From the NCBI RefSeq assembly GCF_000283515.1, contig NC_015976.1, positions 2,264,501 to 2,328,500 on the forward strand: a stretch of DNA of 64,000 nt. Direction: 5' to 3'. Source of the stretch: Sphingobium sp. SYK-6. GTDB lineage: Bacteria > Pseudomonadota > Alphaproteobacteria > Sphingomonadales > Sphingomonadaceae. The translations under genes were made by a program, and so were the position numbers. A model generated the notes under the pieces. It saw only the letters and a program-made list of their open reading frames with translations, was not told the origin of the DNA and did no database searches. Shown piece by piece: positions 1-64,000 of this stretch (positions are counted from its first letter, which is position 1; the number at the start of each line of letters is the position of its first letter).

Positions 1-557
1 CCGGAGACGGACGGCACGAGCACCCGACGCAGGCCCTGCTCGACGCGCTGACCATCCGTCGGCACAAGGGCAGCTTCGAGGGACTGATCGTCACCATCTG
101 CGGCGACATCCTGCACAGCCGGGTCGCACGCTCGAACATGCTCTGCCTGACCGCGCTGGGCGCGCAGGTGCGCATCTGCGCGCCGCCCACGCTGATGCCG
201 CCGGGGATCGAGCGCTACCGGGTGACGCCGTTCACCGATTTCGACGCCGCCCTTGAAGGCGCGGACGTGGCCATGGCCCTGCGCGTCCAGAACGAGCGGA
301 TGGATGGCGGCTTCATTCCCTCGTCCCGCGAGTTCCATATGCTTTACGGCCTCACGCCCGAGCGACTGAAACGCGCCAAGCCCGATGTGCTCGTCATGCA
401 TCCGGGGCCCATGAACCGCGGCGTGGAGATCACCAGCGGGGTCGCGGACGGCGCGCATTCCGCCATCACCGAGCAGGTGGAAATGGGCGTGGCCGTGCGC
501 ATGGCCTGTCTCGACGTCCTGACACGCAGCGCGAGGGGAGTAGCGGGATGGGCCTGA
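1..557 (+). CDS. pyrB: Aspartate carbamoyltransferase, C-terminal part (5' end outside window)
   Basis: Catalytic chain of aspartate transcarbamoylase, which joins carbamoyl phosphate and aspartate in the second step of de novo pyrimidine synthesis. The frame is open from the window edge (codons begin at base 3). It carries the family motifs [15 protein letters not shown] and [12 protein letters not shown] near the edge and [11 protein letters not shown] further on, in the usual order for the aspartate-binding half. About 185 residues are present, so the N-terminal carbamoyl-phosphate domain lies upstream. Its TGA overlaps the start of the pyrC-like gene by 10 bases, which suggests translational coupling and co-assembly of the two products. 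Identity is very secure; the true start is not visible. Confidence 0.96.
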
Positions 558-1771
558 CCGCGATCGTCAATGGCCGGATCTGCGATCCTGCCGCCTCCGC
601 GCTGTCGTCCGGCGCTGTCATCATCCGGGACGACAGGATCGAGGCGATCGGCGTGTCCGACGTGCCGGCCGACGCCGCGATCATCGATGCGCGCGGCATG
701 ATCGTGGCGCCCGGCATCATCGATATCGGCGTGTTCCGCACCGACAAGCCGGCCTTTCATTTCTCCGGCATCACCCGCGCGGCGCTGATGCCGGACCAGT
801 CGCCCGTGCTGGATGACCCCGGGCTCGTCCAGCATGCCGCGCGCGCGGGCAAGCCAGATTTCTGGGTTCATCCGCTCGGTGCCGCGACGCGGGGCCTGGA
901 AGGACGCGAACTCGCCGAAATGGGCCTGATGAAGGCCGCGGGCGCACGGGCCATCGCGACCGGTCGGAGCTGGATCGCGGATTCGGGCGTCATGCTGCGC
1001 GTGCTGCGCTACGCCGCTGCGCTGGACCTCACGGTCATCACGCATGCCGAAGACGGAGGCCTGACGGCAAATGCGGTGGCGACCGACGGTGAGACGGCCT
1101 CGCGGCTCGGCCTCGCCAGCGCTCCGGCCTGCGCGGAAGCGATCGCCATCGCGCGCGACATCGCGCTCGCCCGGGAGACCGGCGCACGTCTGCACATCCG
1201 CATCGTCACCACGGCGGCCGGGTTCGATCTCGTGCGGGCGGCCAAGGCGGAAGGACTGCCGGTCACTTGCGGCATCACGCCGTCCTATCTTTTCCTCAAC
1301 GATCAGGCGGTGAGCGATTTTCGCACCTTCGCGCGCATGTCCCCGCCCTTGCGGGACGAAAGCGAGCGCCTTGCCGCGATCGCCGCCGTCGCGGACGGGA
1401 CCATCGACATTCTCTGCTCCGGCCATGATCCGCGCGGGCCGGAGGACAAGCGCCTCCCGTTCGCGGATGCCGCGCCGGGCGTCGCGGGGGCGGAAACGCT
1501 GCTTCCCCTCTCCCTCAACCTCGTGCGCGAAGGCAAGATCAGCGAGGCGCGCATGATGACGCTGCTGGCGACCAACCCGGCGCGCCTGCTTGGCCTCGAT
1601 GCGGGCCGCCTCGCGCCGGGCGCCCCGGCGGACATCATCCTCATCGATCCGGACACGCCGTGGATCGTCGATTCCGGCAAGATGGCGGCCGCCGCCGGCA
1701 ACACGCCCTTCGACAGGCTCCCCGTGCAGGGCCGGGCCAGGATGATCCTGAAGGGCGGCGAGATCCGCTGA
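548..1771 (+). CDS. pyrC: Dihydroorotase-like protein with degraded metal site (pseudo-DHOase, PyrC')
   Basis: A 407-residue amidohydrolase-fold protein of the class I dihydroorotase family, starting inside pyrB. The fold is recognisable (PGIIDIGV at about residues 55-62, ITHAEDGGL, the [10 protein letters not shown] segment, and AGAETLLPL). The metal-binding positions are mostly lost: the HxH after the Asp of strand 1 reads G-V-F (residues 61-63), the usual TPHHL reads TPSYL, and the usual TDHAPH reads SGHDPR, losing the catalytic Asp. In Pseudomonas an inactive PyrC' encoded next to PyrB is needed to assemble active transcarbamoylase, and the overlap here fits that role. Databases would probably label it dihydroorotase; I infer it is structural, so an active enzyme should be encoded elsewhere. 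Confidence 0.9.
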
Positions 1772-1940
1772 CTCGCCGGTCCGGGCTTCCAAAGGTCAGC
1801 TGACCGAAACGTGCAGCGCAAGCGGGCTTGAGCGCCTGCTCGGCCATTTGATTCGCGGAGCCGTGGCGAGACGGGTGCCACGACGATCAGACGGAAGCGA
1901 TGGACGGCGCGAGGGCCTGGCGATGCCGGTGCAACGCGGC
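1772..1940. other. Intergenic stretch after pyrC'
   Basis: With the adjoining repeat and the bases up to 2385 this forms about 610 bases without a convincing gene. Short frames run through it on both strands but none has a ribosome binding site, a family motif or good codon use. No terminator with a T tract is evident after the pyrC' stop. Confidence 0.5.
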
Positions 1941-2207
1941 GCTGCGCTCTGGAAGTTTACAAAGTTGACGACACGTCTCCGTCAACTTCCGCTTCCGTGA
2001 ACTTTCGATGAGATGGATGCCGTAGCTTGTCCGGGCGAGCCTGTACGGCCCGACCGGACAATGAAAGCCTTCCCGCAAGAGAAGCATGCATTACCTGTCC
2101 CTGTCACTTGTCGCCCGAAAGAGGCGTCCGGCAGGGCTGCCATGGCGGCAGGGGTGTAGGACAGCGGAAAAGCAAGGCTGAGAGGGATGGAAGCGGGAGC
2201 ACGACCG
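1941..2207 (-). repeat. Dispersed repeat, copy A (about 265 bp)
   Basis: Read on the minus strand, this segment matches 50026-50280 on the plus strand. Shared blocks include TTGCTTTTCC, CTGTCCTACACCCC, GCCATGGCAGCCCTGCCGGA, GGAAGCGGAAG and TTTGTAAACTTCCAGAGCGC. Near its end lies a perfect 9-bp stem AAGTTGACG/CGTCAACTT with a 9-base loop (1962-1988). The other copy has AAGATGAC/GTCATCTT at the same place, a compensatory change. The orientation points towards the 3' end of pyrC', so copy A is not placed as a promoter of any visible gene. A short frame of about 44-48 codons ends at the same TAA in both copies, but its sequence is poorly conserved. Confidence 0.8.
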
Positions 2208-2385
2208 ACACCGGGCCGCCAGAGATAGCGACCCTCTTCCGGCGCTCGTCGGAGGCCAGGTTTCAACTGGAGCCCCACGCATGCCGAGATGACGAGGTGC
2301 CAACGCGGGAAATGACGATGTGCCAGATCGCATACCGCTCCCGAGCAGACCGCCGGTGTTCATCTACGCCGCCTGGGCGGCGCTC

Positions 2386-3825
2386 TCAGCGCGCCGCAGC
2401 GAGGCGGGACGACCCGGCTGCCTGTTTCGCGGAAGCGACCCTGCTGTCCTCTCCCTTTGCCCGGGCACGGGCCATTCGGGTGCTGTCCGTATCGTCGAGA
2501 CGCACGAAGCAGGGCTGGCCCGAGGCACGGAGGGAATTGCACAGCGTCACCGCCGAGGCACGATCGCCAAAGCCGCGAATGGCGAGGCGATGAAAGGCGC
2601 GACCGTTCAGCGTGACTTCGCTGTGGACCTCGTTGAAGCCGCCGACAGCGTCGCGCGTGCGGCTCAGCTTCGCCCACTTTTCCCGCGCCACCGCTTCATT
2701 GTCGTAAGCGCCAAGCTGGACGACCCAGTCACTTGCGCGCTCGTCGGCGACCGGCGCGACCAGACGGGCAACGCGGCTCATGCCGGTGCGCGCGACAAGT
2801 GTCTGCGCATCCGAGCCGCCGGACCGCTGGAACGCATCCCGGACCGCGCGACGCATCGGGTCGGCCGGTGCTTGGATCATCGGCGACGCCGCTTCGTTGC
2901 CGGATCCGAAGGCAGCGGCCAGTGCGAGCGTATCGGGCGAAGCGGGCTTGGGTTCCGCGGCAGCCATGGCCACGGGTTCGGCTGCCGGCGCCGCGGCCGG
3001 TTCGGCCGACGCCATGGAAAGCTCGGCGCGCGCCTGCGCGACCGGGTCGGCGAGCGCCGCCATCCGCGCGGGGGTCTCGCCGGTCCCGCGCAGCGCGAGG
3101 CGTTCGGGCTGGCCGGCATCGTCGGCGCGCGGAACGACGCCGATCATCGCATGAACGCGCGCGCCCTTCTCTTCGCCTTCAGAAATGCGGGACCATTGGG
3201 CAATACGCTGCTCGGCCTCGCGCGCGGGCAGGTCCTGGCCGGCAACGAGTCGCGCCTGTCCCCACGCGCCACCGAGCGCAAGGGCATAAGCCAGATTCTG
3301 GCGAGTCTGCGCCGTCGCATCCGGCTCACGGCTCGCTGCAAGCAGGGCGCGGGCGCCCTCGCGCACGTCCCCGGCCATGGCCATGGCGAGCCCATAATCG
3401 GCAGCAGGCAGAGAGCCGGCATGGTCCGCGAGCAATGCCCGGGCGGCTGCGTCATCGCCGAGTCCGGCCTGCGTCAGCGCAAGGCTGATGATCGTGCGCA
3501 CATCGCGGTTGCCCAGCGTCATCGCGTCGCTGAACGCAGTCCGCGCGGAAAGATAGCGCCCGTTGGCGAGATAGGCCCGGCCAAGCAGGGCCCGGGCGTC
3601 CCCGTCCTGCGGTGCGGCGGCCACCAGCGCCTCGGCCTGCAGCAGCGCGCGGGCATAATCCTTGCCGGCCAGCGCCTGCTCGACGCGCGCGCCAAGCGTC
3701 GGCGCCTGGGCCGCGCTGATCGCCGGGCGATGATCCCGCCCTGCCCCGCTGCAGCCAACCATGGATGATCCGAGGATCGCCCCGGAAGCCAGCATGATCG
3801 AGAAGGTCCGTTTCGCCATGACCAT
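2386..3825 (-). CDS. TPR and SPOR domain lipoprotein
   Basis: About 479 residues. The start at 3825 (MVMAKRT) has AAGGA five bases upstream. The N-terminus looks like a lipoprotein signal (hydrophobic stretch ending MVGC). Next come TPR-type helical pairs (ALAGKDYARALLQAEALVAA and following), an Ala/Pro/Glu-rich linker, and a C-terminal SPOR domain (WVVQLGAYDNEAVAREKWAK) followed by a basic tail. SPOR domains bind septal peptidoglycan stripped of stem peptides, so a cell-envelope or division-site role is likely. It follows the RHH-like gene by only 7 bases and so is the third gene of the parA operon. The TPR part resembles TadD-like proteins; no closer function can be assigned. Confidence 0.85.
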   Translation of the reverse strand: MVMAKRTFSIMLASGAILGSSMVGCSGAGRDHRPAISAAQAPTLGARVEQALAGKDYARALLQAEALVAAAPQDGDARALLGRAYLANGRYLSARTAFSDAMTLGNRDVRTIISLALTQAGLGDDAAARALLADHAGSLPAADYGLAMAMAGDVREGARALLAASREPDATAQTRQNLAYALALGGAWGQARLVAGQDLPAREAEQRIAQWSRISEGEEKGARVHAMIGVVPRADDAGQPERLALRGTGETPARMAALADPVAQARAELSMASAEPAAAPAAEPVAMAAAEPKPASPDTLALAAAFGSGNEAASPMIQAPADPMRRAVRDAFQRSGGSDAQTLVARTGMSRVARLVAPVADERASDWVVQLGAYDNEAVAREKWAKLSRTRDAVGGFNEVHSEVTLNGRAFHRLAIRGFGDRASAVTLCNSLRASGQPCFVRLDDTDSTRMARARAKGEDSRVASAKQAAGSSRLAAAR

Positions 3826-3832
3826 TGATTCC

Positions 3833-4462
3833 TTATTTGCCGCGCGAGGCCGTACGGCGGGCCTCGACCTGCCGGGCAAGTGCGTTGAGCTGCTCGTTTT
3901 CGGTGATGAGCGTATCGAGTGCCTCGATGAGCAACTGCTGTGCCGAGCGGTTGCTGACCGCGCTCAGCAGGCGCAGGCGCAAATGCCGTTCCTGGTCGAT
4001 GCGCAGCGTGAAGGCCGCCTTGCGCGCCGCTTCCGTCAACTTGGCCGGGCTCCGGCTCTCGGCCTTGCGCGGCGCGGTCCGGGCATTGATCCGCTTCGCG
4101 AGCGCCTGAAGCTGCTCCTCGATCGGCGAGATCGGCATCGGCGGGGCTGGCGCGAGCGCCTCGGCAGCAGGCACGGCGGAAGCGCATTCGGCCGTCATGC
4201 TGTCATCGGGCGTGCGCGCGGCCTCCTCTTCAGTCGCCTGCGCGGTCTCCGGGCCGGTTGGCAGCGCGATCTCCGCCTCGGGACAGTCGGGCTCGCCCAT
4301 GTCGTTCCACCCGAGATCATCGTTCGTCGGGAGCGGCGCGTGCAGGCCGCCCAGGGTCGGGCGGCGCATCGCCGGGCGTGCGGTGCCGCGCCGGGCCAGC
4401 AGGCCGGCGGTCAGCGAGGCAGCGGGGCGCGGCTCGGGCATGGAATTCTCGGAGCCGCTCAT
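3833..4462 (-). CDS. Small protein with RHH-like C-terminus, partner of ParA
   Basis: About 209 residues. The ATG overlaps the parA stop by one base (TGATG), a sign of coupled translation. The N-terminal two thirds are low-complexity and Pro/Ala/Glu-rich. The C-terminus (TEAARKAAFTLRIDQERHLR and then SAVSNRSAQQLLIEALDTLI) has the beta strand-helix-helix pattern of a CopG/MetJ-type ribbon-helix-helix DNA-binding domain. Chromosomal ParA-like ATPases often pair with a small DNA-binding or adaptor protein, so this may be the cargo adaptor or centromere binder. The RHH assignment is by pattern only. Confidence 0.78.
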   Translation of the reverse strand: MSGSENSMPEPRPAASLTAGLLARRGTARPAMRRPTLGGLHAPLPTNDDLGWNDMGEPDCPEAEIALPTGPETAQATEEEAARTPDDSMTAECASAVPAAEALAPAPPMPISPIEEQLQALAKRINARTAPRKAESRSPAKLTEAARKAAFTLRIDQERHLRLRLLSAVSNRSAQQLLIEALDTLITENEQLNALARQVEARRTASRGK

Positions 4463-5211
4463 CAGTTGACGATCCTTCTGCCAAAGCCGCCCTGGTGGCG
4501 GATCATGGTCGTGGGGTGCCCCGACGAGAAGACGGTGCGGCGGAAGTTGCGCTCCAGCCGGTCCGCGACATAGGTCCACAGGGCCTCGATTTCCCTGGCG
4601 GATTTGCCATTGGCGTCGAAGTCCATGACTGTCCGCCCGTCGATCATCGAGGAGGCGAAATCGGTGCGGTGATGAACGGTGACGGGGGCGACCGTGCCGT
4701 GCTGGGAAAGGGCAATGGCCGCTTCGGACGTGATGCGCGCCTTCGGCGTCGCGGCATTCACGACGAAGATCAGGGGTTTGCCCGCACGTTCGCACAGGTC
4801 GACCGTGGCGCCCACGGCACGCAGGTCATGCGGGCTGGGGCGCGTCGGCACGACGATCAGTTCGGCCACGCCGATCACGCTCTGGATGGCCATGGTGATG
4901 GCGGGCGGCGTATCGATAACGGCGAGCTTGAAGCCCTGCTGGCGCAACAGTTCGAGGTCCGATGCAAGGCGGGCCACCGTCGTCTGGGCAAAGGCGGGGA
5001 ATTCCTCGGTGCGCTCGTTCCACCAGTCGGCGAGCGAGCCCTGCGGATCGATATCGATGAGTACGACCGGCCCGGCGCCCGCGCGCTGGGCCTGGACAGC
5101 GAGATGCCCGGACAAGGTCGTCTTGCCCGAACCGCCCTTCTGGGACGCAAGTGCCAAGATTCTCACAGATTTCCCCTGGTCGTTCATCCGCCGGAAGCGG
5201 CAAGCTCTCAT
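4462..5211 (-). CDS. ParA/MinD-family ATPase
   Basis: A 249-residue deviant Walker ATPase. Walker A is QKGGSGKTT (signature Lys present), the switch II/Walker B region is VIDTPPAIT, and IDIDPQGSLADWW is the usual ParA strand. Such ATPases position chromosomes, plasmids, pili or polar complexes by ATP-dependent dimerisation on DNA. It heads an operon with an RHH-like protein and a SPOR lipoprotein, with no parB or rep gene nearby, so it is an orphan ParA rather than the chromosomal parAB. The start at 5211 has AGGG six bases upstream; an internal ATG at 5187 is possible. Confidence 0.9.
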   Translation of the reverse strand: MRACRFRRMNDQGKSVRILALASQKGGSGKTTLSGHLAVQAQRAGAGPVVLIDIDPQGSLADWWNERTEEFPAFAQTTVARLASDLELLRQQGFKLAVIDTPPAITMAIQSVIGVAELIVVPTRPSPHDLRAVGATVDLCERAGKPLIFVVNAATPKARITSEAAIALSQHGTVAPVTVHHRTDFASSMIDGRTVMDFDANGKSAREIEALWTYVADRLERNFRRTVFSSGHPTTMIRHQGGFGRRIVN

Positions 5212-5373
5212 GAGGCGCCCTAAAATTCGGTTAAATCCGCCGTTTCGCGAGGGCAGGTCCGTCCGGGAAGGTCGCGTCGGGGCACGAGGGCAGCGATCAG
5301 CCCTAGGATTTGATTAACCACAAGCCGCTAGGGTTGACCCCGTTTCGGCCCGCGCCGCCCCGGAGTCATGAGC

Positions 5374-6441
5374 ATGAGATCGATCAGCGCCACCATCATC
5401 CTGACCGGCCTCCTGATGTCGGGCGCCGCCCTCCAGGCCAGCGTCAAGACGGGCGTCGATGCCTGGAACCAGGGCGACTACGTCCGCGCCGTCGAACAAT
5501 GGCGGCCGGAAGCGATCGGCGGCAATGCCGATGCGCAGTTCAATCTGGGGCAGGCCTACAAGCTCGGCCGGGGCGTGCCGGTGGATCTGCCCGTGGCGCT
5601 CGAATGGTATCGCAAGGCGGCCGAACGGGGCCATCAGAAAGCTGCCGACAATTATGGCCTGCTGCTCTTCCAGCAGGGGCGCCGGGAAGACGCCATCGCC
5701 TATATCAAGGCATCGGCCGAGCGCGGCGAGCCGCGTGCGCAATATGTCTACGGAACGGCCCTGTTCAATGGCGACTTGGCCCCGCGCGACTGGGTGAAAG
5801 CCTATGCGCTGATGACGAGCGCGGCGCGCGCCGGCATCGGTCAGGCTACCGCCAGCCTTGCCGAGATGGATCGCTATATTCCTGAGGCGCAGCGAACGGA
5901 GGGACTGGCCATGGCAGCGTCCATGGCGTCCGGCGAAGTGTCACAAGAGGCGCCGACTGTCCGGCCCGTGGCGGTCGCGCCGTCATCGCGCATTGCCCAA
6001 GCCTCCACGCCTGTCCCGGCGCCTGCGGCCAAAGCGCGCACGGATCGCGCAGCGACGATGCCCGCATCCGTGCAGGCGCCTGTCCGTCCCACTCCCGCAC
6101 CGGCTCCCCAAGTTACGGCCGCATCAGCGACGCCGACCCCAAAGCCTGCCAAGGCCACGCCCTCCCCGGCACCCGCGAGCGTTCGCCCAATGCCGCGTCC
6201 ATCAGCCTCGGGACGCTGGCGTGTCCAGCTCGGTGCTTTCAAGGAGCAAGGCCGCGCACAGGCGCTGTGGGCCTCGCTCGGCAAGAAGGTCCCTGCCCTT
6301 TCGGGCTTCCAGCCAGCGTTCATCGCAGCAAATGGCTTCACCCGGCTGCTGGTCGGTCCGCTGGACAATGCCGCCGATGCCCGGGCCCTTTGCGAGCGGA
6401 TACGCCCGACCGGGACGCCCTGCATGGCGACCAGCCAGTAG
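5374..6441 (+). CDS. Secreted Sel1-repeat and SPOR domain protein
   Basis: About 355 residues. GGAG lies eight bases before the ATG at 5374; an ATG at 5368 is also in frame. A signal peptide (ISATIILTGLLMSGAALQA) is followed by Sel1-like repeats (AQFNLGQAYKLGRGVP, ALEWYRKAAERGHQKAADNY, AQYVYGTALFNGDLAPRDW), a Pro/Ala-rich linker of about 100 residues and a C-terminal SPOR domain (WRVQLGAFKEQGRAQALWAS). This fits a periplasmic septal-peptidoglycan-binding protein. It is transcribed divergently from the parA operon across roughly 160 bases. Both flanking units encode a SPOR protein, so shared regulation or a shared envelope role is plausible. Confidence 0.87.
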   Translation: MRSISATIILTGLLMSGAALQASVKTGVDAWNQGDYVRAVEQWRPEAIGGNADAQFNLGQAYKLGRGVPVDLPVALEWYRKAAERGHQKAADNYGLLLFQQGRREDAIAYIKASAERGEPRAQYVYGTALFNGDLAPRDWVKAYALMTSAARAGIGQATASLAEMDRYIPEAQRTEGLAMAASMASGEVSQEAPTVRPVAVAPSSRIAQASTPVPAPAAKARTDRAATMPASVQAPVRPTPAPAPQVTAASATPTPKPAKATPSPAPASVRPMPRPSASGRWRVQLGAFKEQGRAQALWASLGKKVPALSGFQPAFIAANGFTRLLVGPLDNAADARALCERIRPTGTPCMATSQ

Positions 6442-6482
6442 AAGATCGATCGCTTCCGGCCCGGCGCCTGCATCCGCTGGCG

Positions 6483-7379
6483 TCAGTCGTCCATCCACTG
6501 CGCGCGAGGAATACCGAGCGCATGCAGCAGGGTGCTAAGATCGCCCCGATCGATCGCGACATCGGCGGCGGCCCGTGTGCGCGGCTTGGCATGATAGGCC
6601 ACACCCAGCCCGGCGGCCTCGATCATTGGGATGTCGTTCGCGCCGTCACCGATGGCGATCGACTGGGCGGGGCTGATGCCGAGTGCATCGATGGCGCCAA
6701 GCAGCTCGGCCCGCTTGCGCGCCGCATCCACGATCGGCTGCTCCACCGTGCCCGCCAGCTTGCCGTCCGCGACATGCAGGATATTCGCGACCTGCCGATG
6801 AAAGCCGATCGCCGCGCTCACTGGCCCGGCAAAGGGCACGAAGCCACCGGACACCAGGATCGTGCATGCCCCGCGCGCGACGAGAGTGCGCACCAATGCG
6901 CGCCCGCCGGGCATCAGCCGCACCCGCTCTTCGCGGCACTGGTCCAGCACAGCTTCGTCCAGTCCCTTGAGCAAGGCGACTCGCCCCGCCAGCGCTTCGG
7001 CGAAATCAAGTTCGCCACGCATCGCCCGCTCCGTCACTTCGGCGATCTGCGGCTTGAGCCCTGCATAATCCGCCAGTTCGTCGATGCACTCGATGGTGAT
7101 CATCGTGGAGTCCATGTCCGCGATGAACAGGCGGCAATCGCGATTGGCCTGGGCGAGCACGAAGAGATCGGCGGGCAGCGCCAGCGCCTCGATCGCCGAG
7201 CGGGCCAGCGCGCGGTCACCGCTGAAGGCGATATCGACCGCTTCACCCTCGTCGATCCACACCGGCGGCGCGGTTTCCAGCCCGGCAGCCACCAGCGCCT
7301 CGCGCGCGCGGTCCACCACCCCCTGCCCAAGTCCCTCATGCGCGACTAAGGTCGCGATCATGTCCATGCCGTCAGCCAT
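6483..7379 (-). CDS. serB: Phosphoserine phosphatase
   Basis: About 298 residues. It dephosphorylates phosphoserine in the last step of serine synthesis. HAD-superfamily motifs are complete: motif I DMDSTMITIECIDELAD, motif II LVSGGFVPFAGP, and motif III GDGANDIPMIEAAGLGVAYH. The N-terminal 80 residues form the regulatory-type domain seen in longer SerB proteins. The start MADGMDM at 7379 has a GGA eight bases upstream; ATGs at 7367 and 7361 are alternatives. Its start region overlaps that of divergent miaA, so both promoters must lie within the opposite gene or the genes share a very compact control region. Confidence 0.95.
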   Translation of the reverse strand: MADGMDMIATLVAHEGLGQGVVDRAREALVAAGLETAPPVWIDEGEAVDIAFSGDRALARSAIEALALPADLFVLAQANRDCRLFIADMDSTMITIECIDELADYAGLKPQIAEVTERAMRGELDFAEALAGRVALLKGLDEAVLDQCREERVRLMPGGRALVRTLVARGACTILVSGGFVPFAGPVSAAIGFHRQVANILHVADGKLAGTVEQPIVDAARKRAELLGAIDALGISPAQSIAIGDGANDIPMIEAAGLGVAYHAKPRTRAAADVAIDRGDLSTLLHALGIPRAQWMDD

Positions 7380-8304
7380 TGAGAATTCCGTCTTGCACGA
7401 CCCGGAGCGGCCGCCGGTCGCGCTTATTGCCGGGCCGACGGCCAGCGGCAAGAGCGCAGTCGCGCTGCGCCTCGCCGAAGCGACCGGCGGCGTGATCGTG
7501 AATGCCGATGCAAGCCAGGTCTATGCCGATCTTGCCGTGCTCACCGCTCGCCCGCCCGCAGCCGACCTTGCCCGGGCGGAGCACCGGCTGTTCGGCCATG
7601 TCGACGGGCTGGAAGATTATTCGGCCGCGCGATGGGCGAGCGAAGCGCGCGCGCAGATCGATGCGGCGCATGCGCAGGGCCGGCCCGCGATCCTTGTGGG
7701 TGGAACCGGGCTCTATCTCGACACGCTGCTGCGCGGGATCGCGCCGGTGCCGGAAATCGACCCGGTGATCCGTGCCGCTGTGCGCGCCATGCCGGTCTCG
7801 CAGAGCTGGCCCCTGCTCGCCCGGGAGGATCCCGAAGCCGCCGCTCGCCTGCGCCCGAGCGACACGACACGCGTCGCGCGCGCGCTCGAAGTCGTGCGTT
7901 CCACCGGCCGCCCGCTGGCGGAATGGCAGAAGCACCGCGAGGGCGGCATCATCGGGCGGATGCCGGTCCGCGCCGCTGTCGTCATGCTGCCGCGTGATGT
8001 GCTCCATGCGCGCGCGGCGCAGCGACTCGACGAGATGCTGAAAGGTGGCGCGGTGGAGGAAGTGGCCGCGCTGATGGGGCGCGATCTGCCAGCCGATCGC
8101 CCCGTGCTGCGGGCACTGGGCGTCCGGGAGATCGCGGACATGCTGGCTGGGCGCACCACGCCCGAGGAAGCGCATGCCGCCATCTTCACGCTCACGCGCG
8201 CCTATCAGAAGCGCCAGACGACATGGGCGCGCAACCGCCAGCGCGACTGGACCATGCGCGCGCCCGACGAGATCACAGGCATGGAGGATCTCGCGATCCT
8301 TTGA
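7360..8304 (+). CDS. miaA: tRNA dimethylallyltransferase
   Basis: About 314 residues. It transfers dimethylallyl to A37 of tRNAs reading UNN codons. Seen: P-loop AGPTASGKSAVALRLAE, substrate loop NADASQVYADL, VGGTGLYLDTLL, and the anticodon-binding helical domain ending with TLTRAYQKRQTTWARNRQ. AAGG sits eight bases before the ATG at 7360; an ATG at 7366 is also possible. It lies head-to-head with serB, and the first codons of the two genes overlap by about 20 bases. Confidence 0.96.
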   Translation: MSMPSAIENSVLHDPERPPVALIAGPTASGKSAVALRLAEATGGVIVNADASQVYADLAVLTARPPAADLARAEHRLFGHVDGLEDYSAARWASEARAQIDAAHAQGRPAILVGGTGLYLDTLLRGIAPVPEIDPVIRAAVRAMPVSQSWPLLAREDPEAAARLRPSDTTRVARALEVVRSTGRPLAEWQKHREGGIIGRMPVRAAVVMLPRDVLHARAAQRLDEMLKGGAVEEVAALMGRDLPADRPVLRALGVREIADMLAGRTTPEEAHAAIFTLTRAYQKRQTTWARNRQRDWTMRAPDEITGMEDLAIL

Positions 8305-8478
8305 GAGTTCGCCGGAGGGGGCCCGGCCGCGTCACCGATCCGGAAAGCCGCGCGGAATTCTCCATATGGGACATCGGCATGCCCGGGCAGCCGAAAGATC
8401 ATGGTTAAACACCTTCAACCTTTTGCGCCCCACGCCTATCAGCCCCGCTGGATCTATTCTTGACGATGAGGAGGCTTC

Positions 8479-9699
8479 ATGCGTCGTTCCTTCAAAGCTA
8501 TCGCTATGGCCATGCTGGCCGCCACGCTGGGTTCCCCGGCGCTCGCCGCCGGCGATGCCGCCGCGGGCCTCGAGGCCTTCTCCCAGTATAATCTGATCAC
8601 GCTCGGAGACTGGACGACCAACAGCCATGTCGACGGCAAGGTGCTTGTCGGCGGCAATGCCAAGGGCGGCAACGGCGTGGTGGGCGCCGGTGGCGGCGGC
8701 GGTTCGAACACGCCGGTCGAAACGCCGACCATCGTCATCCGGGGCGACAATCTCCTGTCCGGCCTCACGATCAACAATGGCTCCAACGGCGGCAGCCCGC
8801 TTGCCACCGGCCCGAGCGCGGTCATCGGCGGCAACAGCACGAGCGGCACGCTCACGCTCAATGGCTCGAAGCAGACGCTCGTCGTCGGCGGCAATTTCTC
8901 GACCACCAACATGAACGTGACCACCGGGGACACGATCAGCGTCGGGCGCAATGTGAATGCCAGCATCGCCGCGAACAACGCGCCGTCCGTCCGCATCGGC
9001 GGCACGTACAATGGCAACGCCAATAGCGGCCATCCGCTCATCCAGGCGAGCCAGGGCATCGATTTCAACGCGAGCGACGTGGGTGCCCATACCGGCATCT
9101 TCACCACGCTGGGAGCCGATCTGGCAGCCCTGTCGTCCTCGCTGGCGAGCCTCTCGGTCCCGGCGAACCCGAGCAGCTATTCCATCGCCGGCAACCTGCT
9201 GACGCTCACCGGCGTGGCCGGGGACAATGGCTTCTCGGTCATTTCGCTCACCGCTGCGGAGTTGAACAGCATCGGCCAAATCAAATATGATTTCGCCGGC
9301 GTGGGCGCCGATCCCATCGTCATCAACGTGGACGGCAGCGCGGCAGTCAATCTCAATGCGAACTTCCTTGGCGGCGCGATGACGTTCGCCCAGCAGGTGG
9401 TCTGGAACTTCCTCGGCGAGGAAGTGACGTTCAGCGGCAGCCAGTTCGTCGGCTCCGTCCTTGCGCCGAACGCCCATCTCACGCTCGCCAGCAACAATAT
9501 CGATGGGAACGTCGCCGTCGGCTCGTTCACCCAATATGGCGAAGTGCATAATTACGGCTTCAACGGCAGCTTCCCGCCGCCGCCGCCCCCGCCGCCGCCG
9601 GCGGTTCCGGAGCCCGCGACCTGGGCCATGCTGCTTGCCGGCTTCGGCCTCGTCGGCTCCGCGATGCGCGGCAAGAAGATGCGGACTGCTCTGGCCTGA
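8479..9699 (+). CDS. Choice-of-anchor A family protein with PEPxxWA-CTERM sorting signal
   Basis: About 406 residues with a GAGGAGG ribosome binding site just upstream. Parts in order: a signal peptide ending ALAAG, the choice-of-anchor A domain (FSQYNLITLGDWTTNSHVDG), Gly/Asn-rich beta-solenoid-like repeats, a nine-proline run, and a C-terminal VPEPATWAMLLAGFGLVGSA segment followed by basic residues. The last part is the sphingomonad PEPxxWA-CTERM signal recognised by an exosortase, so the protein is probably exported and processed at the cell surface. No exosortase gene is in the window. It stands alone, with a strong terminator downstream. Confidence 0.92.
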   Translation: MRRSFKAIAMAMLAATLGSPALAAGDAAAGLEAFSQYNLITLGDWTTNSHVDGKVLVGGNAKGGNGVVGAGGGGGSNTPVETPTIVIRGDNLLSGLTINNGSNGGSPLATGPSAVIGGNSTSGTLTLNGSKQTLVVGGNFSTTNMNVTTGDTISVGRNVNASIAANNAPSVRIGGTYNGNANSGHPLIQASQGIDFNASDVGAHTGIFTTLGADLAALSSSLASLSVPANPSSYSIAGNLLTLTGVAGDNGFSVISLTAAELNSIGQIKYDFAGVGADPIVINVDGSAAVNLNANFLGGAMTFAQQVVWNFLGEEVTFSGSQFVGSVLAPNAHLTLASNNIDGNVAVGSFTQYGEVHNYGFNGSFPPPPPPPPPAVPEPATWAMLLAGFGLVGSAMRGKKMRTALA

Positions 9700-9737
9700 G
9701 CCGGCCCGGCCTTCCCGGCCGAAGCAGAGAAACATGG

Positions 9738-9771
9738 GGACGGCGCGGCATGGCCCGCGCCGTCCTTTTTG
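9738..9771 (+). terminator. Rho-independent terminator after the PEP-CTERM gene
   Basis: A perfect 11-bp stem GGACGGCGCGG/CCGCGCCGTCC with a 6-base loop is followed directly by a T run. It lies 38 bases after the stop codon. Confidence 0.92.
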
Positions 9772-9909
9772 TTTGCCTGCCCGCGCTGCCATTCGCATGC
9801 CTGAACGATGCGCCATGATATGATTAAAGTGAGGCTCAAAACGTAATTTTGATACACTGTTTTTACTTGACATGACATTTTATGATCCATAGTGGCACCA
9901 GCCTTGCCA

Positions 9910-9934
9910 GCGCCATGGCTTTGGACCATGGCGC
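9910..9934 (+). promoter_or_regulatory. Perfect hairpin in the ilvB leader
   Basis: GCGCCATGG and CCATGGCGC form a 9-bp stem with a 7-base loop, 12 bases before the AAAGGAG site of ilvB. An AT-rich stretch (9830-9890) precedes it and may hold the promoter. No leader peptide rich in branched-chain codons and no T tract is visible, so attenuation is only a possibility; a palindromic protein site is another. Confidence 0.4.
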
Positions 9935-9961
9935 GGCCATCATTTCAAAGGAGCATGTCCC

Positions 9962-11707
9962 GTGGCCGAGAAGAGCGGCGCCGAAATCCTGGTCCAGTGC
10001 CTGATCGACCTCGGGGTCGATACGGTCTTCGGCTATCCGGGCGGCGCTGTACTACCCATTTATGATACCATCTTCGGTCATACGGCGATCAACCATGTGC
10101 TCGTCCGTCACGAGCAGGCGGCGGCGCACGCGGCGGAAGGCTATGCGCGTTCCACCGGCAAGCCGGGTGTCGTGCTGGTCACGTCGGGTCCGGGCGCGAC
10201 GAATGCCATCACCGGGATCACCGATGCCCTGCTGGATTCGATCCCGATCGTGGTCATCACCGGGCAGGTCGCAACGCATCTCATCGGCACGGACGCTTTC
10301 CAGGAAGCCGATACGGTCGGCCTGACGCGCCATTGCACCAAGCATAATTATCTCGTGAAGGATCCGGGCAATCTGGCCCGCGTGGTGCACGAGGCTTTCC
10401 ATATCGCGACTTCGGGCCGTCCCGGCCCGGTCGTCATCGACATTCCCAAGGACGTGCAGGTCGCGACGGCGGCTTATGAAAAGCCGGTGCTGAACGCGCA
10501 TCCGAGCTATCGCCCGCAAATCGAGCCCGATGCCTCGGTCATCGAGCAGACCGTCGATCTCATCATGAAGGCGGAGCGCCCGATCCTTTACACGGGCGGC
10601 GGCATCATCAACAGCGGCCCCGGCGCGAGTCTCTCCCTGCGCGCCCTTGCCGAGCTCACCGGCGCGCCGGTCACCTCCACGCTGATGGGCCTGGGCGCCT
10701 TCCCCGCCTCCTCGCGGCAGTGGCTGGGGATGCTGGGCATGCACGGCACCTATGAAGCCAACTGGGCCATGAACAAGGCCGACCTCATCCTCTGCCTCGG
10801 CGCGCGTTTCGACGATCGCGTGACCGGCCGGCTCGATGCCTTCGCACCGCACAGCAAGAAGGTCCATGTCGACATCGATCGCAGCTCGATCAACAAGACC
10901 GTGCAAGTGGACGTGCCGGTGGTCGGCGATGTCGGCCGCGCGATCGAGGCGATCATGGCGGGGCTGAAGGCGCGCGGCTTCCAGCAGCCCGATCTCGCCG
11001 AATGGTGGGCCCGGATCGAAGGCTGGCGCGCGCGCAAGTCCCTCGATTATGTCGAGGGCGGGGACGAGATCATGCCCCAGCGCGCGATCGCCGAGCTTTT
11101 CCGTGCGACGCGCGACCGTGACGTCATCATCACTACCGAAGTCGGTCAGCACCAGATGTGGGCGGCCCAGCATTTCCACTTCGACAGCCCCAACAAGTGG
11201 CTGACGTCCGGTGGTCTCGGCACCATGGGCTATGGCTTTCCCGCCGCGATCGGCGCGCAACTGGGCAATCCCGACGCGCTCGTGATCGACATCGCCGGCG
11301 ATGCCTCGATCCAGATGAACATCCAGGAACTCGGCACCGCGATCCAGTATCGCCTGCCGGTGAAGATCTTCATCCTGAACAACGAATATATGGGCATGGT
11401 GCGCCAGTGGCAGGAACTCACTTATGAGAGCCGCTACTCGCATAGCTATTCCGACAGCCTGCCCGATTTCGTGAAGCTGGCCGAAGCCTATGGCGCCACG
11501 GGCATCCGCATCGAGACGCCGGACCAGCTGGTGCCGGGCATCCGGGCGATGATCGACACGCCCGGGCCGGTGATCGTCGATTGCCGCGTGGCGAAGCTTT
11601 CCAACTGCTTCCCGATGATTCCATCGGGTGCGGCGCACATCGACATGCTGCTCGATCCCAGCCAGGTCTCGGGCACCATGGACGACGAGGCCAAGGCCTT
11701 GGTCTGA
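9962..11707 (+). CDS. ilvB: Acetolactate synthase, large (catalytic) subunit
   Basis: A 581-residue ThDP enzyme that condenses pyruvate to acetolactate or acetohydroxybutyrate, the first common step of valine, leucine and isoleucine synthesis. Seen: VFGYPGGAVLPIYD, RHEQAAAHAAEGYAR with the catalytic Glu, ATNAITGITDALLDSIPIVV, and the ThDP motif GDASIQMNIQEL. Translation starts at GTG with AAAGGAG eight bases upstream; an ATG at 9955 is out of frame. It ends in a one-base overlap with a small unknown gene, followed by ilvN and ilvC, forming the branched-chain operon. Confidence 0.97.
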   Translation: MAEKSGAEILVQCLIDLGVDTVFGYPGGAVLPIYDTIFGHTAINHVLVRHEQAAAHAAEGYARSTGKPGVVLVTSGPGATNAITGITDALLDSIPIVVITGQVATHLIGTDAFQEADTVGLTRHCTKHNYLVKDPGNLARVVHEAFHIATSGRPGPVVIDIPKDVQVATAAYEKPVLNAHPSYRPQIEPDASVIEQTVDLIMKAERPILYTGGGIINSGPGASLSLRALAELTGAPVTSTLMGLGAFPASSRQWLGMLGMHGTYEANWAMNKADLILCLGARFDDRVTGRLDAFAPHSKKVHVDIDRSSINKTVQVDVPVVGDVGRAIEAIMAGLKARGFQQPDLAEWWARIEGWRARKSLDYVEGGDEIMPQRAIAELFRATRDRDVIITTEVGQHQMWAAQHFHFDSPNKWLTSGGLGTMGYGFPAAIGAQLGNPDALVIDIAGDASIQMNIQELGTAIQYRLPVKIFILNNEYMGMVRQWQELTYESRYSHSYSDSLPDFVKLAEAYGATGIRIETPDQLVPGIRAMIDTPGPVIVDCRVAKLSNCFPMIPSGAAHIDMLLDPSQVSGTMDDEAKALV

Positions 11708-12057
11708 TGGGCGAGCCGGTCCGCTTCCGCCTCCATGTCAGCGAGCCGTTCGATTTCGAGCGGTGGAACGAGAGTGCCGACCTGTTCGGCACCACGCCGG
11801 ACTGCGAGGACGAGGAAGCGGACGAGTGGGTGATCGATCTGGAAAGTAGCTTCTGCTTCAACGAGAAGGACTACAGGGTCGTGCTGGTGGCACCGCGCTA
11901 TGTGGGGGAGCGCCTGACGCGCGTCTTCGACAGCATCGTGGGACAGCCCGTTCGCATTGCCCACAGAACGATGGACGGCTGGCATTTTTCGATGGCGGGC
12001 ATGCTCTCGCTGGCGCCTCCCGCGCCGGATGAAGCCCCCGCCTCCACGGATTTTTGA
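11707..12057 (+). CDS. Small conserved-looking protein between ilvB and ilvN
   Basis: 116 residues, ATG overlapping the ilvB stop by one base, so translation is probably coupled. The product is acidic with a clear beta-rich pattern (VRFRLHVSEPFDFERWNES, EWVIDLESSFCFNEKDYRV, YRVVLVAPRYVGERLTRVF) and has no signal peptide or membrane segment. I do not recognise the family. The position inside the acetolactate synthase operon suggests a role tied to that enzyme or its regulation, but nothing in the sequence proves it. Confidence 0.75.
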   Translation: MGEPVRFRLHVSEPFDFERWNESADLFGTTPDCEDEEADEWVIDLESSFCFNEKDYRVVLVAPRYVGERLTRVFDSIVGQPVRIAHRTMDGWHFSMAGMLSLAPPAPDEAPASTDF

Positions 12058-12072
12058 CAAGGACTTCAACAG

Positions 12073-12585
12073 ATGCACATCCGGCAGGAAGACAGCGAGC
12101 GACACGTGCTCTCCGTCATGGTCGACAATGAGGCCGGTATCCTCTCGCGGATTTCGGGCCTCTTTTCCGCGCGTGGCTACAATATCGAGAGCCTCACCGT
12201 CGCCGACGTGAGCGAGGACCACAAGATCAGCCGGGTCACCATCGTGACCAACGGCCCGCCTCGCGTGATCGACCAGATCATCGCGCAGCTCGAGCGACTC
12301 GTGCCGGTCCACCAGGTCACCGACCTGACCGAGATCGGCCCCTTCGTCGAGCGCGAGCTGGCGCTGGTCAAGGTCGCCGGCACCGGCGATGCCCGCATCG
12401 AGGCACTGCGGCTGGCGGACGTGTTCCGCGCCAAGGTCGTCGACACGACGCTCGACAGCTTCGTGTTCGAGATCACCGGGCCGACCAGCAAGGTCGACAC
12501 CTTCGTGGGCCTCATGCGCGAGCTGGGGCTGGTCGAGGTCGGGCGGACCGGCGTGGTCGGCATGCTGCGCGGCCTCGCGGCCTGA
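12073..12585 (+). CDS. ilvN: Acetolactate synthase, small regulatory subunit
   Basis: 170 residues (also called ilvH). An N-terminal ACT domain (VLSVMVDNEAGILSRISGLF, SARGYNIESLTVA) binds valine for feedback inhibition, and a C-terminal domain (DVFRAKVVDTTLDSFVFE) follows. AAGGA lies upstream of the ATG. It works with ilvB as the holoenzyme; the two are separated by the small unknown gene rather than being adjacent. Confidence 0.96.
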   Translation: MHIRQEDSERHVLSVMVDNEAGILSRISGLFSARGYNIESLTVADVSEDHKISRVTIVTNGPPRVIDQIIAQLERLVPVHQVTDLTEIGPFVERELALVKVAGTGDARIEALRLADVFRAKVVDTTLDSFVFEITGPTSKVDTFVGLMRELGLVEVGRTGVVGMLRGLAA

Positions 12586-12671
12586 ACGGGGCCAAGTTCC
12601 ATGGCGCCGCCGCAAGGCCGGCGGTGCTTCCATCACATACGTGCTGAAACAGGTTCAGCATGACGATCTGA

Positions 12672-13709
<1,038 letters not shown>

Positions 13710-13786
13710 TCTCTGCGCTCCCGGCCGCGCTTCTGGTGGAAACCGCCGGTTGACGAGGCCATCGAGGTCCGTGCAGGGGACGCGCC

Positions 13787-14908
13787 ATGCGGCCCCTGCA
13801 CATCCTCATTCCCTTCCCAGATTTCCACGGCGGCGGGCTCGAAGCCGTCGCGCTGCGGCTCGCCGAACGCTGGCGCGCAAGCGGACATCGCGTCACGATC
13901 CTTGTCGGGGCGAGCGACGGACCGATGCGCGGCCGGGTGCCGGCGGGCGTCGATGTGCGCATCCTGGAGCCGGAGCGGCCCCGTGCCGCCTTTTCCGGTC
14001 TTTCGCTGGGGCGTTACATGGCGGACCCTGCGCGAGAGCTCGCACCCGATCTGATCTTCATTCCGGGCAATCATCACCTGCTTGCCCGCCCGCTCCGCGC
14101 AGCCCTGCCCCGGACGCCGATCGTCGCGAAGATCAGCAATCCCCTGCTGATGCCGCCGCTGTCGGATCCGCGCCTCACCTGGCTCGCGCGCCCGGCGCTG
14201 CGCATTGCGACCTCCGGCATCGACTGGTTTGTGGCACTTTCATACGGACTTGCCCAGGAAGCCCGCTTCCAGCTCGGCCATAACCGGGTGAGCACCATCC
14301 TCAATCCGAATGTCGATGACGATCCGCTGACGCATTTCATCTTCCGCCCACCCCTCGCCGCATCTGAGACGCTGACGATCGCGCTGGTCGGACGGCTGGA
14401 GCCGCAGAAGGACATTCCGCTCGCGCTGCGGACAGTGCAACGGGTCGCCGCCCGGCGCCCCGTGCATCTCCATGTCTACGGCGATGGCGGCGAGCGCGCA
14501 CGGATCGGGGCGATGATTGCCCGACTGGGCCTGCGGGAAACCGTCACCCTCGCCGGCTATACGGACAATGTGAAAGGCGCACTGGCCTCCGCGCGCCTTC
14601 TGCTCGTCGCCTCCCGCTTCGAAGGCGTGCCAGGGGTCGTGCCGGAAGCGACCGCGCTCGGCCTTCCCGTCGTCACCACGCCCTGCTCCCATTTCGTGCG
14701 CGAATTCCTGAAGAACGAGAGCCTTGGCCGTGTCGTGGAGGAGGGCACGCCCGATGCGCTTGCCGCGGCGATCCTGCGTCAGGCGGCGATTGCCGGCCCG
14801 GATGCCACAGTGGCCGCGCAGGCGCTGGAGCCGCTCCGGCAAAGCACGTCTGCGGGGCACTATCTCGATCTCTTCGAACGGCTTCTCCGGGAGCGGGAAG
14901 CATTGTGA
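13787..14908 (+). CDS. Glycosyltransferase, GT4-like
   Basis: 373 residues with a GT-B fold. The N-terminal Rossmann segment is HILIPFPDFHGGGLEAVALR. The C-terminal sugar-nucleotide-binding half has VGRLEPQKDIPLALRTV and SRFEGVPGVVPEATALGLPV, typical of GT4 retaining transferases. It lies between ilvC and a YceI gene, about 8 kb from the main polysaccharide cluster, on the opposite strand. Donor and acceptor cannot be told from sequence. Confidence 0.88.
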   Translation: MRPLHILIPFPDFHGGGLEAVALRLAERWRASGHRVTILVGASDGPMRGRVPAGVDVRILEPERPRAAFSGLSLGRYMADPARELAPDLIFIPGNHHLLARPLRAALPRTPIVAKISNPLLMPPLSDPRLTWLARPALRIATSGIDWFVALSYGLAQEARFQLGHNRVSTILNPNVDDDPLTHFIFRPPLAASETLTIALVGRLEPQKDIPLALRTVQRVAARRPVHLHVYGDGGERARIGAMIARLGLRETVTLAGYTDNVKGALASARLLLVASRFEGVPGVVPEATALGLPVVTTPCSHFVREFLKNESLGRVVEEGTPDALAAAILRQAAIAGPDATVAAQALEPLRQSTSAGHYLDLFERLLREREAL

Positions 14909-15003
14909 CAAAGCAATCAAAGGGATGACATCTCGTCGATGCCCTTTATGCTTGATGCATCGCCGTGATGAAAACCGGCAGAAACGAATAGGAGACATGA
15001 ACC

Positions 15004-15621
15004 ATGCGCCTCATTCACGCCGCCCTCCCTGCCCTGCTGCTCACCGGCATTGCCGGGGCGCTCATCGCGCAGCCCGGCAAGCCGGATCCCGCCGCCATTT
15101 CCGGCGGCACCTACACGGCGGATGCCGGGCACACGCTGGTGAAGTGGGAAGTCGATCATCTCGGCTTCACGCCCTATTTCGGCATCTTTGGCGATGTCAC
15201 CGGCACGCTGCAATTCGACCCCAAGAATCCCGGCGCCGCCAAGGTCGACGTGACCATTCCCGTCTCCAAGGTGACGACTGCCAGCACTGGCCTCACCGCG
15301 CATCTGCTCAAGCCAGCGGAAGGTGGCAAGCCCGCCGACTTCTTTGGCGCCAGCCCGGCCGACGCACGGTTCGTTTCCACCAATGTCGCGGTGGATGGCC
15401 AGAGCGCCACCATCACCGGCAACCTGACGCTCAACGGTGTCACCAAGCCCGTCACTCTCGCCGCCAAATTCTATGGCGCGGGCATGGGCATGGGGAACAA
15501 GGAGAATATCGGCTTCACGGCGACCGGCGCTATCAAGCGCAGCGAGTTCGGCATGAAGTTCCTCGTCCCCATGGTGAGCGATGACGTGAAGCTCGAGATC
15601 GTCGCTGCCTTCGTGAAGTGA
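15004..15621 (+). CDS. YceI-family periplasmic protein
   Basis: 205 residues. A signal peptide (LPALLLTGIAGALIAQ) precedes a YceI lipocalin-like domain: GTYTADAGHTLVKWEVDHLG, FDPKNPGAAKVDVTIPVSKV, ITGNLTLNGVTKPVTL and FTATGAIKRSEFGM. YceI proteins bind isoprenoid lipids in the periplasm and respond to stress. It is monocistronic with a hairpin after the stop. Confidence 0.92.
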   Translation: MRLIHAALPALLLTGIAGALIAQPGKPDPAAISGGTYTADAGHTLVKWEVDHLGFTPYFGIFGDVTGTLQFDPKNPGAAKVDVTIPVSKVTTASTGLTAHLLKPAEGGKPADFFGASPADARFVSTNVAVDGQSATITGNLTLNGVTKPVTLAAKFYGAGMGMGNKENIGFTATGAIKRSEFGMKFLVPMVSDDVKLEIVAAFVK

Positions 15622-15628
15622 TTGCCCA

Positions 15629-15662
15629 GGAGCGCCGGTCTTCGATGCGGAGACGGCGCTCC
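15629..15662 (+). terminator. Hairpin after the YceI gene, weak terminator
   Basis: A perfect 9-bp inverted repeat GGAGCGCCG/CGGCGCTCC with a 16-base loop begins eight bases after the stop. There is no T tract, so it may stabilise the mRNA end or act with Rho rather than terminate on its own. Confidence 0.45.
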
Positions 15663-15707
15663 GCGGTTCCGAGGCTCCCTATCCGGGCCGCCTGAGCGGG
15701 CAATCGC

Positions 15708-17468
15708 CTATCGCGTGGCGCCGACCGGCCCGTCGATGACCGGGCGGCCGCAACCGATCCCGTCGAGAAGGGCGCGGCGCTGTTCGATCTGCTCGCTTCC
15801 CCGGAAATAAGGGGAGACGGGGTGCACCCCCAGTGCCCCGAACTGCGCCCGATCCATGATCACGATGCTGCGCCCGGCGCAAAGCGTGCGGATCTGCGCG
15901 CCGCTCAGCATCTGCAGCGCCATCACTGCCGGCCGGGCCAGCCGCCCCTCGTCGAACCGCACGAGGTCAGTCATGTAGTAGCCGCCGCGCATGTCGACCA
16001 GCACCACATCGGCATCGCTGTCGCGGATCGCCGCCATCGTGCGCGCATAGCCCCGCAGATAGCGCTCCGTATCCTGCAGGAGCCAGGCGCCCGAGACCAG
16101 AGCGACGGCACAGGAGGCCACGACCAGCGCCATCTGCCGCGCGCCCACTGGCATCACGGCGCGCCAGCCGAGCCCGGCGAGCAGGCAGAGGGCCCCGATC
16201 TGCCCGTGCATGTAACGGAAGCCCCAGCCATAGCCCTGATAGAGCGCCAGCCCCATCCCCGCGACCACGCCGAGGGCGAGCGGGACCGTGATCGGCACGG
16301 AACGCCTCAGTCCCCGCCAGCGCACGCCGACCAAGGCGAGTCCCGCCAGCGGCAGTAGCAAGAGATTGTTCCACGCGATGAGCCGCGCATTGTTCAGCAG
16401 CGGTTGCCAGCTGTCCAGCCGGCCGAACAGGCTCGCGATCTTGTCGGTGATGCCGTTGGTGCGATGGACGTCGCTCCGTGGCGGGGCGCCGACCAGATCG
16501 ACCAGCACCATCGGCCAGAGCCGCGCCCACAGGATCATCATCGCCAGCATCGCCAGCGCATGGAATGCCCCCGCGCCCCAGCGCCGGTTCGCGGCCATCC
16601 ACAGGATGAAGGGACCGATGAACAGCAGCGGGAAATGCCACTGGTGAAGCCCTGCCGCCAGCAAGGCGACGAGAGCGGCAAGCCCATGGCCCAGCCTGTC
16701 GCCGCGCAGCACGAGCGCAAGCCAGACCATGTTGAAGGCGAAATGGCTGGTCATCGCATAAGGCGTCATCGCCGTCGCGATCAGCTGGGTGGAACTGAGC
16801 GCCATCAACAGGGTCACCAGCACCGCGTCCCGGCGCTCGGGCATCAGCTTGCGGGCGATGTGCCAGAGCGCCACGAGGCCCGTGCCGAGGACCGCCGGCG
16901 CCGCGAGATCGGCATTGCCAAGCCGGATGAACAGCGCGCGGATGGCGGCATGGACCGGCAGATAGATCGAGGTCCAGTGCGTATCCGCGCCATAAGGGCT
17001 GTAGAATTCCGGCATCATCGCGCGGCGGAACGGCAGCCATTCCGGCGGGATCGGCCAGCCCACCCGGCCCTGCGCGATATAGGCGCCGGCGAGCTCGACC
17101 ATCACTTCGTCACGCGAGGGGCTGTAGCCGTGGAACACCAGCGAGCGACCGAGCCAGCTCAACGCCACCGCGAGAAGGATGCCGAGCCCGATCGTCCAGC
17201 CCGGCAGGCGCTCAGGGCGCCCGGCCGGGGTCGCCCGCAAATGCCAGGCCCAGCCAGCGAGGGCGGCGAGCGCCAGTGCCTGCGCGTCGAGCACCCACAT
17301 GTCCTGCCGGGCGAAGAAATACTCCGCGAGCCCGCGCGCCCGGCGCCCCTCGATATGCCAGGCCCAGCCTGCATAAGAGAGCGCGAGCGCCAGCACCGCG
17401 CCGGTCAGCAAAGCAATGGCCAGTGCGCGCGGACGCGCCACCGAGGCTGCCTCAGACGAGGGGAACAT
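15708..17468 (-). CDS. Polytopic membrane protein of the polysaccharide locus
   Basis: About 586 residues with roughly a dozen hydrophobic helices (ALAIALLTGAVLALALSYAG at the N-terminus and LLLLPLAGLALVGVRW later) and a soluble C-terminal part. The pattern recalls lipid-linked-sugar glycosyltransferases of the GT39/GT-C type, with an early periplasmic-loop segment YSPSRDEVMVELAGAY. The ATG at 17468 overlaps the upstream FkbM gene by 17 bases, so it is the last gene of a tightly packed operon. Likely a sugar transferase or polymerase-like protein; unproven. Confidence 0.75.
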   Translation of the reverse strand: MFPSSEAASVARPRALAIALLTGAVLALALSYAGWAWHIEGRRARGLAEYFFARQDMWVLDAQALALAALAGWAWHLRATPAGRPERLPGWTIGLGILLAVALSWLGRSLVFHGYSPSRDEVMVELAGAYIAQGRVGWPIPPEWLPFRRAMMPEFYSPYGADTHWTSIYLPVHAAIRALFIRLGNADLAAPAVLGTGLVALWHIARKLMPERRDAVLVTLLMALSSTQLIATAMTPYAMTSHFAFNMVWLALVLRGDRLGHGLAALVALLAAGLHQWHFPLLFIGPFILWMAANRRWGAGAFHALAMLAMMILWARLWPMVLVDLVGAPPRSDVHRTNGITDKIASLFGRLDSWQPLLNNARLIAWNNLLLLPLAGLALVGVRWRGLRRSVPITVPLALGVVAGMGLALYQGYGWGFRYMHGQIGALCLLAGLGWRAVMPVGARQMALVVASCAVALVSGAWLLQDTERYLRGYARTMAAIRDSDADVVLVDMRGGYYMTDLVRFDEGRLARPAVMALQMLSGAQIRTLCAGRSIVIMDRAQFGALGVHPVSPYFRGSEQIEQRRALLDGIGCGRPVIDGPVGATR

Positions 17469-18225
17469 TGCCGTCCCGCGCCAGCGCCGCGCGCACGAAC
17501 AGCCCGTCCAGCTCGACAAGCAGCGGGAAATGCCCCTTGTTGTTGGCGAACATCGCATTGGGCACGAAACCCGCGTCCGCCAGCACGGCAATCATGGCCC
17601 GGTAGTCCGTCGCGCCTTCATAGAGCGGACGGACCGCCAGCTCCGTCTGCACGCCGCTCATGCGGTCCAGCACCCCGGCCGCGCCGGCCATGACGACCGC
17701 ATCATGCCCCTGCGTATCCATCTTGAGGAGAATCGCTTGGGCATCGCGAGCGCCCGGCAGGTCCGGCAGGATGGTCTCCAGTCGCGCGCATGGCACGCGC
17801 ACGCTACGCGCCACCCGATTGCGCTCGGCAAAAATCGGTTCGAGCCCCGCATCCGGCGCGTTCAGCGAACTGAACTGATCCGCCGCCATGATGTTGAAGC
17901 TGGCCTCGCCGTCCCGGTCGGACAGGGCGATATTGTGGACATGCCAGCGCGGGTCGCGCCGCGCGGTGTCTTCAAGCGCCGCGAAAACCGTCGGGTTCGG
18001 CTCGAAGGAGAGGATTGTCCCGCTGAAGCGAACGTCACGCCGCAGCATCGTCGCATATTGCCCCGCATTGGCGCCGACATCGATCACGCAGTCGATTCCG
18101 AAATGCGTGATGAAGCGCCGCAGCGCGACGATCTCGCCATATTGGTGCTGGCGTCCGGCAAGGCCAAGGCGGACCGCCAGCCAGCGATCGCGCAGTTCCC
18201 GGCGATATCGCGCGAGGCGGCTCAT
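17452..18225 (-). CDS. FkbM-family methyltransferase
   Basis: 257 residues. SAM-binding motif I is CVIDVGANAGQYATMLRRDV, followed by ILSFEPNPTVFAAL and LLKMDTQGHDAVVMAGAAGV, which are typical of FkbM-type O-methyltransferases. These often methylate sugars in surface polysaccharides. The ATG overlaps the stop of the upstream glycosyltransferase by four bases. Confidence 0.9.
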   Translation of the reverse strand: MSRLARYRRELRDRWLAVRLGLAGRQHQYGEIVALRRFITHFGIDCVIDVGANAGQYATMLRRDVRFSGTILSFEPNPTVFAALEDTARRDPRWHVHNIALSDRDGEASFNIMAADQFSSLNAPDAGLEPIFAERNRVARSVRVPCARLETILPDLPGARDAQAILLKMDTQGHDAVVMAGAAGVLDRMSGVQTELAVRPLYEGATDYRAMIAVLADAGFVPNAMFANNKGHFPLLVELDGLFVRAALARDGNVPLV

Positions 18226-19391
18226 GCCTGTACCCCCGTGCGTGCGCGGAACCGTGCCTGCGCGGCCTGATAGACCGCCTCGGTCTGCGCCGCCGCCTGA
18301 TCCCAGCCCGTCAGCGCAGCGCCATGGGCCCGGGCCGCCTCGCCCGCTTCCCTGCGCCGCCGCGCATCGGTGAGAAGCTGGCGCAGCGCCACGGTCAACG
18401 CCTCGGCATTGCCCGCCGGAAAGCGGGAAGCCACGCCATCGGGCAATTCGCCGAACATGCCCGCATCGCTGGTCACCATCGCCGCGCCATAGCGCAGCGC
18501 GGAAAGAAAGGCACCGCTCGAATCGATGGCGCGATAGGGAAAGGCGAGGATGTCGGCGGCGCGCAGATGCGCATCGAGCCGCTGCTCGGTGAGAAAGCCG
18601 AGATCGGTAATCAGCCGCTCTCCGAAGCCGCTGCCATGGATCGCGCCGAGAAAGGCCTCCACCGGCATGAAAGGCTTGCCCGCCAGCGCCAGCTCGAACT
18701 CGAGCCCGTCGCGCCACAAGGTGAGGCAAGCCTGCACCAGCAGGTCGAGCCCCTTGTAGGGCCGGATCGTGCCGAAGAAGAGGATGCGCGGCAGGTCCCG
18801 CTTGGGTACGGCCGCGACATCTTCGGGACGCGCCTCGCGCAGCCGCATCGGCGGGTGTGGCACGGTGTGGATGCGTCCGTCGTCATGGCCCTGCGTCAGC
18901 AGCGCCTCGCGTGTCGCATCGCCATGCACGATGAGCGCATCGAAGCGCCGGAGCAGCTCGCCATAGCCCCGTGCCTGCACGGTCGCCATGCGATCGCCAT
19001 GGAAAGGCGTGGCATTGTGCACGGTGTGGACCAGCGCCATCCGGGGCGCGAGGCGGCGGAGCAGCACGCCGTCCGCCGCGGCGAAGGGCAGCCACTGGAA
19101 ATGGGCGACATCCCCGTCCAACGCCGCCAGCGATCCGAAACGGGCATCAAAGGCATAGTCCGCCGCCTTCACCGCCTGCCCGGGCCGCCCTTCCCCCAAC
19201 ACCGGCCGCAGCCGTTCGCCGAGGCGGAAGAAGCGCGGCACATAAGTGTAGCGCCGGGGCACGATCGCGTCCGTCTCGCGCATCGGCCGGCCGAGCAGCG
19301 TGACCTCATGACCCCGCGCGGCAAGGCCTTCGCACAGCCCGTCATCATAGCGGGGCGTGAACAGCGACTGGTCGACCATCGCGATTTTCAT
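18222..19391 (-). CDS. Glycosyltransferase, GT4-like
   Basis: About 389 residues starting MKIAMVDQSLFTPRYDDGL. The C-terminal donor-binding half includes RILFFGTIRPYKGLDLLVQA and ADILAFPYRAIDSSGAF. It overlaps its neighbours on both sides by four bases, so it is translated with the flippase and the FkbM methyltransferase. Probably adds one sugar of the repeat unit; substrate unknown. Confidence 0.9.
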   Translation of the reverse strand: MKIAMVDQSLFTPRYDDGLCEGLAARGHEVTLLGRPMRETDAIVPRRYTYVPRFFRLGERLRPVLGEGRPGQAVKAADYAFDARFGSLAALDGDVAHFQWLPFAAADGVLLRRLAPRMALVHTVHNATPFHGDRMATVQARGYGELLRRFDALIVHGDATREALLTQGHDDGRIHTVPHPPMRLREARPEDVAAVPKRDLPRILFFGTIRPYKGLDLLVQACLTLWRDGLEFELALAGKPFMPVEAFLGAIHGSGFGERLITDLGFLTEQRLDAHLRAADILAFPYRAIDSSGAFLSALRYGAAMVTSDAGMFGELPDGVASRFPAGNAEALTVALRQLLTDARRRREAGEAARAHGAALTGWDQAAAQTEAVYQAAQARFRARTGVQA

Positions 19392-20707
19392 GTCGGCTGC
19401 TCCCGAGGAAGGCCGGCCAGCATCCGCGCATGGACGAATCCGAGCGCGACGTGAACCGCCGCGTAGAGAATGATGAACGCCATGGCGAAGCTCCAGCCCG
19501 TTCGATCCGCCAGAGCGAGCGCAAGCGGCACGCTGAGCAGGCTCGCCAGCAGGAAGAGGAAGGATGGCGGCACCAGCGCGCCGAAGCGGCCAAGGCCATT
19601 CTGGAGATAGATCGAAGCGCACATCATCGCGAGACCGCAGAGAAGCACGAGGATCGCGCCCAGTTCAATCCATGCCGGTATCATCCGGCCATCGAACAGC
19701 AGGTCCGCGAGGCCGCGCCCCGCCGCCAGCAGCACGATGACCGCAGCTGCGGTCATGCCGAGCGAGCGGATGAGCCAGCGGCGCATCCCGCCGCGCAGGG
19801 CCGCCTCGTCGCGGGCGAACCACGCACGGGTGAGCCCCGGCAATGCCGTTTCCGTCAGCGCGCGGATGGTCGCGGAGAGCGCGCGGGAGAGCTTGAACGC
19901 GAAATCGAACAGCAGTAGCGGGCGCGGATCCTGCGTGGCGGCCGCGATCGTGAAATAAGGCGCGTTATAGGCCGCGACGTCGAACAGCGTCAGTGCCCCT
20001 GTCCGGCTGAAATCCGCAAGATAATGCCGGCGGATATGCGCCGCCCCGCGCCCCACGCCGAGCCAGGCGGCCGCCGGCATCCCAAGCGTGCGGTGCACTG
20101 TCGAAACGCCGAGCCAGAGCATCAGCAGCGCGATGGCAAGCTGGATCAGCACCGAATCGAGGAGCGGCAGGCCGCCGAGCGCCGCCAGCAGCAGCGCGAT
20201 GCCGCTCAGGCGCCGGACGAGGTCCAGCATCTCCCACCACAGATTATGGTCAAGCGCGGCCAGCGCGCGCCGGGCCAGCACGGCGAGCAGATTGACCGCA
20301 GTCACCCCATAGAAGGCGAGGAACAGCACCGGCCGACCGGTCTCGACCAGACCGGTCGCCATGGCCACCCCGAGCAGCGCGCCGCCGATCAGGACGATCC
20401 CCGTCATCGTCCAGGCCAGCGCGCTGATCTCCTCGTTGCGGAAGTCCCCTTCCCCGGCGACCCGGGCGCGGCGCAGCCGGCTGTAGACGATGGAGGAAAG
20501 ACCAAGCTCGGCCGAGACGGTGAAGTTGGTGAAGGCGACGAGGACCAGGAAGGCGCGGAACTCCCCGATCGGCAACAGCCGCACGAACACGAAGGTGACG
20601 ACAAAGCCCCACGCCATCGCCAGCGCGACATTGGCGAGCTTGGCGGCCGCCAGCAATCCCGGGCGCCGCTCGAGCCGGCCGGAATGGGCGACGAGGCTGT
20701 CGATCAC
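19388..20707 (-). CDS. Polysaccharide flippase-like membrane protein (MATE/MOP superfamily)
   Basis: About 439 residues with some twelve hydrophobic helices (WGFVVTFVFVRLLPIGEFRA near the N-terminus). The arrangement fits Wzx-type oligosaccharide flippases, which move lipid-linked repeat units across the inner membrane. No ATG exists near the domain start; a GTG at 20707, preceded by GGGG, is the best start and follows the upstream methyltransferase stop by 13 bases. Overlaps the next glycosyltransferase by four bases. Confidence 0.8.
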   Translation of the reverse strand: MIDSLVAHSGRLERRPGLLAAAKLANVALAMAWGFVVTFVFVRLLPIGEFRAFLVLVAFTNFTVSAELGLSSIVYSRLRRARVAGEGDFRNEEISALAWTMTGIVLIGGALLGVAMATGLVETGRPVLFLAFYGVTAVNLLAVLARRALAALDHNLWWEMLDLVRRLSGIALLLAALGGLPLLDSVLIQLAIALLMLWLGVSTVHRTLGMPAAAWLGVGRGAAHIRRHYLADFSRTGALTLFDVAAYNAPYFTIAAATQDPRPLLLFDFAFKLSRALSATIRALTETALPGLTRAWFARDEAALRGGMRRWLIRSLGMTAAAVIVLLAAGRGLADLLFDGRMIPAWIELGAILVLLCGLAMMCASIYLQNGLGRFGALVPPSFLFLLASLLSVPLALALADRTGWSFAMAFIILYAAVHVALGFVHARMLAGLPREQPT

Positions 20708-20720
20708 CGCCCCATGTCCA

Positions 20721-21461
20721 TCATTCCGGGCGAGAGGCCCGGAACAGCGTGTCGCCCAAGGCCATGCGGCGCACTTGCTGGGGGGCAAGCGACCGCGCAT
20801 CGATCAGTTCGACGCGGAAGCCCGCCGCTGCAATGCGGTCGGCAAAATCCCGCCCATATTGCCGCACATGGTCCCACTGGCCGAAGCGATGCTCGCGCTC
20901 GCGAGGTGACAGATCGTCAGGCCCGTCCTCGCTCGGCTTCTCCCACAGGGGCACCAGCAGCCATGCCTCGCCGCCCGGCCGCAACGCGCGGAACAGGTTG
21001 CGCAGCACGGTCCCGTCGTCGGGCACATGCTCCATCACATGGCTGGCATAGATGCGGTCGAACCGGCTCTCGTCGGCCATCGCCATGAGATCGAGCTGCT
21101 GCATGTCCGGCACGTCATAGCGCGCGGGATCGATGTCGGCGGGCACATAGTCACCCGCGCCGGCGGAGAAGCGCTGGACGAGGCTCCCCTCGTTGGGTGC
21201 GCAATGAAGGATGGCGCCGCCGGACGGAATCGTGATGATGCCGGCATCGAGCAAGGCATGCATCAGCCGCTCGCGCGGACTGGCTCCGCATGCCATGCAG
21301 CCCCACTCCGCTTCCGCGCCATATCGAAAGAAACCGACGACCTCCCTGCGGCAGGCCGGACAATGCCGGTCGCGCCCCGCACCCAGCGCCGCGCGGGCGC
21401 GCAATGCGGCGCGCGAGATGTGCTTTCCGGCAGCCTTGAGGACGCGCTGGGTGGTGATCAT
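20721..21461 (-). CDS. SAM-dependent methyltransferase with N-terminal Cys motifs
   Basis: 246 residues. A CPACRREV...CMACGA pair of CxxC motifs (about residues 34-58) looks like a zinc ribbon. It is followed by a class I methyltransferase core: HCAPNEGSLVQRF, DIDPARYDVPDMQQLDL, YASHVMEHVPDDGTVLRNLF and RALRPGGEAWLLVPL. It stands at the start of the flippase-glycosyltransferase gene string. Likely modifies a sugar or lipid intermediate of the polysaccharide. Confidence 0.85.
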   Translation of the reverse strand: MITTQRVLKAAGKHISRAALRARAALGAGRDRHCPACRREVVGFFRYGAEAEWGCMACGASPRERLMHALLDAGIITIPSGGAILHCAPNEGSLVQRFSAGAGDYVPADIDPARYDVPDMQQLDLMAMADESRFDRIYASHVMEHVPDDGTVLRNLFRALRPGGEAWLLVPLWEKPSEDGPDDLSPREREHRFGQWDHVRQYGRDFADRIAAAGFRVELIDARSLAPQQVRRMALGDTLFRASRPE

Positions 21462-21515
21462 CCGGCCAGCCTATACAGCGAAGAATCGCGAATGCGAGCC
21501 TAACCGGCGGTAAAT

Positions 21516-22655
21516 TCAATCGCGCGATTTCGCGGGCGTCCAGGTCGTGAAAGTCTGGCCGCGCATCGCCATGCGGATGCCCCGGAACGTGGCGACATAA
21601 GCGAGCAGCAGGTCCATCAGCGCGGCGAGCGGCCCGCGCCGCATCATGCTACCCAGCATCAGGCCCATGATCGCCGCCGCACCAAGCGCGATCGCCGCGA
21701 GCGGGGCCAGCCGCCAGGCCAGCAGCAGTGCCGCCGCGCCGCCGATCACCATCCACGGCAGGCCGAACCAGCGCACGAGCTTGCGCGAGCCATATTTGAA
21801 GCGGTCGAGCCGGCTCATCCGCGCCAGTCCGGAGCGCAGATGGCAATGCGTATGCCAGCTTCGCGCGGCGATGCGAATCTTGCGGCGATACTCGTCCTCC
21901 CGCCGCGCCACCATCATTTCGCGTGCGAGCACGTCCCGCGCCTTGACCAGCCGCCGGCCCGCGAAGACGACCGCCATGGACACTGTCAGGTCGTCCAGCA
22001 CGCTGTCCGGGAAATCCGGGTAGAGATCGCGGCGGATCGAGAAGATAGACCCATCCGCGCCCATCACGTTGCCGGTCCGCGATTCGAGGTCCTTGAGCAT
22101 TTCCTCCAGCCGCCAGTAGAGCGCGCCGACCGAGGCCGAGGCGCTGCTCCCCGCGCCCTCGTAGCGCAGCGATCCAAGCACGCCGCCGACTGCCGGATCG
22201 TCATAATAAGGCAGCAGCTTCTCTATCGCGTCCTCGGCCAGCAGCACATTGGCGTCGGTGAAGATGAGGATGTCGCCGCGCGCCATCGCCGCCAGCCGCT
22301 TCATTCCATGGGCCTTGCCACTGCGCCCGGGGCCGCGCACGAGCGTCAGCACATCGCCTGCCTGCGCCAGCAGTTCGCCCGTGCCGTCCGACGAGCCATC
22401 GTCGAAGGCAAGAATTTCCAGCCCGGGGCAACGCGCCTTGAGCGTGCGCAGATTGTCGATCTTGGCGGGCAGCGACGCAGCCTCGTCATAAGCGCAGAAC
22501 AGCAGCGACGCGCTGGGCGCTTCTGCCTGTTCCACCATCCGGACCGGGAGAGCGGGCAACAGCCGCAGGACGAGCGGATAGAAAACGAACGGCCAGAGCA
22601 GCAAGATGGCGGCGAGAAGGACGATGGCCAGCAGAGTCATGTCGAGAAGCGTCAT
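21516..22655 (-). CDS. Family 2 glycosyltransferase, membrane-bound
   Basis: 379 residues. An N-terminal membrane helix is followed by a GT2 domain with ASLLFCAYDEAASLPAKIDN, EILAFDDGSSDGTGELLAQA, ILIFTDANVLLAEDAI (DxD-like) and a QxxRW-like region (RRKIRIAARSW), then two or three C-terminal membrane helices. This is a processive or lipid-acceptor type transferase acting on the cytoplasmic face. It follows the priming transferase gene by 24 bases and is likely co-transcribed with it. Confidence 0.88.
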   Translation of the reverse strand: MTLLDMTLLAIVLLAAILLLWPFVFYPLVLRLLPALPVRMVEQAEAPSASLLFCAYDEAASLPAKIDNLRTLKARCPGLEILAFDDGSSDGTGELLAQAGDVLTLVRGPGRSGKAHGMKRLAAMARGDILIFTDANVLLAEDAIEKLLPYYDDPAVGGVLGSLRYEGAGSSASASVGALYWRLEEMLKDLESRTGNVMGADGSIFSIRRDLYPDFPDSVLDDLTVSMAVVFAGRRLVKARDVLAREMMVARREDEYRRKIRIAARSWHTHCHLRSGLARMSRLDRFKYGSRKLVRWFGLPWMVIGGAAALLLAWRLAPLAAIALGAAAIMGLMLGSMMRRGPLAALMDLLLAYVATFRGIRMAMRGQTFTTWTPAKSRD

Positions 22656-22679
22656 GACCGCCCTCCCCTGTCCGCGCGC

Positions 22680-24041
22680 TCAGAAGGCATTATCATGCGC
22701 CAGCACCCCGAGCGTCGCCACGATGATGCGAAGATCGCGCCAGATCGACCAGTTGGTGACATATTCGAGGTCGGACTGGAGCCGGTTGATGAGGTCTTCG
22801 TGCCGGTCCGTCGGCCCGCGATGGCCGCGCACCTGCGCCAGCCCGGTCATGCCCGGCTTGATGCAGTGCCGCGCCCAGTAGCGCTCGTCCACTTCCCAGT
22901 AGAGGCTGTCGGCGGCCTTGGCGGCGGGCGCATGGGGACGCGGCCCGACAATGCTCATGTCGCCCTTCAGCACGTTGAAGAGCTGCGGCAGCTCATCAAT
23001 GCTGCTGCGACGCAGGAAGGCGCCGACCCGCGTGACGCGCGGATCGTCCTTCTCGGTCAGCTTCTCGGCGGACTGGTCCGTGAGCGCCGTGTGCATGGTG
23101 CGGAACTTGAGGATCATGAAAGGCCGGGCATCCTTGCCGAGGCGCTGCTGCCGGAAGAAGACCGGCCCCGGGCCGGACAGCCGGACCGCGACGGCGGCGC
23201 CGATCAGGATCGGCCCCAGCAGAATGATGGCGGGTGCGCAGATGGCGAGATCCAGCAGCCGCTTGAGCAGCCTGTCCCGGAACAGCAGCGGGCCGCCCGC
23301 CACCACGATGGTCGGATGGTCATCGAACGCGCTCACTTTCGCCGGCGCGAAGCGGCGCATTTCGGGCACGAGGATCTCGCCCTTGGCGGAGAGCGCCGTC
23401 AGCGCCACGCGCCAGTCGGCGATGCGCTCCGGCGGGCAGGCGACGACCACCCGCTCCGCCCCGCCTATGCCTTCGGCGAGTCGCTCGGCCATCCCGGCAT
23501 CGCGGCGCGCGGGATCAACGCCGATGGCAGTCGCGTCGATGCGGTGCGCCTCGCGCGGCGTCTCGGTCTCGACGCCATCGACCAGCAGCACCGTGATGTG
23601 CGGCACCTCGCCCACCAGCCGGAGGGCAATCCGCTCGATCAGATAGCGCGCTGCATAAAGCCCACCGGCGGAAAGCAGCAGACCCACGAGAAAAGTGAGG
23701 CGTGACAGCTGCTCGGCGATCTTGCCCAGGAAGATGATGATGAGCGTCAGCATCGCCGCCTGGACCAGGCTCCAGATCGCCTTGACGGCGCTCGCCCGGG
23801 GATTGCCGATCATGCGGATGCCGTAGACGCCGCCATTGATGGCAAGAAGCGCATAGACCGGCGCGATCATGGCGAACATGATGAGGCCGTGCGGCTTGCC
23901 GGGCTCTCCCCAGAGCGAATGCAGTACCGCAAAATTGGCCAATGCGAACGCCAGCCCCAGCACCACGATGTCGAGGAGAATGCTGAGCATGTAAAGGCGC
24001 AGGCGCGCCGACTCCTTGGACGGCGCTGGTTTCGCGGTCAT
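22680..24041 (-). CDS. Undecaprenyl-phosphate sugar phosphotransferase (priming enzyme, WcaJ/SpsB-like)
   Basis: 453 residues. It starts repeat-unit synthesis by moving a hexose-1-phosphate onto undecaprenyl phosphate. Four or five N-terminal membrane helices and a Rossmann-like domain precede the catalytic bacterial sugar transferase domain: LLKRLLDLAICAPAIILLGP, GPGPVFFRQQRLGKDARPF, ILKFRTMH, LRRSSIDELPQLFNVLKGDM and SIVGPRPHA. This domain layout is that of WcaJ/PssY and the sphingan SpsB/GelB enzymes. First gene of the leftward operon. Confidence 0.92.
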   Translation of the reverse strand: MTAKPAPSKESARLRLYMLSILLDIVVLGLAFALANFAVLHSLWGEPGKPHGLIMFAMIAPVYALLAINGGVYGIRMIGNPRASAVKAIWSLVQAAMLTLIIIFLGKIAEQLSRLTFLVGLLLSAGGLYAARYLIERIALRLVGEVPHITVLLVDGVETETPREAHRIDATAIGVDPARRDAGMAERLAEGIGGAERVVVACPPERIADWRVALTALSAKGEILVPEMRRFAPAKVSAFDDHPTIVVAGGPLLFRDRLLKRLLDLAICAPAIILLGPILIGAAVAVRLSGPGPVFFRQQRLGKDARPFMILKFRTMHTALTDQSAEKLTEKDDPRVTRVGAFLRRSSIDELPQLFNVLKGDMSIVGPRPHAPAAKAADSLYWEVDERYWARHCIKPGMTGLAQVRGHRGPTDRHEDLINRLQSDLEYVTNWSIWRDLRIIVATLGVLAHDNAF

Positions 24042-24188
24042 GGCCTCGCGCGCTATGCGCCGGCCGGGGTCAGGTCAATGGGCATGTTCACCGACGGCTG
24101 GCTCGCTCCGTCTCAGCTCCCGCAGCATATATCCATGAAAAGCCGCTTAAATCGATCAGCGCACTGGCGCATTTGAAATGACACTTCT

Positions 24189-24890
24189 ATGACAGCGGGC
24201 AGAAACATGCTGACACCGCCCAATCTTGCCGCAAAACCGATCGAGAGGATTCAGAAAAACCTCCTGGCGGTGCCCGAGCGCAAGCTCCTCAACTGGCTGT
24301 GCAGGGTCATGCCTCCATGGGTGACGCCAGACGTTCTGACGTCCCTGGGCGTGGCCGGAGCCGTGGCCACCTTCGTTGGCTATGCCGCGAGCAATCTCGG
24401 AGTCGGCTGGCTGTGGCTCGCCATCGTCGGCTATGTGCTGCAATGGTTCGGGGATTCGATGGACGGGAGCCTCGCCCGTTACCGGCGCATAGAGCGGCCC
24501 TCTTATGGCTATTTCATCGATCATAGCTGCGACGGAATCGTCACGCTGCTGATCCTGGGCGGCATGGGCTTCAGCCCGTTCGTCCGGGTGGATGTCGCCC
24601 TGCTCGCCGTCGCGGGCTACCTGCTGCTCTCGATCCACGCCTATCTCGCCGCCCGTGTCATGGGCGAGTTCAAGCTTTCCTACGGCATCGCGGGCCCGAC
24701 GGAACTGCGCTTCCTCCTGATCGGCATGACCATCGCGATGATGGTGTCCGGGCCGGCGCGCAACGCCACCGTCACTGGCTTTGATCTCGTGGTCGGCGCG
24801 GTGGGCACGATCTTCGTGCTGCTCTTCATCGGGCAGACGCTGTCGGCAGGGCGGCGCCTCGCGCAGGCGGAGCGGCCTCCCCTTCGCTGA
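24189..24890 (+). CDS. CDP-alcohol phosphatidyltransferase family protein
   Basis: 233 residues with about five membrane helices and the complete family signature, read as DSMDGSLARYRRIERP followed by SYGYFIDHSCD (D-G-x2-A-R-x8-G-x3-D-x3-D). Such enzymes transfer a phospho-alcohol from a CDP-linked donor, making phospholipids or similar lipids. It lies alone between two polysaccharide operons and is divergent from the priming transferase. The acceptor alcohol is not evident. Confidence 0.9.
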   Translation: MTAGRNMLTPPNLAAKPIERIQKNLLAVPERKLLNWLCRVMPPWVTPDVLTSLGVAGAVATFVGYAASNLGVGWLWLAIVGYVLQWFGDSMDGSLARYRRIERPSYGYFIDHSCDGIVTLLILGGMGFSPFVRVDVALLAVAGYLLLSIHAYLAARVMGEFKLSYGIAGPTELRFLLIGMTIAMMVSGPARNATVTGFDLVVGAVGTIFVLLFIGQTLSAGRRLAQAERPPLR

Positions 24891-24903
24891 AAGGGCGTTT
24901 GCG

Positions 24904-26214
24904 TCAGCCCGCCCGGCGCAGGGCCATGTGCGGCGTTGCCGATGCCGGCTGGTCTGGCCACATGCCGCGGGTATCGTAGACCGCCTTGTCGGACCGCTCG
25001 TCGAGCGGCACGGACTTGAAGACGTCATGATCCACCAGCGCGACGAAGACACCGCACGTCTCGATGGCATCGTCGATGTCGATGAGCGTGGCACCGGTGC
25101 CGTCGAAAGCGGCCGGCAGCGCCTGCGCATAAGGCTCCACGAGCCGTATCCGGGCGCCATAACGCTTCGCCAGCCGATGCGCGACCTCGAGCGCGGGGCT
25201 TTCCCGGAAATCGTCGATATTGGGTTTGAACGCGAGGCCGAGGCAGGCCACCTGCGCGCCGGGATGATCGTCAATGAGTCGGCTGGCCTGCTCCACCACA
25301 TAGTCCGTCTTAGCGAGGTTAACCTCGCGCGCGGTGCGGATGATCCGGCTGTTCGTCGGGTCGCCATGGACGAGGAACCAGGGGTCCACCGCGATGCAAT
25401 GGCCTCCCACGCCCGGCCCGGGCTGGAGGATATTCACGCGCGGATGACGATTAGCGAGCCGGATGACTTCCCACACGTCGATACCCATCGTGTCCGCGAT
25501 CACGCTCAGCTCGTTGGCGAAGGCGATGTTCACGTCCCGATAGCTGTTCTCGACCAGCTTCACCATTTCGGCCGCCCGGGCATTGGTGGTGATGCATTCG
25601 CCGCGCACGAAGCGCCGGTAGAACGTCAGTGCCTTGCGCGCGCAGCGCGGCGTGATGCCGCCGATGCAGCGATCATTGTTGACGAGCTCGATGAGGATGC
25701 GGCCCGGCAACACGCGCTCGGGGCAATAAGCGATGGAGATGTCGGGGCCATTGCCCGCTCCGTTTGCTGCCGTTCCCGGCATGCGCAGGTCCGGCCGCAA
25801 CGCCTGCAACGCGTCCCGCACCGCCTCGGTCGTGCCGACAGGCGAGGTGCTTTCGAGGATCACGACATTGCCCGCGGCCAGCACCGGCGCGATCGTGCGC
25901 GCCGCCGCCAGCACGAAGGAGATGTCCGGCGCGTGGTTCTCGCTCACCGGCGTCGGCACCGCGATGACGAACACGTCGGCAGGCTCGATCTCGAGCGAGG
26001 CACGCAGCGTGCCGCGCGCAACGACGCCCTGCACCAGTCCGTCGAGATCGACTTCCTCTATGTGGACGCGGCCGCTGTTCACCGTCTCGACCACATGCGG
26101 CGTCACATCGACGCCCAGCACCTTCATGCCCGAGCGGGCGATCAGCGCCGCCGTCGGAAGGCCGATATAGCCAAGGCCGATAACCGCTACTCTGGTGTCA
26201 TGCTCAATGGGCAT
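24904..26214 (-). CDS. wecC: UDP-N-acetyl-D-mannosamine dehydrogenase
   Basis: 436 residues of the UDP-sugar dehydrogenase family. It oxidises UDP-ManNAc to UDP-ManNAcA in two NAD-dependent steps. Seen: NAD-binding VAVIGLGYIGLPTAALIARS, VPTPVSENHAPDISFV, ILESTSPVGTTEAV, and the catalytic cysteine in GVGGHCIAVDPWFLV. It overlaps wecB by 11 bases, and together they supply ManNAcA for the polysaccharide or another envelope glycan. The neighbour's identity makes ManNAc the likely substrate rather than glucose. Confidence 0.95.
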   Translation of the reverse strand: MPIEHDTRVAVIGLGYIGLPTAALIARSGMKVLGVDVTPHVVETVNSGRVHIEEVDLDGLVQGVVARGTLRASLEIEPADVFVIAVPTPVSENHAPDISFVLAAARTIAPVLAAGNVVILESTSPVGTTEAVRDALQALRPDLRMPGTAANGAGNGPDISIAYCPERVLPGRILIELVNNDRCIGGITPRCARKALTFYRRFVRGECITTNARAAEMVKLVENSYRDVNIAFANELSVIADTMGIDVWEVIRLANRHPRVNILQPGPGVGGHCIAVDPWFLVHGDPTNSRIIRTAREVNLAKTDYVVEQASRLIDDHPGAQVACLGLAFKPNIDDFRESPALEVAHRLAKRYGARIRLVEPYAQALPAAFDGTGATLIDIDDAIETCGVFVALVDHDVFKSVPLDERSDKAVYDTRGMWPDQPASATPHMALRRAG

Positions 26215-27328
26215 CGGCTATGATCCTCGCGATCCGGCTGGCGGCGTGGCCATCGCCGAAGGGGTTGTGCGCGCGCGCCATGGCGCCATAAGCGGCCTTA
26301 TCATCGAGAAGCGTGAAGATTTCAGCAACGATCCGGTCGCGATCCGTGCCCACCAGCTTCGCCGTCCCGGCGCGCACGCCTTCGGGCCGCTCGGTCGTCT
26401 CGCGCATCACCAGCACCGGCTTGCCAAGCGACGGTGCTTCCTCCTGCACGCCGCCGCTGTCCGTCAGCACGATCTCGCAAACGTCCAGCAGCCCCACAAA
26501 GCCCGGATAATCGAGCGGTTCGATCATCGCGACATTGGTCAGGCCGGCGAGCGCCGCATCCATCACGCCGCGCACATTGGGATTGGGATGGACGGGAAAG
26601 ACGACCGCGACGTCCTCGCGCGCCGCGACATCGCGGATTGCGCCGGCGATACTGGCCATCCCGTCGCCGAAATTCTCGCGGCGATGGCTGGTCACGGCAA
26701 TGATGCGCCGGCCCTCGAAGCGCGCGGTGAGGCCCCCGATCCCGGCGGCGAGCGCGGGCGTCTCGCGAATGCGCGCCAGCGTGGCGAGCAGCGCGTCGAT
26801 CACCGTATTGCCGGTCACGTGGATGCTCGCTTCCGCGCGGTTCTCCGCCCGCAACGCATCCGCTGCCGCCTGTGTCGGCGCGAAGTTCATGTCCGCGATG
26901 CAGGCGACCACCCGCCGGTTCACTTCCTCCGGCCAGGGGTGATGGATGTCGCCCGAGCGAAGCCCGGCCTCCACATGGCCCACCGGGATCTTGCGATAAT
27001 ATGCGGCAAGGCTCGCGACCATCGTGGTCAGTGTATCGCCATGGACGAGCACCCGGTCCGGCTTCTCCGCGTCGAAGGTCGCGCCCAGCGCGAGGATCAG
27101 CCGGGCGGTGAGATCATCCAGCGTCTGGTTGGCCTGCATGATGTCGAGGTCGATGTCCGGCACGATCCCGGCGAGGTCCAGCACCTGGTCGAGCAGTGCG
27201 CGGTGCTGCGCCGTGACGCAGACTCGCGTCTCGATTCCCGGCAGTGCCTGCAAGGCATGCACGACGGGGAACATCTTGATCGCCTCGGGCCGCGTCCCGA
27301 ACACGATGATGACTTTCTGCCTGGACAC
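26204..27328 (-). CDS. wecB: UDP-N-acetylglucosamine 2-epimerase (non-hydrolysing)
   Basis: 374 residues. It converts UDP-GlcNAc to UDP-ManNAc. Family motifs are intact: VFGTRPEAIKMFPVVHAL, HVEAGLRSGDIHHPWPEEVN, TSHRRENFGDGMASI and TDSGGVQEEAPSLGKPVLVM. It precedes and overlaps wecC. No clear promoter could be picked; about 70 bases separate it from the LytTR gene. Confidence 0.96.
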   Translation of the reverse strand: MSRQKVIIVFGTRPEAIKMFPVVHALQALPGIETRVCVTAQHRALLDQVLDLAGIVPDIDLDIMQANQTLDDLTARLILALGATFDAEKPDRVLVHGDTLTTMVASLAAYYRKIPVGHVEAGLRSGDIHHPWPEEVNRRVVACIADMNFAPTQAAADALRAENRAEASIHVTGNTVIDALLATLARIRETPALAAGIGGLTARFEGRRIIAVTSHRRENFGDGMASIAGAIRDVAAREDVAVVFPVHPNPNVRGVMDAALAGLTNVAMIEPLDYPGFVGLLDVCEIVLTDSGGVQEEAPSLGKPVLVMRETTERPEGVRAGTAKLVGTDRDRIVAEIFTLLDDKAAYGAMARAHNPFGDGHAASRIARIIADAH

Positions 27329-27396
27329 GGGCCCTCATTTCCCCGGGAGACGCTCGTGCTCCCCTTAGTGACGGAATGTGAAGGGGGCGTAAAGCA

Positions 27397-28863
27397 TCAC
27401 GGCCTGAGAACTGGCTCCGAGGACAAGGAGGGGCCACGCAGCGACGACGCCGTGCCTGCCATTTCCGAGATGCGCCTACTCAGCTCGGCCGCATGACGTC
27501 GCCCGACAGGCAATGTCGTTCCATCGGCGAGCTGGACGACGCGCCCGCTCGGCCCCGGCCGCGTGCCTGACAGATGCGCCATGTTGATGGCGTGGCTGCG
27601 GTGAATGCGCTGGAAGCCCGCCGGCAGAAGGCTCAGTATGGCCTTGAGCGTCATGGTCACCATGAGCTGCCGGCCATCGGCCATATGCACGGTGCAATAA
27701 TCGCCAGCGGCCTTGAGAAAGACGATCTGCGAAGGCGTGAGGATGTGACGACCCGCACCATCGCGAAGCGTGACGGCGGGCTCGGTCATGGCGGCGGAAA
27801 CCGGCCTCTCGATGACCTGAACCGGCCGCAGCACCGTCGCCAGGCCGAGCGCGACCGCCGCGCCGGCGGCCGTGAGATAATAGCCGACATCGAGGAAATT
27901 CGGCCCGACCTGCCACGCCCATGCCGCCAGTGCGACCGCCATTGCCGCCAGCGCGATCGCTTTCCGCTCGCCCCGCATCGCGGCCGGCATAGCCAAGGCC
28001 ATTGCGGCGATGAGTGCGATTCCGAACATGGCCAATGCCTGGCGGTCCGGCCCGGAAACGAACAGGCAGGCCGTCAGCATCGCCGCGGCCGTGAGGACCG
28101 TTGCGGCACGGGCGCGCGAAGGCAGGACAAGCCGGCACGCGAGGAGGACCAGAAGCAGCCCCGCAATTGCCGTGAGGCCCGCCAGCACGACGAGGCGCGC
28201 AAGCTGCCAGGGATAGGTATAAGGAAACACCACCTTGCTCACCTCGAGCAGCCCCTGCACGACCACCACCGCGAGGATGGCCATGGGCAGCAGCGCCGGC
28301 TTGCCGATCCGGCCGGCGATCAGCAGCGCGCAGAGCAGCAGCAGGACGCCCAGAGGCAGCGCGAGGGTGGCCAGCGTCGGGAGATAATGCCGCAGCGTAT
28401 AGGCGTCGGCATCGAGCGGCGGACCAATGGCAAGCCGGTGGATGGGCTGACCGACCGGCAGCCAGAGATGATGCGCGGATAATGTGATCGTCACGCGGTT
28501 CTCGCCGGCGCGGACGAGGGACGGCGGAACAGGCGCGCTGAAACTGAAATGCCCCGGCACTTCCGATGCCCGGTCGGGACCGGGCACGCCGTTGCGGCCG
28601 ATCAGTACGCCATTCCAGCGAATCTCCGCGCTTGCCATCGCATCGACATCCACCGCCAGCGGCTCATGGATGGCATCGGGCGGAACCGTGATGATCGCGG
28701 AGAGCGTCGTGCCCGGCTTATCCAGAGCAAGCTGCTCCGGAATCACCGGCCGACAGAGCGACGGCCGCGCAGCATCGCACTGCGCCCAGCGCACGGCAGC
28801 GGCCGCCCCCGCCGGGTCCGCGAGGCACAGCATCAGCAGCAAGAGGATGCGAAACGCCGTCAT
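27397..28863 (-). CDS. Membrane-anchored LytTR transcriptional regulator
   Basis: 488 residues. A signal peptide is followed by an extracytoplasmic beta-rich domain of about 150 residues (IRWNGVLIGRNGVPGPDR, like 7TM-DISM sensor domains) and seven or eight membrane helices. A C-terminal LytTR DNA-binding domain follows (IVFLKAAGDYCTVHMADGRQ, FQRIHRSHAINMAHLSG). Sensing and DNA binding are thus in one membrane protein without a kinase. It lies just upstream of wecB on the same strand and may control the polysaccharide genes; the target is inferred from position only. Confidence 0.86.
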   Translation of the reverse strand: MTAFRILLLLMLCLADPAGAAAAVRWAQCDAARPSLCRPVIPEQLALDKPGTTLSAIITVPPDAIHEPLAVDVDAMASAEIRWNGVLIGRNGVPGPDRASEVPGHFSFSAPVPPSLVRAGENRVTITLSAHHLWLPVGQPIHRLAIGPPLDADAYTLRHYLPTLATLALPLGVLLLLCALLIAGRIGKPALLPMAILAVVVVQGLLEVSKVVFPYTYPWQLARLVVLAGLTAIAGLLLVLLACRLVLPSRARAATVLTAAAMLTACLFVSGPDRQALAMFGIALIAAMALAMPAAMRGERKAIALAAMAVALAAWAWQVGPNFLDVGYYLTAAGAAVALGLATVLRPVQVIERPVSAAMTEPAVTLRDGAGRHILTPSQIVFLKAAGDYCTVHMADGRQLMVTMTLKAILSLLPAGFQRIHRSHAINMAHLSGTRPGPSGRVVQLADGTTLPVGRRHAAELSRRISEMAGTASSLRGPSLSSEPVLRP

Positions 28864-28992
28864 CCCGCCGCGCTATCATGAATGCGCAGGTCGTTCACCG
28901 ACTCGTTCCGGCGTTCACCGATTGGCGCTTATGCGGTCCCGGAGCGAACGATACGCCATGCTGTCAACCAATCCCCGGGAGCCTGCCTGCCA

Positions 28993-30288
28993 ATGTCGTC
29001 ATTCCGCTCTGCCACCCTGCTTCTGTCCGCCTCCGCGCTGATGCTGGCCGCTCCCGTTATGGCGGCTGAAACCTGGATCCTCCGGACCGACCTCTGGGGC
29101 AATCCCGCCTTTTCCACGCTCACCCTGGAGAGGCATGAGAACCGGGTGACCGGCGACCTGGACGGCGACCGGATCGAGGGGCGCGCGGCGGGCGATGAGC
29201 TGACGCTGACCGGCACGGACAGCCGGGGCCGCGTTTCGAGCTATCGGATGCGGCTACGCGGGACCGACCTCAGAGGCATGGCCGACATGCCCGACACCAA
29301 CGACCCCGCCGCCCGCGCCGCGCACGCGATCACCGGCTGGCGTGTCCCGGAGCGCAGCGGCGGCCCGCGAACCATCGACTTCACGCCGACCGACTATTCC
29401 AACAGCTGGAATGCCGACCGCAAGCCGGTGCTGGTCGTCTGGCCCGGCGACACGATCCATACGACGACGATCGATTCCGGCGGCGTCGACGAGCATGGCA
29501 AGACCCGCGCGCTGTTCGGCAATCCCCAGACCGGGCCGTTCTTCGTCGCCGGCGCGCGGCCGGGCGACACGCTGGTCGTCCATATCCGCAAGCTGACGCT
29601 CAACCGCGACTGGGCCGACAGTCTCGATGCGGTGGTCGGGCGCGCGCTCGGCACATCGCTGGTCCCGGATGCGGCCGGGCTCGGCAGGCCGGTCAGGTGG
29701 CTGCTCGATCGTGAGGCCGGCCGCGCGCGCCCTGAAAAGGCGCAGGGGGCGCTTGCCGGCTACTCGGTGCCGGTGAGGCCGATGCTGGGCGGGCTGGGAG
29801 TCGCGCCGGGGTTCGGAATGCCCGCCATCTCGACCGGCGACACGGGCCGCTTTGGCGGCAACATGGATTTCAACGAGGTCGTGCAAGGCAACACGGTCTA
29901 CTTGCCCGTCCAGCAACCCGGCGCGCTGCTTTACTTCGGTGACGCCCACGCGCTCCAGGGCGATGGCGAGACGACGCAATATGCGCTCGAGACCTCCATG
30001 GAGGTGACCGTGACGGTCGGCCTCATCCCCGGACGCAGCGTGTCGACGCCGCGAGTCGAGTCTCCGGACGAGATCATGGTGCTGGGCCAGGCCGGCACGC
30101 TGGACGAAGCGCTCAAGGTCTCCAGCACCGGCATGATCCAGTGGCTGCGGGACGACTATGGCCTGACGCTGTCGCAAGCGGCGCAGGTGCTCGGCACGGC
30201 GATGCGCTACAATGTCGCCAATCTGGCGGGGCGAAACGTCGGCGTTGCCGCCAGGCTGGACAAGGCGCTGCTGCCACCGAAGCAGTGA
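28993..30288 (+). CDS. Secreted acetamidase/formamidase-family protein
   Basis: About 431 residues starting at 28993, where a signal peptide (LLLSASALMLAAPVMAAET) follows directly. After a short beta-rich N-terminal domain comes the FmdA/AmdA fold: VLVVWPGDTIHTTTIDSGGV, ALFGNPQTGPFFVAGARPGD, GRFGGNMDFNEVVQGNTVYL, LLYFGDAHALQGDGE. The metal-site region looks intact. Typical family members are cytoplasmic amidases, so the export signal is notable. Substrate unknown. It stands alone, divergent from the LytTR gene. Confidence 0.88.
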   Translation: MSSFRSATLLLSASALMLAAPVMAAETWILRTDLWGNPAFSTLTLERHENRVTGDLDGDRIEGRAAGDELTLTGTDSRGRVSSYRMRLRGTDLRGMADMPDTNDPAARAAHAITGWRVPERSGGPRTIDFTPTDYSNSWNADRKPVLVVWPGDTIHTTTIDSGGVDEHGKTRALFGNPQTGPFFVAGARPGDTLVVHIRKLTLNRDWADSLDAVVGRALGTSLVPDAAGLGRPVRWLLDREAGRARPEKAQGALAGYSVPVRPMLGGLGVAPGFGMPAISTGDTGRFGGNMDFNEVVQGNTVYLPVQQPGALLYFGDAHALQGDGETTQYALETSMEVTVTVGLIPGRSVSTPRVESPDEIMVLGQAGTLDEALKVSSTGMIQWLRDDYGLTLSQAAQVLGTAMRYNVANLAGRNVGVAARLDKALLPPKQ

Positions 30289-30338
30289 TTTTCCCGCCCC
30301 GCCGCGCGCATTGTCTTTTCCTCGCGAAGGAGGCTTGA

Positions 30339-30366
30339 CGATAACTCTATATAGGTAGAGTTATCG
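30339..30366 (+). promoter_or_regulatory. Perfect 11-bp palindrome at the PadR start, probable operator
   Basis: CGATAACTCTA and TAGAGTTATCG flank a 6-base spacer, ending three bases before the PadR start codon. A TTGACG (30335-30340) overlaps the left arm and could be the -35 element. No ribosome binding site follows, so the mRNA is probably leaderless. Long palindromes of this type upstream of padR genes usually mediate autoregulation. Confidence 0.75.
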
Positions 30367-30369
30367 TGT

Positions 30370-30681
30370 ATGACTCGCACCCGCACACTCTCGTCCCATG
30401 CCCGTACGGTGCTGGCCGTCCTTCTCGAGACCCGGGACAAATGGTCCCATGGCTACGAGCTGGCGCGGCTTGCCGGCGTCAAGTCCGGCACGCTCTACCC
30501 CCTCCTGATCCGGCTCGAAGCGCAGGGCCATCTGGAAGCGGAATGGCAGCAACCGGCCGAGGGAGGACGGCCGCCGCGACATGCCTATCGGCTGACCGCC
30601 AGCGGTGTGCAGCTTGCACGCGCCAATCCGCCCGCCGGGACTGTGCCTCCTGCAGCCGGACGGCGCGAGGCGACGACATGA
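30370..30681 (+). CDS. PadR-family transcriptional regulator
   Basis: 103 residues with a winged helix-turn-helix: TVLAVLLETRDKWSHGYELA, GVKSGTLYPLLIRLEAQGHL, and GRPPRHAYRLTASGVQLA forming the wing. It is short, lacking the long C-terminal dimerisation helix of larger PadR proteins. There is no Shine-Dalgarno sequence, and the perfect palindrome ends three bases before the ATG. The stop overlaps the next gene by four bases, a common layout where a small PadR controls a membrane protein. Confidence 0.9.
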   Translation: MTRTRTLSSHARTVLAVLLETRDKWSHGYELARLAGVKSGTLYPLLIRLEAQGHLEAEWQQPAEGGRPPRHAYRLTASGVQLARANPPAGTVPPAAGRREATT

Positions 30682-31837
30682 GCGGTCGCGTGCGGCGCGG
30701 CCTTGCCGATCTCTCCTGTCGGGCCTTGCAAGCCATGCTCCCGCCTTCGCTCCGGTCATGGGGCTGCGCCGTACGCTGCGAGACCGCCGAGATCCCTGAC
30801 GACACCGAAGCGCTTCTGTTCGCGCTGGGCAGCCTGTTCGGGCTCATGCCCCGCGCGCTTGCCACGCATCTTCTTCATCGCCGCGCCTCGCCGACCCGCG
30901 ATGGCGGTCTTCTCTCTGGAGGCTCGATCACCATGACGCCCACCCTCGTCGCCTCGGGATCACATGCGCGATCGGCGCCGTCATCCTTGGCCTTGTCTAC
31001 ATGGCGATTGCCGGGGCGCCGGCGCGCTATCTCGCGATCAACGTCGGCGCTCTCGTGATCGGCCTGGCGGTTCTGGCGACGCTCGGCCGCAATCGGATCG
31101 CGGGGCAAAGATGGGCCGGCGGGACGATCGCCGCGATGGCCGGCGTGCTGCTGGCGACCGCTCTGCTCGGCAATACGGCGGATGGAGCGGCACGCTGGGT
31201 CAAGCTGGGCGGATTGTCCATCCAGCCAAGCCTGGTCCTGCTCCCCCTGATGCTTGTCCTGTTCGCGCGAACCCGCGACGCGCTCGCGACGGCAGGCCTC
31301 ATCGCCGCCGCCGTTGCCATGGCGCTTCAGCCGGACCGGGCCATGGCCGGCATGCTGGCGGCGAGCCTTGCCGTGCTCGCCATGATGCGCTCCGACCGGC
31401 ATGTCGTCGCGGCACTGGGTGCGAGCGTGACCGGCTTTGCCATGACGCTGGCTCGTGCCGACACGCTGCCGGCAGTCCCCTATGTCGACCAGATCCTCTA
31501 CACGTCTTTCGACGTCCATGCCGCGGCCGGAGCGGCGGTGCTCGGCGGCTGCGCTCTGCTCCTTGTCCCGGCGATCACAGGCTGGACCCGCGATCCGGCG
31601 AGGCGCGAGATCTACGCCGTCTTCGGCGCCGTCTGGTTCACCGCGATCCTCGCGGCCGCGCTGGGCAATTACCCGACGCCGATGGTCGGCTATGGCGGCA
31701 GTGCCATCATCGGCTATGCGCTCAGCCTCCTGGCGCTGCCGAAGCGGGCCGATGCCGAGCTTGGCGCAGGGTCCTGCCCCCGTAATGAAGCGGATGCCAT
31801 GGCGGCCGACCGGCAACTTCTCCTCGCGCCGGCCTGA
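30678..31837 (+). pseudogene. PadR-linked FtsW/RodA-like membrane protein, interrupted by a one-base frameshift
   Basis: The first part (30678 to about 30942) encodes LLPPSLRSWGC...EIPDDTEALLFALGSLFGLM, a soluble N-terminal region. The second (from about 30943 to 31837) is a polytopic membrane part with GAARWVKLGGLSIQPSLVLL, close to the FtsW/RodA motif. The two lie in different frames. Adding one C to the CCC at 30943-30945 gives M-T-P-T-P-R-R-L-G-I-T-C and restores one frame into a membrane helix (AIGAVILGLVYMAIAGAPAR). Either the strain carries a one-base deletion or the base is a sequencing error. A separate start at 31001 would cut a membrane helix. Confidence 0.72.
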
Positions 31838-31849
31838 TCGGCAATCAGT

Positions 31850-33001
31850 TCATCCCGCCACCAGCGCCGCATCGCGCAGGCCACGCCAGACGCGAGCTGC
31901 CTGCACGCTCTCCTGTACATCATGCACGCGCACGATCTGAGCGCCCGCGCGGATCGCGGTCAGGGCAAGCGCCACCGATCCGCCGAGCCGCTGGTCGACC
32001 GGCGCGCCATCCGTCAGCGCGCCGACGATCCGCTTGCGGCTCGCGCCGAACAGGATCGGCACCCCAAGCCCATGATACATTGAAAGATTATTGATGATCC
32101 GGGTATCGTCCTGCAGTGCCTTGCCGAAGCCGATGCCCGGATCGACGATGATCCGCTCCCGCTGCACACCGGCGGCAAGGCAGACGGCGATCCGCGCTTC
32201 CAGCCAGTCGAAAACAGCCAGATCGGCCGCCCCCTCAACCACCGCGCCGGCCTTGTAGCGGACAGCGCCGCCATGCGGGTCCTCCCCGGCGGAAGGGGTG
32301 TGCATGAGGATCACCGGGCAACCCGCTGCGGCGACCACCTCCAGCGCGCGGGGGTCATGCGTCAGGCCCGTCACGTCATTGACGATTCCCGCCCCGGCGG
32401 CCAGCGCAGCCTCCATCACGCTGGCCTTGCGCGTGTCGATCGAAACCATGATGCCGCTTCTTGCCAGCCTTTGTATGACCGGAACTGTCCGCTCGATCTC
32501 GTCGCCTTCCCAGACCGGCGCAGCGCCGGGCCGCGTCGATTCCCCGCCCACGTCTATGATCGAGGCGCCGGCAAGCTGCATCGCGAAGCCGGCATCGGCC
32601 GCCCGCTCCGGCGCGTCGACATGCTTTCCCCCGTCCGAGAAACTGTCCGGCGTCATGTTGAGGATGCCCATGACCTGCGGCGTGTCGAAGCGCACGATCC
32701 GCTCGCCCAGAGTCAGAGGCGCCCGCTGGGCCGTGAGGCTTGCCATCAGGCCATCGATGCGCTCGGCCTGCCGGTCGGAAAGCCCTGCCTGCCAGCGGTC
32801 GAGCAGACCCAACGGCACTTGCGCCTTGCTGCTGGCGCCCGTGCCGTCGATCCAGCGGACCTCGACTGCCTGGAACCAGATGAGCCCGCCGGCCAGACGC
32901 CGAACATCACTTTCCGCCAGCCCCACAGGGGTGTCGGCGAACCAGATCGGGCGGAGATAGAGTGTCGCATCGGGCGGCGGCAAATCTGCTGGCAAGGTCA
33001 T
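31850..33001 (-). CDS. folP: Dihydropteroate synthase with N-terminal extension
   Basis: About 383 residues. It joins p-aminobenzoate to the pterin pyrophosphate in folate synthesis, and is the sulfonamide target. DHPS motifs begin near residue 111: VMGILNMTPDSFSDGG, ASIIDVGGESTRPGA, IVNDVTGLTHDP, IIVDPGIGFGKALQDD and LFGASRKRIVGAL. The 110 residues before them exceed the usual 270-280 residue enzyme and are of unknown function. The start at 33001 is chosen for the conserved-looking N-terminus; earlier in-frame ATGs exist. Divergent from the PQQ dehydrogenase gene. Confidence 0.94.
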   Translation of the reverse strand: MTLPADLPPPDATLYLRPIWFADTPVGLAESDVRRLAGGLIWFQAVEVRWIDGTGASSKAQVPLGLLDRWQAGLSDRQAERIDGLMASLTAQRAPLTLGERIVRFDTPQVMGILNMTPDSFSDGGKHVDAPERAADAGFAMQLAGASIIDVGGESTRPGAAPVWEGDEIERTVPVIQRLARSGIMVSIDTRKASVMEAALAAGAGIVNDVTGLTHDPRALEVVAAAGCPVILMHTPSAGEDPHGGAVRYKAGAVVEGAADLAVFDWLEARIAVCLAAGVQRERIIVDPGIGFGKALQDDTRIINNLSMYHGLGVPILFGASRKRIVGALTDGAPVDQRLGGSVALALTAIRAGAQIVRVHDVQESVQAARVWRGLRDAALVAG

Positions 33002-33173
33002 GCCGTTCTCGTAACGGAAGCGATCCCCTGAGGGAACATCGCTTCGCTGCCCCGACATCGCGCCTTCCAGTTCATCCAGCAGCGCCATCGCGCACGGACA
33101 TTGCCTTCTCCCGGAGGAACGGCAGGATCGCGCCCGCAAGCGGCCATAAGCGCCGCGCGGGCACGGAGGGACT

Positions 33174-35297
33174 ATGCATTTCGGCAAGGCAGCGGTCATG
33201 GGGATGCTGGCGCTCATGCTGTCCCCGAGCGCCAGCGCCGGAGACCAGCCCGCGCATGTGACCTCCGCCCGGATGAGCGCCCCCGATGCGCCGGGCAATG
33301 CCGCGAGCTGGATGTCGCACGGCCGCAGCTATGACGAGCAGCGTTATTCCCCGCTGACCCAGATCAACGATCGCACCGTCGGACGCCTCGGCCTTGCCTG
33401 GTACGACGATCTGGCGACCTATCGCGGCGTGCAGGCGACGCCGCTGGTGATCGATGGCATCATCTACAATGCCTCGGCCTTCAACATCGTCACGGCCTAT
33501 GACGGGCGCACGGGCAGGAAGCTGTGGACCCATGACCCGCAGGTCGAGCGCCAATGGGCGCGGCTCGCCTGCTGCGGTCCCAGCACGCGCGGCATCGCGG
33601 CGTGGAACGGCAGGATCTACATCGCGGCGCTCGACGGGCGGCTGATCGCGCTGGACGCGAAGACGGGCAAACCGGTCTGGACTGTCCAGACCTTCGATCG
33701 CGCTTATCCCTATTCCATCACCGGCGCGCCCCGCGTCTTCGACGGCAAGGTGGTGATCGGCCATGGCGGCGCCGATTATGGCGTGCGCGGCTTCGTCTCG
33801 GCCTTCGATGCGGAGACTGGGCGCCGACTATGGAAATTCTACACGGTTCCGGGCAATCCGGCCAACGGGCCCGATGGCGAGGCGTCGGACAGCGCCATGA
33901 AGATCGCGCTTCCGACATGGCACGGCCAATGGTGGAAATATGGCGGCGGCGGCACGGCGTGGGACAGCTTCGCTTATGACCCGCGCCTCAATCTCGTCTA
34001 TATCGGCACGGGCAACGGCTCGCCCCTTTCCTGGCATTTCCGCAGCGAGGGGAAAGGCGACAACCTGTTCCTCTGCTCCATCGTCGCAGTCGATGCCGAC
34101 AGCGGCGCATATAAGTGGCACTATCAGATGGTGCCGGAGGAGGACTGGGACTTCACCTGCACCCAGCCGATGATGCTCGCGGACCTGCGGATTGGCGGCA
34201 AGTCTCGCCAGGTCATCATGCAGGCGCCCAAGAACGGCTTCTTCTATGTGCTGGACCGCAGGACGGGAGCCCTCATCTCGGCCGAGAAGTTCGTGCCGGG
34301 GAACTGGGCGAGCCACGTCGATCCAAAGACCGGCCGGCCGGTGCTTTACCCCGGCGTCCACCTCACCACCACGCCGCAGCGCATCACGCCCAGCCTCCTT
34401 GCCGCGCATAGCTGGCATCCCTGGTCGTTCAGCCCGAAGACCGGCCTCGTCTACTTCCCGGCGATGGAGCAATCGATCATCTATGCACGCCAGCGGGACG
34501 AGGATTTCCGTTTCGTGCCTTTCCGCAACAATGCCGGTTATGACTATGTGGGCGCCACGCCGGAGAACGCCGCGCTCCGCCGGAAACTGCAGGCCGAGGC
34601 GGATGCCATGGAGAAGGGTTATCTCCTCGCCTGGGACCCGGTGAAGCAGCGCGAGGCCTGGCGCGTGCCTTATTCCCTGCCCGGCTCAGGCGGCACGCTC
34701 GCGACCGCGGGCAACCTCGTCTTTCAGGGCACGATCGAAAAGACATTCGCCGCCTATCGGGCCGACGATGGCCGCAAGCTCTGGGAGATGCCGGTCGACA
34801 ATGTCGCCATCGGGGGACCGGTCACTTATGAGATCGACGGCGTGCAATATGTCGCGGTGAATGTCGGCTGGGGCGGCTCGATCGTCGCGGGCCTTCCGAA
34901 GATTCCCGGCGGCTTCCGCGTCTCGCCCGCGCGACTGCTCGTCTTCCGGCTGGATGCCGCTGGCGTCGCCTTGCCGCCCCTGCCGCCGCCCACGGCCCTC
35001 CCCCGCCCGCCCTTCCTGCGCGCCAGCGAGGAAGAGGTGCGGCTCGGCGCGCAGCTCTATGGCGAGACCTGCGCGCGCTGCCATGGCGAGAATGCGCGCG
35101 GCGGCCTCAAGGACCTGCGCTACATGACCAGCGAGACCCATGCGCAGTTCCTCGACATCGTGCTCAAGGGGACGCGCGCCGCGCAAGGCATGGCCGGCTT
35201 CAGCGATGTGTTGAGCAAGACGCAGGCAGAAGCCATCCACGCTTTCCTGATCGCCCGGGGCAACGAAGACTGGCAGGACGACGCCGCGCGGCAATGA
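33174..35297 (+). CDS. PQQ-dependent quinohaemoprotein alcohol dehydrogenase
   Basis: 707 residues, periplasmic. A signal peptide (MGMLALMLSPSASA) precedes an eight-bladed PQQ propeller with tryptophan-docking repeats. The vicinal Cys pair ARLACCGPSTRG stacks on PQQ, YIGTGNGSPLSW carries the calcium/substrate Asn, and WDFTCTQPMMLADLRIGG holds the catalytic Asp. A C-terminal cytochrome c domain (GETCARCHGENARGGL) accepts the electrons. This is the type II ADH layout, oxidising alcohols and passing electrons to external carriers. No pqq synthesis genes are in the window. Confidence 0.95.
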   Translation: MHFGKAAVMGMLALMLSPSASAGDQPAHVTSARMSAPDAPGNAASWMSHGRSYDEQRYSPLTQINDRTVGRLGLAWYDDLATYRGVQATPLVIDGIIYNASAFNIVTAYDGRTGRKLWTHDPQVERQWARLACCGPSTRGIAAWNGRIYIAALDGRLIALDAKTGKPVWTVQTFDRAYPYSITGAPRVFDGKVVIGHGGADYGVRGFVSAFDAETGRRLWKFYTVPGNPANGPDGEASDSAMKIALPTWHGQWWKYGGGGTAWDSFAYDPRLNLVYIGTGNGSPLSWHFRSEGKGDNLFLCSIVAVDADSGAYKWHYQMVPEEDWDFTCTQPMMLADLRIGGKSRQVIMQAPKNGFFYVLDRRTGALISAEKFVPGNWASHVDPKTGRPVLYPGVHLTTTPQRITPSLLAAHSWHPWSFSPKTGLVYFPAMEQSIIYARQRDEDFRFVPFRNNAGYDYVGATPENAALRRKLQAEADAMEKGYLLAWDPVKQREAWRVPYSLPGSGGTLATAGNLVFQGTIEKTFAAYRADDGRKLWEMPVDNVAIGGPVTYEIDGVQYVAVNVGWGGSIVAGLPKIPGGFRVSPARLLVFRLDAAGVALPPLPPPTALPRPPFLRASEEEVRLGAQLYGETCARCHGENARGGLKDLRYMTSETHAQFLDIVLKGTRAAQGMAGFSDVLSKTQAEAIHAFLIARGNEDWQDDAARQ

Positions 35298-35319
35298 TGC
35301 GCCCGACGGGCCATCCGGC

Positions 35320-36075
35320 TCAGGGATCGGGGATATGGTTGCCCGAGGGAGATCCCAGGCGTGTCCAGGCGTCATGATCCGCAAAGCGCGGCGGCGCATT
35401 GGCTGCGACCGCCCGCAAGCCCGCCAGATCGGCAATGACAATGCGCCCGCGCGACCGCTGGACATAACCGGCCTGGTCCAGCCGCTTGAGTGTGCGATTC
35501 ACATGCACCGGCGTTATCCCCAGCAGATCGGCGAGATGCTGCTGGGTCAGCGGCAGATCGAAGCCATCCGCGCGAGTCAGCCCGGCAGCGTTCAGACGAC
35601 TGTGCAAATCGAGCAGGAAGGCCGCGAGGCGTTCCAGCGCCGAAGCCGCGCCAATCCATGAGAGTGACTGCATCAAGGCCACCCTCTCCTTCTGTGTGCT
35701 CAGAAACAGTCCCACGGCGAGCCTGGGATTCTCGGTAAACATGCGCCCAAGAGCGGGGCAGGGAATCACGCTCACGACGACCTCAGTGAGGGCCTCCAGC
35801 GTCTCACCCGCACGTGAAAGCGAGAGGCTGGGCATACCCAGCATGTCGCCCGGCAAATGGACTTTCACGATCTGACGCCGACCGTCGCGAAGCATCATGG
35901 AGGACGCGACCCAGCCTTCCATCAGGAAAAAGATTCCCCCCACATGATCGCCCTCCCGCCGGATCGCGTGGCCCCGATGGATCTTTCGATTGGACGCCGC
36001 GAACCGCCGGACAAGATCCTCGTCCGAACCCGTCAACGGTACGAATTCTTCCAGACGATGATAGGGCGGTTGCAT
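35320..36075 (-). CDS. Crp/Fnr-family transcriptional regulator
   Basis: 251 residues. A cyclic-nucleotide-binding fold (AIRREGDHVGGIFFLMEGWV, KVHLPGDMLGMPSL) is followed by a Crp-type winged helix (LPLTQQHLADLLGITPVHVN then TLKRLDQAGYVQRSRGRIV). The N-terminal Cys cluster of Fnr is absent, so it is not an Fe-S oxygen sensor. Convergent with the PQQ dehydrogenase gene; no evident link to it beyond proximity. Confidence 0.92.
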   Translation of the reverse strand: MQPPYHRLEEFVPLTGSDEDLVRRFAASNRKIHRGHAIRREGDHVGGIFFLMEGWVASSMMLRDGRRQIVKVHLPGDMLGMPSLSLSRAGETLEALTEVVVSVIPCPALGRMFTENPRLAVGLFLSTQKERVALMQSLSWIGAASALERLAAFLLDLHSRLNAAGLTRADGFDLPLTQQHLADLLGITPVHVNRTLKRLDQAGYVQRSRGRIVIADLAGLRAVAANAPPRFADHDAWTRLGSPSGNHIPDP

Positions 36076-36167
36076 GCGGTTCTCCGGTAATCCGCCGCTC
36101 CCATCGGGAAGAGTTCAAGGCCCTGCATTTACACAGGTTAGTTTGCGGAAATGCCTTTCCGGCCCCC

Positions 36168-36842
36168 TCACCGGCGCCTGGTGGCGAACCAGATGACATG
36201 GCGCGGTCCCTTGCCGTTATCGCGCGCCTTCACCGCCACTTCCTCCACCACGAAGCCCGCAGCGCGCAGGCGGCGAGTGAAGGCTTCGTCCGGGCCGGCC
36301 GACCAGACGGCAAGGATGCCGCCGGGCCGCAGCGCCCGCATGGCGCGGGACAGCCCGCTTGCGGAATATAGCCGATCGTTCGCGGCCACCGTGAGCCCGT
36401 CCGGCCCATTGTCGACGTCCAGCAGGATCGCATCATAAGTTCCCTGCCCCGCATCGATCAGCGCGGCAACGTCATCCTGGACGAGATTCACCCGGGGATC
36501 GTCCAGGCAGCCGGCAGTCAGGTCGGCCATCGGCCCACGCGCCCAGACGATGATGTCCGGCACCAGTTCGGCAAGCGTGATCTTCTCGCCAGCATCCATC
36601 TTCGCGAGCGCGGCCCGCAGGGTGAAGCCCATGCCATAGCCGCCAATGAGCAGATGCCGCTTTCCGCGGCCAGGCAATCGATCCAGCGTCATGACGGCCA
36701 GCGCAGTTTCCGATCCGCTCATGCGACTGTTCATCAGTTCATTGCGATCCAGCACGATCATGAAATCATTGCCGCGGCGGAACAGACGCAAGGGCTCTCC
36801 CCCGGGAACGTCGGCGATTCCAAGAAGTTCGCGGGGCTGCAT
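36168..36842 (-). CDS. Spermidine-synthase-fold methyltransferase-like protein
   Basis: 224 residues. Motifs of the polyamine synthase/SAM fold are visible: LLIGGYGMGFTLRAALAKM, KITLAELVPDIIVWARGPMA, LVQDDVAALI and YDAILLDVDNGPDGLTV. Active polyamine synthases usually carry a GGG-D motif; here it is GGYGMG, so activity on putrescine is uncertain. No speD or similar gene lies nearby. Monocistronic, divergent from the exonuclease gene. Confidence 0.82.
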   Translation of the reverse strand: MQPRELLGIADVPGGEPLRLFRRGNDFMIVLDRNELMNSRMSGSETALAVMTLDRLPGRGKRHLLIGGYGMGFTLRAALAKMDAGEKITLAELVPDIIVWARGPMADLTAGCLDDPRVNLVQDDVAALIDAGQGTYDAILLDVDNGPDGLTVAANDRLYSASGLSRAMRALRPGGILAVWSAGPDEAFTRRLRAAGFVVEEVAVKARDNGKGPRHVIWFATRRR

Positions 36843-36996
36843 GGATCATCCTTTCCGGTCGCGCCGATGGCCGGCGCGCACGCTCCCCACTGGCAGCTTG
36901 GCTTCCCGGACGCAAATATCGCGGTGCAAATGATCGCGCAAACGGCCCCGGGGCGCTATGGCGCTCGCGACTCCCTCTCATCACCCCTGGATGCAC

Positions 36997-37443
36997 ATGC
37001 GATATTTTCTCGATACCGAATATAATGGCTTTGGGGGGACACTCATCAGCCTTGCTCTCGTCCCCGAGCATGGAGATCAGGAGTTCTACGTTTCGCTGCC
37101 GCTGCCCGAGGCCATTCACCCGTGGGTCGAGCGCAATGTCATTCCTTATCTGCGTCACGTCCCCCCGGGCGTCGATCATGTGCTTGACCGCGTGCAGGCC
37201 GCAGAACAGCTCGAGGCCTATCTTCAGGGAGATCCCGACCCGTGGATACTGGCCGACTGGCCCGAAGATCTCGCCCACTTCTGCGCGCTGATGGTGACCG
37301 GGCCGGGCGAGCGCATCAATCTGCGCAGTCTGCGCTTCGAACTGATCAATGCGACAGGGTTCAGCAGCGCGCGAAACAGCAGCGTCCCCCACAATGCGCT
37401 GCATGACGCGCGGGCGCTGCGCGGATTCTGCTTGTCGGAGTAG
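36997..37443 (+). CDS. DEDD-type 3'-5' exoribonuclease-like protein
   Basis: About 148 residues. The start MRYFLDTEYNGFGG gives the DxE of exonuclease motif I, DWPEDLAHFCALM supplies the middle Asp, and HNALHDARALRGF supplies the final His and Asp. This spacing and the DTEYNGFGG signature match small RNase AS-like exoribonucleases. In-frame ATGs at 36958 and 36991 also exist; no strong ribosome binding site decides among them. Confidence 0.8.
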   Translation: MRYFLDTEYNGFGGTLISLALVPEHGDQEFYVSLPLPEAIHPWVERNVIPYLRHVPPGVDHVLDRVQAAEQLEAYLQGDPDPWILADWPEDLAHFCALMVTGPGERINLRSLRFELINATGFSSARNSSVPHNALHDARALRGFCLSE

Positions 37444-37527
37444 GAATCTCCGATTGGGCCTGTCGGAAAGCGGTCTCGGGCGACGGCAGGCCGTCGCGGC
37501 GTACCGGGCGCGGGCCGGCTGTCCGGC

Positions 37528-38922
37528 TTACTGCCCCGTCCAGCTCGGCAGGTCGAGCGTGAAGCGCGCGCCCTGGCCCAGTGCGCTTTCCACCGTCACG
37601 TCGCCGCCCATGGCACGGGCGAGCCGGCGCGAGATGTAGAGGCCAAGGCCGCTTCCTTCCTCGCCGCTCAGGCCCAGACGCTCGAATCGTTCGAAGATGC
37701 GTTCGTGATCGGCGGGATCGATGCCCCCGCCCTGATCCGCCACCACGACCCGCGCGCGGCCATTCTCGACATCGACACGGACCCAGACAGTGCTGTCCCC
37801 CGGCGAATGACGCACCGCGTTGCCGACCAGATTGACGAGGATCTGAAGGACACGCCGATATTCGGCACAGGCCGGTGCCCGCTCTCCCAGAGGCGGTGTC
37901 TGGATGCGGACATGACGGGCGGCGGACTTGAGATTGAGCAGGCCGGCGGCGCGACGGGCCATATCGGCCAGGTCGACTTCCTCCTTCGCCGTCGTGAAGC
38001 CCGGACGCTCGATCGCCTGCAGGTCGGCAAGGTCGTCGATCAGTTCCAGCAGATGCCGTCCTGCCGCCGCGATATCCGCCGCATAATTGGCATAGTCCTG
38101 CCGCAGGGGGCCTTGGAGCTGCCCACTGATCGTGCTGGCATTGGCGATGATCCGCCCGATCGGCTGGCGCAGGGCCTGATCGAGCCGCCGGCCAAGATCG
38201 GCGCTGAAGATCCGGCCTGCCTCCGCCGATGACGGACTGGCTGACGCGGCGGACAGGTCGGTCTCGAAAACGGTCGGGACCGCCTGTCCACGATAGCCCG
38301 TCAGGCCGCCGACATTGTCGAACAGCGGCTCGCCGAACAGGCGATAATGAATGGACGGATCGGCGCGCAGCCGAGCCGGCTGATCCCGGAACGACACTCG
38401 CAATGCCAGCGCTTCCAGAAGCGGCATGGCAGGGCTCTCATCGTCGGCGACGATATCCAGCAGAAAATAGCCCGTCAGCGGCTCGCCAGCGCGCGGCGGC
38501 TCGTGCCCGATCGCTTCCGCTTCCTGGTAGGAGCGTCGAAAGCGCAGCCGTGCATCGACTTGCCAGGACCAGCCGTTCGCGCCCTCCTCCCCCGGCTCCG
38601 GAAAGGGGCCGATACCGCCGGCGGGTTCCTCGGGCGCGCGGGTCTGCCAGTCGACGATGGTCAGCGCATAGCCTTCCCCGTCGGGACGGATCTGGACCCA
38701 CATGCTGGCATCGGATGCCCCGTCGACGACTTCGACCGCGCGGGAGACGGGAATCGACAAGCGGCGGACGAGACGGACCAGTTGCGCGAGCGCCGGCACG
38801 GCCAGCGGCCCGTTCGGATCGCCGCCCGCCTCGACCTGCAGGCGCAGAAGCGCGGCATCTGCCGAGAGGATGGAACCTTCATGATCCAGCCGAGCCTGCG
38901 CGGCGGGCTTGAGCGCGATCAT
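37528..38922 (-). CDS. Histidine-kinase-like protein lacking the phospho-accepting His
   Basis: 464 residues, cytoplasmic. A long unrecognised N-terminal part of about 235 residues precedes a dimerisation helix and an HATPase_c domain. In the H-box the usual H-E-L-R-T-P-L reads Q-A-L-R-Q-P-I (residues 249-255), so the histidine is Gln. The ATP site looks intact: N box LQILVNLVGNAVRHSP, G1 VADQGGGIDP, F box FERFERL and G2 GSGLGLYISRRL. It may act as a phosphatase, an allosteric partner or a pseudokinase, as DivL does in Caulobacter (Tyr in place of His). It overlaps the upstream gene by four bases. Confidence 0.87.
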   Translation of the reverse strand: MIALKPAAQARLDHEGSILSADAALLRLQVEAGGDPNGPLAVPALAQLVRLVRRLSIPVSRAVEVVDGASDASMWVQIRPDGEGYALTIVDWQTRAPEEPAGGIGPFPEPGEEGANGWSWQVDARLRFRRSYQEAEAIGHEPPRAGEPLTGYFLLDIVADDESPAMPLLEALALRVSFRDQPARLRADPSIHYRLFGEPLFDNVGGLTGYRGQAVPTVFETDLSAASASPSSAEAGRIFSADLGRRLDQALRQPIGRIIANASTISGQLQGPLRQDYANYAADIAAAGRHLLELIDDLADLQAIERPGFTTAKEEVDLADMARRAAGLLNLKSAARHVRIQTPPLGERAPACAEYRRVLQILVNLVGNAVRHSPGDSTVWVRVDVENGRARVVVADQGGGIDPADHERIFERFERLGLSGEEGSGLGLYISRRLARAMGGDVTVESALGQGARFTLDLPSWTGQ

Positions 38923-39995
38923 CGCACGCGGTCCAGCAGCGCGAGTTTATCGGCGAGGGCGCGAGGTCCGGACATCCGGTCAAGCCATGACGCGGCGCGA
39001 TCGGGGGTATAGCGGCGATAATCCTCGATGAAGGCGACCAGCGCAGCATCGCCGCCCGCCGCCATGCCGTTCAGCGGCGCGAGCAGTTCGGCGGCGCGGA
39101 AAGCGACGGCATCGCCGACCCGCATGAGGCGCAGCAATGCGAGGCGCGGCTCATCACGAAGGTCGATCATGGCGTCGAGCACGTCGTCGAGCGGCAGTCC
39201 CGTCTCGCTTTCTGCAAGTGCGGCGAAAAGCAGAAGCCTGGCGTCCACGAGAGCGGCCGATGCCAGCGCATGGCGCGTTTCCGAGGGAAGACTCCGCGCG
39301 CAACGGCGGGCCAGCGCGAAGGCGCCCTGGCCTTCGTCATGGCGGCCGATCAGCTGTTCGGTCGCCCGCGCGATCGCCTTGACCGCCGCAGGCGCCTCGT
39401 GGCCGGGAAAGCGCTCGCAGCCCCGGATCAGCAATGCGGCAACCGTCCATGCGAGATCATGATAATGCTCGGCGGGAAGGTCGGGCCGCATCGGCGCATC
39501 CAGCAGCATCGGCGCAGACCAGCGCTTCTCCGCTATGCCAAGAGCCGTCAAGGCCTCGATATAGATGTCATTGCCAGCACCGGAAGCCAATGCAGCAAAG
39601 CTCGCTGGGCCGCCCGGCGCGTCATCGTTGCGCAGCAGCAGCGCCACCGCGGCGCGTCGACGCAAATGACCCAGCAATTCCGGAGAGAGCAGGTCGAGAT
39701 CGCTCTCGATCGCGCGGCGGGCATAGCCGGTCCCGAGATCGGAAAGCAGCGCCTCGATATGCGGATCGCCCACGTGCAGGCCGATGGCGAGCTCGATCGT
39801 GTTCATCATCCCGGCGAGATGAAACCGGGTTTCGGCGAGCAATGCGTCCGTCCACCGACGAGGGGTGGCCGCAGCGAGCCATGCGAGATCGGTGCCGTGG
39901 CGGACGTCCTCGATCAGGCGACGCGAGAGGCGCGCGGCTGGCCGTTCGCCCACGCCATAGGGGCGCTGCTCGACGGGATCGTTGGCCATGCTCAT
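38919..39995 (-). CDS. All-helical protein of unknown function, operonic with the kinase-like gene
   Basis: 358 residues, strongly helical and Ala/Leu-rich (LLSPELLGHLRRRAAVALLL, ARRCARSLPSETRHALASAA), with no signal peptide, membrane helix or catalytic motif. The pattern resembles alphaproteobacterial DUF2336 helical-repeat proteins, but I cannot confirm this. Its stop overlaps the kinase-like gene's start, so the two proteins are probably made together and may interact. Confidence 0.7.
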   Translation of the reverse strand: MSMANDPVEQRPYGVGERPAARLSRRLIEDVRHGTDLAWLAAATPRRWTDALLAETRFHLAGMMNTIELAIGLHVGDPHIEALLSDLGTGYARRAIESDLDLLSPELLGHLRRRAAVALLLRNDDAPGGPASFAALASGAGNDIYIEALTALGIAEKRWSAPMLLDAPMRPDLPAEHYHDLAWTVAALLIRGCERFPGHEAPAAVKAIARATEQLIGRHDEGQGAFALARRCARSLPSETRHALASAALVDARLLLFAALAESETGLPLDDVLDAMIDLRDEPRLALLRLMRVGDAVAFRAAELLAPLNGMAAGGDAALVAFIEDYRRYTPDRAASWLDRMSGPRALADKLALLDRVR

Positions 39996-40076
39996 GGCAC
40001 GTGCTTAACGCCACAGCCTTAATAGGCCCTAAATTCCCGGCGCGGATTCAGCAGGAAGCTGGATGCACCGCTGGTC

Positions 40077-41291
40077 TCAGGCCACCTTCTGCACGCCCGG
40101 GAACAAGCGTATGGTAACGATCAGCGCGCAGAGCGCTGCGAGCAAGGCAAAAGCGCCGTCCGGCCGGCCGAGAAGATAGCCCAGGAAAATGATCAGTGTC
40201 GCGGTCGGCACGGTGAGGCGGGCCCAGCGGGTCCACAGACCTGCCGGGGGCGCGCGCTCATCGGCAAGCGCCAGCACGCCGATCAGGAAGACCGGCAACC
40301 AGGCGCCCGCCAGCATCAGTGGCTGGCCTCCTGAAAGATGCAGGCCCGACACGGCAAGAAGAGCGAGGCCAGCCCCGTGCACCAGCCGCTCGCGCCACGG
40401 CGGGCCGGCGACACGCAGTGTCACCAGCGCAGCCTGTCGGGCCAGATCGCATGTGCCCAGCGCCAGCAACATCACGCCCAGCGCGGAGATCATCCAGCCG
40501 CTCAGGCCCAGGGCAAGTCCTGCCGAGGCAAGCAACAAGGAGAGGGCGACCGGCAGGGAAGGATCGATCTGCCTTCGCACCAGTTCGCGCACCATCGCCC
40601 GGGAGACAGGCGCGAGAAGGCTGCCGAGCCCGCTTGCGCGTCCGGAGAGATCGGCCTGACTGCGGTCGCTGAGCGCCTGCAGCGCGAGGTCTGCGCTCTC
40701 CTGGTCATGGACCAGCGCGAGCCGCCCCTCCATAACCATTTCCGGCGAGAGTGCGACGCGCGCAATCCCGTCCTGGACGGCCCGGCGCAGCAGAGTGAGC
40801 GCCAGATCCCATTCGCCGAGCATGTCGATCGTCGCCAGCACGCGAGTCGCGGGAAGGCACAGCGCGCCGCCCCAGACGGCGCCGCCATCGATGCGCTCCA
40901 GGTCGCTGGTAGCCGGAACGGCCGGCAGCGCCAGCACTGCCGCCGGCCCGGCCACGAGCAATGATGCCAGCGTGTCGGGAGGCAGGACGATATTCTCGGC
41001 AATGAGAAGCACGCGGTCCTCGGGAGCAAGGCTGCGAGCGAGGATAGTCATGTCCTGGAAAAGAGCCACCTCGGGTGCGCGCGGGCCGCCAATCTGATCG
41101 ACAAGCCGGGAAAGCTCCGGCGTGACCTCATCCACATGAATGAGCACGCGTTCGGCTCCGGCCGCGACAGCCAGGCGCGCCTGATACCCCACGAGCGGCT
41201 GCCCTCCGAACTCGATGAGCGAGCCGGCCCGATCCCCATCAGCATGGTCGCGCGCGCCGTCACGCGCACTGAGCAAGGCAACAAGCGCCAT
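40077..41291 (-). CDS. Membrane protein with nucleotidyltransferase-like N-terminus
   Basis: 404 residues. The N-terminal 190 residues resemble a degenerate sugar-nucleotidyltransferase fold (SLIEFGGQPLVGYQARLAVA, ERVLIHVDEVTPELSRLVDQ, a DRVLLIAENIVLPPD strand) without the usual GGxGTR loop. The C-terminal half has six or so membrane helices (LMLAGAWLPVFLIGVLALAD). The layout recalls fused nucleotidyltransferase/CDP-alcohol transferase enzymes, but the CDP-alcohol motif is absent. It lies within the His-less signalling cluster on the same strand; function unknown. Confidence 0.72.
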   Translation of the reverse strand: MALVALLSARDGARDHADGDRAGSLIEFGGQPLVGYQARLAVAAGAERVLIHVDEVTPELSRLVDQIGGPRAPEVALFQDMTILARSLAPEDRVLLIAENIVLPPDTLASLLVAGPAAVLALPAVPATSDLERIDGGAVWGGALCLPATRVLATIDMLGEWDLALTLLRRAVQDGIARVALSPEMVMEGRLALVHDQESADLALQALSDRSQADLSGRASGLGSLLAPVSRAMVRELVRRQIDPSLPVALSLLLASAGLALGLSGWMISALGVMLLALGTCDLARQAALVTLRVAGPPWRERLVHGAGLALLAVSGLHLSGGQPLMLAGAWLPVFLIGVLALADERAPPAGLWTRWARLTVPTATLIIFLGYLLGRPDGAFALLAALCALIVTIRLFPGVQKVA

Positions 41292-41435
41292 CCGACGTGT
41301 TAATCCAGGGCTTTCGACATGCCTCCTGTCTGACGGCGAGACAGCCTGAATGCAAGCGGAGGGCGTGAACCTCTTGCGCAGACAGGCCGCGCGGGCTTGC
41401 CGGAACGGCGAAGTGTCGATCGCCGGCGAACGCTC

Positions 41436-41463
41436 CTAACAAAAAGCCCCGCCAAGGCGGGGC
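41436..41463 (-). terminator. Rho-independent terminator of the Hpt-like gene
   Basis: Read on the minus strand, GCCCCGCC and GGCGGGGC form a perfect 8-bp stem followed by TTTTTGTT. It lies about 110 bases after the Hpt-like stop, separating it from the membrane protein gene downstream. Confidence 0.9.
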
Positions 41464-41575
41464 AGTGTTGACCGCTGCTCGGGTCTGCAGTGGACAGCGG
41501 GCGTCGATGAAACGTGCTACCGGCGCGTTGGTTGCATGCCGCGGGTGCGAAATGAGAAAATTTTCTGCCGGGCGT

Positions 41576-41887
41576 TCAGTCCCGCGTTTCGCCTTCGACC
41601 AGAGCGATCGCATCGCGGATCCGCCGCAGGATGACCGGATCGCCCGGCGCACTTTCCAGGGCTTCGTCAGCAAGGTCCATCACGCTGTTCACGCCGAAGC
41701 TCGCGCACAATCCCTTGAGCTTGAGAGCTGCCATGGTCCAGTTCGCGTCGCAGCGGGCGCGGGACAGAAGATCGAGCTGCCTTTCGGCGCTTTCCATGAA
41801 CGCGCGGCGCAACTCAGCGATCAGCGCGAGGTCCGATCCGACAGCCGCGGAAAGGGCTGCCTCAAGAGTGCCGGGGTCATAAGCCAT
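41576..41887 (-). CDS. Hpt-like four-helix protein lacking the phospho-accepting His
   Basis: About 103 residues starting MAYDPGTLEAALSAAVG. The helical pattern LIAELRRAFMESAERQLDLL and WTMAALKLKGLCASFGV matches histidine phosphotransfer domains, whose active helix reads A-x-H-x-L-K-G. Here the His position is Leu55 (AALKLKG). The protein therefore keeps the fold but should not carry phosphate; it may bind a response regulator or the coiled-coil protein. It is divergent from the 795-residue coiled-coil gene, across about 80 bases, and has its own terminator. Confidence 0.8.
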   Translation of the reverse strand: MAYDPGTLEAALSAAVGSDLALIAELRRAFMESAERQLDLLSRARCDANWTMAALKLKGLCASFGVNSVMDLADEALESAPGDPVILRRIRDAIALVEGETRD

Positions 41888-41967
41888 GCGCTGAAAATAG
41901 GGCGGCAAACGTAAACAGGGCGTAAAATTCGGTTCCACGGCGAGGCTAAAATGTTAAGGACAAGCCC

Positions 41968-44355
41968 ATGACAGGGCGCAAAAAAGAGAATAATCCGTCC
42001 CACTCAGGGACAGGGGGCCCGGACTCCGAACCGGCAAGGGATGCAGACGGCATGAGTCATGACTGGCTGGCGCGATTGCGCGAATCCGACTCCGGATGGA
42101 ATGAACCGGCCTTTCCGGACCGCTTCGCACGCAGCGATGGCCAGACGGCTGCGTCTCTTTCGGAACAGGCTGCCGTGGAGGAAACCTCTTATTCTGAAGA
42201 CTCTGGACGCGGCTTCGTGCGTCTCGCCGGCCTGGGACTGGTTGCGCTCGCAGCGATCGGCTGGATTGCGCTCGTGGCGGCAAGCGGCGTCGATCCTGAC
42301 ATCGCGCTTCGCCTCGCGCCTCTCGTCAATCTGGTGGCGGTTCTTGCCGCACCGCTGGTGCTGCTCGGCGGGCTTGCCGCATGGCTTGCGAGGCCGCGTC
42401 GCGATCAGGGCATGAACCCCGCCATGCTTGCCGGCGCGCGGGATACGGTCGGCCAGGCTGAACGCGCCGCCATCCGGCTCGGCGAAGCCCAGGCCCTTTT
42501 CATGAACCAGACACGCGATTTCGCGGCGATGGCAGACCAATCTGCCGGCGCGATCCTCGGCACCGTCCAGGCCATGAGCGCCCAGACCGCCCAGATCGAG
42601 CAGAGCACGGGCGCTTCCATCGCGACTCTCACGGACCTGAGCGAACGGATCGCGACGATGAGCGAGGCGCTGCCCCGCCTTGAGGACCGACTGGCAACGC
42701 TGGGCGAGACGCTGGCCCGGACCAGCGGCGAGATCGGCCATCGCCACGATTCGCTTGATCAGCAGCTCCAGTCCACGGCCCTCGTCGCGGAGGAAGTGCG
42801 GCTGCAATTGCTCGATGCAGGCAAGGCTCTGGGGGACCAGCTTGCTGATCTGCGCGAGGGCACGCGAACGGCCGGCGAGGAACTGGCCGGCCTCTCCGAG
42901 CTCTCCTCCGCGCGGATCGATCTGACGCTCGATCGGGTCAAGGGCGTGCTCGCTTCGACCCAGGAGCGCATCGAGGCGCAGAATGTCGCTCTCGCCGCGC
43001 TGGTCGAGGAGAGCCGGGCGAGCATCGATCGCGCCGCCGGCAACGCGCATGAACGCTTCGCCGAGCATTGCCGCAAGATCGAGACCATTCTCGATGCGCT
43101 GGACGCCCGGATCATGGGCCAGGCGGAGAAGAGCAATGCCTGGCTTGAGAGCACGGCGCGCGGGGTCACTGAACTGGCCGGCGAGTTCAATGCGCTGGAA
43201 CAATCCGCCATGGCGCGCACCGAACGGCTGTCCTCGACGATGATGCAGCTTTCCGGCGATACCCGGCGGCTGGTGGATGCCATCGAGGACGGCCACGGCA
43301 GTTCGGAGCAGCTCGTCCGTCGGGCCGAGGCCTTGCTGGTCGCGCTCGATTCCGGGGTCCGCGAGCTGGATGAGAGCCTGCCGACGGCGATGGGGCGCGT
43401 GGAAACGCGGCTCGGCGCCCTGCATGACCGCATCCGGGACGCCAATCCGGCCATCGAAGCCGTGGAAGCTGTCGCCACCGGCGTCGTCAGCCAGCTTCGC
43501 GAGTCCGACGATCTCGCCAAGGGCCATGCTGCCGCGCTCGGCGAGGCGCTCCAGCGCTCCCAGCAGGCTCTTGCGGCCCAGAAGGCGGAAGTCGCGGCGC
43601 TCGCGCAAGCCGTGGGCGAAGCGAGCGACAGCATGGCGCGGCTGGGCGAATCGGTCGGGCCGCAGATGATCGAGGCGCTGCTGCGCGTGCGCGAAACGGC
43701 CGATGCCGCTGCCAACCGGGCGCGCGCGGCGATTGCAGAGGCGATCCCGGCAGCCGCCGCCGAGTTGGGCGCAGCAAGTGGCGAAGCCATGGACAAGGCC
43801 GTCGGACAGGTCGTCACGGATCATCTCGCCCGGCTGACGTCGGTGGCGGACGAAGCCGTGAAAGCCGCGCACCGCGCGACTGACAAGCTCACCCGGCAGA
43901 TGCTCACCCTCACCGATGCCAGCCAGACGCTCGAGCGGACCATTGCCGGCAATGCCGAGCGGATCGAAGGGCAGGACCGCGAACTGATGGCCGAGCGCTC
44001 GGCCCGCCTGATTGCCTCGCTCAACGAACGCGCGATCGACGTCAACAAATGGCTCGACAAGGATGTCTCCGAGGCTGACTGGACTGCCTATCTCAAGGGC
44101 GATCAGGGACTGTTCGCCCGGCGGGCAACGAGGCTGGTGAGCAGCGCGGACGCCAAATATGTCCATGCGCTCTACAATGAGGATGCGGATTTCCGCGAGC
44201 ATGTGAACCGCTACATCCATGACTTCGAGGCCTTGCTGCGCACCGTCATGGCGACCAGAGATGGCAGCACGCTCGCGCTCACCATGGTGTCGTCGGACAT
44301 CGGCAAGCTGTACGTCGCGCTGGCGCAAGCCATCGAGCGCCTGCGCGCTCACTGA
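41968..44355 (+). CDS. Large membrane-anchored coiled-coil protein
   Basis: 795 residues. A hydrophilic N-terminus of about 80 residues is followed by two membrane helices (LAGLGLVALAAIGWIALVAA; LVNLVAVLAAPLVLLGGLAA) and then about 550 residues of near-continuous coiled coil with repeated A/L heptads (for example EQSTGASIATLTDLSERIAT). The compact C-terminal domain includes LNERAIDVNKWLDKDVSEAD and DFREHVNRYIHDFEALLRTV. No catalytic motif is seen. It looks like a scaffold or polarity-type protein. It is often labelled an ATPase in sphingomonads, yet I see no Walker motif. Confidence 0.8.
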   Translation: MTGRKKENNPSHSGTGGPDSEPARDADGMSHDWLARLRESDSGWNEPAFPDRFARSDGQTAASLSEQAAVEETSYSEDSGRGFVRLAGLGLVALAAIGWIALVAASGVDPDIALRLAPLVNLVAVLAAPLVLLGGLAAWLARPRRDQGMNPAMLAGARDTVGQAERAAIRLGEAQALFMNQTRDFAAMADQSAGAILGTVQAMSAQTAQIEQSTGASIATLTDLSERIATMSEALPRLEDRLATLGETLARTSGEIGHRHDSLDQQLQSTALVAEEVRLQLLDAGKALGDQLADLREGTRTAGEELAGLSELSSARIDLTLDRVKGVLASTQERIEAQNVALAALVEESRASIDRAAGNAHERFAEHCRKIETILDALDARIMGQAEKSNAWLESTARGVTELAGEFNALEQSAMARTERLSSTMMQLSGDTRRLVDAIEDGHGSSEQLVRRAEALLVALDSGVRELDESLPTAMGRVETRLGALHDRIRDANPAIEAVEAVATGVVSQLRESDDLAKGHAAALGEALQRSQQALAAQKAEVAALAQAVGEASDSMARLGESVGPQMIEALLRVRETADAAANRARAAIAEAIPAAAAELGAASGEAMDKAVGQVVTDHLARLTSVADEAVKAAHRATDKLTRQMLTLTDASQTLERTIAGNAERIEGQDRELMAERSARLIASLNERAIDVNKWLDKDVSEADWTAYLKGDQGLFARRATRLVSSADAKYVHALYNEDADFREHVNRYIHDFEALLRTVMATRDGSTLALTMVSSDIGKLYVALAQAIERLRAH

Positions 44356-44385
44356 GCCTGCGGTGCGGGATGTCCCGCCCGGTCT

Positions 44386-44721
44386 CTAAACCCGGCGTCT
44401 GCGCGTCGGCGCATGAAAATCGCACGGCTTGTCAGCGATCCAGCGCAGAAATGAAGCCATGGCTGGCGCTGCCTGCAGGGCGGCGGCGTCGTCGCCGGTG
44501 CGTTGGAGCTCTCCATTGCTGAAATTGGCATGGATCGCGCGGTGGCAGATCGGATGCACGGGCCGGGTCAGGCGCCCGCCCTTCACTTTCGGAACCGGGT
44601 GATGCCATTCGATGCGTCGGCCGAGCAATCTCCCGCAAAGCCAGCACCGCGCTTCCGCTTCCGCCGGCCCGGCATCGGCCCTGTCATCAGGCGGATGGCG
44701 CTTCTTCGTTCCTCTCGCCAT
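44386..44721 (-). CDS. HNH endonuclease domain protein
   Basis: 111 residues. CWLCGRLLGRRIEWHHPVPK supplies the first CxxC and the HH of the HNH motif, and HPICHRAIHANFSNGEL the second zinc/His part. Such small HNH proteins occur both as housekeeping nucleases and in mobile elements. It sits six bases after the MOSC gene stop on the same strand, and no defence genes adjoin, so no specific role can be given. Confidence 0.83.
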   Translation of the reverse strand: MARGTKKRHPPDDRADAGPAEAEARCWLCGRLLGRRIEWHHPVPKVKGGRLTRPVHPICHRAIHANFSNGELQRTGDDAAALQAAPAMASFLRWIADKPCDFHAPTRRRRV

Positions 44722-44727
44722 GGCCGC

Positions 44728-45387
44728 TTAGCGGGCCAGCGCTTCCGCCCGCCCCCGCCAGGCTTCCGCCAGCACCGGCATGCGCGCCAGCGCAGCCACG
44801 CCGGCAGGATCTCGTTTGTGCCCTCCCCCGATGAGCAGGGCGAATATCCGTGCAACGGGCCAGTCCGGATGCGGCCGTGCAACGAGAGTCACAGGCTCGC
44901 CGGCCTGTACTTCGCCCTCGCGCAGCACGCGCAGATAGAGGCCGCAGCGGCCGCTCGCCACGGCCTTTGCCAGCACGTCGTTGCGGCCGAAGCGATGATT
45001 GAGCTTGGAGCATGGCTGGCGCCCGTGGCTGATCTCCAGCAAGGACGTCCCCAGTTCGAAGCGGTCGCCAAGGCAGAGGTCGACTTCCGTCGCGCCGCGC
45101 GTCGCCAGATTCTCACCGAAGGCGCCCGGGCGCGTCAGCAGGTCATGCGGCCCTATCGCCTCACGCCACCAGCCATAATGTTCCTGGGGTACCAGATGCA
45201 CGGCCTTGTCATGCCCGCCATGATGGACGGGATCGGCCACGGTATCGCCCTCCAGCCCCAGCCAGCCGATCCGCACCGGACCTGCCACGGGCAATTTTCC
45301 CATCGCACTGGTCACGCCGGGCGCGAGCAGCGCCGGCCGACCGGTGAGAACGGCATCCAGACCGAGAGACAGGGATGGCAAGGCCAT
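44728..45387 (-). CDS. MOSC domain protein, YiiM-like
   Basis: 219 residues. MOSC features: GWLGLEGDTVADPVHHGGHD, HLVPQEHYGWWREAIG, GAFGENLAT, LGDRFELGTSLLEISHGRQP and the conserved Cys in QPCSKLNHRFGRNDV. YiiM-type proteins use molybdenum cofactor and reduce N-hydroxylated compounds. It lies between the HNH and DUF885 genes on the same strand. Confidence 0.9.
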   Translation of the reverse strand: MALPSLSLGLDAVLTGRPALLAPGVTSAMGKLPVAGPVRIGWLGLEGDTVADPVHHGGHDKAVHLVPQEHYGWWREAIGPHDLLTRPGAFGENLATRGATEVDLCLGDRFELGTSLLEISHGRQPCSKLNHRFGRNDVLAKAVASGRCGLYLRVLREGEVQAGEPVTLVARPHPDWPVARIFALLIGGGHKRDPAGVAALARMPVLAEAWRGRAEALAR

Positions 45388-45395
45388 GGGAATTC

Positions 45396-47066
45396 CTACT
45401 CCCGGAACATCAGCATGCGGATCTGCTTGAAGGGCAGGTCCCCATAAGTGAGCAATGTGTCGTGGAAGTGCTTCATCGAATAATGCTCGCCCATGCGGCG
45501 CTTATACTCCTCGCGCAGCTTCACGATTTCCAGCTCCCCGATGATCTCGCGCCCGGGGGACGCGGGGGTCTGGGAATCCCGCTGCACCTCGATGAAGGCA
45601 TTGGTCGGCTCCATGCCGATCTTCTCGACATAAGCAGCCACGGCCTGATCAAACGTCATTTCACCCCGGGCCATGCGCAACTTGGTGAGAATGCGCTGGA
45701 CACGCCACATGCGCATCTGCCGCCGCGCCATCCGCGTCTTGAGCTCCTCCATATAGGGCAGCGTCTTGTAGTACCCTTCTTCCTCCATCAGTCGCTCGAG
45801 ATAGAAGGACCAGGACTGGCTGAAATAGGCGCTCCGATAAGCGCGCCGCATCGGCCGGGTGACATGCTGGTTGCGCGAGGCGATCTGCACATTGTGGCCC
45901 AGCCATTCGTGATAGGAGATCACGTGCGTCCAGTAGGGATTATAGCTCTTGATGCGGCTCGCCCGTTCCTCTGGCGTGAGGATGTCTTCGAGCGGGGTCA
46001 GCACATAATATCCTGATTGCCGGCCCGCCACCGTCGGCCCGCCGGTGGCGCCGCCGAAGGATAGGATCCGCCTGCCCATCGGCGGGGTCAGCCGCGCGCC
46101 ATAGTCGATATAGTCGGGGATCGTGACGATGTGTGCGCCGGGGCCGCGCAGCCAGTCGCTCATCATGTCCACATAGCGCTGCGCCATCGGCACCACATGA
46201 TCCCATGGCGGCGCCTCGTTCTTCATCGCTTCCCACGTCGTGCGCAGGTCGCCGCTCGGATGGATCTGGCGCGCCAGGTCGCGCATTTCCGTGAGGAGGA
46301 CCCGCTCCTCCCCTTCGGCGATCCTCAGCATCTCCTCGACGCTGTAGTCGTCCAGCTGTTCCTGCACGAACTGGTAGAACTCGATCTCCTCGGGCTTCCA
46401 CGCCGGCGCGCGCGTCGAGCGGGGCAGCAGGTCCGTCTTCAGCCAGCGGGTAAAATCGTCGACCGCGGCAAGCGCCGGGCCGGCGGCCGCGATGAGGTCA
46501 CGCTTCACTGCCGGGTCGTCGGTCGACACCGTGGGAACATAGTCCTTCAACAGGAGCCGTGCATAATAGGCCTGATAGATCCCGTTTTCCGTCCATGTCC
46601 GGGCGGGATTCTTCAGATTCTGCTTTGCGCGGGCCAGCACCGCCGGCAGCGCCCGCAATTCGCTTGCCGCTTCCTTGACCGCGCCGTCGGACAGCGCCCC
46701 GGGGCGAATGAACAACCGGTTCGTCTTCTCCAGCGCGAAGACGAAGGCGGGAGTCACTTCATGAAGGCGCAGCGTCTCCATCTCGAAGAGGCGCGTGCGT
46801 ACATGCGCAATGAGCAGGTCATGATCGACCTGATCGTCCAGCCCCAGCCGGTCCCGATCGATCTGCCGGGCCTTGGCCAGCACGCCGCGATAGGCCTCGG
46901 CGGCAGCGGCAAAGGCCGGCGTCCCCGGTTCCCCTTCCCTGACCGCCAGTGCCTCGGTGATCACGGCCTCCAGCGGCTGCGCGGACGAGGATGGCTGGGC
47001 AGCGAGGCGCGACGAGGGGAAGATCGCCATGCAGACGATGGCGAGGCAAGGAAGCAATCGGAACAT
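45396..47066 (-). CDS. Secreted DUF885-family metallopeptidase-like protein
   Basis: About 556 residues. The start at 47066 has GGAGGG upstream and a signal peptide (LLPCLAIVCMAIFPSSRLAA). The DUF885 zinc motif usually HExxPGH is here HEWLGHNVQ, with the Pro replaced by Leu, followed by SQSWSFYLERLMEEEGYY, which supplies the third ligand region. Family members are putative dipeptidases or carboxypeptidases acting in the periplasm. It precedes the MOSC gene by eight bases. Confidence 0.88.
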   Translation of the reverse strand: MFRLLPCLAIVCMAIFPSSRLAAQPSSSAQPLEAVITEALAVREGEPGTPAFAAAAEAYRGVLAKARQIDRDRLGLDDQVDHDLLIAHVRTRLFEMETLRLHEVTPAFVFALEKTNRLFIRPGALSDGAVKEAASELRALPAVLARAKQNLKNPARTWTENGIYQAYYARLLLKDYVPTVSTDDPAVKRDLIAAAGPALAAVDDFTRWLKTDLLPRSTRAPAWKPEEIEFYQFVQEQLDDYSVEEMLRIAEGEERVLLTEMRDLARQIHPSGDLRTTWEAMKNEAPPWDHVVPMAQRYVDMMSDWLRGPGAHIVTIPDYIDYGARLTPPMGRRILSFGGATGGPTVAGRQSGYYVLTPLEDILTPEERASRIKSYNPYWTHVISYHEWLGHNVQIASRNQHVTRPMRRAYRSAYFSQSWSFYLERLMEEEGYYKTLPYMEELKTRMARRQMRMWRVQRILTKLRMARGEMTFDQAVAAYVEKIGMEPTNAFIEVQRDSQTPASPGREIIGELEIVKLREEYKRRMGEHYSMKHFHDTLLTYGDLPFKQIRMLMFRE

Positions 47067-47170
47067 CTGAACCCTCCCGGCGCGCCGCAACGTGCGAAAA
47101 TCGCCGGACGCGAGGCTATCGCCGCGCCGCAAGCCGGTCAACGCCATGTCCCGGCATTGCATCATGCCGC

Positions 47171-47893
47171 TCACGCCTGACACCCATTCGCCGGCGCCAC
47201 CGGGCCCTCAGACCGTTTGCGAAACATGGTGATGACCATCTCCCGCGCAACCTGAAGCCCGCAGCGCCGGTAGGTCGCGATGGCCGCTACGTTGTCTGCA
47301 TAGCAATGGAGGAACGGTCGCAGGCCCTGCGCGGCGAGGCTGGCCATCGCCTTGCGCGACATGAGCATGCCGAGCCCCCGCCCCTGCGCCTCGGGATGGA
47401 CGCACACAGCGCTGACCTCGCCATATCCGGGCAGGCGCATCCGCTCGCCGGCCATGGCGATGAGCCGTCCGCCCTCCTCCCGCACGCCCCAGAATCGTCC
47501 AAGCACATGGGTCCGCGCGGCGAATGGCCCGGGTTGGGTCAGTTCGGCAAGCGCGCGCATCTCGGCCGCATCCGCCTCGCCAAGCGCGATGATCCTGGGA
47601 TCATCGACCGGCGCGGGCGGATCGAGGGCCACCATCTGCACGGCAGCGGACATGCGCTCCAGCACCGTACCCGGCGGATGGGGCACGCTATCGCGTTCGA
47701 TCATGGCAAGCAGTTCGCCGGGCGCGGCCAGCGCTGCGACGGCGGCAAGACCGGCTTCATCGAATGCGCGCATGGCCGCGAGTGGCCCGATATCGGGCAG
47801 GAAACGGACGGCATGATCGTTGCGCCGGGCATGATGTGCCTGAAGACCCGTGAGCGCATTCCAGACCGGCCGGTCGAGGGGCGAGTCAGCCAT
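47171..47893 (-). CDS. GNAT-family N-acetyltransferase
   Basis: About 240 residues starting MADSPLDRPVWNALTGLQ. The acetyl-CoA binding loop is clear: AVCVHPEAQGRGLGMLMSRK, and CYADNVAAIATYRRCG forms the last strand-helix. The N-terminal 120 residues form a second, degenerate half, as in FR47-like acetyltransferases. The start overlaps the MarR gene by eight bases, so the regulator and enzyme form an operon and the regulator may sense the acetylated compound. Confidence 0.88.
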   Translation of the reverse strand: MADSPLDRPVWNALTGLQAHHARRNDHAVRFLPDIGPLAAMRAFDEAGLAAVAALAAPGELLAMIERDSVPHPPGTVLERMSAAVQMVALDPPAPVDDPRIIALGEADAAEMRALAELTQPGPFAARTHVLGRFWGVREEGGRLIAMAGERMRLPGYGEVSAVCVHPEAQGRGLGMLMSRKAMASLAAQGLRPFLHCYADNVAAIATYRRCGLQVAREMVITMFRKRSEGPVAPANGCQA

Positions 47894-48416
47894 GCCTCGT
47901 CTCCCCGCCAGCGCCTGCCGCGGCGATCCGTGTGTCGAGTGACCGCACTGCCAAGGCCTCCTCCATTCGCGCAATCTGGTTGAGGAAATCGGGGCCTGCT
48001 GCGTCGCACAGCGCCGAAACCGCATCCCGGACGGCAGGAAACAGGCTGGCGGACAGATCCGCCATCAGCGCATCCCCGGCCGGGCTGATCGCGACGCGCC
48101 GCTGCCGCTTGTCGCGCCGGACGCCGGTAACGATGACGAGCCCATCCTTCTGCAGGGCGGCCACGATCCGGCTGACTCCTGGCTGGCTGATCCCCAGCCG
48201 CGCGCTCAGCGCCCCGACGGGAAGCGGCCCTTCCTCCCGCAACGCCCAGAGCAAAGGCAATTGCCCCGGTTGCACGGCGAGCCCCCGGGACACCAGTTGC
48301 GATGCCACACCGCTCTGCAGGCGCTCGCCCAGCCGCTTGAGGCGGCTGCCAAGGCACAGATGCCCAAGCTGGGCGATCAGGTCGCCCGAATTATCCCCAA
48401 TCTCGATACTTTCCAT
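47886..48416 (-). CDS. MarR-family transcriptional regulator
   Basis: 176 residues. Winged helix: PLLWALREEGPLPVGALSAR, LGISQPGVSRIVAALQKDGL and wing GVRRDKRQRRVAISPAG. MarR proteins are dimeric repressors released by small ligands. It is the first gene of a two-gene operon with the acetyltransferase and is divergent from rplK. Confidence 0.93.
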   Translation of the reverse strand: MESIEIGDNSGDLIAQLGHLCLGSRLKRLGERLQSGVASQLVSRGLAVQPGQLPLLWALREEGPLPVGALSARLGISQPGVSRIVAALQKDGLVIVTGVRRDKRQRRVAISPAGDALMADLSASLFPAVRDAVSALCDAAGPDFLNQIARMEEALAVRSLDTRIAAAGAGGETRHG

Positions 48417-48420
48417 ATGC

Positions 48421-48438
48421 CGCTATATATCGCGCTAT
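48421..48438 (-). promoter_or_regulatory. Candidate MarR operator
   Basis: Four bases before the marR start, CGCTATATATCG (48421-48432) is palindromic except for one pair, and CGCTAT is repeated 12 bases on (48433-48438). The position over the start region fits autoregulation. This is based on symmetry alone. Confidence 0.35.
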
Positions 48439-48559
48439 TCTTTCAAGGGAAGCCCGCCATTGGGAAGTGCTGGTGAAGGCACCATGGGCGGCTTCCGGCT
48501 GCTGGAGCGGCCCGACACTCGTGCGTGAAGCCGGGGGCAATCAGCGCTCACAATGGACC

Positions 48560-48588
48560 TTTCCTTTCTCGCACCGGGGCGCTATAGG
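48560..48588 (+). promoter_or_regulatory. Possible promoter of rplK-rplA
   Basis: TTTCCT, a 17-base spacer and TATAGG lie about 130 bases before rplK, in the style of alphaproteobacterial -10 elements (GCTATAGG). The -35 match is poor. The leader from about 48595 to 48716 could hold an L1-binding site, which I did not resolve. Confidence 0.35.
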
Positions 48589-48716
48589 CGCGCGCTTCCT
48601 GTCCTTGGTGACAGGGAGCATGCGGGAGGAATGGCCTTGGGCCATCCGCTTGACCGCTAAGCTTGAACCGGATGTCTGCCTCGCTCGCGCGGCGCATCCT
48701 CTACAGAGTGAGACAC

Positions 48717-49148
48717 ATGGCCAAGAAAATCACGGGCTATATCAAGCTCCAGGTGCCCGCTGGAGCCGCCAACCCCTCGCCGCCGATCGGCCCTGCACTG
48801 GGTCAGCGCGGCGTCAACATCATGGAATTCTGCAAGGCGTTCAACGCCGCGACGGAGAAGGAGCAGAAGGGCACGCCCCTGCCGACCATCATCACCGTCT
48901 ATGCGGATCGCAGCTTCTCCTTCGTCACCAAGAAGCCGCCGGCAACCTATCTCATCAAGCAGGCCGTGAACCTGAAGTCCGGCTCCAAGGAGCCCGGCAA
49001 GGTCTCCGCCGGCAAGATCACGCGCACTCAGCTCGCCGAGATCGCCGAGGCCAAGATGGCCGACCTCAATGCGAATGACATCGAGGCAGCGACAAAGATC
49101 ATCGAAGGCAGCGCCCGCGCGATGGGCCTGACCGTGGTGGAGGGCTAA
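48717..49148 (+). CDS. rplK: 50S ribosomal protein L11
   Basis: 143 residues, the usual length. It forms the stalk base and binds the GTPase-centre rRNA. Seen: [36 protein letters not shown] and the C-terminal RNA-binding domain. The start MAKKITG is chosen over an upstream in-frame ATG at 48663. secE and nusG, its usual upstream neighbours, are replaced by a divergent marR gene. Confidence 0.97.
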
Positions 49149-49152
49149 GCAC

Positions 49153-49851
49153 ATGGCGAAGATCAGCAAGAAGGCAAAGGCTCTGGCAGCGGCCGTGAAC
49201 AGCGAGAAGCTGCACGGCGTCGATGAAGCGATCGCGCTCATCAAGACCCACGCCACCGCCAAGTTCGACGAGACGGTCGAGGTCGCGATGAACCTCGGCG
49301 TCGATCCGCGTCACGCCGACCAGATGGTCCGCGGCGTCGTCACGCTCCCGGCCGGCACCGGCAAGGAAGTCCGCGTCGCGGTGTTCGCTCGCGCCGACAA
49401 GGCGGAGCAGGCCAAGGCTGCCGGCGCAGAGATCGTTGGCGCCGAGGATCTGCTCGAGCACATCCAGGGTGGCAATTTCGACTTCGACCGCGTGATCGCG
49501 ACGCCCGACATGATGGGTCTCGTCGGCCGCCTCGGCAAGGTGCTGGGTCCCAAGGGCCTGATGCCGAACCCGAAGCTCGGCACCGTCACGCCGAACGTCG
49601 CCGAAGCCGTCAAGGCGGCCAAGGGCGGCCAGATCGAGTTCCGCGTCGAGAAGGCCGGCATCATCCATGCCGGTCTCGGCAAGGCCAGCTTCTCGAACGA
49701 GGACCTGCGCAAGAACTTCGACGCATTCGTCGATGCGATCGTGAAGGCGAAGCCCTCGGGCTCGAAGGGCAAATATGTCCGCAAGATCGCGCTCTCGTCC
49801 TCGATGGGCCCGGGCGTGAAGGTGGACGTGGCGGAAGTCGCCAGCGCCTGA
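49153..49851 (+). CDS. rplA: 50S ribosomal protein L1
   Basis: 232 residues. It binds 23S rRNA at the E-site stalk and in many bacteria represses its own operon by binding the rplK leader. Seen: [51 protein letters not shown] and [20 protein letters not shown]. It begins four bases after rplK ends. A terminator follows at once, separating it from rplJ. Confidence 0.97.
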
Positions 49852-49892
49852 TCTGCCGGAACCGGCGCTTCCGGGTGCCGGACCAAATCACG

Positions 49893-49932
49893 AAGTCCCC
49901 GTCGCGACCCGATCGCGGCGGGGATTTCTTTT
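49893..49932 (+). terminator. Rho-independent terminator after rplA
   Basis: TCCCCGTCGCGA pairs with TCGCGGCGGGGA (12 bp with one G-U) around a 5-base loop, followed by TTTCTTTT. It ends the rplKA unit, so rplJL needs its own promoter. Confidence 0.9.
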
Positions 49933-50025
49933 GCCAAGGCCAATCAGCGCCTTCTAGGCCTGTTCGCACCCAGCATCCCTTTTCTTCACGCGCACTGACG
50001 GCTTGCAATCTCTCCTCTCTGATAT

Positions 50026-50280
50026 GCATCCCGTCTTCCTTGCTTTTCCCCTGTCCTACACCCCCTCCGCCATGGCAGCCCTGCCGGACACCTCTTCCCG
50101 TCGAAGGAGACAAGGCCATGCGCGCATCTTTCCTGTTGAATGACTTTCGCCAGCCGGTCAGGCCGCACGGCCTTGCTGGGACCGCCCTTGGCATGCGGCG
50201 CATCGCCCCTTCCGCAACGGTCAGGGAAGCGGAAGATGACACTGACGGGTCGTCATCTTTGTAAACTTCCAGAGCGCAGC
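50026..50280 (+). repeat. Dispersed repeat, copy B (about 255 bp)
   Basis: Matches copy A (1941-2207, opposite strand) at both ends and in blocks within. The hairpin AAGATGAC/GTCATCTT (50233-50259, 11-base loop) matches copy A's AAGTTGAC/GTCAACTT with one compensated base pair, followed in both by TTGTAAACTTCCAGAGCGC. The middle 100 bases are diverged. It lies between the rplA terminator and the aspartic protease gene. No transposase, target duplication or terminal inverted repeat is seen. Confidence 0.8.
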
Positions 50281-50408
50281 ACCGGGCTGCCCCCCCCCCG
50301 CCCCGAGGTCCTGGAAACGCGAGGGGCGTTTCGGCCGAAAATCAGTAAACGGCGCATTAACCGGATCGCAAAACCACATGTTGGGCAAGGACGCCGCATC
50401 CTCCCGCC

Positions 50409-50945
50409 ATGGCAAGAATTCACCTCGAACTCGGCAGCATCCTCGCTTTGGCAGGCTTCACTATGCTGGCCCTGACTGCCCCGTCCGCCGGGAACGGGGT
50501 GCGGGCGGCGGGTCCGGTCGCGAATATCGCGGTGACGCCGGCTGCCGAAGAGGCCGGGCGCGCGGAAATCGCGCCTGCCCTGCCCAGCCAGACCATCCGC
50601 CGTCACAAGGATGGCCTCTTCTATGTCGAGGGAAAAGCCAACGGCCATTCGATCCGTTTCGTGGTCGATACGGGCGCCACGGTGGTGGTGCTCAACCGCT
50701 CGGACGCAGCGAAGCTGGGCATCCCTTATGAAAGCCTCACGAGCCGGAGCAGCATGCGCACCGTCGGCGGCGCCTCGGACATGCGCTGGGCGCGCATCGA
50801 TCAGATCGACATGGCTGGCAAGCGCATCGAGAAGATCAATGCGGCCGTCGTGGAAGGGGGCCTCCCCGTCTCGCTGATGGGCCAGAATGCGCTCGAGAAG
50901 CTCGGCACGGTCACCCTGCGCGGCGACACCATGACCATTCACTGA
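50409..50945 (+). CDS. Retropepsin-like aspartic protease, membrane-anchored (TIGR02281 type)
   Basis: 178 residues. An N-terminal hydrophobic helix (LGSILALAGFTMLALTAP) anchors or exports it, followed by a single retropepsin-like lobe: FYVEGKANGHSIRFVVDTGA with the active DTGA, and VSLMGQNALEKLGTV. Such proteins act as dimers in the envelope. It lies in the gap between rplA and rplJ, an unusual place for a protease, and is probably transcribed from a promoter within or after the upstream repeat. Confidence 0.88.
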   Translation: MARIHLELGSILALAGFTMLALTAPSAGNGVRAAGPVANIAVTPAAEEAGRAEIAPALPSQTIRRHKDGLFYVEGKANGHSIRFVVDTGATVVVLNRSDAAKLGIPYESLTSRSSMRTVGGASDMRWARIDQIDMAGKRIEKINAAVVEGGLPVSLMGQNALEKLGTVTLRGDTMTIH

Positions 50946-51194
50946 ATGGATTATGGATTGGCGCGGTCGTTCACGGCCCGCGCCATGCCGGTGTTCAGTC
51001 CGGCCGCTGCCCGGGACCTCATGTCAAAGATGTTGCATTTCGGCGCCGTTCCGCTTATCGGCGCGACGCTTGCCGGGATTCGTCCCGGCATACCGTCCGA
51101 GACAGCTGGCGATGGCAAGGGCCATCTTAATATCCAGCCGAGACGGGGAAAAGTTCTCGCCGGAGCGCGGCCTGCATGCGTGCAGCTGCCTTCC

Positions 51195-51341
51195 GGGTCT
51201 GCCCGCCCTCCTGGCGCGGGTCCAGTCAACCCTTCCCCTCGGACAAACATGCCGCGCGCGGCCGGTGAACGGTCGCGTCTGGCTTAGTGCAACGCGGCCG
51301 CGCGGCGGGGTTCGTCCCCGCGGCAGGCCGCAGAGGAGAAT
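51195..51341 (+). promoter_or_regulatory. Probable rplJL leader with structured RNA
   Basis: The 400 bases from 50946 to rplJ hold no gene. Just before the GAGGAG site, GCGGCC (51294-51299) pairs with GGCCGC (51326-51331) around an inner stem GCGGGG/CCCCGC (51305-51321). In many bacteria L10-L12 binds its own leader to repress translation, and this structure is well placed for that. No canonical kink-turn was identified. Confidence 0.45.
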
Positions 51342-51344
51342 GGC

Positions 51345-51860
51345 ATGGATCGCAATGAAAAGACCGAGGTCGTTTCCGCGCTTCACGCATCTCTGAAGGA
51401 GATGGGCGTGGTCGTCGTGACCCGCAATCTGGGCATGAGCGTCGCTCAGTCCACCCAGCTCCGCCAGAAGATGCGCGAGGTCGGCGCGACCTACAAGGTG
51501 ACGAAGAACCGGCTTGCCAAGATCGCCATCCAGGACACCGATTATGCCGCGCTCAGCGACATGCTCGTCGGTCCGGTCGGTCTGGCGACGTCTTCCGATC
51601 CGGTCGCGGCCGCGAAGGCTGCGATCGATTTCGCGAAGACGAACGACAAGCTGGAGATCGTCGGCGGCGCCATGGGAACCACTTTGCTGAACGCCGAAGG
51701 CGTGAAGGCACTGGCTTCCATGCCCTCGCTCGATCAGATGCGTGCGACGCTCATCGGCCTCATCCAGGCGCCGGCGACGAAGCTCGCTGTCGTCACCAAG
51801 GAGCCGGCCGCGCAGCTTGCGCGCGTGTTCAACGCATACGCCACCAAGGATGCTGCCTGA
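51345..51860 (+). CDS. rplJ: 50S ribosomal protein L10
   Basis: 171 residues. It anchors L7/L12 dimers on the ribosome. Seen: MDRNEKTEVVSALHASLKEM, RQKMREVGATYKVTKNRLAK and the C-terminal helix that binds L12 (LARVFNAYATKDA). GAGGAG lies upstream. It is followed by rplL after about 80 bases. Confidence 0.97.
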   Translation: MDRNEKTEVVSALHASLKEMGVVVVTRNLGMSVAQSTQLRQKMREVGATYKVTKNRLAKIAIQDTDYAALSDMLVGPVGLATSSDPVAAAKAAIDFAKTNDKLEIVGGAMGTTLLNAEGVKALASMPSLDQMRATLIGLIQAPATKLAVVTKEPAAQLARVFNAYATKDAA

Positions 51861-51938
51861 TCTTCCGGGCATCCCGCGTGAAATTGCAATCAACTGACTT
51901 AGGGCCCAATGCCCGCCTAGAAAATGGAGTGAATTAAA

Positions 51939-52322
51939 ATGGCTGATATCAACGCTCTCGTCGACCAGCTGTCGGCCCTGACCGTTCTCGAGGCTGCCGA
52001 GCTTTCGAAGGCTCTCGAAGAGAAGTGGGGCGTCTCCGCTGCTGCTGCCGTGGCCGTCGCGGCACCGGCTGGTGGCGCCGCTGGTGGCGATGCTCCGGCT
52101 GCCGAAGAGAAGACCGAGTTCGACGTGATCCTCGTCAACGACGGTGGCAAGAAGATCAACGTCATCAAGGAAGTCCGCGCCATCACGCAGCTCGGCCTGA
52201 CCGAAGCCAAGGCGCTGGTCGAGTCCGCTCCGAAGGCTGTCAAGGAAGGCATCGCCAAGGCGGAAGCCGAGGAAATCAAGAAGAAGCTCGAGGAAGCCGG
52301 CGCGACCGTCGAGATCAAGTAA
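51939..52322 (+). CDS. rplL: 50S ribosomal protein L7/L12
   Basis: 127 residues. The N-terminal dimerisation helices ([20 protein letters not shown]), an Ala/Gly hinge and the C-terminal factor-binding domain ([39 protein letters not shown]) are all present. A terminator follows. rpoB, usually next, is not here. Confidence 0.98.
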
Positions 52323-52365
52323 TTTCAAAGGGGGGCGGCTTCAGGGTCACCCACCGAAAGACTTG

Positions 52366-52399
52366 GGGCGCATCCTCGCGGGTGCGCCCTTTCTCTTTG
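52366..52399 (+). terminator. Rho-independent terminator after rplL
   Basis: GGGCGCATCC pairs with GGGTGCGCCC (one T-G pair) around a TCGC loop and is followed by TTTCTCTTT. Confidence 0.88.
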
Positions 52400-52440
52400 C
52401 CAGCACCGGCAATAGTCGTGGGCGATGGTCGTGGCAGACC

Positions 52441-53178
52441 TCAGGCGGAGGTGCGTTGCGCTTGTTCCGCCCGCTTCATCGCTTCGACTGCCTCCATCAA
52501 GGTGGCGACGCCTGGCCGCGGCACCGCGGCGGCAGCCTCCTGAACCGGCTCGCGATAGGCATCCTCATCGCGGTGATGAGCCTCGACCGGCACCTCATCG
52601 GCGACAACCACTGGATCATCCGCGCGACTGCGCTCGCCCAGACGCCAGAACAACAGGCCGGCCGCAAGCGCCATTGCCGCCACCAGACCGATCTGACGCC
52701 AGAAGGTCCGCAGATACTCGCTGATGATTGCTGCCCAATCCGAGGCAGAGTCGAAGCCATCCATCATGCGGCCTGTTTGCTCGGGCTGAACAGCCCGGGG
52801 CGGCGTAACGGCCGAGAGGGCACTGATCCGATCCAGCGGATCGGGGCTTCCGGCGGCATGAGGCGTTGGTTCGGGGCCTCGCTCTCCAACGGTCGCGAAC
52901 CCCGACCTCCCGTCCTCTCTAGGCCTGCTTGCGCCGGGAAAATCGAGGAGAGACAGCCGCTCCGCCCGCGGCTCGCTCGCCAGAAGTCGGGGCGCCCGAA
53001 TCTCCAGTCCTGACGAGCCGCGCGCTCGGAGCACCATGTCCGAGGACGGAACGGCACTCGAAGGCATGAACTCGGCTGGCATGGCGTCGGTCGCATTTTC
53101 GACTTGTCCCAAGGCTGGAAACGTAGCGAGTATGCAGAACAGCGGCGCGAAGCGCAAAATCGGAATATATGCTCTCAT
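52441..53178 (-). CDS. Hypothetical protein with signal peptide and one membrane helix
   Basis: About 245 residues starting MRAYIPILRFAPLFCILATF (signal peptide). A long, poorly structured Pro/Ser/Arg-rich region follows, then a single membrane helix (IGLVAAMALAAGLLFWRLG) and a short acidic cytoplasmic tail ending in a helix (LMEAVEAMKRAEQA). No known domain recognised. It lies between rplL and apt, convergent with rplL. Confidence 0.65.
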   Translation of the reverse strand: MRAYIPILRFAPLFCILATFPALGQVENATDAMPAEFMPSSAVPSSDMVLRARGSSGLEIRAPRLLASEPRAERLSLLDFPGASRPREDGRSGFATVGERGPEPTPHAAGSPDPLDRISALSAVTPPRAVQPEQTGRMMDGFDSASDWAAIISEYLRTFWRQIGLVAAMALAAGLLFWRLGERSRADDPVVVADEVPVEAHHRDEDAYREPVQEAAAAVPRPGVATLMEAVEAMKRAEQAQRTSA

Positions 53179-53316
53179 TATCCTGGCCGACCCGTTGTGA
53201 GCCAGCGATAAACGCAATAACCAGCGGATGTAAAGTTAGCGCCCTTCCCCATCGCTGGCGATCATGGCCATCGGCCGGCATAGACGCCAAGCCACCTTCA
53301 CCTGACGGAGCCGACG

Positions 53317-53889
53317 ATGAGCGATGCCTTGAGATTGGGCGAGGGTCTTCCCCCTCGCAACGATGACCTGAAAGCCCTGATCAGGACGATCCCTGATTAT
53401 CCCATCGCCGGCATCATGTTCCGCGACGTCTCGACGTTGCTGCTGGATGGTCATGCCTTCCGCGAAACCATCGATCGGCTGGCCTCAGCCCTGGATCCTG
53501 CGGACATCGACCTGATTGCCGGGATCGAAGCGCGCGGCTTCATCGTGGCGGCCGGTCTCTCCTACGCGTTGGGCAAGGGCAAGCTGATGCTCCGCAAGCA
53601 AGGCAAGTTGCCCGGCCCGGCCGTAGGGATCGACTACGCCCTCGAATATGGATCCGACCGGATCGAGATGCATCTGGGCGCCGTGAAGCCGGGCCAGCGG
53701 ATCATCCTTGTGGATGACCTCCTCGCCACCGGCGGTACCGCGCTCGCTGCCGTCGCGCTGCTGCGCGGCCAGGGCGCCATTGTCGAGCAGGCCCTTTTCA
53801 TTGTCGACCTTCCCGAACTCGGCGGCGGCCAACGTCTCCGCGCTGAGGGCGTGACACCTGTCTCGCTCGTGACGTTCGAAGGGCATTGA
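53317..53889 (+). CDS. apt: Adenine phosphoribosyltransferase
   Basis: 190 residues. It salvages adenine to AMP with PRPP. Seen: IPDYPIAGIMFRDVSTLLLD, GIEARGFIVAAGLSYALGKG, and the PRPP-binding IILVDDLLATGGTALAAVAL. It is followed after four bases by the remains of a methylthioadenosine nucleosidase gene; that pairing makes sense, since the nucleosidase releases adenine that Apt recycles. Confidence 0.97.
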   Translation: MSDALRLGEGLPPRNDDLKALIRTIPDYPIAGIMFRDVSTLLLDGHAFRETIDRLASALDPADIDLIAGIEARGFIVAAGLSYALGKGKLMLRKQGKLPGPAVGIDYALEYGSDRIEMHLGAVKPGQRIILVDDLLATGGTALAAVALLRGQGAIVEQALFIVDLPELGGGQRLRAEGVTPVSLVTFEGH

Positions 53890-53893
53890 TTCG

Positions 53894-54071
53894 ATGCGCA
53901 TCATTCTGCTCGCCGCGCTGCCCGAAGAAGCCGATGCCGTTCTGCCGGGCACTGGCACAGCCTTGTCGGACGCCTGGCCGGCCGTCCGCAGGATCAGCGC
54001 TCATGGTCACGACATCGTTCTGGCAACGACGGGAATCGGCAAGGTCAATATCGTGTCTGCCGGTGCAGTGC
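53894..54071 (+). pseudogene. mtnN: Truncated 5'-methylthioadenosine/SAH nucleosidase
   Basis: The first 59 codons read MRIILLAALPEEADAVLPGT and TTGIGKVNIVSAG, matching the N-terminus of the phosphorylase-fold MTA/SAH nucleosidase, then homology stops at about 54071. The remaining 170 or so residues, including the catalytic Asp region, are missing. The frame runs on into IS sequence and ends at 54199. The break marks the left edge of the IS-rich island. The nucleosidase must be supplied elsewhere or the strain lacks it. Confidence 0.8.
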
Positions 54072-54182
54072 AAAGCACCGATGGATCGGGCCGGCGGCAT
54101 GGATGTGTGGGACGTTCGGTGTTTCGATATGAAGGTGACCCTCATATCGAGTTCCTCGCGAAGTATGCGAGGGCTTCCTTTA
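54072..54182 (-). mobile_element. IS3-family remnant, orfA end and orfB start
   Basis: On the minus strand the bases next to the IS630 element read K-E-A-L-A-Y-F-A-R-N-S-I, the usual end of an IS3 OrfA, followed in another frame by MRVTFISKHR, the usual start of OrfB. Homology fades before the mtnN junction. It continues the fragment on the far side of IS630 (55229-55322). Confidence 0.65.
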
Positions 54183-55228
54183 GAGTCTGTCCTGTTTAGA
54201 TTGAAGCATAGCCACTATTCCTGAGGTAGTTGGCGCACTCATGGGGTGGGAAGGCATCGAGCAGTTTGCCTATCCGCTGCCATGTGGCTTCGACGGTGCG
54301 CTCGGCGGCTTTTCGCAGTAGCAGCTTGAGCTTGGCGAAGACCTGTTCGATTGGATTGAGGTCAGGGCTGTAGGGCGGCAGGAACAGGAGCTTGGCCCCT
54401 GCCGCACGGATTGCCTTGCGCACGGCCTGACCCTTGTGACTGCCGAGGTTATCCATGATGACGATGTCGCCGGGCACGAGGGTGGGCACGAGGAACTGCT
54501 CGACATAGGCGAGGAAGAGCTGGCCGTTGATCGGGCCGTCGAGGACGCAGGGCGCATCGATCCGGTCGTGACGAAGCGCCGCCACAAAGGTCAGCGTCTT
54601 CCATTTGCCGAACGGCGCCTTGGCGATCAGCTTGTCGCCGCGTTTTGCCCAGCCCCGCAACGGGGTCATGTTGGTCTTGGCCCAGGTCTCGTCGATGAAG
54701 ACCAGCCTGCGAGGGTCAAGCCGGCCCTGGTACTTCTTCCACTGCGTCCGCCGCCGAGCCACCTGCGGGCGGTCCTGCTCGCTGGCGAACAGGCTTTTTT
54801 TTGAAGCTGTGGCCAGCCTTGCGCAGCAGCGACCACACCGTGTTGGGGCTGACTCGGTGACCGCGCCCGGCCAGCTCGACCGCCAGCCCGCGCACCGTCA
54901 GATGCGGACATTCCTCAAGACGAAGCAGCATCCATTCCTGCTCCCCCGCCAATACCCGTTGCTTGTGGCCTCCCATCGGACGTGAACCGGCGTTGCCCGT
55001 ATCACGCAGACGCTGCGACCACTTCACTGCGCTCGCCACGCTCACACCGAACGCACCAGCAACCTCGCGAACCGAGCGGCCCGACAAAACGGCCGCTGCA
55101 ACCCGATCTCGCAAATCGTCAGAATAGGCTCGTGCCATCGCTGCTGGCCTCCTCCCCAGCAAGCAGCTTGAATCACAACAAAGCCACCTTGGGAATCCCC
55201 AAACGATTCAGCCTATCAGGACAGGCTC
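54183..55228 (-). mobile_element. IS630-family insertion sequence (1046 bp, TA target duplication)
   Basis: Ends are inverted repeats: GAGTCTGTCCTG on the left and CAGGACAGGCTC on the right, one mismatch over 12 bases. TA lies immediately outside both ends (54181-54182 and 55229-55230), the target duplication expected of IS630/Tc1 elements. The element carries one transposase gene split over two frames. It is inserted into an IS3-family orfA, whose reading frame continues on both sides. Confidence 0.93.
54196..55138 (-). CDS. IS630-family transposase, two overlapping frames
   Basis: The first frame (55138 to 54716) holds the helix-turn-helix part: MARAYSDDLRDRVAAAVLSG, VREVAGAFGVSVASAVKWSQ and a second domain VSPNTVWSLLRKAGHSFKKK. 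The second frame (ending 54196) holds the DDE part: LVFIDETWAKTNMTPLRGWA, IVIMDNLGSHKG and LPPYSPDLNPIEQVFAKLK. All three acidic residues are present. The switch occurs at a run of eight A (54794-54801 on the complement), where skipping one base joins ...FKK with SLFASEQDRP. Programmed slippage or a one-base insertion are both possible. Confidence 0.9.
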
Positions 55229-55463
55229 TAGGATGTCTCTTTCGACTTTCAGCTTGGCCACTTCACGGCGCAGCCGCTCTATTTTCGACTGCTCCGGCTT
55301 CTTCCACTCTGACGTGCACCGCTGAAATGTGACCGATTTGAGTAGGGTCCTACGTGAAGGAGTCGGGCGGAATGAAGCGCAGCCGGCTCAACAGCAATCC
55401 CCAATCACGGACCAATCTTACCACCTCAAGCTTGAACTCGCGGCTGAACTTCCTTCTCTCCAT
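55229..55463 (-). mobile_element. IS3-family orfA remnants, interrupted
   Basis: On the minus strand the orfA start is at 55463 (MERRKFSREFKLEVVRLVRD). It is broken after about 22 codons by another IS fragment (55323-55397), and resumes as EWKKPEQSKIERLRREVAKL, then KVERDIL up to the IS630 insertion. With 54072-54182 this rebuilds most of an OrfA and the first codons of OrfB. Confidence 0.75.
55323..55397 (+). mobile_element. IS3-family (IS407-like) left-end fragment, copy 1
   Basis: Matches 57129-57205: both begin near ATGTGACCGAT, TGAGTAG follows, then ACGTGAAGG and the OrfA start codons ATGAAGCGCAGC. Copy 1 is cut after about seven codons. It lies inside the IS3 orfA on the opposite strand. 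Confidence 0.7.
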
Positions 55464-55664
55464 TTCTGCTCTACCGAGAGATGAAAACACCTTATCTCGC
55501 TGTCCGCCAACCGGCAGCAGGCCAATCTGATGACCAGAATGGCCACGTGCTCAACAACCCGGATAGCTTAACGGAGCCGCCTGTTTTCATAGTACCGGCG
55601 GCAGGCGTAGCCCGGTAGGCGTGGGGCCTGCTTCTTTAGCCATGGGCATGCTCTCTGTCCTGGA

Positions 55665-56963
55665 TCAACTGTAAGTCAGGGATCTAAGGAGAATGCCCAA
55701 TTCGCGATCGTCGGTGCTGCCGGCTACGCGTTCACTTGGCCTGACAACCGAAGACTGCAGTATGAGGTCGATCACGAAGGGAGGCTGCGACGGATTGAGC
55801 AAAAGCTCGATCGTTGCCTCCCCGCCGCTTGGCAGGGACATAGAAGTGCGGTCATCGCCGAACAGGCAGGTGACTTCCTGCTCGAACGGCAGGAAATTGG
55901 CGAGCTGGACAACCACCTTGTTGGCGCCCGCAACGGGCGCGATCGGGATGCTTGCGCTCCCCGTCGTCCAGGTGCCAATCGGTTCCGGTCCATGAACTCC
56001 ACTAAGCATATCAGCCGGATAATCGCCTAGGGCAAAGGAAATATGGCTAGCGACCTTCCTAGCCGCATAGAGCGGTATTCCTGAGAAGGTTTGTCTGATC
56101 CGGTAGAGGTGCAGCCCGTGCCGACAGAACTGGTTGCGTAGATAGTCGAAGCGGAAACCCAGCTCCATCCATCCCCGTCCCGCGATTACCGAAATGCACT
56201 CCGGATCGAGACGCAACCCCCAAGGGCAGTAGAAATCGTCGTAGATCGGTTCGTTCGAAAGCAGGATAACGCAGTCATCCTTAAGCTGCTGCGCGATGCT
56301 GCCAATCAGCGCCGCATGATCCAGGCTGTGATGAAAGGCAGCGTGGAAAATGATGCAGTCATAGCGAAAATCCTCTCCCCGCGGATTGGCGCCGAAGGGA
56401 AGGTTGAAGGGTGTCAGAGCCGTTCCATAAAATTCTGCGTTACGCGCGATGTGTTCACAATAAGTGGTTGAGATGTCTACGGTATCAACCGAAACACCCA
56501 TGCGCGAAAGATTGATGGCGACGTTACCTGGGCCCGATCCATATTCCAGCGCATGCTTGCCGCTGCTCAGACCCGAATGAAGGAATATATCACCCAGCAT
56601 CGCCAACTCATAGCCCGCATGCTGGACCGCGCCGGGATCACGTCGCGCAAAATAACCGGGAAAACGGATGGGGCATTCGTTATACGCCGCATCCTGTTCA
56701 TGCTCTCCGATGTCGTAATGCGCGCCGGCCGATCCACTGCCGCGGTCGAACACAGCCTGCCACAGCTTCAGTATCTCATTGCGATAATCGGGCCCATAGG
56801 GATCCATCGAGAGATCGAGCCAATGGGGAAGTCGCAGCTCAGGCTGAGGCTGCTGCCCCATGAGATGATACAGGCGATTGTGCTCGCCGGGGTCGTTAGC
56901 CCAGATTCGTCGGGCTTCGGATGCGATCCAGTTAACATCGTCAATCTCGAAATAGGCGGTCAT
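55665..56963 (-). CDS. SAM-dependent methyltransferase, atypical base composition
   Basis: 432 residues. A class I methyltransferase core sits in the middle: ALEYGSGPGNVAINLSRMGV (motif I), VDTVDISTTYCEHIARNAEF, YDCIIFHAAFHHSLDHAALI and DDCVILLSNEPIYDDFYCPW. A C-terminal beta-rich domain (GTWTTGSASIPIAPVAG, VVVQLANFLPFEQEVTCLF) may bind carbohydrate. Such proteins occur in surface-glycan clusters. Codon use is visibly less GC-biased than in neighbours, and IS fragments flank it on both sides, so it was probably acquired. No partner genes remain. Confidence 0.85.
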   Translation of the reverse strand: MTAYFEIDDVNWIASEARRIWANDPGEHNRLYHLMGQQPQPELRLPHWLDLSMDPYGPDYRNEILKLWQAVFDRGSGSAGAHYDIGEHEQDAAYNECPIRFPGYFARRDPGAVQHAGYELAMLGDIFLHSGLSSGKHALEYGSGPGNVAINLSRMGVSVDTVDISTTYCEHIARNAEFYGTALTPFNLPFGANPRGEDFRYDCIIFHAAFHHSLDHAALIGSIAQQLKDDCVILLSNEPIYDDFYCPWGLRLDPECISVIAGRGWMELGFRFDYLRNQFCRHGLHLYRIRQTFSGIPLYAARKVASHISFALGDYPADMLSGVHGPEPIGTWTTGSASIPIAPVAGANKVVVQLANFLPFEQEVTCLFGDDRTSMSLPSGGEATIELLLNPSQPPFVIDLILQSSVVRPSERVAGSTDDRELGILLRSLTYS

Positions 56964-57128
56964 TCAACGACTCTCCCTTGGTATGAGGCTGACTAGTTCG
57001 AACGCGTATCACTATCAACTATCGCCTTCCGTCATAAACGTTATCGGGACAGCAGCGCTCGCAGCGGGCATCAACTTCTCTCACCTGCAAACCCCTTGGT
57101 TTTCAGAGATATCTTATGACGCGCTCCC

Positions 57129-57254
57129 CTGTAATGTGACCGATTGAGTAGAGCCCGACGTGAAGGGGCGGAAGAAGATGAAGCGCAGCAGGTTCAGCGA
57201 AGGGCAGATCATCGCGATCTTGAAGGAGCGGGAGACCGGGATGGCGACCACAGA
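57129..57254 (+). mobile_element. IS3-family (IS407-like) left-end fragment, copy 2
   Basis: Starts like copy 1 (55323) and continues further into OrfA: MKRSRFSEGQIIAILKERET followed by GMATT, then stops abruptly at 57254, where integrase sequence on the other strand begins. No right end is found. Confidence 0.75.
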
Positions 57255-57271
57255 CAGCCCCCCCTCCTTCA

Positions 57272-57590
57272 TTAACACTCGACGACGATCGAAGAAATCG
57301 GTCCGCCGATATGCAGCTTCGACCGCGTTGGGAACGCGGTGCGCCAACGCGCCAGACCTCGCATCACCGATCGCAGCGAGACCTCCTTTGGCACCAACCC
57401 CTTGATGTACGCGAACTCGAGAACGGTTCCGATACGCTGCAATACGCGTTTCGCAGTATCGGGGATCCTGAGCCAGATAGGCCCCAGCACAGTCAGAACC
57501 GCCGTGCTATCCACCGCAGCGACTGTCTTGCTCCCAAAGTGCGGGAACCCATGCCGCGCGAAGCTGGATATCCAGGATGCATGTTGCTAA
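57272..57590 (-). pseudogene. Tyrosine integrase fragment, core-binding region
   Basis: Minus-strand frame reads W-I-S-S-F-A-R-H-G-F-P-H-F-G-S-K-T-V-A-A-V-D, then LTVLGPIWLRIPDTAKRVLQ and RIGTVLEFAYIKG. This is the SAM-like core-binding segment of P4/tRNA-type integrases. It is cut at one end by the IS fragment 57129-57254 and at the other by the IS407-like element. The catalytic domain is missing. It belongs with the N-terminal fragment at 58846-59076. Confidence 0.75.
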
Positions 57591-57617
57591 TCCTTCCAGC
57601 CACCCTTCATCGCCTAA

Positions 57618-58830
57618 CGTGCTCCCCGGAAACTCCTCCATTTTAATGGGAGTCCACTTCGAGAAGGAGTGCGACGTGAAGAAGAGCAGGTTTACCGAGG
57701 AACAGATCATCGCGGTTCTGCGGGAGCAGGAGGCTGGAGCGGCGACGGCGGATGTGTGCCGCAAGCACGGCGTGAGCAGCGCGACGTTCTACAAGTGGAA
57801 GGCAGCCTATGGCGGCATGGACGTGTCACAGGCACGCAAGCTGAAGGTTCTGGAGGACGAGAACGCGAAGCTGACCCGAAGGGCGGCGAAGCCAACAAGC
57901 TTCTGGCCGAAGCGATGCTCGATAATGCTGTGCTGAAGGAAGTGACCTCAAAAAACTGGTGAAGCCTGCCGCTCAGCGCAAGGCTGTCGAGCATGTTCGA
58001 CAGCTCTTCGCGATCAGCGAGCGTCGGGCATGCTCCATCCTTGCCGTGGATCGGACGTCGATGCGCTATGCGCATCGGCGATCGGATGATGGCGACCTGC
58101 GGTCGCGGCTTCGCGAGATCGCCCTGGAACGACGTCGGTTCGGCTATCGGCGGCTCGGGATCATGTTGCGCGAGAAGGCATCGTCATGAACCACAAGAAG
58201 CTGCTGCGCCTTTATCGTGAGGAGAACTTGCGTGTGCGGCGGCGACGCGGTCGCAAGCGAGCCATGGGCACGCGAGCGCCGATGACGCTGCCGCAGGCCC
58301 CCAACCAGCGCTAGCCTCGACTTCGTCAGCGACACACTGGCCTGCGGCCGGCGGTTCCGCATGCTTGCCGTGGTCGATGACTTCACGCGAGAGTGCCTGG
58401 CGCTGGCGGCGGATAGGTCGCTGTCAGGCGCCCGTGTCTGTCGAGAGCTTGACGCGATCATCGTGGCTCGCGGCAAGCCTCTCATGATCGTCAGCGATAA
58501 CGGCACTGAGCTTACGAGCCTGGCGATCCTGCGGTGGACAGGATCGCCGCATCGAGTGGCATTACATCGCGCCCGGCAAGCCGCAGCAGAACGGCTACGT
58601 CGAGAGCTTTAATGGTCGCTTACGCGACGAGTGCCTCAATGAAACGCTGTTCGCCATGCCCGTTCGGTGTTGTGCAATTGGCGCGACGACTACAACCATG
58701 TGCGGCCGCATAGCGGGATAGGCGGGCTGACGCCCGCCGATGCCGCCAGGCGGCTTGTGCAACCTTGCCCAGACGGGCACCATGACAACCCCGGACTCTA
58801 CTTATGAGTGGAGGAACTTGGGGAGCACGT
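57618..58830 (+). mobile_element. Degenerate IS3-family (IS407-like) insertion sequence
   Basis: Both ends survive: ACGTGCTCCCC on the left and GGGGAGCACGT on the right, an 11-base perfect inverted repeat, with CTCC/GGAG matches further in. A clear target duplication is not visible. It splits an integrase gene lying on the other strand. Its two frames are broken by several frameshifts and a probable deletion, so it is inactive. Confidence 0.85.
57676..58800 (+). pseudogene. Broken IS407-like transposase, orfA and orfB
   Basis: OrfA begins at GTG 57676: MKKSRFTEEQIIAVLREQEA, VCRKHGVSSATFYKWKAAYG, then shifts frame near 57880, where another frame continues NKLLAEAMLDNAVLKEV. OrfB pieces follow in different frames: RQLFAISERRACSILAVDRT, then RFGYRRLGIMLREK; LDFVSDTLACGRRFRMLAVV with DDFTRECLALAADRS; and a last DDE part [17 protein letters not shown]. 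At least three frame changes and a short gap make it non-functional. Confidence 0.85.
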
Positions 58831-58845
58831 CATTTTCCTTCAACA

Positions 58846-59076
58846 TCACGCCGATCCGACGATCTTTATGCTGCCCCCGGGGAGGGTGAGATAGTTTTCT
58901 TCCAGGGGCTGTCGCGAGAGCCGCTTCGCCTTGCCTGTCAAGCGATACTTCATGGGCCACAGAGCTGATCTGTTCGACTGGAGGAACAAGCCTTCCCCTT
59001 CGAATCTCTTATAGCCGCGTTTGCGAAGCTGGAATTTCGGGCTCTGAATCTCAGAGCGGAATGGTACATCGCTCAT
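58846..59076 (-). pseudogene. Tyrosine integrase fragment, N-terminal DUF4102-like domain
   Basis: Minus-strand frame from about 59076 reads MSDVPFRSEIQSPKFQLRKR, then YKRFEGEGLFLQSNRSALWP and MKYRLTGKAKRLS, the usual N-terminal DNA-binding domain of tRNA-type integrases (K-x-F-D-G-x-G-L-F-L). It is followed by the IS407-like element and then by the core-binding fragment at 57272-57590. The gene starts about 80 bases from tRNA-Met, the usual position for an island integrase. Confidence 0.72.
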
Positions 59077-59152
59077 TTCGATACCGCGAAACTCTGCTTT
59101 TCTTTCGATTTGCGAAAATCTGAAAGCTGGTGGAAGCTTCCGCATCAAGAAA

Positions 59153-59229
59153 TGGTAGCGGAGGAGGGACTCGAACCCCCGACACGCGGATTATGATTCC
59201 GCTGCTCTAACCGGCTGAGCTACTCCGCC
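59153..59229 (-). tRNA. tRNA-Met (CAU)
   Basis: 77 bases with CCA encoded. Acceptor GGCGGAG pairs with CTCCGCT, the anticodon stem GCGGA/TCCGC encloses ATCATAA with anticodon CAU, and the T arm is GGGGGTTCGAGTCCCTC. The sequence is of the elongator Met type in alphaproteobacteria rather than initiator. tRNA-Ile2, which also has CAU in the gene, is less likely. It is the right border of the IS-rich island. Confidence 0.95.
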
Positions 59230-59370
59230 CCGTTTCGGGAACCGCCTTGGCGATTGGTCGAGGCGCTATACGCAGCCCGATCCGCACGGTCAATGGGCTG
59301 TCCCCAACATTGATCGGCCCGTGTTTCTCTGGCAAGTGCAGCGCTCGTCGCAGGCTGCAGGGGATGGTGG

Positions 59371-60609
59371 ATGCCGCATTTTGATTGCCTTATCGTCGGT
59401 GGCGGACACGCCGGAGCGCAGGCGGCCATCCTGCTGCGCCAGCTCAAGTTCGAGGGGACGGTAGGGCTGATCAGCGGCGAAACAGAATATCCCTATGAGC
59501 GCCCGCCCCTCTCCAAGGATTATCTGGCCGGCGAGAAGATCTTCGATCGCATCCTGCTGCGTCCGCGCAATTTCTGGGGGGATCAGGGCATCGAGCTGTT
59601 CCTGGGCGAGCGGGTCAAGGCGCTGCAGCCGGCCGAGCACAGCCTGACGACCGCCAGCGGCGCGGAATTCACCTATGGCAAGCTCATCTGGGCGGGCGGC
59701 GGCGTGGCCCGGCGATTGTCCTGTCCCGGCGGCACCGCGAAAGGGCTGTTCACCGTGCGCACCCGCGCCGATGTGGATGCGGTGATGGCCGTGCTGCCGC
59801 AGGCGGAGCGCTTCGCGATCGTCGGCGGCGGCTATATCGGCCTGGAGGCGGCGGCCGTGCTCAGCAAGCTGGGCAAGCAGGTCACGCTGATCGAGGCGCT
59901 GGACCGGGTGCTGGCCCGCGTGGCGGGGCCGGAGCTCTCGGCTTTCTTCGAGGATGAGCATCGCGCGCATGGCGTGGACGTGCGCCTCGCCTGCGGCGTC
60001 GAGGCGATCGAGGCGGACGAGCAGGACCGGGCCACCGGCGTGCGCCTGGCGGACGGCACCATCATTCCCACCGATGCGGTCATCGTGGGGATCGGCATCG
60101 TGCCGGAAACAGGACCCCTGCTCCTGGCCGGGGCCAGCGGCGGCAATGGCGTCGATGTCGACGAATATTGCCTCACCTCCCTGCCGGACGTCTATGCGAT
60201 CGGGGATTGCGCCGCGCATGAGAACCGCTTCGCCGAGGGGCGGCGCGTGCGCGTGGAATCGGTGCAGAATGCCAATGATCAGGCCCGCACTGCCGTCCAG
60301 CACATCATCGGCACGCCCGCGCCTTATGATGCCGTGCCGTGGTTCTGGTCGAACCAGTATGATCTGCGGCTGCAGACGGTCGGGCTCGCCGTGGCGCATG
60401 ACGAGCGGGTCGTGCGGGGCGATCCGGCGACGCGCAGCTTCTCGGTGGTCTATCTGCGCCAGGGCCATGTCGTCGCGCTCGACTGCGTGAACCGCACGAA
60501 GGATTATGTGCAGGGCCGCGCGCTGGTGGTCGATGGCACACGGGTGGACCGCGATCGGCTCGCCGATGCCGACACTCCCCTCAAGGAACTGACCGCCGCG
60601 CAGGGATGA
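59371..60609 (+). CDS. FAD-dependent ferredoxin/rubredoxin reductase-type oxidoreductase
   Basis: 412 residues. It passes electrons from NAD(P)H to a ferredoxin or rubredoxin. Seen: FAD-binding CLIVGGGHAGAQAAILLRQL, YERPPLSKDYLAGE, NAD-binding FAIVGGGYIGLEAAAVLSKL, and DVYAIGDCAAHENRFAEGRR. The C-terminal reductase domain is present (VPWFWSNQYDLRLQTVGLA). Such reductases often serve cytochrome P450 or ring-hydroxylating oxygenases, but no partner gene is adjacent. Confidence 0.93.
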   Translation: MPHFDCLIVGGGHAGAQAAILLRQLKFEGTVGLISGETEYPYERPPLSKDYLAGEKIFDRILLRPRNFWGDQGIELFLGERVKALQPAEHSLTTASGAEFTYGKLIWAGGGVARRLSCPGGTAKGLFTVRTRADVDAVMAVLPQAERFAIVGGGYIGLEAAAVLSKLGKQVTLIEALDRVLARVAGPELSAFFEDEHRAHGVDVRLACGVEAIEADEQDRATGVRLADGTIIPTDAVIVGIGIVPETGPLLLAGASGGNGVDVDEYCLTSLPDVYAIGDCAAHENRFAEGRRVRVESVQNANDQARTAVQHIIGTPAPYDAVPWFWSNQYDLRLQTVGLAVAHDERVVRGDPATRSFSVVYLRQGHVVALDCVNRTKDYVQGRALVVDGTRVDRDRLADADTPLKELTAAQG

Positions 60610-60654
60610 GGCTGCCGGGCACGCAGCCCTCGCCCAAGCCCCTGCCCCATCGCC

Positions 60655-61233
60655 TCAGCGCCGCCCCCGGAAGGCGTAGCGGGCGATAAGGTCCCATCGC
60701 CCGTCCCGATAATGCCAGCAGGCCAGCGCCGCGATCCGCACTGGGCGCGGGCGCACCGTCTGCCGGAGCAGTGCAAGCGTCGCGCGCGCGACATCCGGCG
60801 CCACCTTGTTCTGGATGGTGATGTGCAGGCGCGGCGGATGATCGTCCTGCGGCGTCAGATGATGGTCGAAGCGCGCACGCATATGCGCGTGCAGGTCGAG
60901 CAGGTCCGGACTTTCCAGCACGATCGCCACGGCCCCGTCGAGCGCATGAGGCGCGCCGATCCGGGCGCGCGGCGGCGGCCCGGCGGCGAATTCGGCAAGC
61001 AGCCGGCGCAGCTCGTTCTCCAGCGAGGGCGGCAAGTGCCGGAACAAGGTGACATGGGCCGGCACCTTGTTGCGCTCGGGCGGATAGAAGCGGCGGCGGA
61101 GCCCTTCCGCCCAGGCCTGGGCTTCCCCTTCGAGTTCGGCCGAGACGATGATCGGCGCCGGCGCGCCGGGGCGCCCCGCCGTCCCCACGCTGCCGTTCAC
61201 GCGCGCGATTGCATTTCCGGGCAGATCGGGCAT
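60655..61233 (-). CDS. 2'-5' RNA ligase/phosphoesterase family protein
   Basis: 192 residues with the two HxTx motifs of the 2H phosphoesterase fold: VPAHVTLFRHLPPS and PPRLHITIQNKVAP, about 75 residues apart. Family members act on cyclic phosphates or 2'-5' linked RNA. Divergent from the small membrane protein gene and convergent with the reductase gene. Substrate unknown. Confidence 0.87.
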   Translation of the reverse strand: MPDLPGNAIARVNGSVGTAGRPGAPAPIIVSAELEGEAQAWAEGLRRRFYPPERNKVPAHVTLFRHLPPSLENELRRLLAEFAAGPPPRARIGAPHALDGAVAIVLESPDLLDLHAHMRARFDHHLTPQDDHPPRLHITIQNKVAPDVARATLALLRQTVRPRPVRIAALACWHYRDGRWDLIARYAFRGRR

Positions 61234-61265
61234 GCTGCCATGATAACGATCTATGGGGGGATGCC

Positions 61266-61694
61266 ATGGAAAAAGTTTCGCAAGGCCGCGCGCCCATCTG
61301 GCCGGCCATTCTCTTCCTGCTCTGGAACCTGCTGGGCTGCGCGGCTTTCGTCATGCAGTCGACCATGGACCTCGACGCGCTCGCCGCGACGGATCCGGTG
61401 CAGGCGCAGATCTGGGCCACGATGCCGGCATGGGCCTGGGCCGCTTATCTGGTCGCCGTCGCCGCCGGCACGCTCGGCGCGATCGCGCTGCTGATGCGCT
61501 CCCGGCTGGCCGTGCCGCTCTCGCTGCTGTGCGTCGCCGCCGTGCTGGTGCAGTTCGGCTACGCCTTCCTGGGCACCGACTTGCTGGCGCTGAAGGGACC
61601 GTCCTCGGCCATCTTTCCAGCGATCATCGTCCTGCTCGCCATCGCGCAGTGGATTTATGCCCGCTGGCTTCGCGGCCGGGGCGCGCTGCGCTAA
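61266..61694 (+). CDS. Small four-helix membrane protein
   Basis: 142 residues starting MEKVSQGRAPIWPAILFLLW. Four hydrophobic helices (LLWNLLGCAAFVMQST, AYLVAVAAGTLGAIALLM, VPLSLLCVAAVLVQFGYAFL, IFPAIIVLLAIAQWIYA) and a short basic tail. No motif recognised. It is convergent with mltG. Confidence 0.75.
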   Translation: MEKVSQGRAPIWPAILFLLWNLLGCAAFVMQSTMDLDALAATDPVQAQIWATMPAWAWAAYLVAVAAGTLGAIALLMRSRLAVPLSLLCVAAVLVQFGYAFLGTDLLALKGPSSAIFPAIIVLLAIAQWIYARWLRGRGALR

Positions 61695-61735
61695 GCACAG
61701 CGCCAGGGGGTGATGGCACGGCCGGTCCGGCCAGC

Positions 61736-62707
61736 CTACATCTCGCCCCGCTGGCGGCGCAGCTCGAACCATTTGCGGACATTGTCGTTGTGCTGCTCCA
61801 GCGTGTCCGCGAAGATGTGGCCGCCCTTGCCGTCCGCGACGAAATAGAGCGCCTTCGTCTTCGCCGGGTTGAGCACGGCCTCGATGGAGCTGCGGCTCGG
61901 ATTGGCGATGGGGCCCTTGGGCAGGCCAGTCATCGCATAGGTATTGTAGTCGTTGACGGCATCGATCTCCGAGCGGCGGATACGCCGGCCCAGCGGCTTG
62001 CCGCGCGTGATGGGATAGATGATCGTGGGGTCGGCCTGGAGCATCATGCCCGTGCGCAGCCGGTTCTCGTAGACCCCGGCGACCAGCGGCCGCTCGGCGG
62101 GAATCGAGGTTTCCTTCTCGACGATGCTGGCAAGCGTGATGGCTTCGGCGGGCGTCCTCACCACGATGTCGGGCGCGCGCGTCTTCCATCTCTCGTCGAG
62201 AAACCGGCTCATCGCGTCCTGCATCCGGGCAAGCACCGCGCCGCGCGATTCGCCTTTCTGGTAGGCATAGCTGTCCGGCATCACCGAGCCTTCCTCGGGC
62301 ACGGAAATGTCACCGGTCAGTTCCTCATTGGCCATGAGCCGCTCGTGCACCAGGATGGACGGCATGCCTTCCGGGATCGTCACGAGATAATTGATCGTCT
62401 TGCCGCTCTGCAGGATCTCCAGCACCAGTGCGTTGCTGGCGCCCCGCGGCACCTCATATTCGCCGGCCTTGATGACGCCCGCCGCGCCGAGAACCCGCGC
62501 GCGCAGGAGGAAGCTGTCCGCCGAAGCGATGACGCCCTGTTCCTCCAGCCGGGTCGCCATGGAGCGCAGCGTGGCGCCTTCCGGCACCACGACCACGGCA
62601 TCCTTCTCGAGCGGACCTTCGCTGGTCCAGCCATGCACGAAATTGAAGGCGAGCGCGGCCAGGATCAGGGCTGCCAGGACAAAGACGAGACAGCCGATCC
62701 GCCGCAT
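61736..62707 (-). CDS. mltG: Endolytic peptidoglycan transglycosylase MltG
   Basis: 323 residues. It cleaves nascent glycan strands at the inner membrane and sets chain length. One N-terminal membrane helix (CLVFVLAALILAALAFNFVH), a LysM-like part, then the YceG catalytic domain: ITLASIVEKETSIPAERPLV with the catalytic Glu, VYENRLRTGMMLQADPTIIY, and LPKGPIANPSRSSIEAVLNP. It follows fabF by three bases, the common fabF-mltG arrangement. Confidence 0.95.
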   Translation of the reverse strand: MRRIGCLVFVLAALILAALAFNFVHGWTSEGPLEKDAVVVVPEGATLRSMATRLEEQGVIASADSFLLRARVLGAAGVIKAGEYEVPRGASNALVLEILQSGKTINYLVTIPEGMPSILVHERLMANEELTGDISVPEEGSVMPDSYAYQKGESRGAVLARMQDAMSRFLDERWKTRAPDIVVRTPAEAITLASIVEKETSIPAERPLVAGVYENRLRTGMMLQADPTIIYPITRGKPLGRRIRRSEIDAVNDYNTYAMTGLPKGPIANPSRSSIEAVLNPAKTKALYFVADGKGGHIFADTLEQHNDNVRKWFELRRQRGEM

Positions 62708-62710
62708 GAC

Positions 62711-63970
62711 TCAGATCGCCTTCAGTACCAGGCTGGCATTGGTCCCGCCGAAGCCGAAGCTGTTGTTGAGCACGGCGCGCACCTTGCGCTGCTTAGCGAC
62801 GTGCGGGACGAGGTCCACGCCCGCGCAGCTGTCGCTGGGATTGTCCAGGTTGAGCGTCGGCGGCACGATCTGGTCGCGCATGGCGAGCAGGCAGAAGATC
62901 GTTTCCACCGCGCCCGCGCCGCCCAGAAGATGGCCGATCGCGGATTTGGTGGAGGACATCGACATGCTCTCGATCGCGCTGCCGAACAGCCGGCGTACCG
63001 CGCCCAGCTCCAGCTCGTCGCCGAGCGGGGTGGAAGTGCCATGGGCATTCACATAGTCGATGTCCGCCAGCGAGAGGCCGGACTTGCGGATCGCCATTTC
63101 CATCGAGCGATAAGCGCCCGCGCCCTCGGGATGCGGCGCCGTGACATGATAGGCATCGCCCGAGAGGCCATAGCCCAGAACCTCGCCATAGATTTTCGCG
63201 CCGCGCGCCTTGGCCCGCTCATATTCCTCGAGGACGACCACGCCCGCGCCTTCGCCCATGACGAAGCCGTCGCGGTCCTTGTCATAGGGGCGGCTGCCGC
63301 GCGTCGGATCGTCGCGGAAACCGGTGGAAAGCGCGCGCGCCTGCCCGAATCCGGCAATGCCGATCGGGCAGATCGCGCTTTCGGCGCCACCGGCCAGCAT
63401 CACGTCGGCATCGTCCATCGCGATCATCCGCGCGGCGTCGCCGATCGAGTGGACGCCGGTCGCGCAGGCCGTGACGACCGCGTGATTCGGGCCCATCAGG
63501 CCATATTTGATGCCGACCTGGCCGGAGATCAGGTTGATGAGGCGCCCGTGCACGAAGTGCGGCGACACGCGCTTGGGGCCCTTGTGCTCCAGCACCAGCG
63601 ACTCGCTCTCGATGCCCGGCAGGCCGCCGATGCCCGATCCGATCGAGCAGCCGGCTCGCAGGCGCTCCTCCTCGCTCATGTCGGTGAGCCCGGCATCTTC
63701 CAGCGCCTGGCTGGCGGCATCGATGCCGAAGACGATGAAGGGATCGACCTGCCGCTGGACCTTGTGATCCACGCGCTTGTTGGCATCGAAGCCATATTCG
63801 TGGTCGGCAGGCTTCACTTCGCAGGCGTAATTGGTGTGGAAGTCGGTCGCGTCGAAGCGCGTGATCGTTGCCGCGCCTGATCGCGCGGCGATGATGTTGG
63901 CCCAGCTTGTTTCCACGTCCCCGCCCAATGGCGAGACCATGCCCAACCCGGTTACGACGACACGACGCAT
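62711..63970 (-). CDS. fabF: 3-oxoacyl-[acyl-carrier-protein] synthase II
   Basis: 419 residues. It extends fatty acids by condensing malonyl-ACP with acyl-ACP. The catalytic Cys is in VVTACATGVHSIGDAA, and the two His are in YVNAHGTSTPLGDELELGAV and KSAIGHLLGGAGAVE. NNSFGFGGTNASLVL closes the active site. Likely transcribed from an acpP gene just outside the window, with mltG downstream. Confidence 0.97.
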   Translation of the reverse strand: MRRVVVTGLGMVSPLGGDVETSWANIIAARSGAATITRFDATDFHTNYACEVKPADHEYGFDANKRVDHKVQRQVDPFIVFGIDAASQALEDAGLTDMSEEERLRAGCSIGSGIGGLPGIESESLVLEHKGPKRVSPHFVHGRLINLISGQVGIKYGLMGPNHAVVTACATGVHSIGDAARMIAMDDADVMLAGGAESAICPIGIAGFGQARALSTGFRDDPTRGSRPYDKDRDGFVMGEGAGVVVLEEYERAKARGAKIYGEVLGYGLSGDAYHVTAPHPEGAGAYRSMEMAIRKSGLSLADIDYVNAHGTSTPLGDELELGAVRRLFGSAIESMSMSSTKSAIGHLLGGAGAVETIFCLLAMRDQIVPPTLNLDNPSDSCAGVDLVPHVAKQRKVRAVLNNSFGFGGTNASLVLKAI

Positions 63971-64000
63971 ATCACTCTCCCGTTTCGATGAGCCGGCCGC

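Follow-up and report, generated by a model that had tools for sequence, protein, structure and literature searches.

The five adjacent genes described here in Sphingobium sp. SYK-6 constitute a real and conserved locus which, judged from sequence comparison, is likely to be a polarity module. The reading that we favour, with slightly better than even confidence, is that a pseudokinase which binds ATP and a pseudo-Hpt work by binding other proteins at a TipN-like scaffold, and that the locus is the form which an old alphaproteobacterial cell-polarity locus takes in the Sphingomonadaceae. Its parts are of known kinds; their combination, together with the loss of both phospho-acceptor His residues, is new to this report.

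The window is the whole stretch of DNA that was analysed (64,000 nucleotides, from a 4.35-Mb genome), and all five open reading frames were found within 7 kb, in the positions given for them in the earlier note. Four of them are on the minus strand: a His-less histidine-kinase homologue (37528..38922, 464 aa), a DUF2336-like protein (38919..39995, 358 aa) whose end and the start of the kinase gene share 4 bp (ATGA), a membrane protein related to IPCT-DIPPS (40077..41291, 404 aa; an NTase-like and a degenerate CDP-alcohol phosphotransferase domain), and the pseudo-Hpt (41576..41887, 103 aa from the conserved start, within an ORF that extends to 41938). The fifth gene, on the plus strand, codes for the TipN-family protein (41968..44355, 795 aa). 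This coiled-coil gene diverges from the Hpt gene, as had been claimed, with about 80 bp between the two (41888..41967); no sigma-70-like site was found in this intergenic region.

Both presumed relay components of the window lack the acceptor residue, as the earlier note had proposed. The kinase matches the Pfam HATPase_c family with 102.6 bits, while its HisKA score of 22.8 bits falls below the cut-off of 26.9. The ATP-site motifs are present (N box at 364, G1 at 396, F box at 410 and G2 at 423), and Gln249 (codon 38176..38178, minus strand) occupies the expected phospho-acceptor position. The DUF2336-like protein scores 27.9 bits against PF10098, under the curated cut-off of 34.6; two homologues from basal members of the Sphingomonadaceae score 178.8 and 217.9 bits. 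The Hpt-like protein, which probably starts at the ATG at 41885-41887 because its homologues begin there, carries a Leu (41723-41725, minus strand) in place of the His and reaches 20.1 bits against PF01627, compared with a cut-off of 24.6. The possibility that it belongs to an unrelated fold is not borne out: all five His-containing homologues tested pass the Pfam cut-off (none of the three His-less homologues tested does), and the AF2 model of the window protein is a helix bundle with a pLDDT of 90.6. Among the first 23 rows of a Foldseek search with this model, 22 are Hpt or phosphotransfer proteins, all at E values of 0.033 or more and none at E <= 0.001.

Searched on its own, the Hpt sequence of the window gives no significant match. 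The closest solved structure to the Hpt family is that of ShpA (2OOC, E 7.9e-10; the next is at 0.0069), which, unlike the window pseudo-Hpt, has a His at the acceptor site. ShpA belongs to the ShkA-ShpA-TacA stalk relay of Caulobacter, according to passages of two papers (PMC7010744, PMC5590869). Because ShpA is the closest solved Hpt by sequence, the comparison suggests that the old Hpt may have served a developmental relay.

By homology, the coiled-coil protein belongs to the family of Caulobacter TipN. A profile (A4) was built from 28 rows of the TipN-like C-terminal domain, none of them from the families then searched, and it found matches at E <= 0.1 in 13 of 41 genomes of the order that includes genome G179. 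In genome G340 the single match (E 1.3e-10) is an 885-aa protein, 92% identical over its full length to "polar localization protein TipN [Caulobacter segnis]"; the assignment rests on this near-identity to a named TipN. It lends support to the guess of a polarity function made in the earlier note. TipN, the polar landmark of Caulobacter, has N-terminal hydrophobic stretches, a long helical middle and a C-terminal domain common to the window protein. In the latter, hydropathy peaks at residues 86-104 and 122-140 mark two N-terminal membrane segments, the long helical or coiled-coil middle was judged from the sequence, and the C-terminal domain (43813..44352, plus strand) is strongly conserved. 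The full protein was matched in 104 of 118 genomes of the order and its C-terminal profile in 70 of 190 genomes of the class, the closest named match coming from Sphingobium nicotianae, with 80% over the final 236 residues. Published descriptions also liken TipN to GPR/RgsE of the Rhizobiales, a membrane-anchored giant helical polar protein of about 2,100 aa: GPR of Agrobacterium is called similar to TipN in a passage of PMC8546619 and analogous to it in one of PMC13170164, and RgsE is presented in a passage of PMC7327166 as a GPR homologue with two membrane helices.

The distribution of the genes points to two old modules that are joined in the Sphingomonadaceae (family f1 of our sample). Divergently placed TipN-like and Hpt genes occur in Kordiimonadaceae (f5), Rhodobiaceae, Rhizomicrobium-like genomes, a Hyphomicrobiales bin and others. 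Outside the Sphingomonadaceae the Hpt beside the TipN-like gene has its normal His, and the DUF2336-kinase pair, likewise with a normal His, lies elsewhere; within the order, families f2 and f4-f8 have the DUF2336 gene next to a kinase with the motif HELRTPL (HELKTPL in one). An Hpt gene stands beside the TipN-like gene in 91 of 147 loci overall and in 43 of 87 outside the Sphingomonadaceae, in a non-random sample in which some genomes are counted twice. By set, the counts are 30 of 41 loci in the order set (35 of the 41 from Sphingomonadaceae), 13 of 15 in the basal Sphingomonadaceae set, 2 of 20 in the first class set, and 46 of 58 (10 of the 58 from Sphingomonadaceae) in the named and second class sets, of which the named scan was led by one Hpt-bearing sequence and the second class set was picked by match shape. 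For five of the loci scored as lacking Hpt, the sequence stops no more than 100 bases upstream of the TipN-like gene. Unlike the window locus, none of the 13 TipN-like loci in the order of Caulobacter has a neighbouring Hpt; this result, like the 2 of 20 of the first class set, weighs against the favoured reading.

Within the Sphingomonadaceae, 159 sampled genomes yielded an Hpt match in 107 and a kinase match (E <= 1e-35) in 147, of which 131 were retained as likely orthologues. Kinase and Hpt occur together in 104 genomes (of the 107 bearing Hpt), at a distance of up to 6 kb in 88 and up to 10 kb in 90. The synteny thus holds in relatives of the host, and the same arrangement recurs through the family more than chance would give. 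In the order set, all five genes were recognised by profile in 13 of 41 loci, with three more lacking only DUF2336. In two basal genomes, G415 and G471, a stretch of about 11 kb contains the whole set of five, and there the two His residues are present and the CDP-alcohol phosphotransferase motif is intact; the locus therefore appears to have been assembled stepwise, the DUF2336-kinase pair and the IPCT-DIPPS-derived protein having been joined to the TipN-Hpt pair.

The two His losses were mapped onto a 56-genome tree built from the TipN C-terminal domain. Loss of the Hpt His requires one change, on a branch with support of 100/97, and loss of the kinase His requires two, one on that same branch and the other in G427. 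Among the 38 genomes in which the two genes occur together, neither His remains in 30, both remain in seven, and one keeps only that of the Hpt; none retains the kinase His once the Hpt His is lost. Both residues are kept in the early Sphingomonadaceae branches G415, G471, G393, G349 (where the Hpt ORF is short, 87 aa) and G053. The Hpt alignment has 51 of 92 rows with His, and all 41 rows without it are from Sphingomonadaceae or are named as genera of that family. As mapped from these sequences, both His residues were lost at the base of the Sphingomonadaceae crown, on one branch of the TipN-domain tree, which bears out the claim that the two relay components lost their acceptors at the same locus. 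The coincidence is a mapping result concerning a single event, and not a statistical one, since the independent-pairs test had two pairs only and could not reach significance. The two losses are also separable, since G427 lost the kinase His alone: its kinase is cut to 236 aa and its Hpt His is kept. The kinase of G358 likewise lacks the His, and no Hpt was seen in that genome; it was left off the TipN-domain tree, its TipN gene not being in the set, and in the kinase tree its branch is long and adjoins the His group.

These data bear on the alternative that survives best, namely that two or three unrelated modules (TipN-like protein with pseudo-Hpt; kinase with DUF2336; membrane protein) are merely adjacent, and that the His losses have separate histories. 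The modules are indeed apart outside the Sphingomonadaceae, genus g2 separates the TipN-Hpt pair from the remaining genes in five of six genomes, and the case of G427 is of the kind expected. Moreover, 27 of the 131 kinase-bearing genomes have no Hpt match (one of them, G349, has the short ORF), and the Hpt is therefore dispensable. Against this stand the common branch of the two losses, the absence among the 38 genomes of any that keeps the kinase His without that of the Hpt, and the proximity of kinase and Hpt in 88 of 104 genomes. In addition, of 63 loci, 19 have a DUF2336 gene at about 3.2 kb or less from the TipN-like gene, and these 19 all come from outside the Sphingomonadaceae. We consider mere adjacency unlikely, at perhaps one chance in a few.

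The membrane protein has a history of its own. The earlier note had described it as carrying a degenerate nucleotidyltransferase fold; an NTase-like domain is indeed modelled, together with poorly modelled helices, but the description was incomplete, in that the protein is also a degenerate CDP-alcohol phosphotransferase. It has no Pfam match above cut-off, and its top fold match, obtained from a weak model, is IPCT-DIPPS (4MND, E 2.3e-7). It resembles the IPCT-DIPPS and AF2299 CDP-alcohol phosphotransferases in fold and sequence and differs from them in lacking the D..DG..AR active-site motif (PF01066). This motif is found in four of 59 homologue rows (L103, L213, L214 and L222), and takes the form DGVDGKLAR in the basal homologues of G415, G471, G358 and G105. 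The two homologues tested, from G415 and G358, pass PF01066 with 36.0 and 41.1 bits (cut-off 22), and that of G415 matches AF2299 with an E value of 6e-8. In G415 the interval between DUF2336 and Hpt contains an inositol-phosphate synthase, an NTP_transf_3 protein, a Wzi-like protein and a second CDP-alcohol enzyme. From these contents and the CDP-alcohol homology, the gene probably derives from an inositol-lipid-type locus, and its product descends from an IPCT-DIPPS-like enzyme, with loss of the active site. No crown member of the Sphingomonadaceae seen has kept the motif. By the sequences compared, this loss is separate from those of the His residues, because G393 and G354 retain the kinase His with a broken motif; the reverse is true of G358.

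The residues conserved in the His-less kinases were examined in an alignment of 72 rows, 29 with the His and 43 without. Each ATP-site residue is retained in 41-43 of the 43 His-less proteins, except for one F-box position (38 of 43). The His site itself is occupied by any of eight residues (P, R, G, Q, E, D, A, S). The Glu that follows the His and the Thr four positions on form the kinase and phosphatase motifs; the former is gone in all 43 proteins and the latter is retained in two. The near-invariance of the ATP site would suit a kinase that is still enzymatic, phosphorylating a non-His residue or, as a heterodimer, the DHp of another protein in trans, with the Hpt serving as a regulator only. 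The comparison with DivL could be cited in the same sense, as this pseudokinase is reported in a passage of PMC4211667 to bind TNP-ATP weakly. An active enzyme is nevertheless improbable in view of the loss of both motifs and of the lack of a common acceptor residue at the His site.

DivL is the nearest precedent for the window kinase. As described in part of the same paper (PMC4211667), it has a histidine-kinase core without the His, in a cell-cycle setting, and binds a regulator, DivK~P. It carries a Tyr at the His site and binds ATP poorly, whereas the window kinase has Gln (P, R, G or others in relatives, and Tyr in none of the 43) and keeps the ATP-site residues. The pairing with DUF2336 is a further difference.

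That the locus is a functionless, decaying relic of a phosphorelay is very improbable: the HisKA, DUF2336 and Hpt matches below the Pfam cut-offs, the membrane protein without a match and the many genomes missing Hpt might suggest it, but the frames are open in dozens of genomes, the ATP site is kept, and dN/dS is low in all computable pairs. In close pairs with a computable dS, the values range from 0.06 to 0.26 in the Hpt and from 0.05 to 0.34 in the kinase; they are rough, as dS is high. By these estimates, the Hpt fold and the ATP site of the kinase are both maintained under purifying selection.

Under the favoured reading of binding without phosphate transfer, the TipN-like protein would place the kinase, the pseudo-Hpt and the helpers at a pole. 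The kinase would be an ATP-binding pseudokinase whose DHp/CA core binds partners in the manner of DivL, be it the pseudo-Hpt or a response regulator (DivK, for example), and ATP binding may provide a conformational input. The pseudo-Hpt could act as a small adaptor that binds receiver or DHp domains, and the DUF2336 protein and the dead lipid-enzyme homologue may be helper or membrane parts. What the relay hands on would thus be a binding state in place of phosphate. A more specific proposal, which we put forward tentatively and hold to be somewhat doubtful, is that a complete phosphorelay at the polarity landmark was converted once to a phosphate-free relay, in which an ATP-gated pseudokinase would signal to the pseudo-Hpt through binding only, the TipN-like scaffold reading that state and setting polarity.

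The earlier note had called the system undescribed. This does not hold for TipN itself, which is well described; it may hold for the combination and the double His loss, which were found in no paper of the open-licence library searched. For the pairing of TipN with Hpt, that library yielded one unrelated paper, on HubP of Vibrio; on TipN in Sphingomonadales and on DUF2336 it yielded none. Single pseudokinases such as DivL are already known; the present pair, kinase and Hpt, in which the acceptor went on one branch while the ATP site and the fold stayed, offers a natural experiment on relay proteins without phosphate. The Hpt gene that lies divergent from the TipN-like gene in several families of the Alphaproteobacteria provides a testable partner for the landmark protein, and the finding opens polarity work in the Sphingomonads.

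The TipN domain, the C-terminal domain shared with the Caulobacter polar landmark TipN, also occurs in loci outside the window. A DUF2336 gene lies near the TipN-like gene in 19 of 63 loci examined for it; in many Kordiimonadaceae loci (L136-L158, L177) it is found about 3 kb downstream, as at L136:9498-10622. In one basal Sphingomonadaceae lineage, read gene by gene at L213, the kinase-DUF2336 pair is separated from the Hpt-TipN pair by genes for an inositol-phosphate synthase, an NTP_transf_3 protein, two CDP-alcohol phosphotransferases and a Wzi-like protein (L213:8946-14877), likely an inositol-lipid locus. Genome G105 (L055, L103) retains the TipN-like gene along with a CDP-alcohol enzyme whose motif is intact, and a search there for the kinase, DUF2336 and Hpt of the cluster system gave no close match.

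Beside the cluster in the window, a putative PQQ-type dehydrogenase gene with a C-terminal haem-binding motif (33174-35297, +) adjoins that of a Crp/Fnr-like regulator (35320-36075, -), both assigned by reading the sequence. The small protein at 36958-37443 (+), whose FLDTEYNG start we take to be exonuclease-like, had no Pfam match at E <= 1.

Four other alphaproteobacterial loci (L109, L113, L186, L187) encode TipN-domain proteins of 1,370 to 1,990 aa, one of which (L187) is divergent from an Hpt gene that has its His. These long proteins are possibly relatives of GPR/RgsE, the giant helical polar proteins of Rhizobiales (about 2,100 aa).
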